Of a stretch of 22,907 nucleotides of DNA, positions 1 through 22,907 are shown in pieces (within the stretch, counting starts at the first letter, position 1; every line of letters starts with the position of its first letter). The stretch lies in IMG/VR virus record IMGVR_UViG_3300011113_000028, positions 1-22,907 of that record. The stretch is one strand, 5' to 3'. The translations under genes and the position numbers were made by a program. The notes under the pieces are model-generated. The model had not been told where the DNA came from. It did no database searches and saw only the letters and a list, made by a program, of their open reading frames with translations. This DNA is from a virus.

Positions 1-557
1 CAGATGAACTACTGAAACAACAACTCTCTCAGAAGAAAGAGACGCCACCGCAAGTTGAAAATGAATTAGACTTCTTTGAAGACCCTAAGACCGCTGTTCA
101 GAAGGCTGTTGCTAATCACCCCGATGTAGTTGCTGCAAAGCAAGCTGCACGACAGATGCAACAGTTACAGACGCAAGCTGCTCTGGCTAAGAAGCATCCT
201 GACTTTGCTCAGGTGGTTCAAGACCCAGAGTTTGTCAACTGGATTAAAGGATCACCGATGCGTATCAACATGTACGCACTGGCTGATGCCCAGTATGACT
301 TCAATGCTGCTGATGAACTGATTTCTACATTCAAACAGATTCGTGGTAATAGAACAAATGAAACTGTCGCTACTGGACAGGAAGTTCGTGCTAAAGACAT
401 GAAAGCTGTTGCTGTAGATGTTAGCGGTACCGGGGAAGCATCCAAGAAAGTCTATCGCCGTGCCGACCTTATCCGGCTGAAAATGACTGACCCCGCACGC
501 TACGAAGCCTTACAACCTGAAATCATGGCTGCGTATGCGGAGGGGCGTGTAAAATAA
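1..557 (+). CDS. Scaffold-like capsid assembly protein, C-terminal part
   Basis: The reading frame is open from the left edge (first full codon at 3) to TAA at 555-557, so the 5' end is missing; an internal ATG at 156 is not needed as a start. The visible ~184 residues are highly charged, Gln/Lys/Glu-rich and largely helical in character, with a basic C-terminal tail (EGRVK) and a motif near the end about arginine and alanine-rich helices (DPARYEALQPEIM). The gene lies 22 bp upstream of the major capsid gene. Phage scaffolding proteins typically look like this and occupy this position, so a scaffold role during procapsid assembly is inferred from composition and synteny, not from a recognised catalytic motif. 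A small head protein or the end of a portal-associated factor is less likely. Confidence 0.65.
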   Translation, partial: DELLKQQLSQKKETPPQVENELDFFEDPKTAVQKAVANHPDVVAAKQAARQMQQLQTQAALAKKHPDFAQVVQDPEFVNWIKGSPMRINMYALADAQYDFNAADELISTFKQIRGNRTNETVATGQEVRAKDMKAVAVDVSGTGEASKKVYRRADLIRLKMTDPARYEALQPEIMAAYAEGRVK

Positions 558-579
558 CTTTTGATTTTAGGAGATTAAT

Positions 580-643
580 ATGCCTTTAGGTACTAATAAT
601 GTGACCGTAACGACTGCTGCTACCTTCATTCCTGAAGTTTGGT
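580..643 (+). CDS. Major capsid protein, exon 1 (split gene)
   Basis: ATG at 580 follows a good ribosome site (AGGAG, 569-573). The exon encodes 21 complete codons, MPLGTNNVTVTTAATFIPEV then W, plus the first base (T643) of codon 22. If the RNA is not spliced, the frame reads only two more residues (L, S) and stops at TAA 649-651. Removing 644-1243 joins T643 to CT at 1244-1245 to give a Ser codon and continues in frame as DEIVASYKKALVAANL, a natural continuation of the IPEVW motif. The exon is therefore the 5' end of the capsid gene, not a small separate gene. The last six exon bases (TTTGGT, 638-643) pair with GCCAAA (657-662) to form P1 with the expected U-G pair at the splice site. Confidence 0.92.
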
Positions 644-1243
644 TATCGTAAGACAGGCCAAAGTAAAACCGTTTCTGAATAACTGGAAAGCCAACTAGAA
701 AGGGCTAATCAGAGGGAACACGAAATTACCAATAACGCAATTCACTACAGGAGGTAGTATGAAGCGAGTAAGTTGGAAGTATTTAGCAGGATTGATTGAC
801 GGCGAGGGATGTATAGACCTCGCTACGACAAAAGTAAATGAAGTTTTTTACATACAGCCGCGACTAAGAATTGCAATGGCTGATGTAGCAAAATTCTTAC
901 TTGAACAATGTCAGGCCAACTTCGGTGGACATTTGGAACATCGTGAAAGCAAGAACGAAAAATGGCAAAGCTCTACCGGATGGACACTATCTGGTTACAA
1001 GCAAGCCTGTCCAGTTCTTCGCAATGTTGTCAATCATCTTATCTTGAAGAAAGAACAAGCTCGGTTTTGTCTCTGGATGGAGACTAACTTGAAGGGCACC
1101 CGGCTCCAGCAAGAAGTGTTGGATGCAGTGCGAGATGAGCTTAAGCTAATGAAGCGTGACCCGCACAGACTAAGTGAAACGGCTCAAGAGCATATTCTAA
1201 TGCTTTTGGGAAGCTATAGTCGAAAGGATTGTAATATCCTAAG
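644..1243 (+). ncRNA. Group I self-splicing intron in the major capsid gene
   Basis: This 600-nt intervening sequence is bounded by T643 and a terminal G1243, as group I introns require. Helices seen by eye: P1, exon TTTGGT 638-643 with GCCAAA 657-662; P10, CAG 654-656 with exon-2 CTG 1244-1246; P3, CCGTTTC 669-675 with GAAACGG 1176-1182; tentative P4 (TGA 676-678 / TCA 709-711) and P5 (AGCC 689-692 / GGCT 703-706); P6, GGG 714-716 plus CACG 719-722 with CGTG 1155-1158 plus CCC 1160-1162; P7, GACTA 1168-1172 with TAGTC 1217-1221; P8, 1183-1193 with 1200-1210 (11 pairs, two G-U); P9, AGGAT 1225-1229 with ATCCT 1236-1240. The AAGCTATAGTC stretch near the 3' end resembles the conserved group I P7 3' element. 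The homing endonuclease ORF sits in the P6 loop and runs through the 3' half of the core. Subgroup not assigned. Confidence 0.93.
749..755 (+). promoter_or_regulatory. Strong Shine-Dalgarno of the intron ORF
   Basis: AGGAGGT at 749-755 is a near-complete complement to the 3' end of 16S rRNA and lies 3 nt before the ATG at 759. It shows that the intron ORF has its own initiation site and is not read as part of the capsid gene. Spacing is short, so initiation efficiency is uncertain. Confidence 0.7.
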
Positions 1244-1247
1244 CTGA
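759..1247 (+). CDS. Intron-encoded LAGLIDADG homing endonuclease
   Basis: This 162-residue protein carries one LAGLIDADG motif, YLAGLIDGEGCI, at residues 8-19. The eighth motif position, normally the metal-binding Asp, is Glu16, a common variant. Proteins with one motif act as homodimers that cut long, near-symmetric DNA sites; family members of about this length are typical. It lies in the P6 loop of the group I intron and would promote intron homing into intronless capsid genes, possibly also helping RNA folding (maturase activity is known in the family but cannot be seen here). ATG 759 is supported by AGGAGGT just upstream. Codons from about residue 133 onward are also the 3' P6, P7, P3, P8 and P9 strands. 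The last codon AGC (1242-1244) crosses the splice site and TGA (1245-1247) lies in exon 2, so the full ORF exists only in unspliced RNA or DNA. Confidence 0.92.
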   Translation: MKRVSWKYLAGLIDGEGCIDLATTKVNEVFYIQPRLRIAMADVAKFLLEQCQANFGGHLEHRESKNEKWQSSTGWTLSGYKQACPVLRNVVNHLILKKEQARFCLWMETNLKGTRLQQEVLDAVRDELKLMKRDPHRLSETAQEHILMLLGSYSRKDCNILS

Positions 1248-2103
1248 CGAAATTGTTGCGTCTTACAAGAAAGCCCTCGTTGCCGCTAACCTCATTAAGA
1301 AGATGAACTTCAAGGGCAAGAAGGGTGACACCGTTCATATCCCCGCCCCGACCCGTGGAGATGCTTCTGCCAAGGCTGCTGGTAGCCAAGTGACGTTGAT
1401 TGCTGCTACGGAAGGCGAGAAGACCGTTGCTATCGACCAACACTGGGAATACTCGCGTCTGATCGAAGACATCGTGGAAGCCCAAGCCCTGTCGAGCCTG
1501 CGTCAGTTCTACACGGACGATGCTGGCTACGCTCTGGCTCGTAAGGTTGACAGCACGCTGGTTCAACTGGGCCGTAAGGTTCAAGGTGGTAGCGGTACCG
1601 CTGCTTATAGCGGTGCTTTCTCTGGCGCTGATGGCACCACTGCTTATGTGGCTGGTTCCAACACTGGTCTTGGTGCTCTGACCGATGCGGCTATCCGTCG
1701 TTCGATTCAGCGTCTGGACGACCAGGATGTGCCGATGGATGGTCGTTTCCTGATCGTTCCTCCGTCTACCCGTAACACCCTGATGGGTATTGCTCGTTTC
1801 ACCGAGCAGGCTTTCGTGGGTGAGCAGGGTAACGCCAACACGATCCGCAACGGCGAGATCGGCAATGTGTACGGTATCCCCGTGTTCGTGACCAGCAATG
1901 CTGACACGACCTCTGGTACGACTGCTTGCCGTATCTGCTTGCTGGCTCATAAGGACTTCGCGGTTCTGGTTGAGCAGATGGGCGTGCGTACGCAGACCCA
2001 GTACAAGCAAGAGTATCTGGGTACGCTGTTCACGGCTGATGTGCTGTTCGGCTGCGATGAACTGCGCGATGGCGCTGCTGTTGCTCTGGCTGTTCCGGCC
2101 TAA
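1244..2103 (+). CDS. Major capsid protein, exon 2 (split gene)
   Basis: Exon 2 completes the Ser codon begun in exon 1 and runs in frame to TAA at 2101-2103; the spliced product is 307 residues. It should form the icosahedral shell. Sequence after the junction is DEIVASYKKALVAANLIKKM, followed by a domain containing KKGDTVHIPAP, the E-rich loop-like region around AIDQHWEYSRLIEDIVEA and a C-terminal part with RFTEQAFVGEQG, IPVFVTSN and FAVLVEQMG, a pattern of the HK97-fold coat proteins found in many aquatic podoviruses. Without the intron explanation this frame would have no proper start: the first in-frame ATG (1303) would remove the conserved N-terminal arm. Leu codons are almost all CTG and codon choice looks tuned compared with the TTA-rich genes downstream, consistent with very high expression. 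It is followed by a strong terminator. Confidence 0.9.
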
Positions 2104-2114
2104 GTAACTTGAGA

Positions 2115-2141
2115 GGCTGGCCCTTCGGGGCTGGCCTTTTT
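2115..2141 (+). terminator. Rho-independent terminator after the capsid gene
   Basis: A 9-bp stem (GGCTGGCCC 2115-2123 with GGGCTGGCC 2128-2136, including two G-U pairs in RNA) closes a UUCG tetraloop and is followed by TTTTT (2137-2141). It lies 12 nt after the capsid stop codon and would make a capsid-ending transcript, raising capsid mRNA relative to the genes downstream. Confidence 0.9.
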
Positions 2142-2177
2142 CATACTGTACGAGTTACATTATGAGAAAGGTTTGAT

Positions 2178-2354
2178 ATGAAATTCATGTGTAAATATTC
2201 TGGTTTAGTATATTCCTTTTCAATGGAACATGATATCAAGGCAATGCTAACGCATCCTGACTATATGCGAGTTGATGAAGAAGAAGTTAAAGAAGAAGTT
2301 GCTTCTGAACCTGCCAAGCGTGGTCGTCCTGCTAAGAAAGACGCTGAAGAATGA
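2178..2354 (+). CDS. Small hypothetical protein, possibly head-associated (58 aa)
   Basis: The frame ATG 2178 to TGA 2352-2354 encodes MKFMCKYSGLVYSFSMEHDI and onward, with a segment AMLTHPDYMRVDEEEVKEE and a basic tail AKRGRPAKKDAEE. The AKRGRPAKK stretch is an AT-hook-like RGRP sequence that could contact nucleic acid, but this is weak evidence. A GAAAGG ribosome site precedes the ATG. The stop overlaps the ATG of the next gene (ATGA, 2351-2354), which argues strongly that it is translated. Small proteins of this form sit just after the capsid gene in several aquatic phages; the function is unknown. Confidence 0.75.
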   Translation: MKFMCKYSGLVYSFSMEHDIKAMLTHPDYMRVDEEEVKEEVASEPAKRGRPAKKDAEE

Positions 2355-2683
2355 GACAAATATCCGTAGGAAACAACTTAACTCCTAATGTAAAGACTAC
2401 TGTGTATACGGTTCCTACGGGTTACTATGCTGTGTGGAACTTTTTGTATGCAATTAACCACACAGGTACAAATAAAAACTTAGATGTTTACTGGTATGAC
2501 AAATCAGTTAATACTGAAATTGTCATTATGGCAACTTATCAACTAAGTTCTGACCAATTTGTTACAACTCTGGATAAGAATAGAGAAATTGTTCTTGAAG
2601 AAGGCGATGAAGTTCGCATTCTTGCAGAAACTGGTTCTCAAATGAGCAGTGTGTGCACTTTTGATTTGTATAGGAAACCATAA
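2351..2683 (+). CDS. Hypothetical virion protein, possible capsid decoration or head protein
   Basis: This 110-residue protein is predicted by eye to be mostly beta-strand: alternating hydrophobic residues in TTVYTVPTGYYAVWNFLYAI, EIVIMATYQLSS and EEGDEVRILAETGS. It has no signal peptide or membrane segment and no catalytic motif. The PTGYYAVWNFL and EEGDEVRI features resemble jelly-roll-like phage head or decoration proteins that contain a conserved GDxI/V turn near the C-terminus. It is coupled by ATGA to the gene before and by TAATG to the gene after. A structural role is inferred from fold character and position; the family is not firmly recognised. Confidence 0.6.
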   Translation: MRQISVGNNLTPNVKTTVYTVPTGYYAVWNFLYAINHTGTNKNLDVYWYDKSVNTEIVIMATYQLSSDQFVTTLDKNREIVLEEGDEVRILAETGSQMSSVCTFDLYRKP

Positions 2684-4464
2684 TGGCAACTGGGAATACG
2701 ATTACAACAAGTACGGGACAAACTTACAACTATGATGATGTTGTAAATTTGATTCTTTCTCGGTATGCTGAAGGTAAAACACCTGCGTTGGCTGTTAAGT
2801 CTGCACTTCAGTTAGGCTTTCCTGAAGAGGTGATTCGCACTCTTCCTGGCGTGGACGCAGCAGCCTTTGAAGAAGGCAAACGCCTGATTCAGTCTGGTGC
2901 TTTTCAAGACACAGCTACTGGAACAATGGCAGATATTCAGCAGGCTGCTCCAGTAGGTTCTGCTCAATACAATGCTCGTATTGCTGCTGGATTAGATGCT
3001 TTTGGCTTTCCTCCTGAAGAAGTTGCTAAGTTGACTGCTCAGGGCTTGTATGGCCCTGGTAAGAAGTATGATCCTGGGACTTCTGGAAATCCTGTATCTA
3101 ATGCAATTCAACAAGCATCTAGTTTTTTAAGTTCTCCTGAAAATTTAGGAATGGCAGAAGCTGCTGCTACGATGCAGCAAGTTACGCTTCCTGATGGACG
3201 GATTTTAAATGTATATCCTGACGGGACAGCACAAGAATTTACATCAGATGGTCGTGTAAAGGTTTATAACCAAACCGGAGATGTAATTCTTAATCAGACT
3301 CAACAAGAATATGCTCAACCAGGATATTTAACTCCTGTAGTAAATGCTTTAATGGCTGCTGCTGGCGGTGCTGTTCTTGGCCCTGCTGGAGCAGGTCTTT
3401 TAAGTACTCCTGCTGCTGCCGCTGCTGGCGCAGGTGGAACTACTTTAGCTCGTGGTGGTTCTGCTACCGATGCTTTAAAAGCTGCTGCACTAGCTGGCTT
3501 GACTGCTTACGGTGTTCAAGGATTAATGGGGGGTAGTGCAGGAACCGAAACTGTTGGTGCAGAAGATTTAAGTGTTTATAATGATATTCGTCAGTTAAAG
3601 GCTGCTGGAATTTCTGATTCACAGATTGCGAACATTATTGAAACTTCTTACAATGTAACGCCTACTTTTGCAGAAAGTGCTATTAATCAAGTAGCATCTT
3701 CTACAGTAGCGCCAGCAGCTACAGAAACTGTGGCTTTAGAAAGTTCTAGATTATTTAATCCTACTACGCTTGCAGCACCTGTTACAGCCGCACTTCCGTC
3801 AACCTTTGTGGCTGAACCGGTGACTGTTCAAGGACAGAATCTACCACAAAGTCCAGTTACTGTTCAGGACTTACTTGCTGTATTAACTCCTGAGCTTGTA
3901 TCAACACCGCCAGCCGTAACTGGCGGCGACACTCAATCAGTTGAAGTTCCTGGAACAAAAACAACCTCTACTGAAAACATTATTAGTAGTTTAGTCCCTG
4001 CGTTAACAACTGCTACGATTCCTGCTGCTGCTCAAGCAGTTACGCAACCTACTGGAACTCAGCAAGTTGAAGTAACTACGCAAAGGGATCAACCGTTACT
4101 TCCTTATATAGTGCCTCCAGTCATTGCAGCTATTCCTGCACTGCCTCCGGTACTGACTGCTGAACTACCTAAGCCTATTCAGCCTACACAAAAGGCTGAT
4201 GAAAAGTCTTTGTTTAAGCCTTCAGATATTCTAAAGATTATTGGCTTACTGGGCGGTGCAGGTGCCGGTGCAGCATTGTCTCAGGCAGGAACTGGAACTG
4301 TATCAACCCCTCCGTCAGACACGCTGATCGGAAGCACTACTCCGCAGTTTGGACCTGATTATTATGCTGCGGTGCAACGATACTACAATGCCTACATGCC
4401 TGAAACACCAAGGAATGTAGCAACCCCGTTACAACAATGGTATGAAAACAAGTTTGGAGCTTAA
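2683..4464 (+). CDS. Large Ala/Gly/Pro-rich phage structural protein of unknown function
   Basis: This 593-residue protein is not recognised as a named family. Residues ~1-150 look like a folded helical domain (DVVNLILSRYAEGKTPALAV, then the LGFPEEVIRTLPGVD region). Around 210-280 is a long Ala/Gly-rich hydrophobic segment (ALMAAAGGAVLGPAGAG, then ALKAAALAGLTAYGVQGL) that could interact with a membrane. Residues ~310-510 are low-complexity Thr/Val/Pro-rich linkers, and another hydrophobic Gly/Ala segment (ILKIIGLLGGAGAGAALS) lies near 527. The C-terminus has an aromatic-rich helix, YYAAVQRYYNAYMPE. Hydrophobic Gly/Ala segments of this kind occur in ejected internal proteins, so this may be a virion or ejection protein, but a tail or head-fiber role is possible. 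The start overlaps the previous stop (TAATG); the next gene follows without a gap (TAAATG). Confidence 0.6.
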   Translation: MATGNTITTSTGQTYNYDDVVNLILSRYAEGKTPALAVKSALQLGFPEEVIRTLPGVDAAAFEEGKRLIQSGAFQDTATGTMADIQQAAPVGSAQYNARIAAGLDAFGFPPEEVAKLTAQGLYGPGKKYDPGTSGNPVSNAIQQASSFLSSPENLGMAEAAATMQQVTLPDGRILNVYPDGTAQEFTSDGRVKVYNQTGDVILNQTQQEYAQPGYLTPVVNALMAAAGGAVLGPAGAGLLSTPAAAAAGAGGTTLARGGSATDALKAAALAGLTAYGVQGLMGGSAGTETVGAEDLSVYNDIRQLKAAGISDSQIANIIETSYNVTPTFAESAINQVASSTVAPAATETVALESSRLFNPTTLAAPVTAALPSTFVAEPVTVQGQNLPQSPVTVQDLLAVLTPELVSTPPAVTGGDTQSVEVPGTKTTSTENIISSLVPALTTATIPAAAQAVTQPTGTQQVEVTTQRDQPLLPYIVPPVIAAIPALPPVLTAELPKPIQPTQKADEKSLFKPSDILKIIGLLGGAGAGAALSQAGTGTVSTPPSDTLIGSTTPQFGPDYYAAVQRYYNAYMPETPRNVATPLQQWYENKFGA

Positions 4465-7110
4465 ATGGCAACTCTGATCACTAAGAATAGTAGCACTGCT
4501 TCTGCTGTCCCGGCTGCCGGTGACTTGGTGAAGGGTGAACTAGCTGTCAATGTAACGGATAAGAAAGTCTATACCAAGGACAATTCCGCTGCTGTTGTCA
4601 AGCTAGTTGGCTCGTTGGGTAACCAAGAAGCCAATGCTGTAGCAGTCACTGGTGGTACTATCAACGGTACCACTATTGGTGCTACTACGCCTTCAACTGG
4701 TGCTTTCACGACTGCTAGTGCCTCTGGTGGCTTTACTGGCAACCTGACTGGTAATGTCACTGGTAATGTTAGTGGAACTGCTGCTAATGTGACCGGTGTG
4801 GTGGCTATTGCCAACGGAGGTACTGGTTTATCTGCTTTGGGCACTGGTGTGCAGTCTGCTTTGGGGCAGGTTGTGACGGGCTCTGGTAGCTTTGTTCTGT
4901 CTACCTCGCCTTCACTGACTACGCCTAACCTGGGCACTCCGTCTGCTGCTGTGCTCACCAATGCCACTGGCTTGCCCTTAACGACTGGCGTTACTGGCAC
5001 TCTTGGTGTGGCTAACGGTGGTACTGGTATCACTGCCTTTGGTACTGGTGTTGCTACTGCTCTTGGTCAGAGTGTTACTGGCTCTGGTGGCATCGTACTG
5101 GCTACTTCACCTAGCCTGACCACTCCTAACCTTGGTACGCCCTCAGCAGCTACGTTAACGAACGCTACGGGCCTTCCGATCTCTACAGGTGTCTCGGGAC
5201 TTGGGACAGGCGTAGCCACGGCCTTAGGAGTCGCTGTAGGCTCTGCTGGGGCCTTTGTTGTCAATGGCGGTGCTCTGGGCACTCCTTCGTCTGGAACGGT
5301 CACTAACCTTACTGGCACGGCTTCTATCAACATTAATGGTACTGTTGGTGCTACTACCCCGAACACCGGAGCATTCACGACTCTGAGTGCGTCTGGGAAC
5401 ATCACTGTCTCAGGCGGCACCGCCAACGGAGTGGCCTACCTCAATGGGTCAAAGGTGCTGACCACGGGGAGTGCGCTGACTTTTGATGGGACTTACTTTA
5501 CTGTTGGAGCATCTGCAACAACAGGCGATTACAAAGCGTTTATTCAAAAAGCTGGCGGCGAGTTACTTGGCTTGAACGCAAGTAGCGGGACATTGACTCG
5601 TATTGCTTTTGGTAACGCAAATGCAAGTTTTGGAAGTACGCAAATTATTGCAAATGCTGCCGACCTTGCGTTTATCACAAACTCTGCCGAACAAATGCGC
5701 CTGACCTCCACAGGTCTGAAAGTAGGTACGACAAGCGATTTTTCAGGCGCAAAGGTTGTGACTGATGGCGGTGGCATTGGGATACTCAACAAAGGTTTGC
5801 TGCGATCCAGCACTAACGGGGTCTTGCAAGTATCTGCCGACCCAAACAATGCATACGCATCTTCTCAAATTAGTTTTGATGTTGATGGCTCTACGGTCGC
5901 CACCCTCGACTCCTCCGGTAACTTGGGCATTGGGACGAGTTCGCCTTCTAGCAGGTTGCATTTGTATAGCGCATTGGGAACGGCGCAAATTACTCAGGAT
6001 GCAGGAACTGCCTTCCGAGTGATCTCAAACAACGGACTCAACTACATTCAATCTGGCACTGCGCTTTCGTCAGACTCTAAAGCACCTCTGGTGTTTACCA
6101 GTATGTTTGGCGTTACTGAGTGGATGCGCCTCGACTCCTCCGGCAACCTCGGCCTCGGGGTAGCGCCGAGTGCTTGGAGTTTGTCTGGTCTGTCTGCAAT
6201 GCAGATCAAAAACGGGAGCATATACGGGTATGTAAATGAATTTGGCTCACAAGCCAACGCTTATTACAACGCTGGCTGGAAATACATAACAAGTGCCGCT
6301 GCATCTCAATATGTTCAATCAAGCGGCGCTCACACTTGGTACACCGCAGCCTCCGGCACCGCAGGAAACGCCATCAGTTTCACGCAGGCGATGACGCTTG
6401 ATGCGAGTGGGAATTTATTCGTTAACGGCACAACACAGATTGCTGGTTCAAAACTTAATGTTCGAGGAGAGGGGTCATATATTGGTGTTGGCGGTAGCAC
6501 AGTGCAACTGCTGATTGGTGACAACGGAGCGACTGATGGATTTCTTGGGACATTTACCAACCACGCTTTAACAATTCGCACCAACAACACCGAACGCGCC
6601 CGGATTACCTCGGGTGGGGATTTCCTTGTCGGAGCAACTTCGTCTGTTGCTGGAGGTGCGCTTGGAGTGCAGTGGTCAAAGGATACAAACGGAGGGTACG
6701 GATACATCCGAGCCAACCTTACTTCAAACTACTCTCAAATCACTTTTTATAACCCAAATGGCCTAGTTGGTAATATCGTCACAAGTGGCACATCAACCGC
6801 CTACAACACCTCATCTGACTATCGCCTCAAAGACAACCCGCAACCTCTGACCGGCAGCGGTGCGTTCATTGACGCGCTTCAGCCCAAGACTTGGAATTGG
6901 AAAACTGACGGCACTAAGGGTGTTGGCTTCATCGCCCACGAAGTCCAAGCGATCAGCCCCTGCACGGTCTTTGGTGAGAAAGACGCTGTGGACGAAGAAG
7001 GCAAGCCGATCATGCAGGCGATGGAATACGGCTCTGCCGAGTTTATCGCCAACATCATTGCGGAACTGCAATCCCTCCGCGCACGGGTTGCGCAACTTGA
7101 AGCCAAGTAA
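4465..7110 (+). CDS. Tail fiber with C-terminal S74 intramolecular chaperone
   Basis: This 881-residue protein binds the host receptor. The N-terminal ~50 residues (GELAVNVTDKKVYTKD) match the virion-attachment head found on many phage fibers. Residues ~60-318 form a Gly/Thr/Ser repeat shaft with a ~60-residue unit ANGGTG...NLGTPSAA...TNATGLP present twice plus a partial copy. Residues ~340-780 contain fiber modules with LDSSGNLGIG and LDSSGNLGLG signatures. Residues ~783-881 are a Peptidase_S74 domain: SSDYRLKDNPQ with the conserved Ser784 and Lys789 dyad, then IDALQPKTWNW, KGVGFIAHEVQ and a terminal coiled coil (IAELQSLRARVAQLEAK). In this family the domain drives trimer folding and cuts itself off before the Ser. 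Base composition becomes more GC-rich, with different codon choices, in the second half, suggesting module exchange. Confidence 0.92.
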   Translation: MATLITKNSSTASAVPAAGDLVKGELAVNVTDKKVYTKDNSAAVVKLVGSLGNQEANAVAVTGGTINGTTIGATTPSTGAFTTASASGGFTGNLTGNVTGNVSGTAANVTGVVAIANGGTGLSALGTGVQSALGQVVTGSGSFVLSTSPSLTTPNLGTPSAAVLTNATGLPLTTGVTGTLGVANGGTGITAFGTGVATALGQSVTGSGGIVLATSPSLTTPNLGTPSAATLTNATGLPISTGVSGLGTGVATALGVAVGSAGAFVVNGGALGTPSSGTVTNLTGTASININGTVGATTPNTGAFTTLSASGNITVSGGTANGVAYLNGSKVLTTGSALTFDGTYFTVGASATTGDYKAFIQKAGGELLGLNASSGTLTRIAFGNANASFGSTQIIANAADLAFITNSAEQMRLTSTGLKVGTTSDFSGAKVVTDGGGIGILNKGLLRSSTNGVLQVSADPNNAYASSQISFDVDGSTVATLDSSGNLGIGTSSPSSRLHLYSALGTAQITQDAGTAFRVISNNGLNYIQSGTALSSDSKAPLVFTSMFGVTEWMRLDSSGNLGLGVAPSAWSLSGLSAMQIKNGSIYGYVNEFGSQANAYYNAGWKYITSAAASQYVQSSGAHTWYTAASGTAGNAISFTQAMTLDASGNLFVNGTTQIAGSKLNVRGEGSYIGVGGSTVQLLIGDNGATDGFLGTFTNHALTIRTNNTERARITSGGDFLVGATSSVAGGALGVQWSKDTNGGYGYIRANLTSNYSQITFYNPNGLVGNIVTSGTSTAYNTSSDYRLKDNPQPLTGSGAFIDALQPKTWNWKTDGTKGVGFIAHEVQAISPCTVFGEKDAVDEEGKPIMQAMEYGSAEFIANIIAELQSLRARVAQLEAK
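4807..5316 (+). repeat. Tandem ~60-residue repeats in the fiber shaft
   Basis: Protein units at residues 115-174 (4807-4986) and 182-241 (5008-5187) share ANGGTG, GTGV, SALGQ/TALGQ, VTGSG, TSPSLTTPNLGTPSAA and LTNATGLP; a degenerate third copy is at 244-284 (5194-5316). DNA identity between units is only partial because synonymous codons differ, which limits recombination between copies. Flanking the array, GATTPSTGAFTTASASG and GATTPNTGAFTTLSASG form a second duplicated motif. Confidence 0.8.
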
Positions 7111-7124
7111 GAAAGGAAACTGAA

Positions 7125-7415
7125 ATGATTACCTGGAAGATCACTAACTGTGACCACAAGACCTCTAACGGTTTTATCACCACAGCCCACTGGACAGCTA
7201 CTGCTGTAGACGGAGACTTCACTGCTTCGATCTACTCCACCTGCTCATGGGATGGAACTCCTTCGATTCCTTATGCCAATGTGACTGAGGCCGAAGTGCT
7301 TCAGTGGTGCTGGGACTCTGGAGTGGATAAGGCTGCTACTGAGGCTGCTCTGGCTCAGAACATTGAGCTACAGAAGAACCCTGTATCGGCTACTGGAGTG
7401 CCCTGGAGCAACTGA
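7125..7415 (+). CDS. Small fiber-adjacent protein, function unknown (96 aa)
   Basis: The protein has HWTATAVDGDFTASIYSTCS in the middle and a C-terminal helical half (NVTEAEVLQWCWDSGVDK, then EAALAQNIELQ) ending in GVPWSN. The pattern of a short beta-rich half with HWT, followed by a T-E-x-x-V/L-x-W helix and a PW at the end, is shared by small proteins often encoded next to tail fibers in aquatic phages; I believe this is a named DUF family but cannot confirm which. It starts at an ATG with a good AAAGGA site in a 14-nt gap after the fiber gene. It may be a fiber assembly or virion protein; no enzyme motif is visible. Confidence 0.65.
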   Translation: MITWKITNCDHKTSNGFITTAHWTATAVDGDFTASIYSTCSWDGTPSIPYANVTEAEVLQWCWDSGVDKAATEAALAQNIELQKNPVSATGVPWSN

Positions 7416-7424
7416 GAGGACTAA

Positions 7425-7898
7425 ATGATTGATCCGGTAACAGCCTTTGGAGTAGCTGTTACGGCATTTAACACCGTACAGAAGCTCGTAAAGGCTGGCA
7501 AAGAAATTGAAAGCGTTGCAGGACAGCTTGGTAAATGGTACTCGGCTGTCCAATCCTTCAACGAAAGTGCTGCCAAAAAGGAAAGTGACCTCAAGAAAGG
7601 TAAATTTCTTGGTAAAGGATCAATTGAACAGGAAGCCTTAGACATCGTAGTGCACCGCGAGAGGCTTAAGAAGATGGAGTATGAACTCTATATTCTTATA
7701 GCCGGTGTCTACGGACAAGAAGCCTATCAGTCCATGATGGCTGAAAGAACTAGAATAAAAAGACAACGGGAACATGCTGCTAAGTTAGCTAAGCAGCGTA
7801 AGAAGGAAATGATTGCTAATGGTTTTTACTTAACTGCAATCATCTTCTTATTAGTTCTGTGCTACCATGTATGGGACAGTGTTTTAAGCAAGCTCTAG
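7425..7898 (+). CDS. Membrane-anchored protein with coiled coil, unknown function (157 aa)
   Basis: The N-terminal ~50 residues (MIDPVTAFGVAVTAFNTVQK) are amphipathic and hydrophobic, followed by a charged helical region and a very basic stretch at ~108-128 (RTRIKRQREHAAKLAKQRKK). A single membrane helix follows at ~132-150 (FYLTAIIFLLVLCYHVW). The basic stretch before the helix suggests that the long N-terminal part stays in the cytoplasm. Proteins with the MxDPVTAF start are common in marine and freshwater phages, where they have no assigned function. GAGGA precedes the start. Possible roles include lysis accessory or virion membrane-interacting protein; no choice can be made from sequence. 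Confidence 0.65.
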   Translation: MIDPVTAFGVAVTAFNTVQKLVKAGKEIESVAGQLGKWYSAVQSFNESAAKKESDLKKGKFLGKGSIEQEALDIVVHRERLKKMEYELYILIAGVYGQEAYQSMMAERTRIKRQREHAAKLAKQRKKEMIANGFYLTAIIFLLVLCYHVWDSVLSKL

Positions 7899-7906
7899 GA
7901 GAAACC

Positions 7907-8065
7907 ATGAAGAAGCAAGATAAAGTTGGTAAGGTTATGAAGGAGTACAAAGAAGGTACTCTGCATAGTGGCAAGAAAGGCCCCGTTGTCAAGAGTCGTA
8001 AGCAGGCTGTAGCAATTGCCTTGAGCGAAGCTGGAATGTCTAAACCAAAGAAGAAGATGAAGTAA
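7907..8065 (+). CDS. Small basic protein, DUF6496-like (52 aa)
   Basis: The start at ATG 7907 is preferred over an in-frame ATG at 7859 because AGGAG (7897-7901) lies directly upstream and the earlier ATG is inside the preceding gene. The protein (KVGKVMKEYKEGTLHSGKKG, then VKSRKQAVAIALSEAGMSK, tail PKKKMK) is Lys-rich. The sequence KVMxEYK-GTLHSG, then VKSRKQAIAIALSEAG, is characteristic of a small family found in phages and bacteria with no known function. High basic charge suggests nucleic-acid binding. It sits 8 nt after the preceding gene and 1 nt before the next, so it is co-translated with them. Confidence 0.75.
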   Translation: MKKQDKVGKVMKEYKEGTLHSGKKGPVVKSRKQAVAIALSEAGMSKPKKKMK

Positions 8066-8066
8066 C

Positions 8067-8339
8067 ATGGACGCTGGATTCAACGAGGATTTGAAACGAA
8101 TCGAAACAAAAGTAGACAAACTTACTGATGCTGTCACTCGTCTGATCCTCGTTGAAGAGCGTCAGACAGCCCAAGGTGTTCGTATTACTGCTTTAGAAGA
8201 CAAAACAGAAGAGCTTGACTATAAATACAATAAAGTGGATCGTAAGGTTGAACGCTGGGTAAACATGGGCATGGGTGCTTGGGCAATCGTAGTTGTCATC
8301 TTTGCTTTTGTGCAGCTTGTTGCTAAATTACAACACTGA
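8067..8339 (+). CDS. Coiled-coil membrane protein, XhlA/holin-accessory-like (90 aa)
   Basis: Residues ~8-62 form a heptad-rich coiled coil (LKRIETKVDKLTDAVTRL and RITALEDKTEELDYKYNKVD), followed by one membrane helix at ~66-86 (NMGMGAWAIVVVIFAFVQLV) and a short tail. This layout is that of hemolysin XhlA-like small phage membrane proteins, several of which assist holins. The true holin and endolysin are 6-7 kb downstream, so a lysis role is only one option; DNA delivery or membrane anchoring is another. There is no strong ribosome site, and the gene follows the preceding stop by one base, so translational coupling is likely. Confidence 0.65.
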   Translation: MDAGFNEDLKRIETKVDKLTDAVTRLILVEERQTAQGVRITALEDKTEELDYKYNKVDRKVERWVNMGMGAWAIVVVIFAFVQLVAKLQH

Positions 8340-8350
8340 TAAAATAATGC

Positions 8351-8379
8351 TTGACAAGATTTGCTACTGCGACTATAAT
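8351..8379 (+). promoter_or_regulatory. Exact-consensus sigma70 promoter upstream of the adaptor gene
   Basis: TTGACA (8351-8356) and TATAAT (8374-8379) are perfect consensus hexamers separated by exactly 17 nt. A transcript would start near 8386, about 24 nt before the ATG at 8410, with AAGGA as its ribosome site. It is in the only sizeable gap (70 nt) between structural genes, directly downstream of a stop codon and not in coding sequence. Confidence 0.88.
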
Positions 8380-8409
8380 GTTTATCTAAGACAACACTAA
8401 GGACAAACA

Positions 8410-9063
8410 ATGTTAAAAACTTACTTAGATTTAGTTAATAATGTTCTTATTCGTCTTAGGGAACCTGCTGTGTCCTCTATAGGCGATACACCTTACAGTT
8501 CATTGATTGGTGTCTTGATCAATGATGCTAAACGAGAAGTAGAAGATGCTTATTCTTGGAATGCATTAGATTCTTTGATTCCAATAGCTACTGTGGCTGG
8601 TCAGCGTGAGTACACCTTGACTGGTTCTGGTGACCGCTTTCGTGTTGCTAGTGTCTTAAATGACACTGAGGACATTCCGATGGCTCAAGCAGATGGTAAC
8701 TGGATTGATCGTCAATACTATCTTGCTGATGTTCAGAATGCTGCTCCGATATATTATAACTTTAAGGGAATGGACAGTAACGGTGATACCAAGGTAGAAC
8801 TGTGGCCTCAGCCTGATAAAGTTTATAACTTACGGTTCAGTATGTGGATTCCACAGGCCGACCTAGTTAATGATGCTGATCAAATATTAGTTCCTCCGCA
8901 CTTGGTTCAGATGCTTGCGTATGCTAATGCAGTTGCTGAACGAGGTGAAGATGGTGGTCAATCTTTTGCTGAATTGTACCAGAAGTATCGCTTGTCTTTA
9001 GCTGATGCGATTGCTCTGGAGGCCAATCGATACGATGAACAGGTACTCTGGACGGAGGCATAA
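8410..9063 (+). CDS. Head-tail adaptor protein (SU10 adaptor / T7 gp11-like)
   Basis: This 217-residue protein has the layout of short-tailed phage adaptors: an N-terminal helix pair (YLDLVNNVLIRLRE and LIGVLINDAKREVEDAYSWN), a central beta insertion (TVAGQREYTLTGSGDRFRVA, then KVELWPQPDK, YNLRFSMWIPQADL) and a C-terminal helix pair (LVPPHLVQMLAYANAVAERG and SFAELYQKYRLSLADAIALE). The INDAKREV, W-x-L and LWP-P signatures recur in podovirus adaptor proteins of the SU10 type. It would form a ring under the portal. TTA dominates the early Leu codons, unlike the capsid gene. It is the first gene after the sigma70 promoter and shares a TAATG junction with the nozzle gene. Confidence 0.8.
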   Translation: MLKTYLDLVNNVLIRLREPAVSSIGDTPYSSLIGVLINDAKREVEDAYSWNALDSLIPIATVAGQREYTLTGSGDRFRVASVLNDTEDIPMAQADGNWIDRQYYLADVQNAAPIYYNFKGMDSNGDTKVELWPQPDKVYNLRFSMWIPQADLVNDADQILVPPHLVQMLAYANAVAERGEDGGQSFAELYQKYRLSLADAIALEANRYDEQVLWTEA

Positions 9064-10601
9064 TGGTAGCTAAACTCTTAACCACTTCTATCTCTGCTCC
9101 AGGCTTTATGGGCCTGAACACGCAGGATTCTGTGGTGTCCTTAGAGTCTGGATATGCTACTGTAGCTGCTAACTGCGTTATCGACAAGTTTGGTCGTATT
9201 GGTGCTCGTAAGGGTTGGAGCAAACAGCACTTAGGTAATGTTGATTTAGGTACTGCTGAGATTAAAGCTATCGGTGAGTTGATTGCCAATGACGGTACTG
9301 CGTACCTGATCGCTGCTGGTAACAATAAGCTGTTTAGACTCTCAGGAAGCACACTGACGACACTGACCTACGGTGGTGGTGGTTCAGCACCTACGATCAC
9401 TGCTGATAACTGGCAGATGGCTGCTCTGAATGGTATCTTATACCTGTATCAGACTGGACACGATCCCTTAATCTTTGATCCTGCGGTGTCTACAACGACC
9501 TTCAGGCGTGTGTCTGAAAAGACTGGCTATGTTGGCACCGTATCGAACAATAACTGTGTTATCAGTGCCTATGGTCGTATATGGTCAGCTACCAACGGAT
9601 CAAACAAAACAACCATACAATTCTCTGACCTGTCAGCAGGCTTTGTACTGTCTACAGGCACAGCAGGAACACTAGATGTTGCTTCTGTGTGGCCTGCTGG
9701 TGCAGATGAGATTGTAGGCTTAGCAGCACATAACGGATTCTTGATTGTATTTGGTCGTAGGCAGATTCTGATCTACAACAATGCACAGGAACCGTCTGCT
9801 CTGTCGCTACAGGATGCTATCACAGGTGTAGGATGCTTCGGTAGAGACACAATTGTCACCACAGGCTCAGATGTTATCTTCCTGTCTGACAGCGGTGTAA
9901 AGTCACTGATGCGAGTGATTCAGGAGAAGTCTGCTCCGCTGCGTGACCTGAGTGCTAATGTTCGTGATGATCTTGTAAATGCAATGTCGTTAGAAACTGC
10001 TGCTAATATCAAGGCAGCGTACTCAGACAAGGAAGGTTTCTATCTGATCACAATGCCTACTACGGGCATTCTGTATTGTTTTGATGTTCGTATGAATCTT
10101 CCCAACGGCGCTGCAAGAGCAACAACCTGGGATGCTTTGATTCCTACAGCATTCTGTTATCGACAGAATAAAAACTTGTTATTTGGTCGTGCAGGCTATA
10201 TTGGCAAGTATGATGGTTATCTAGACGATAGCGCAACTTATCTGATGCGCTACTACACTAACTACTTTGACTTTGGTGTTCCAACAGCACTGAAGATTAT
10301 GAAGAAAGTAGGCATCACGACAATTGGTGGACAAGGTTATCCTATTTCACTGAAGTTTGGTTACGATTATACTGATATTTATAACAGTCGTACTTTCAAC
10401 CTTGCTAATGCAGCAGTTGCTGAGTACAACATCGCTGAATACAATATTGGTGAATACGGTGGATCAGCCTTCGATAACCGAATCATCAATATCGGCGGTG
10501 CTGGTAAAGTTATCCAACTTGGCTTTGAAACAATTGTGAATGGTAAGCCAGTATCAATTCAAAAGATTGATGTCTTCACTAAAGTAGGAAAGACGAGGTA
10601 A
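9063..10601 (+). CDS. Tail nozzle-like / tail tube protein
   Basis: This 512-residue beta-rich protein starts FMGLNTQDSVVSLESGYATV with NCVIDKFGRIGARKGW next, the typical N-terminus of nozzle or tail-tube proteins in podoviruses, where the first segment threads along the virion DNA channel. Repeated short sheets (GELIANDGTAYLIAAGNNK, GILYLYQTGHDPLIFD, RIWSATNGSN, HNGFLIVFGRRQILIYNN, VIFLSDSGVKSLM) look like blades of a beta-propeller, as in P22 gp10-type and phiEco32-type nozzles. A C-terminal domain contains the tandem repeat VAEYNIAEYNIGEYGG. It follows the adaptor directly, as in related phages. The family name is inferred from order and fold pattern. No signal peptide or membrane helix is present. 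Confidence 0.75.
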   Translation: MVAKLLTTSISAPGFMGLNTQDSVVSLESGYATVAANCVIDKFGRIGARKGWSKQHLGNVDLGTAEIKAIGELIANDGTAYLIAAGNNKLFRLSGSTLTTLTYGGGGSAPTITADNWQMAALNGILYLYQTGHDPLIFDPAVSTTTFRRVSEKTGYVGTVSNNNCVISAYGRIWSATNGSNKTTIQFSDLSAGFVLSTGTAGTLDVASVWPAGADEIVGLAAHNGFLIVFGRRQILIYNNAQEPSALSLQDAITGVGCFGRDTIVTTGSDVIFLSDSGVKSLMRVIQEKSAPLRDLSANVRDDLVNAMSLETAANIKAAYSDKEGFYLITMPTTGILYCFDVRMNLPNGAARATTWDALIPTAFCYRQNKNLLFGRAGYIGKYDGYLDDSATYLMRYYTNYFDFGVPTALKIMKKVGITTIGGQGYPISLKFGYDYTDIYNSRTFNLANAAVAEYNIAEYNIGEYGGSAFDNRIINIGGAGKVIQLGFETIVNGKPVSIQKIDVFTKVGKTR

Positions 10602-10606
10602 TCGAA

Positions 10607-10837
10607 TTGTCAAATTACACGAAAACTACAAATTTTGCTGTTAAAGACGGGCTTGTATCCGGTAATCCATCGAAGATCATCAAGGGTACTGAGATTGATA
10701 CGGAATACAACAACATTGCTTCTGCAATTACTTCTAAGCCTGATGCTAACAACGGAACTCATACGGGAACAACCACGATGGCTAATTTAACCCTGTCTGG
10801 AACCTTCTCTGGTACTATTGACGGAGGTACCTACTAA
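10607..10837 (+). CDS. Short tail/fiber attachment protein with TTG start (76 aa)
   Basis: The TTG at 10607 is chosen because GAGGT (10594-10598) lies 8 nt upstream and it gives the well-known start SNYTKTTNFAVKDGLVSGNP, followed by KIIKGTEIDTEYNNIASAI. This motif is the N-terminal virion-binding segment of many short tail fibers. Here it is followed only by a Thr/Gly-rich stretch (THTGTTTMANLTLSGTFSGT) and ends after 76 residues. It may be a short tail component or an attachment adaptor onto which other fiber parts dock. It may also be a shortened fiber. The stop overlaps the start of the next gene (TAATG). Confidence 0.7.
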   Translation: MSNYTKTTNFAVKDGLVSGNPSKIIKGTEIDTEYNNIASAITSKPDANNGTHTGTTTMANLTLSGTFSGTIDGGTY

Positions 10838-11856
10838 TGGCTGATTATTCATTAGTTCCACAAACAAGTACCAATCCACTTGTAGCTGGTTTTAATGCTG
10901 CTGGAGGCACCCCTGCTTCCAGTGGTGTTGACCTGACTGGACTGTTCCGTAACATTATCGGCACTGCTGGTAACGTTTACTCGTCTAACCAAGCTGCTGA
11001 TGCTGCTCAGCAAGCTGGACAACTGGCTGCACAGCAAGCTCAGTTCCGTCCTGTAGGTGTTACCACTCGTTTTGGTCGTAGTGGATTCCAATATGGCCCT
11101 GATGGTCGTCTGATTGGTGCTGGCTATCAGGTTGCTCCTGATGTGGCTGCTATGCGTGAGGCACTGCTGGGTATCTCCGGCGGTGCACTGCAACAGGCAC
11201 AGCAGCAGCAGGCTATGCAGAACCAAGTCAACCAAGCTGCTCAAGGCTTGTTTGGATTAGGACAGCAGTATGTTGCAGAGTCTCCGCAGGCTGCTGCACA
11301 ACGCTACATGACTCAGCAGCAGGAACTGCTTGCTCCGTCAGATGAGCGTGCCTTAGCACAGTTGCAGAATCGTCTGTTCCGTACTGGCACTACTGGCCTT
11401 GCTATGGGTGCTACAGGAGAGACTCCTATGGGTGCTCCTGGCTTACGGGCTGCTAATCCTGCTCTGGAAGCCTTCTACAATGCACAGCAACAGCGCAATG
11501 CTCAGTTGGCTGCTCAGGCACAGCAGGCAGGACAACAGCAAGTAACCTTCGGTCAAGGTCTGCTTGGTGGTGCTCTGAACCTGCAGCGTGGTGGTTACGA
11601 AGCTCAGCAAGGCGCTTTGGCACCGTTTGCTAGCGGATTTGGACAAGCCGGGGCTGTGGAACAACAAGGTTTACAAGCACTGAATACAGGTGCTCAATTA
11701 GGTGGTGGAAACACTGCTGCTGCACAAGCAACACTGGCAGGACAAGCAGGAGCCAATCAAGCCATTGCTAATCGGAATACCTCTATCGTTGGCGGTGTTA
11801 CAAATGTCCTTGCTGATCCCGTGGCTAAGCTGATTAAGTCACTCTTTGGAGGTTAA
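10837..11856 (+). CDS. Gln/Ala-rich candidate internal virion (ejection) protein 1
   Basis: This 339-residue protein is rich in Gln, Ala and Gly. It has an N-terminal hydrophobic patch (LTGLFRNIIGTAGNVY), Gln/Ala helices (NQAADAAQQAGQLAAQQAQF, then QQAQQQQAMQNQVNQAAQGL), a conserved-looking segment GFQYGPDGRL, and a C-terminal hydrophobic tail VADPVAKLIKSLFGG-like end. It has no enzyme motif. Three large genes in this position, between tail genes and the lysis cassette, suggest the three inner core or ejection proteins of podoviruses (T7 gp14-16, P22 gp7/gp16/gp20 are functional analogues), but this is inference. It is coupled by TAATG to the preceding gene. Confidence 0.6.
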   Translation: MADYSLVPQTSTNPLVAGFNAAGGTPASSGVDLTGLFRNIIGTAGNVYSSNQAADAAQQAGQLAAQQAQFRPVGVTTRFGRSGFQYGPDGRLIGAGYQVAPDVAAMREALLGISGGALQQAQQQQAMQNQVNQAAQGLFGLGQQYVAESPQAAAQRYMTQQQELLAPSDERALAQLQNRLFRTGTTGLAMGATGETPMGAPGLRAANPALEAFYNAQQQRNAQLAAQAQQAGQQQVTFGQGLLGGALNLQRGGYEAQQGALAPFASGFGQAGAVEQQGLQALNTGAQLGGGNTAAAQATLAGQAGANQAIANRNTSIVGGVTNVLADPVAKLIKSLFGG

Positions 11857-11858
11857 TA

Positions 11859-13073
11859 ATGGCTGACGGACTTATGAATAATCCTTATCTTGGCCTGTTG
11901 AACATGGGTCTGTCGCCTGAGCAAGCTCAAGCACAGATTGATGAACGGCGTGCTATGGAATTTGCCAACATGAATCCGCAACAACGGATGGCTGCTGGCA
12001 TCTACCAAGGCATCACGGGTATTGGCCGTGCCCTCGGAGCTAAAGACCCGATGCTTGAGCAGGCTTCTCAGATGCGTGCTTTGGCACAGCAGTTTGATAC
12101 TAATACTGCTGAAGGAATGATGCAGTTTTCTCAAGCCTTGCAGCGTATGGGAAATACTCAGGCTGCTCGACAGGTTGCTCAAGACGCACAGCAGATGATG
12201 CTTCGTGAAGCACAGTTAGGTAAACTTCAGGCTGAAACAGAAGAGACTAAGCGTAAGGGAACGGCTGCTGCTGCTGCTGCATCCTCTCGTGCGAAAGCTC
12301 TGCAACGCCGGTTTCCAAACATGACTGAGGAAGATGCTATTGGTTTAGCTGAGGATGCTCAAGTTACTAGTAATTTGTTGAAAGTAGATAAAGAAACTGC
12401 TAAAAAGACCAAGACTGTTGTTGCAGACGGTCGCGTTAAACTTATTGATGATGCTACTGGCGAAACGATCAAAGACATTGGCGCTGCTGGTAAAACCATT
12501 CAAGAGTCTCTTGGAGAAGGTTTAGGCGCTTTGGGAGGTATTCTTGGTGGTGCGATTGCCAAGAAGCAGGCTGAATCAATGGGCTCTAAAGGCGGTCAGT
12601 TGACAGGTGAGCAGGTTGCACAGATTCAAGGCAAAGAAGATGCTCTAGCAGCACTGAAAAGTGCACAGGAACTGGTTAAGAAGGGTATTTACTCGGGTGG
12701 CTATGCCCCTGCTCAGGAATTCCTTTCTAAGTATGCTCCGATTGGTAGCAAAACACGCCTTGCAAATACAGAGCAATATCGTTCCTTGATTGGTGAAGTT
12801 GTTATTCCACGCTTGCAAGAGTTTGGAGGAAACGACAGCGTGGAAGAACTGAACTACTTGCGTAAGGTTGCAGGCGGAGAAGTAACGCTTGAAAAAAGGA
12901 CTATTGAGAGAATCTTGGCCTCTGCTGAAGAAAAGATTAAGCGCGGTGTTAAGCGTATTCAAGAACAGCAACAAGCAGTTCAAGAAGGTCGTCCGCTGCC
13001 TACACAGGTTAATGTGCCGTCCTCTGCTACAACGGTTGACTGGTCTTCGCTGCCTTCAAGTAAGGGGAAATAA
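11859..13073 (+). CDS. Candidate internal virion (ejection) protein 2
   Basis: This 404-residue mostly helical protein begins with MADGLMNNPYLGLLNMGLSP. Residues ~27-130 are helical and Met/Gln-rich (MNPQQRMAAGIYQGITGIGR, QASQMRALAQQFD, MQFSQALQRMG). A Gly/Ala hydrophobic hairpin-like segment (GEGLGALGGILGGAIAKK) is near residue 220. The C-terminal part (~250-370) contains KEDALAALKSAQELVKKGIY, a GNDSVEELNYLRKVAGGEVT segment and ERILASAEEKIKRGVK, resembling a domain often found at the end of phage DNA-transfer proteins. It has an upstream GGAGG site. The function is inferred from position; no catalytic residues are recognised. Confidence 0.6.
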   Translation: MADGLMNNPYLGLLNMGLSPEQAQAQIDERRAMEFANMNPQQRMAAGIYQGITGIGRALGAKDPMLEQASQMRALAQQFDTNTAEGMMQFSQALQRMGNTQAARQVAQDAQQMMLREAQLGKLQAETEETKRKGTAAAAAASSRAKALQRRFPNMTEEDAIGLAEDAQVTSNLLKVDKETAKKTKTVVADGRVKLIDDATGETIKDIGAAGKTIQESLGEGLGALGGILGGAIAKKQAESMGSKGGQLTGEQVAQIQGKEDALAALKSAQELVKKGIYSGGYAPAQEFLSKYAPIGSKTRLANTEQYRSLIGEVVIPRLQEFGGNDSVEELNYLRKVAGGEVTLEKRTIERILASAEEKIKRGVKRIQEQQQAVQEGRPLPTQVNVPSSATTVDWSSLPSSKGK

Positions 13074-13075
13074 AC

Positions 13076-14782
13076 ATGGATGTAAGACTGCCTAACGGGA
13101 CTGTTATCAAGAATGTTCCTGAAACGGCCTCTCGTGAGGAAATCAAACAGAAAGCTATTGCAGGCGGTCTTGCCAAAGAAGAGGACTTTGGAGAAGCCAC
13201 TAAAGCACCAGAAGGCGCTATTCGTTCCGGTTTTATGATGGGGCTTAAAGACCCGATTACAGCCGGAGCACAGTTGCTTCCTCGTGGCTTAGAGTTTGCT
13301 ACTTCTTTGGGCGGAATGGCCCCTAATATTGTCAGTCAGTTCTTTGGTCGTGAAGCCCAACGAGTAGACGAGATGGCTCGTGCCGAAGAGCAGGCTTATC
13401 AGCAGGCTCGTAAGGAGCGTGGAGAAGAAGGATTTGATATTGCCCGTATCGGTGGTAATGTTATTAATCCGGCCAATCTCGCAGCAGGCATCCGAGCCGG
13501 TCAACTTGTTGGCGGTGCTTCTAAGGCTCGTCAAGCCCTTGCAGCAGGCGCTGCTGGTGGTGTGTTGCAGCCGGTAGTTGAAGGAGAGTCTTTCGCAGAA
13601 GAAAAGGCCAAGCAAACAGCTTTAGGTGGTGTTGCAGGTGCTGCTGGAAGTGCTGTAACTACGGTCGCAAGCAAGGCATTAAATCCTCTGGTGACTAAGG
13701 CTGAACAGACAATGCGCGATCTGGGTGTTCAAATGACACCCGGACAAATGCTTGGTGGTCAGGCCCAGTCGCTAGAACGCTTTGCTGAGGTTGTTCCTCT
13801 TGTCGGATCTTATATCAGTAATGCTAAAGAACGGGCTATTTTCCAGTTCAACAAGGGCGTAATCAACAAAGCGCTGTCTAAAGTTGATGAAAAATTACCT
13901 GCTGATGTCATTGGTCGTGACGCTGTTCAAGCTGCAAACGCAGTGATTGATCAGAAGTATGACGATGTGTTGTCTAAGATTACCTTTAGGATGGATAACC
14001 AAGCCTATAACGATGGCTTACAGGCTGTCAATAAGGCTGGACTTACGCCTGCACAACGAGCAGAAGTAGTATCAAAATTAGACAATATTGTCCTTGAAAA
14101 CTTCCGTACATCTGCAAGAGTAGACGGGCAGGTTTACAAGGGCATTGAATCTGATCTTCGTAAGGAAGCTCTTTCCTTCAAGAATAGTGCTACCAAGGCA
14201 GAACGAGATATTGGTGATGCCTTATTTGATGTTCTGGACACGCTGAAAAAGAATGTTCGTAGACAGAATCCTGCTGAATCTTCTCAACTCCGTAGGATTG
14301 ACAGTGCTTATGGTGATTTGGCTGTAATGCGTACCGCAGCCGCTAATAGCGGTGCTGAGAACGGTGTTTTTACTCCTAAACAGTATTCTGTTGCTGTTCG
14401 TCAGCGTGATACTAGCCGTAATAAAACAGCCTTTGCTGCGGGGTCAGCCCGTGGGCAGGAACTGTCTGATGCTGCCTTAGAAATGCTTGGAGAAGGCGCA
14501 GCGCAGTACCAGACAGGCCGACAGGTCGCTCAAAGCGTGGGCCTAGGAACTGGTTTAGGAGCTGCTATTACGGAGCCTACAGCAGCTATGGCAACTGCTA
14601 TCGCTGTTCCTGCTCTGTACTCCAAGGGTGGTCTAAAGGCAATGGAAGTATTGATGAGTCGCCGACCAGAAGTAATGCGACAAGTTGGTCGTAATCTTGA
14701 GAAACGAGCATCAAAAGAAGGCTCTATTACCGGAGCAATGGTGCTTGAAGAATACCAACGAGCAACTCGTGCGGAGGAGTAA
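13076..14782 (+). CDS. Candidate internal virion (ejection) protein 3
   Basis: This 568-residue protein begins VRLPNGTVIKNVPETASREE, a small N-terminal module (pattern PDGT-I--VP-G-t-e-e) common at the start of large phage virion proteins. Residues ~60-200 have alternating hydrophobic Ala/Gly helices (LAAGIRAGQLVGGASKARQA, ALGGVAGAAGSAVTTVA) suited to membrane contact. The ~200-450 region is helical (EQTMRDLGVQMTPGQMLGGQ and SLERFAEVVPLVGSYI are commonly seen in phage DNA ejection proteins). A C-terminal hydrophobic segment (TEPTAAMATAIAVPALYSKG) precedes a basic tail. It starts 2 nt after the previous stop with AAGGGG upstream. An injected protein role is inferred; a transglycosylase-like activity is not visible. 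Confidence 0.6.
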   Translation: MDVRLPNGTVIKNVPETASREEIKQKAIAGGLAKEEDFGEATKAPEGAIRSGFMMGLKDPITAGAQLLPRGLEFATSLGGMAPNIVSQFFGREAQRVDEMARAEEQAYQQARKERGEEGFDIARIGGNVINPANLAAGIRAGQLVGGASKARQALAAGAAGGVLQPVVEGESFAEEKAKQTALGGVAGAAGSAVTTVASKALNPLVTKAEQTMRDLGVQMTPGQMLGGQAQSLERFAEVVPLVGSYISNAKERAIFQFNKGVINKALSKVDEKLPADVIGRDAVQAANAVIDQKYDDVLSKITFRMDNQAYNDGLQAVNKAGLTPAQRAEVVSKLDNIVLENFRTSARVDGQVYKGIESDLRKEALSFKNSATKAERDIGDALFDVLDTLKKNVRRQNPAESSQLRRIDSAYGDLAVMRTAAANSGAENGVFTPKQYSVAVRQRDTSRNKTAFAAGSARGQELSDAALEMLGEGAAQYQTGRQVAQSVGLGTGLGAAITEPTAAMATAIAVPALYSKGGLKAMEVLMSRRPEVMRQVGRNLEKRASKEGSITGAMVLEEYQRATRAEE

Positions 14783-14785
14783 GCA

Positions 14786-15274
14786 ATGTTTGAAGTCCTC
14801 GGAGGAGGGCTGCTAGGTAGTATCTTCGGGGGTCTGTTCCGACTGGCTCCCGAAGTACTCAAGTGGCTTGACCGTAAAGATGAGCGTTCCCACGAACTGA
14901 AGATGTTTAGCCTTCAGACTGACCTCGAAAAGATGCGAGGTGAGTACAAGATGGAAGAAAAGTATGTTGACTTCAGCAAGGCAAACATTGATGCAATCGG
15001 TGAGGCATTTAAGCAGCAAGCAGAAGCTGACAAGAAAGCCTACAAGTGGGTTGCAAGCATTTCTGCTTTGGTTCGTCCTGGCATTACTTGGTTGCTGTTT
15101 GGACTGTATACTGCTGTAAAAGTTATTAGCGTGTCTTATGCAGTCAATAGCGGACTCCCAGCTATTCAAATTATGCAAGAGATTTGGACACCAGACGATT
15201 TTGCAATGTTAATGATGGTGTTGACATTCTATTTCCTCGGAAGGCCGTTAGAGAAGCGAGAAGCTAAGGCATGA
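14786..15274 (+). CDS. Putative holin (3TM-type)
   Basis: This 162-residue protein has an N-terminal amphipathic Gly-rich helix (LGGGLLGSIFGGLFRLAP), a charged coiled-coil middle (~25-85, SHELKMFSLQTDLEKMRGEY), then two hydrophobic segments at ~97-119 (VRPGITWLLFGLYTAVKVI) and ~137-153 (FAMLMMVLTFYFLGRP), ending in a charged tail. This layout and the RP-x-x-T-W and FLGRP-type motifs match a family annotated as holins of three membrane segments. Holins open the inner membrane so that the endolysin can reach the wall. The endolysin is two genes downstream. It is preceded by GGAGGAG and ends in an ATGA overlap with the HNH gene. Direct holin activity is inferred. Confidence 0.7.
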   Translation: MFEVLGGGLLGSIFGGLFRLAPEVLKWLDRKDERSHELKMFSLQTDLEKMRGEYKMEEKYVDFSKANIDAIGEAFKQQAEADKKAYKWVASISALVRPGITWLLFGLYTAVKVISVSYAVNSGLPAIQIMQEIWTPDDFAMLMMVLTFYFLGRPLEKREAKA

Positions 15275-15759
15275 AAAAGCTTTACTTTACTGAAGAAGAA
15301 AGGAAACAGGCGAAGTCCGAATGGGATCGCCAGTACCGACTCAGAAAGAAAGAGCAGCTAAAGCAGAAGAAACAGCAGTATTATTTAGACAACAAAGATA
15401 AAATAGCTGAAAAGAGTAAATTGCTGTATCTAGCTAACGCAGAAAAGATTAAACAACGAGTCAAACTCTGGAAGGAAAATAATCGTGAAAAACACAATGC
15501 TAATTGTATGGAAAGACATACAAAGAAAATGCAAGCGTGCCCTTCATGGCTTTCAGAGGATGATAAGTGGTTTATTCAAGAAGCGTACCACATAGCTAAG
15601 CTTCGTTCTGAAGTAACTGGGGTTAAGCACCATGTAGACCATATCGTACCGCTACGATCTAAGCAGGTATGTGGTCTGCATGTTCCTTGGAACCTTCAGG
15701 TTATAACAGCGTCTGAGAACTGTTCTAAACGGAACTCTTTCAATGAATCCCGCAATTGA
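15271..15759 (+). CDS. Free-standing HNH endonuclease inside the lysis cassette
   Basis: The first ~80 of the 162 residues are a Lys/Glu/Gln-rich basic helical arm (KKEQLKQKKQQYYLDNKDK) typical of DNA-gripping modules in phage HNH homing endonucleases. The catalytic HNH fold is C-terminal: VDHIVPL (Asp123, His124), GLHVPWNLQVI (His137, Asn141) and ASENCSKRN (Asn150, Asn155). Such proteins cut DNA and promote spread of their own gene. No splice-site structure surrounds it. It overlaps the upstream holin-like gene by 4 nt (ATGA) and the endolysin by 17 nt, so it is fused into the lysis operon without breaking either neighbour. It may be a mobile insertion that has been accommodated. Confidence 0.88.
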   Translation: MKKLYFTEEERKQAKSEWDRQYRLRKKEQLKQKKQQYYLDNKDKIAEKSKLLYLANAEKIKQRVKLWKENNREKHNANCMERHTKKMQACPSWLSEDDKWFIQEAYHIAKLRSEVTGVKHHVDHIVPLRSKQVCGLHVPWNLQVITASENCSKRNSFNESRN

Positions 15760-16210
15760 ACTCTGTAAGAACCTGCTAGTCAAGCCCTTTGAAGGATGCG
15801 CTAAGGTGCTTCCTTCAGGGGCTGTCAAAGCCTACCCTGATCCCGGTACTGGTGGAGCACCGTGGACAATCGGATATGGTACCACAGGCCCCGGGATAGG
15901 CCCAGATACGGTCTGGACTATGGAGCAGTGTGAAAAGGCTTTAGACGAGCATCTAGAGTACTTCTATGCCGGTGTCATGAAGATGTGTCCGGGTCTGTGG
16001 ACTGAATTGCCTAGACGACAAGCAGCCGTGGTTTCATGGGCCTACAACTGTGGTCTAGGTAACCTCAGAGTCAGTACCTTCAGGAAGCGTATCAATGAGA
16101 AAGACTGGGACGGAGCAGCCCAAGAGTGTTTGAAGTGGAACAAAGCAGCCGGTAGGGTCTTACGAGGACTCACCCGGCGAAGAGAAGCAGAAGCAGAACT
16201 TCTGAAATAA
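15743..16210 (+). CDS. Endolysin, GH24 lysozyme family
   Basis: This 155-residue protein is a muramidase that cleaves the MurNAc-GlcNAc bond of peptidoglycan. The active-site region has Glu17 (PFEG), then AYPDPGTGGAPWTIGYGTT with Asp33 and Thr42, matching the E-D-T triad of GH24 (T4 lysozyme-like) enzymes. A ~7-residue insertion lengthens the Glu-Asp spacing relative to the shortest forms. Further conserved parts are RRQAAVVSWAYNCGLGNLR and GLTRRREAEAELL. There is no signal peptide or N-terminal membrane anchor, so export should depend on the nearby holin. Ribosome site GGA is weak. The start is inside the HNH gene end; a strong terminator lies just after its stop. Confidence 0.93.
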   Translation: MNPAIELCKNLLVKPFEGCAKVLPSGAVKAYPDPGTGGAPWTIGYGTTGPGIGPDTVWTMEQCEKALDEHLEYFYAGVMKMCPGLWTELPRRQAAVVSWAYNCGLGNLRVSTFRKRINEKDWDGAAQECLKWNKAAGRVLRGLTRRREAEAELLK

Positions 16211-16211
16211 C

Positions 16212-16259
16212 AAAGCCCCTGTCAAGGTTCCTTATCGGGAACATTGCAGGGGCTTTTTC
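16212..16259 (+). terminator. Terminator between convergent blocks, probably bidirectional
   Basis: AAAGCCCCTG (16212-16221) pairs perfectly with CAGGGGCTTT (16247-16256), with an inner GTTCC/GGAAC helix, and the + strand continues with a T-run. On the - strand the same stem is followed by TTTGTTATTT, so it can also stop the ribonucleotide reductase transcript. It marks the boundary between late + strand genes and - strand genes. Confidence 0.88.
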
Positions 16260-16261
16260 AT

Positions 16262-16435
16262 TTATTCATCGAAAAATTCACCGATCAGGATCATCAGGAA
16301 TGGAATCTTGATGATCAGACCAACGAAACAGACTGTTACCTCTTTACCGTCATCGTCAGCGATACAGTAACGATTAATCTCGTTATGCTCGATGTCTAAG
16401 CCGATACCGAGTCTAGGCTGTATGATCCAACTCAT
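16262..16435 (-). CDS. Small hydrophobic hypothetical protein (57 aa)
   Basis: On the - strand, ATG at 16435 overlaps the reductase stop as ATGA and the frame runs to TAA at 16264-16262. The protein (MSWIIQPRLGIGLDIEHNEI and onward) has a polar N-terminal half and a hydrophobic stretch (VTVCFVGLIIKIPFLMILIG) that is borderline for a membrane helix. It is the last gene before the terminator. The overlap and the absence of other coding in this region support it as real. The function is unknown; it may be a membrane peptide or a small beta protein. Confidence 0.68.
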   Translation of the reverse strand: MSWIIQPRLGIGLDIEHNEINRYCIADDDGKEVTVCFVGLIIKIPFLMILIGEFFDE

Positions 16436-18333
16436 GGGATTTCACAGGCACCAGCAGTGCAGGACAGTGTTTGAACACCTTCTACATTGTCAGTACCTTC
16501 CTTGAATGCTTCCCAGTCGATGCCTACAGGCATTGCAGCCTTCAGGCGTTCATACTCCGCAGCATCAATCGTTTCATACGGTGCTTGCTTATAAGTCCCT
16601 CCGTCCATAGGTAGGAAAGACACGCCTGTAATATCATCAAAGTTCTCCCACACCCAAGCACCGACAGCAGGCCATTCACGCTCCTGGACACTAATGGTCA
16701 CGGAGGGCTTATGCTCACAGTAGTGCTTCTGGTACAACAACCACAACCGAAGATGCTTGATAGCATCCAAGTCCTCACGCAACAAAGCCCCTTCAGCCAC
16801 AGCCACAGGGAAACTGAACACTGTGGTGCTGTCAGGCTTGTAGAAGTCAGGCTCCGAAGGGAATCCCTGAGACTTCAGGAATGCAGTCAGAGGGTCTTTA
16901 TTATCGGATCGAACACGGCGAATATAATAGCGATCATGTTGAGGATGAATACCACTAGCAGTACCCGTGAGTTGAGAAACGGTTCCTTCTGGTTTGATAG
17001 CAGTGATAGCAGTACTCCGGTTGATACCAAGAGCATCAGCAAACTCAGCATTGACAGTAACAGCGTACTCACGAAGTTTCTCCAAGTTAGCAGGCAGTTC
17101 AGGATCATCAGGATTGTTCATCCGAGGATTGTCCAGAATGCCTGTCATTGACACACCCAACAGTCGTTCTTCTTCAGTGTTCGTCTGCCACACCTTCCTC
17201 AAGTACGGGAAGTGCGTAAGAGTTGACTGAAATGTTCCCAAGATAGTTGCAATACGCACTTTACGAGCAAGAGTATCCCAATCATCGCCACTACGGACAA
17301 CGACAGAAGAAAGATTACAGAACTGATAAGGCCGCAGAATAATCTCAGAACAGGGGTTAGTTCCCCATTCCTTGCCCAGTTCCCTACGACCATTCCGAGA
17401 TGCTTGAGTTTCTGAAGCATAACGATTGAAGATACCTCGCTCACCAGAGTGTGATTCATAAATAGACGACCATTCACGCATAAACTGACCAACAGAAGGC
17501 TTGGTATCGTACACAGCACTGTTGTTAGCCAATGCACGCTGACCATTACCATCCCACCAGTTACCTGCCTTAGCATGAGCCATACGATCATCGCTAAGGT
17601 CAGACAGGCTGATCATTGCAGAACGGCGTACCCCGCCCACAACCACGACTTCTCCAATCTTGCAAAGAATGTCGTGTGCCTCAAGGCTAGTGAGTTTACG
17701 CCCAGCAGCACCCTTGAACTTTGCAACTGCGTACTTAAAGAGATCGTTAAGGGGCTCAGGCCCACTAGCACGACCCCCGAAGGTCTTGAGCCGTGCGCCT
17801 GCAGGACGAACCGCTGACACATCCCACTTAGGAATCTCACCTGCATATAGCAGGGCGATAACCTGTCGGAGTGCCTTTGCCCAGCCTTCCTTGGAGTCAC
17901 GCACAACAACAACAGTCTTAGACTCAAACAGACTATCAGGTACTTCAGGAAGTTTATTGACATACTTTTGCTCCACACTAAATCCTACGCCTGTACCGCA
18001 CAGCAGAATGTACATGGCTTCATCGAAGGCTTTAGGATCATCAATGGGCAGATACGAGCAGTTGTAACCTGCTACATTCTGTCGCTCCAGGGCATCACCA
18101 GAAGTCATCAGGGCACGCATGGAAGGCATTACCTCCAGTCGTTCCACCGCACCTTGCAGTTCTTCCCGCAGTTCTGCACCCATCGTGAAGTTGTGCTTGT
18201 CCTTTAGGTGCTTCTGCATGAAGTCAAAGTAGCGGTTGACTGTCTCAGGCCAATGCTCTCGGCGTCCTTTATCATCCAAGAACCGGGAGTACCGAGACTT
18301 AGCGATATAGGTTTGATAGGGGCTCATTTGCAT
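16432..18333 (-). CDS. nrdJ: Class II (adenosylcobalamin-dependent) ribonucleotide reductase
   Basis: This 633-residue enzyme reduces ribonucleotides (by similarity, triphosphates) to deoxyribonucleotides with a cobalamin-derived radical. It resembles the monomeric RTPR type. The active-site residues align with family spacing: Cys92 (YNCSYLPI), Asn326-Pro-Cys328-Ser-Glu330 (thiyl radical Cys and catalytic Asn and Glu), Cys339 (FCNLSS, 11 residues after Cys328, as in RTPR Cys408-Cys419) and the C-terminal shuttle pair Cys625 and Cys630 (SCTAGACEIP). It is somewhat shorter than bacterial RTPR. No small subunit is needed; function requires host cobalamin. It provides dNTPs for replication with ThyX. 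ATG 18333 overlaps the preceding 51-aa gene stop (TAATG), and AAAGGAA is upstream. Confidence 0.93.
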   Translation of the reverse strand: MQMSPYQTYIAKSRYSRFLDDKGRREHWPETVNRYFDFMQKHLKDKHNFTMGAELREELQGAVERLEVMPSMRALMTSGDALERQNVAGYNCSYLPIDDPKAFDEAMYILLCGTGVGFSVEQKYVNKLPEVPDSLFESKTVVVVRDSKEGWAKALRQVIALLYAGEIPKWDVSAVRPAGARLKTFGGRASGPEPLNDLFKYAVAKFKGAAGRKLTSLEAHDILCKIGEVVVVGGVRRSAMISLSDLSDDRMAHAKAGNWWDGNGQRALANNSAVYDTKPSVGQFMREWSSIYESHSGERGIFNRYASETQASRNGRRELGKEWGTNPCSEIILRPYQFCNLSSVVVRSGDDWDTLARKVRIATILGTFQSTLTHFPYLRKVWQTNTEEERLLGVSMTGILDNPRMNNPDDPELPANLEKLREYAVTVNAEFADALGINRSTAITAIKPEGTVSQLTGTASGIHPQHDRYYIRRVRSDNKDPLTAFLKSQGFPSEPDFYKPDSTTVFSFPVAVAEGALLREDLDAIKHLRLWLLYQKHYCEHKPSVTISVQEREWPAVGAWVWENFDDITGVSFLPMDGGTYKQAPYETIDAAEYERLKAAMPVGIDWEAFKEGTDNVEGVQTLSCTAGACEIP

Positions 18334-18488
18334 TATTGTAGTTCCTTTTCTATTTCTTCTATGGCATCTTCGATTACATCACGGAAACGATCCACGATGT
18401 CTTCAGTTTTAAGGTCAAGCAACTCAAGGATTGTTACTTCATCAAGCTGCTTGAGGCGGTCTATAATATCTTCAAATGTCAGACTCAT
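18333..18488 (-). CDS. Small acidic helical protein (51 aa)
   Basis: The frame begins ATG (18488-18486) and ends TAA (18335-18333), sharing bases with the reductase start. The protein reads MSLTFEDIIDRLKQLDEVTI then LELLDLKTEDIVDRFRDVIE and ends in an acidic EEIEKELQ helix. It looks like a two-helix acidic protein that could bind another protein. It overlaps the upstream DUF3310 gene by 17 nt and precedes the reductase. Similar FDDIIERLKxLDE/LLELL-type small proteins occur in other aquatic phages near metabolic genes; the function is unknown. Confidence 0.75.
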   Translation of the reverse strand: MSLTFEDIIDRLKQLDEVTILELLDLKTEDIVDRFRDVIEDAIEEIEKELQ

Positions 18489-18789
18489 TCTTGTTAATCT
18501 CCCGATCCAAATACCATCGGGCTTTCTTCAAGTCTTCAATTCGCTTTCCTTTGTGGTCTGCTCGTGCTACATACTTGATTACATTCCCTAGATTATATCC
18601 TAACTTCCATGATTCGATGGCTTCAATTGGTTCTAGTCCTACATTGTAGTGTTTTGGTTTGTTAACCACATCCTCTTGGAAAGCACTCTTATCAGCCCAC
18701 TTAGCGAATCCCTTACAGCTTACACAGGGCTCTTCTACTGGCGATTTAAACTCATAAAAGCAAGTCAGGCAGACTTTACGCTTTTCCAT
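18472..18789 (-). CDS. DUF3310 protein with N-terminal zinc-ribbon-like Cys pairs
   Basis: The C-terminal ~65 residues match the DUF3310 pattern related to T7 gp1.7-type proteins: VNKPKHYNVGLEPIEAIESW, then LGYNLGNVIKYVARADHKGK and IEDLKKARWYLDREI. T7 gp1.7 is a nucleotide kinase, so a role in nucleotide metabolism is plausible; the activity is not shown by sequence alone. The first 30 residues add CLTC (Cys7, Cys10) and CVSC (Cys22, Cys25), a likely small zinc ribbon not always present in this family. GGAGAAG precedes ATG 18789. It overlaps the metallophosphoesterase gene (18776) by 14 nt and the next small gene. Confidence 0.8.
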   Translation of the reverse strand: MEKRKVCLTCFYEFKSPVEEPCVSCKGFAKWADKSAFQEDVVNKPKHYNVGLEPIEAIESWKLGYNLGNVIKYVARADHKGKRIEDLKKARWYLDREINKNESDI

Positions 18790-19543
18790 ATTTCTTCTCC
18801 AAGTATCCGATGCTTAGAAAAAGCTCATCGAAGCATCCATCGGTAACCTCGTTTAGGATGACTAAGCCCCTCCAATGGCGGTTGCTAAGCTGATCCATGT
18901 AACCCTCATCATGAAGATAATAAGACCCAGCAATAATCCCGCAGATAGACTTGCCATCAGCACGCTTACCATATGCAACTTGCTTTCCCTGTTGGTGTCC
19001 AGCAATGCAAGACATGTGTAACTTGTTAACCAAAGCAGCAGCAGTACCGGCAGGTCTGCCCATTGCGCCGACAGGCCAATAATGGTTGAACCCAACACCG
19101 TTGATAAAAACAGGGTGAAGGAATTCGTGTACCTCCCAGTCTTTCTCGTAACCCAAATCCTTTGTGCTGATAAGACCTTCAAGCGTAGGATTATTCGATA
19201 CTGCTCTGTTGATACGGTTCTCATGATTGCCTAGTGTCAACACCATCCGAGGCTTGTAAATCTTGTCCTTGTTCTTTTTCTGCCTGTTCTGCAAGTCCCG
19301 TAGAGGCTTCAGGAGCAGCTTCATAGCCTCCTTAGTCACCTCTACATCGGTCTTGTAGCGCAAACCCTCAAAGAACTTGCTTCCAGGCTTGTCGTGAGTG
19401 GACAGAGAAGGCATATCAGCGAAGTCACCGATGTTTACCACTACATCCGGCTTGTATTCGATGATAGCCTCCCCAGCCCAGGTCAGGTGCTCCAGAGGAA
19501 CACCCTGACGAACCTGACAGTCTGGGATGACCAGAATACGCAT
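18776..19543 (-). CDS. Calcineurin-like metallophosphoesterase
   Basis: This 255-residue protein carries the metallophosphoesterase signatures: Asp8 in ILVIPDCQ, GD at 39-40 (VVVNIGDFAD), GNHENR at 105-110, His154 (GFNHYWP) and GH at 182-183 (AGHQQGKQ). The usual D-x-H is D-x-Q (Gln10) and the final G-H-x-H is GHQQ, so metal binding differs from the standard or belongs to a divergent phage subgroup. Such enzymes hydrolyse phosphomonoesters or phosphodiesters; the substrate is unknown. The 60-95 region is Lys-rich. The start at 19543 shares TAATG with the previous gene. Its place between ThyX and reductase suggests DNA or nucleotide metabolism. Confidence 0.88.
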   Translation of the reverse strand: MRILVIPDCQVRQGVPLEHLTWAGEAIIEYKPDVVVNIGDFADMPSLSTHDKPGSKFFEGLRYKTDVEVTKEAMKLLLKPLRDLQNRQKKNKDKIYKPRMVLTLGNHENRINRAVSNNPTLEGLISTKDLGYEKDWEVHEFLHPVFINGVGFNHYWPVGAMGRPAGTAAALVNKLHMSCIAGHQQGKQVAYGKRADGKSICGIIAGSYYLHDEGYMDQLSNRHWRGLVILNEVTDGCFDELFLSIGYLEKKYGKA

Positions 19544-19818
19544 TAGTCTGTCAACCCTGACTTAGCCTCGGGGAAGTTGTCTTCCTCGGTATCAACCCAG
19601 TGAGGGGTAAAGACTTGCTCTTCAAACCGATCCAAAGTCTTGCCTTTAATCTGTACATTGTGCATAATCTCGTATCCGAAGCTCTTTTCGATAGCAAGAC
19701 AAACATCCTTTAGGACATCAGGCCAAAAGAAACCATCGTATGACGTACGCCGAATGGTGATTTCTACACCTTCATAGTCGGTGAAGGTGAATGTAAAAGT
19801 TTGAAAATCGTTGTCCAT
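19543..19818 (-). CDS. Hypothetical acidic protein (91 aa)
   Basis: The sequence is not recognised. It has a beta-hairpin-like N-terminus (FQTFTFTFTDYEGVEITIRR), a helix (WPDVLKDVCLAIEKSFGYEI), a short strand region and an acidic C-terminus (VDTEEDNFPEAKSGLTD). No catalytic or metal motif is apparent. AAGGAATAAAC upstream gives good initiation. It lies 2 nt downstream of thyX and is joined by TAATG to the metallophosphoesterase, so it is expressed with them. The F-TDYEG...RR--Y-F pattern may indicate a small adaptor fold; this is speculative. Confidence 0.7.
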   Translation of the reverse strand: MDNDFQTFTFTFTDYEGVEITIRRTSYDGFFWPDVLKDVCLAIEKSFGYEIMHNVQIKGKTLDRFEEQVFTPHWVDTEEDNFPEAKSGLTD

Positions 19819-19820
19819 GT

Positions 19821-20456
19821 TTATTCCTTATAAAGTTCGTAGGCTTCCATGACTTTAGGAAACTCTTTTGCTAACAATTCCTTACACTGCTCGGCTACAA
19901 CCCTGTGCTCTTTCTGAGTGCTTGGGTCGGTGCGTACTGAAATGTAGTGCAACCAACTCCGTAGCGTTCCATTCATGTACATCTTGCTTGTTGTAAGTCC
20001 TTCAGGTAATACCTTACGAGCAACTTCCTTGGCAACACCAGCATTTAGTGCTGCTTCATAAGACCGTTTAGCTTGTACTAGAACATCAATCTGTAGTTCG
20101 TTCCAGTAGCGTTGCAGTTCACGATCTTCAACTTCTAGGCTGTTCTGTCTGTTCTTGTTGTCCTGCAATCGAACCTTAGAGTACTCATAGCCATCAGCAA
20201 CTGCATAACGCTGACTGAACTCCTGGAAACTAAAGCTCCTGTGCCGGAGAATCTGTCGTGCAATGTCTCGTGTGGTTGTAATCTCAATACAAGCATTAAC
20301 CATCTCAAAGGGACTCCAATGCTTATGCTTCATCAGATAACCAATAAGCTTAGTGTACTCAGGATTGTCCTGATTGTCAGGATTAGACACCCGAGCCATG
20401 TAAGCTACATTCCAATCACCTCCCGGTGTTGCCCAGATCAATTTCACTTGGGACAT
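19821..20456 (-). CDS. thyX: Flavin-dependent thymidylate synthase ThyX
   Basis: This enzyme makes dTMP from dUMP using methylenetetrahydrofolate, FAD and NADPH. The diagnostic ThyX motif RHRxxSxxxxSxR is complete: Arg71-His-Arg73, Ser76, Ser81 and Arg83 in RHRSFSFQEFSQRY. HKHWSPFEMV (~44-53) and the C-terminal ARKVLPEGLTTSKMYMNGTL with LRSWLHYISVR are also family hallmarks. At 211 residues it is of usual length. The start at 20456 is preferred over the in-frame ATG at 20474 because GGAAGG lies about 8 nt upstream of it. It overlaps the end of the preceding 59-aa gene by 41 nt. It supplies dTMP alongside the class II reductase. Confidence 0.95.
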   Translation of the reverse strand: MSQVKLIWATPGGDWNVAYMARVSNPDNQDNPEYTKLIGYLMKHKHWSPFEMVNACIEITTTRDIARQILRHRSFSFQEFSQRYAVADGYEYSKVRLQDNKNRQNSLEVEDRELQRYWNELQIDVLVQAKRSYEAALNAGVAKEVARKVLPEGLTTSKMYMNGTLRSWLHYISVRTDPSTQKEHRVVAEQCKELLAKEFPKVMEAYELYKE

Positions 20457-20595
20457 ATTGTTTTCCTTCCTCAATGGCTCGTTTCAGTGCCTCAATGATT
20501 GCAAAGCGCATCAGTGATGCTTGTTCCTCAGCCGTTAGATCAAAGGTGTAGTCAGCAGAACCGTCTTCATTCTCTTTAATCAGGTTTACTTCCAT
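20416..20595 (-). CDS. Small hypothetical protein overlapping thyX (59 aa)
   Basis: On the - strand, ATG 20595 is preceded by AAGGAG with 7-nt spacing and the frame runs to TGA at 20418-20416. The protein is MEVNLIKENEDGSADYTFDL then TAEEQASLMRFAIIEALKRA and a C-terminal tail read through the start of thyX. The strand-then-helix layout ending in LKRAIEEGK is common in tiny phage proteins of unknown function. The strong ribosome site and the 20-nt overlap with the nuclease gene upstream support expression. The overlap with thyX (41 nt) may couple translation. Confidence 0.75.
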   Translation of the reverse strand: MEVNLIKENEDGSADYTFDLTAEEQASLMRFAIIEALKRAIEEGKQYVPSEIDLGNTGR

Positions 20596-20923
20596 TCCTA
20601 AACTCCTTCAGGAACCAAGCAGCATCCACGATGGCTAGTGGCCTGCACTGATTCTGTTTGATGATCACCAGTGGCTCATGCGTACCATGCGCTGCTGCTT
20701 GTTTGTAGAAGTCATAGACAGCAATCTTAGCAAGGTTCTTACACTCGACCTGGAACGGATACTGCTTGCGTGCAGCAGGAGACAGTTTAACATCCTCACC
20801 ACCGGCACCCATGCTGGTGCTCCTGATGTCGTCAGGCTCTAAACCCTCTCCGTACTCCAGCATCTTGTCTACAACCCACTTCTGTAGGATTCTACCCTTG
20901 TTCTTGGCGCTACTTGGCTTCAT
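20576..20923 (-). CDS. PD-(D/E)XK nuclease, Holliday junction resolvase-like
   Basis: This 115-residue protein shows a small PD-(D/E)XK core: SSAKNKGRILQKWVVDKML helix, DDIRSTSMGAGGEDVKLSP with Asp44, then PFQVECKN with Glu60-x-Lys62, and a final strand/helix (PLVIIKQNQCRPLAIVDAAW). The pattern GAGGEDV--SP-AR...-ECKN is common to phage endonucleases related to Holliday-junction resolvases. It would process branched DNA, as T7 gp3 does (function analogue, not shown homologue). The start ATG 20923 has AAAGGA. It overlaps the SprT-like gene by 14 nt and the next gene by 20 nt. Confidence 0.8.
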   Translation of the reverse strand: MKPSSAKNKGRILQKWVVDKMLEYGEGLEPDDIRSTSMGAGGEDVKLSPAARKQYPFQVECKNLAKIAVYDFYKQAAAHGTHEPLVIIKQNQCRPLAIVDAAWFLKEFRNGSKPD

Positions 20924-21203
20924 TGAGCGTCCTTTGGAACTGGTATAGAAACTCTCCGAAAGTGTTTACAAATTCTTCATCATGTCCATTCTTTCCCATC
21001 GTGAACAGGATGGCATGTACAAGCTCATGGTAAAAAGTGGCTTGTGAATTCTGCTCAGACATCCCCGCACGAATGCGGATCGTGTGTTGTTCAGAATCAC
21101 ACAAGCCTTGCTCAGTAAGCCCCTCCGTCCTAACTACTTTCCAGTTGCAGCCTGCAAGGGAAAAGGTGGCAACCACATTTGCCCCGGAGTCCTTTGCAGC
21201 CAT
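20910..21203 (-). CDS. HExxH zinc metallopeptidase-like (SprT-like) protein
   Basis: The C-terminal part has the zinc motif FYHELVHAILFTMG (His59, Glu60, His63 counted from the chosen start) followed by GHDEEFVNTFGEFLYQFQRTL, typical of short SprT-like or phage metallopeptidase-like domains. The ORF is open up to 21311, but that extension is low-complexity and lies fully inside the end of the exonuclease gene in another frame, so I place the start at the Met at 21203 (97 residues). The ribosome site is weak and the start is uncertain. A third metal ligand may be His74. Function may be proteolysis of DNA-bound proteins or host proteins; this is inference. Confidence 0.72.
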   Translation of the reverse strand: MAAKDSGANVVATFSLAGCNWKVVRTEGLTEQGLCDSEQHTIRIRAGMSEQNSQATFYHELVHAILFTMGKNGHDEEFVNTFGEFLYQFQRTLNEAK

Positions 21204-21850
21204 AGAAGCTGACCGTTTTCGATCAGTCTTTCCTGCGACATTCCGGCTTCTTGATACAGTTCCCACACTTGGGACAGCATCTCCTGTTCCGTCTGTTTGT
21301 CGTTTAACCATTTCCCTGCCTTTACTGGCCCTATCTTGGGCACGCCTTCGATGTTGTCTGTTCTGTCCCCAATCAGCATTTGCTTGTAGAAGTTTCTCAG
21401 TCCTTCGATTTCCGACACTTCGTAGTGCAAATCCTTGTTGGGATTGTAATGCTTCCCCGGTAACTGATCCAAGTCTTTATCGACATGGACAATGATAGCT
21501 GAAGGGTCTTGGGCAGAAGCGATAGCCACAGCATCATCAGCCTCTATACCGTCAGTCATTTCAGCACCTAAACGCTTCACCAAGACATCACGAAGATAGT
21601 CGTAATGCTTAGGCTTCTTCATGTCCTTCCGATTGCCCTTATAGGGCACCGTCACAGCAATCTCATTGCGATAGTTAGACTTGCCGGTGATGTACGCCTT
21701 GTAGTCATCAGCCTTGCAGTTGATGTACACAATGTCAGTAAACCACTCGACAAGCCTAGCCCGTGCAACCTTCTCGTCTACATCCTCAGAAGCAAATCCG
21801 ATTCTGTAGACGAAAACATCAGCATCAACGATAACCTTAGAGGATGTCAT
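21134..21850 (-). CDS. 5'-3' exonuclease, FEN/T7 gp6-like
   Basis: This 238-residue nuclease degrades 5' ends and flaps (primer removal, and host DNA turnover in T7). It contains conserved acid clusters: Asp9 and Asp11 (VIVDADVFVYR), KGNRK around 71-75, EADD at 103-106 (DGIEADDAVAI), Asp124, Asp126 and Asp128 (VHVDKDLDQLPG), Asp162 and Asp165 (IGDRTDNIEGVPKIGPVKA), the last with the H3TH DNA-binding turn. The start at ATG 21850 places the first Asp about residue 9, as in the family; an in-frame TTG at 21868 is possible. It overlaps the SSB gene by 14 nt and the SprT-like gene at its end by 70 nt. Confidence 0.9.
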   Translation of the reverse strand: MTSSKVIVDADVFVYRIGFASEDVDEKVARARLVEWFTDIVYINCKADDYKAYITGKSNYRNEIAVTVPYKGNRKDMKKPKHYDYLRDVLVKRLGAEMTDGIEADDAVAIASAQDPSAIIVHVDKDLDQLPGKHYNPNKDLHYEVSEIEGLRNFYKQMLIGDRTDNIEGVPKIGPVKAGKWLNDKQTEQEMLSQVWELYQEAGMSQERLIENGQLLWLQRTPGQMWLPPFPLQAATGK

Positions 21851-22265
21851 CCGAAGTGTCTTCAGCAACCTTGCCCTCAGGATTGTACACCTTAAGCTCG
21901 GTTACTACAAGTTTTTTAATGCTGGGAGCAAGTCCATGCTTGGCTGACATCTTGTGTCGATAAGCTGTAACTACAGCAACAACTTTTGTACCATTACCGA
22001 TCTTGCCGATGTCAATCGGGTTACCGTCTTCATCAACAGGCTTAAAGACATGAAGGCTCTTAGCCACTACAAACTTACCCATAGGATCGCGTTCTTTGAT
22101 CTTAACACCAAGTTCTTCCAATGCTTGGCAAGCCCTGTCAGATAGCGCACCGAGAGTGCACTCATATTTGATGTTATCCGCAGAGAACTGCTTATTGTGC
22201 TCTGCCATCCACCTAGACCAGAAAAGTTCACCAGAAACCTTAACGGGCTTGATTGCATCACTCAT
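21837..22265 (-). CDS. Single-stranded DNA-binding protein, T7 gp2.5-like
   Basis: This 142-residue protein binds ssDNA during replication. The GELFWSRWMAEHNKQFSADN segment followed by KYECTLGALSD, and GNGTKVVAVVTAYRHK, match the OB-fold of T7 gp2.5-type SSBs. The last residues (AEDTSDDIL) form the acidic tail such proteins use to recruit polymerase and helicase-primase. ATG 22265 is preferred over 22271: the AAGGA site lies 7 nt before the second Met and only 1-2 nt before the first. It lies between tRNA-Leu and the exonuclease, with the polymerase upstream, a T7-like replication order. Confidence 0.9.
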   Translation of the reverse strand: MSDAIKPVKVSGELFWSRWMAEHNKQFSADNIKYECTLGALSDRACQALEELGVKIKERDPMGKFVVAKSLHVFKPVDEDGNPIDIGKIGNGTKVVAVVTAYRHKMSAKHGLAPSIKKLVVTELKVYNPEGKVAEDTSDDIL

Positions 22266-22287
22266 ACTCATTTCCTTTATCAGTTGT

Positions 22288-22372
22288 TGGTGCGCTAGGA
22301 GGGACTCGAACCCTCACGCCTTGTGGCAGGGGATTTTAAGTCCCCTATGTCTACCTATTTCATCACCAGCGC
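22288..22372 (-). tRNA. tRNA-Leu (anticodon UAA)
   Basis: The RNA reads GCGCTGG (22372-22366) pairing with CTAGCGC (22298-22292) as acceptor stem. The anticodon stem GGGGA/TCCCC holds the loop CTTAAAA (22340-22334), giving anticodon UAA at 22338-22336. A long variable arm (GCC...GGC) shows a type II tRNA, as expected for Leu. The T arm is GAGGG/CCCTC with loop TTCGAGT. CCA is encoded (22290-22288). It decodes TTA (and TTG) codons. Many structural genes in this phage use TTA heavily. Confidence 0.95.
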
Positions 22373-22378
22373 AGTGTT

Positions 22379-22534
22379 TCACTCAGCAGCTTCAGTCTCG
22401 GGTTGAGGAGGCTGCTGAGCATTGGCTTGCTCAACGATCTTTTGCAGCAGCGGAAATGCTCCGGTCTTGCTGGGAAGCTCGCCGAGCACATTCACGATAA
22501 ACTGCACTTCGTTGGGTTCAAGGTTCAGGTTCAT
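22379..22534 (-). CDS. Small hypothetical protein (51 aa)
   Basis: The ATG at 22534 is chosen over an upstream in-frame start because AAAGGA precedes it by a few bases. The protein reads MNLNLEPNEVQFIVNVLGEL then PSKTGAFPLLQKIVEQANAQ and a Pro/Glu-rich tail. Tiny phage proteins with the opening M-NLN-L-x-P/E-E-V-x-x-I-x-x-x-L-G-x-L-P are frequent and unassigned. It sits 6 nt upstream of tRNA-Leu. The function is unknown. Confidence 0.75.
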   Translation of the reverse strand: MNLNLEPNEVQFIVNVLGELPSKTGAFPLLQKIVEQANAQQPPQPETEAAE

Positions 22535-22559
22535 ATCATCCTTTCTGTTGTTGATACCA

Positions 22560-22751
22560 TTATTGTAACACAGTTGTGTCCAAGTCTTCGTAAAGACCCT
22601 GCACACGACTCAGGTAATCTAGACAGCCATAAAGCATCATTGCTGCTTCATCTAGCGTCAGATTGTCACTGATCTTAAACTGAAGTTCATCTTCTGTCAT
22701 TAACAGCAGAACAAACTTCTTGTCAGTGGGTTTCTGCCCAGTTTTGTCCAA
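22560..22751 (-). CDS. Small hypothetical protein, TTG start (63 aa)
   Basis: A TTG at 22751 with GGAGA about 9 nt upstream starts the frame, which reads MDKTGQKPTDKKFVLLLMTE then DELQFKISDNLTLDEAAMML and YGCLDYLSRVQGLYEDLDTT to TAA at 22562-22560. It is a mixed strand-helix protein with no known motif. A later start at an internal Met (residue 18) is possible. It overlaps the DNA polymerase 3' end by 29 nt, so translation is likely coupled to it. Confidence 0.65.
   Translation of the reverse strand: MDKTGQKPTDKKFVLLLMTEDELQFKISDNLTLDEAAMMLYGCLDYLSRVQGLYEDLDTTVLQ
22562..22567 (-). promoter_or_regulatory. Weak candidate extended -10 promoter for the 51-aa gene and tRNA-Leu
   Basis: On the - strand TGT followed by TACAAT (22567-22562) forms an extended -10 element about 28 nt upstream of the ATG at 22534. 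No good -35 is seen at the right spacing and the site overlaps the end of the preceding gene, so this is a weak candidate. Confidence 0.25.
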
Positions 22752-22907
22752 TTTTATATTCTCCGTCTAGGGGACACCTTAGTTTGAAGTGTTCCCCTGC
22801 CTCGATAATGGACTGACGAGCAGCCCTGCCAACCTCGTCAGCATGTGCTTTAGTGACTTCAATCTGCCACTCATCATGCACATTGGCTACGAACTTAGCA
22901 TCCCACT
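22723..22907 (-). CDS. Family A DNA polymerase, C-terminal end (partial)
   Basis: The frame enters from the right edge and ends at TGA 22725-22723, giving ~60 residues of the palm domain C-terminus. WDAKFVANVHDEWQIEV contains motif C (HDE) of family A polymerases, in which the Asp is catalytic; RQSIIEAGEHFKLRCPLDGE followed by YKIGQNWAETH is the usual C-terminus of phage T7-like polymerases. The remainder of the gene is outside the window. It should replicate the phage genome with the SSB and exonuclease downstream. Confidence 0.93.
   Translation of the reverse strand, partial: WDAKFVANVHDEWQIEVTKAHADEVGRAARQSIIEAGEHFKLRCPLDGEYKIGQNWAETH

Follow-up and report, generated by a model that had tools for sequence, protein, structure and literature searches.

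Here, we propose that positions 644-1243 of the window (the whole stretch of 22,907 bp that was analysed, a single metagenomic contig whose completeness is not established) are, with high probability on the sequence evidence, a mobile group I intron that interrupts the major capsid gene of an uncultured podovirus. What is new is the family to which this intron belongs, together with the way its members occupy four insertion points inside 10 bp and carry a guide sequence to match each. We found no paper on this family in the open-access literature searched.

The capsid frame opens with an ATG at 580 and runs for 23 codons before meeting TAA (649-651). Joining T643 to C1244 gives a single 307-aa frame, MPLGTNNVTVTTAATFIPEVW^SDEIVASYKK... 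(a caret marks a junction here and below), in which the residues spanning the exon junction are PEVW^SDEIVASYK and the joined-exon 30-mer is CCTGAAGTTTGGT^CTGACGAAATTGTTGCG. Among the joins that keep the frame open, the excision of 644-1243 places a U before the intron and a G last in it, and the resulting protein carries the residues of intact relatives. The downstream part of the interrupted gene matches phrog_267 (major head protein, 9e-45) in PHROGs and PF19821 (Phage_capsid_2, 4.4e-09) in Pfam. The best relative in IMG/VR (L001) is uninterrupted and 98% identical across 307/307 residues. The junction is read straight through in 79 of the 80 capsid relatives kept from IMG/VR (at most 98% identical), the remaining one beginning at a contig edge, and the uninterrupted relatives show FIPE[VI]WSDE or near variants there. 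Together, the exact junction and these empty sites indicate that the insertion is real, exactly 600 nt long, and missing from close relatives. The first-pass annotation had placed the stop at 649-651, the resumed frame at 1244, and a 307-residue product after removal of 644-1243, and these coordinates are exact when judged by the joined frame and the 79 relatives. Its identification of a major capsid gene is likewise supported by the Pfam and PHROG matches and the empty sites.

Table 1. Coordinates of the capsid gene, its intron, and the elements within the intron (positions of the window)
Feature	Position	Strand	Remark
Capsid exon 1	580-643	+	Ends ...PEVW plus T of Ser; from joined frame and uninterrupted relatives
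P1	638-662	+	Exon 638-643 UUUGGU with guide 657-662 GCCAAA; the two change in step among relatives
Group I intron (proposed), 600 nt	644-1243	+	U643 precedes; omega-G1243 last
P10	654-656	+	CAG with 3' exon 1244-1246 CUG
P3, 5' strand	669-675	+	With 1176-1182; all 7 pairs formed in 30 sequences (100%), double-sided changes in 4
P4 and P5	683-712	+	P4 683-686/709-712, P5 689-692/703-706; 96.2% paired, double-sided changes in 4 pairs
P6/P6a, 5' strands	714-722	+	714-716/1160-1162 and 719-722/1155-1158; 100% paired, 5/7 pairs with double-sided changes
Hairpin ACUAC-AGGAG-GUAGU	744-758	+	Ends at endonuclease ATG; ribosome-binding site in loop
Single-motif LAGLIDADG homing endonuclease gene (predicted), 162 aa	759-1247	+	Through P6', P7, P3', P8, and P9
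P7, 5' strand, guanosine-binding site (predicted)	1166-1172	+	C1166, bulged A1167, G1168-A1172; 100% paired
P3, 3' strand	1176-1182	+	From covariation alignment
P8	1185-1208	+	1185-1193/1200-1208; 95.3% paired over 6 pairs counted
P7, 3' strand	1217-1222	+	From covariation alignment
P9	1225-1240	+	1225-1229/1236-1240; 97.9% paired, 5/5 pairs with double-sided changes
Capsid exon 2	1244-2103	+	phrog_267 major head protein; PF19821 Phage_capsid_2

With the window's pairings P1-P10 placed by hand, the RNA takes on the predicted anatomy of a group I ribozyme (Table 1). In P1, the 5' splice site lies at a U643.G657 wobble and the capsid's in-frame stop falls within the loop. Across relatives, the exon ends AUCCCU, AUUCCU, ACGCCU, UUGCCU, AUACCU, and UUUGGU each meet their complement with U.G last, the exon/guide pairs including ATCCCT/GGGGAT, ATTCCT/GGGAAT, ACGCCT/GGGCGT, TTGCCT/GGGCAA, and TTTGGT/GCCAAA. 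Wherever the ends of a relative can be read, the U.G is present, save in L121, which has an N in the guide. The script used for P1 demanded an exon/guide match, yet it found that match at the protein-defined junction in each readable locus but L121. P10 is reversed in L083 (CUG with CAG); with its compensations it comprises 2-4 bp, and by itself is modest, supportive evidence. The guanosine site of P7 has the architecture C1166-G1222, bulged A1167, and G1168-C1221, its pairs being invariant or compensated in 30 introns (L121 carries a compensatory G-C), and only 3 nt separate P7 from P3', so that there is no P7.1/P7.2 as in IA. Omega-G is G1243, as set by the capsid frame and relatives, and the endonuclease gene begins inside the P6/P6a loop. 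Inteins too carry LAGLIDADG domains, and for this reason we weighed an intein, along with a group II intron or some other self-splicing element. The U and G ends, P1-P10, and P7 are instead group I features, and the sole credible Rfam intron match in a relative is to RF00028; these alternatives are thus extremely improbable, and the intein is rejected outright by the in-frame stops within the insertion.

The group I reading draws further support from covariation. In an alignment of 30 introns covering 39 pairs (P3-P9), which was partly guided by conserved coding sequence, P3-P9 are paired in 98.3% of cells, compared with 84.5% in shuffled alignments and 36-42% with slid partners. Double-sided changes occur in 22 of the 39 pairs and in 155 cells (45 in shuffles), and the covariation score of 0.372 (against 0.117) was reached in 0/500 shuffles. 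P3, for example, changes from CCGUUUC/GAAACGG to CUUUCUC/GAGAAAG, CCUGUUC/GAACAGG, and CCGAUUC/GAAUCGG, and to UGGAAUC/GAUUCCA in distant members; the P4 and P7 pairs hardly vary and so contribute little covariation evidence. Thus, the pairings P1, P10, P3, P6, P7, P8, and P9 claimed in the first-pass annotation hold, with P3-P9 covarying in 30 relatives, and P4, P5, and P6a can be added to them.

The Rfam Intron_gpI model (RF00028), by which the intron was to be checked, gave no match on the whole window, 560-1320, or 1120-1270, even at E<=10, because P6 is enlarged by about 430 nt of endonuclease-coding sequence. An endonuclease-free relative does match. This relative (L217:4553-4853, minus strand), found by the shared core motif, is a short group I intron that shares the core, lacks the endonuclease gene, and lies in a different gene context. 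It matches RF00028 at 4e-07, below the gathering score, and it matches R1, a covariance model built from ORF-less family members, at 9.6e-14 over all 205 positions, which ties the family to the known group I model. Two family-model matches within the window are not independent evidence, since the window was in the training set. That the window itself has no direct match speaks against the group I reading, and the ORF within P6 accounts for this objection but does not lift it. A rival reading is that the capsid gene was simply broken by an endonuclease insertion or a frameshift, its protein starting internally at ATG 1303. A 266-aa ATG-started frame does lie there, and the window has no direct Rfam match; against this, the exact junction restores an N-terminus conserved in 79 relatives, RNA pairs covary in 30 introns, and exon and guide change together. 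We therefore reject an internal start, which we regard as very improbable.

The ORF within the proposed intron bears LAGLIDGEG and matches Pfam LAGLIDADG_1 (PF00961) at 9.8e-07, with 30.1 bits against a cut-off of 23.1. An AlphaFold2 model made with 22 homologues has a pLDDT of 89, and the best PDB folds found for it by Foldseek are I-CvuI/I-CreI (E 4e-09, TM about 0.6). The motif acid, E16, is invariant in 22 endonuclease sequences, and the C-terminal 10 residues are predicted to be disordered. These results support the first-pass reading of a LAGLIDADG homing endonuclease, with a predicted fold of I-CreI type. One LAGLIDADG motif per chain implies a homodimer in this family. A pseudo-palindrome search for the enzyme's target scored 6-7/11 at offsets of -3, -1, and +3 relative to site A (defined below), but the background also reaches 7, so the search does not single out a target. 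In PHROGs, the LAGLIDADG family of this enzyme (phrog_5046) is labelled "HNH endonuclease", a label repeated in many phage records. In 4 relatives (L179, L182, L186, and L194), the 3' part of the endonuclease ORF is a cysteine-rich, zinc-finger-like tail before P7'.

How might the endonuclease be expressed? The 3' splice site falls inside its last codon (1242-1244) and exon 2 supplies its TGA (1245-1247), which confines the complete gene to unspliced RNA. The hairpin before its ATG varies in sequence and keeps its pairing in many members: 26 of 43 distinct relatives form a stem of 4 bp or more without a mismatch, where shuffled sequences give a mean of 8.4 and a maximum of 18. In phage T4, hairpins that limit translation of I-TevI protect splicing (PMC2988022), and with this precedent the same trade-off between translation and splicing is likely for the 744-758 hairpin.

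Is the intron mobile? In 31 loci, the endonuclease and capsid trees have only 5 of 28 splits in common, and of 465 pairwise comparisons, 437 show greater similarity for the endonuclease than for the capsid. The window and L094 have capsids that are 67% identical, yet their introns agree at every one of the first 82 bases, and L102 and L105 have site-A introns despite capsids 83% identical to the window's. Compared with the empty allele L001, the window has 5 mismatches in the 13 nt round the junction (639, 643, 644, 648, and 651 in exon-joined coordinates), 0 in the 207 nt upstream of that cluster, and the next at 696, so that in this one pair of contigs the exon flanks appear to have been copied with the intron (co-conversion). 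Disagreeing trees and apparently co-converted flanks argue that the element homes, and on these alignments it has spread laterally.

Some group I introns encode LAGLIDADG proteins that serve as maturases. The ORF could accordingly be a maturase that aids splicing, or could also be one, with homing secondary or lost, and its strong conservation and overlap with the ribozyme core would suit that role. The invariance of E16, the disagreement between the trees, and the spread between divergent capsids speak instead for a homing enzyme, and the L217 core appears complete without any ORF; we thus consider a maturase unlikely. A homing group I intron remains our preferred reading.

The intron is one of many. 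An endonuclease search of IMG/VR gave 43 loci, and a profile search gave 106 relatives, of which 80 were kept. A capsid homologue lies directly downstream in 41 of the first 43 loci (the other 2 are cut by contig ends) and in 31 of 39 further loci examined, the rest having the same FIP^E-x-W junction type as far as readable. About 80 related insertions examined in IMG/VR sit at the same conserved capsid codons, FIP-E-[IV]-W-S. The intron core pattern recovers at least 119 stretches from many metagenomes, and most of those inspected share the arrangement. The family is common, not rare, in uncultured podoviruses. No match was found with the endonuclease profile in GTDB genome contigs or with the intron by BLASTN in 50,697 phage records. 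As the window is a single contig, an assembly chimera or sequencing artefact might be suspected, but the same core and mostly the same arrangement in these independent contigs refute it, and we assign it practically no probability.

Most family introns lie at site A (IP^E[IV]W). The window and L081-L096 use site B (+10 nt, TGG U^C), L121 uses site C (+6), and L164 uses site D (+7). Introns at B, C, and D are nested among those at A in the endonuclease tree, which suggests at least 3 shifts of the insertion point. Support for the site-B clade in that tree is low (0.155), so that site-B monophyly rests more on the shared intron ends than on the tree. We lean slightly towards a single capsid-specialised intron lineage that spans capsids about 21-25% identical and has moved its insertion point at least 3 times within 10 bp (A P^E, C +6, D +7, B +10), rematching its guide to the new exon end each time and keeping its endonuclease family. 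The capsid gene of L164 (2375-3900) contains two group I introns with an apparent 3-nt exon (GGT) between them: the first, at T^GG, has the usual endonuclease, and the second, at TGGT^, has a two-motif LAGLIDADG gene that was not found in any other contig. The site-B introns might have taken their ends from another site-B family seen in L164, but the two-motif endonuclease of that family occurs in this one contig only. In L231 (8240-9735) and L191 (2375-3100), a second related intron begins shortly downstream in the same capsid gene.

What, then, might the intron do in an infected cell? In the transcript, the exon end UUUGGU would pair with the intron's guide sequence to form P1, and a guanosine bound in P7 would attack after U643. 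The freed exon 1, held beside exon 2 by P1 and P10, would then attack after G1243; we infer that splicing joins the exons in this way and so restores the 307-aa capsid protein. On unspliced RNA, capsid translation would halt at the P1-loop stop, which would keep ribosomes off the ribozyme core (of 44 distinct introns, 43 have an in-frame stop within 12 nt past the 5' splice site). The endonuclease would be translated on that RNA from its own ribosome-binding site in the hairpin loop, which presumably controls its yield, and, since the gene's stop codon is in exon 2, its translation would compete with ribozyme folding. At the FIPE[IV]WS codons, the enzyme, a putative LAGLIDADG homodimer of I-CreI type, may cut any capsid allele that lacks the intron in a co-infecting phage, and repair would then copy the intron and some flanking exon into the cut allele.

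Our findings offer a compact intron family with dozens of natural variants and empty alleles alongside, in an essential and highly expressed capsid gene, where few cases of group I introns were known. The family forms a natural series in which to study how the guide of a homing intron and its insertion site change in step. It also lets one ask how splicing keeps pace with the demand for capsid, and how endonucleases directed against rivals' capsid genes serve phages in competition. In practical terms, many environmental podovirus capsid genes will be mis-annotated as truncated, since Rfam misses the introns and the endonuclease is listed as HNH in PHROGs. Elsewhere in the window, a free-standing ORF at 15271-15759 adjoins a lysozyme-like gene, has an HNH-like C-terminus by eye (HHVDHIVPL...NLQVI), and is possibly another homing endonuclease. 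The minus strand carries a ribonucleotide reductase (16432-18333), which matches the B12-dependent (class II) insertion domain PF21995, and a tRNA-Leu (TAA) gene (22288-22372).

The first-pass annotation had called a LAGLIDADG intron in a capsid gene unusual, which is only partly right: the family is common in uncultured podoviruses, and two precedents lead us to reject the rarity of the arrangement. The first is LittleE, a mycobacteriophage of cluster J, in which splicing of a group I intron in the major capsid gene was shown by RT-PCR and protein sequencing (PMC3706429). As in the window, this intron has a U before it, a G at its end, and an I-CreI-related LAGLIDADG gene, but that gene is antisense and the insertion, of about 819 bp, is in the capsid gene of an HK97-type siphovirus (PMC3706429). 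The second is found in Delta and Zeta crAss-like phages, where group I introns likewise interrupt the major capsid (MCP) genes, sometimes several per gene (PMC7886860). These phages belong to another order, and the portion of that paper drawn on here describes no common site or single intron family (PMC7886860). Jug phages are also rich in group I introns, and their splicing has been seen in metatranscriptomes (PMC12363816).

For the endonuclease, the T4 td intron and I-TevI similarly place the gene inside a phage group I intron with its ribosome-binding site in an RNA hairpin, and translation and splicing interfere in this system and its relatives, which differ from the window in having GIY-YIG or HNH enzymes and in residing in nucleotide-metabolism genes (PMC2988022). 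LAGLIDADG genes of Gordonia, Mycobacterium, and cyano-phages (free-standing or methylase-inserted) belong to the same superfamily at no more than 44% identity; unlike the window's, none is inside a capsid gene where its position is visible, that of Cyanophage PP, for instance, lying between terminase and portal. I-CreI and I-CvuI, the best structural matches, share the single-motif, probably homodimeric LAGLIDADG fold with the window's enzyme, but they are only about 20% identical to it and come from chloroplast group I introns, not from phage capsid genes.
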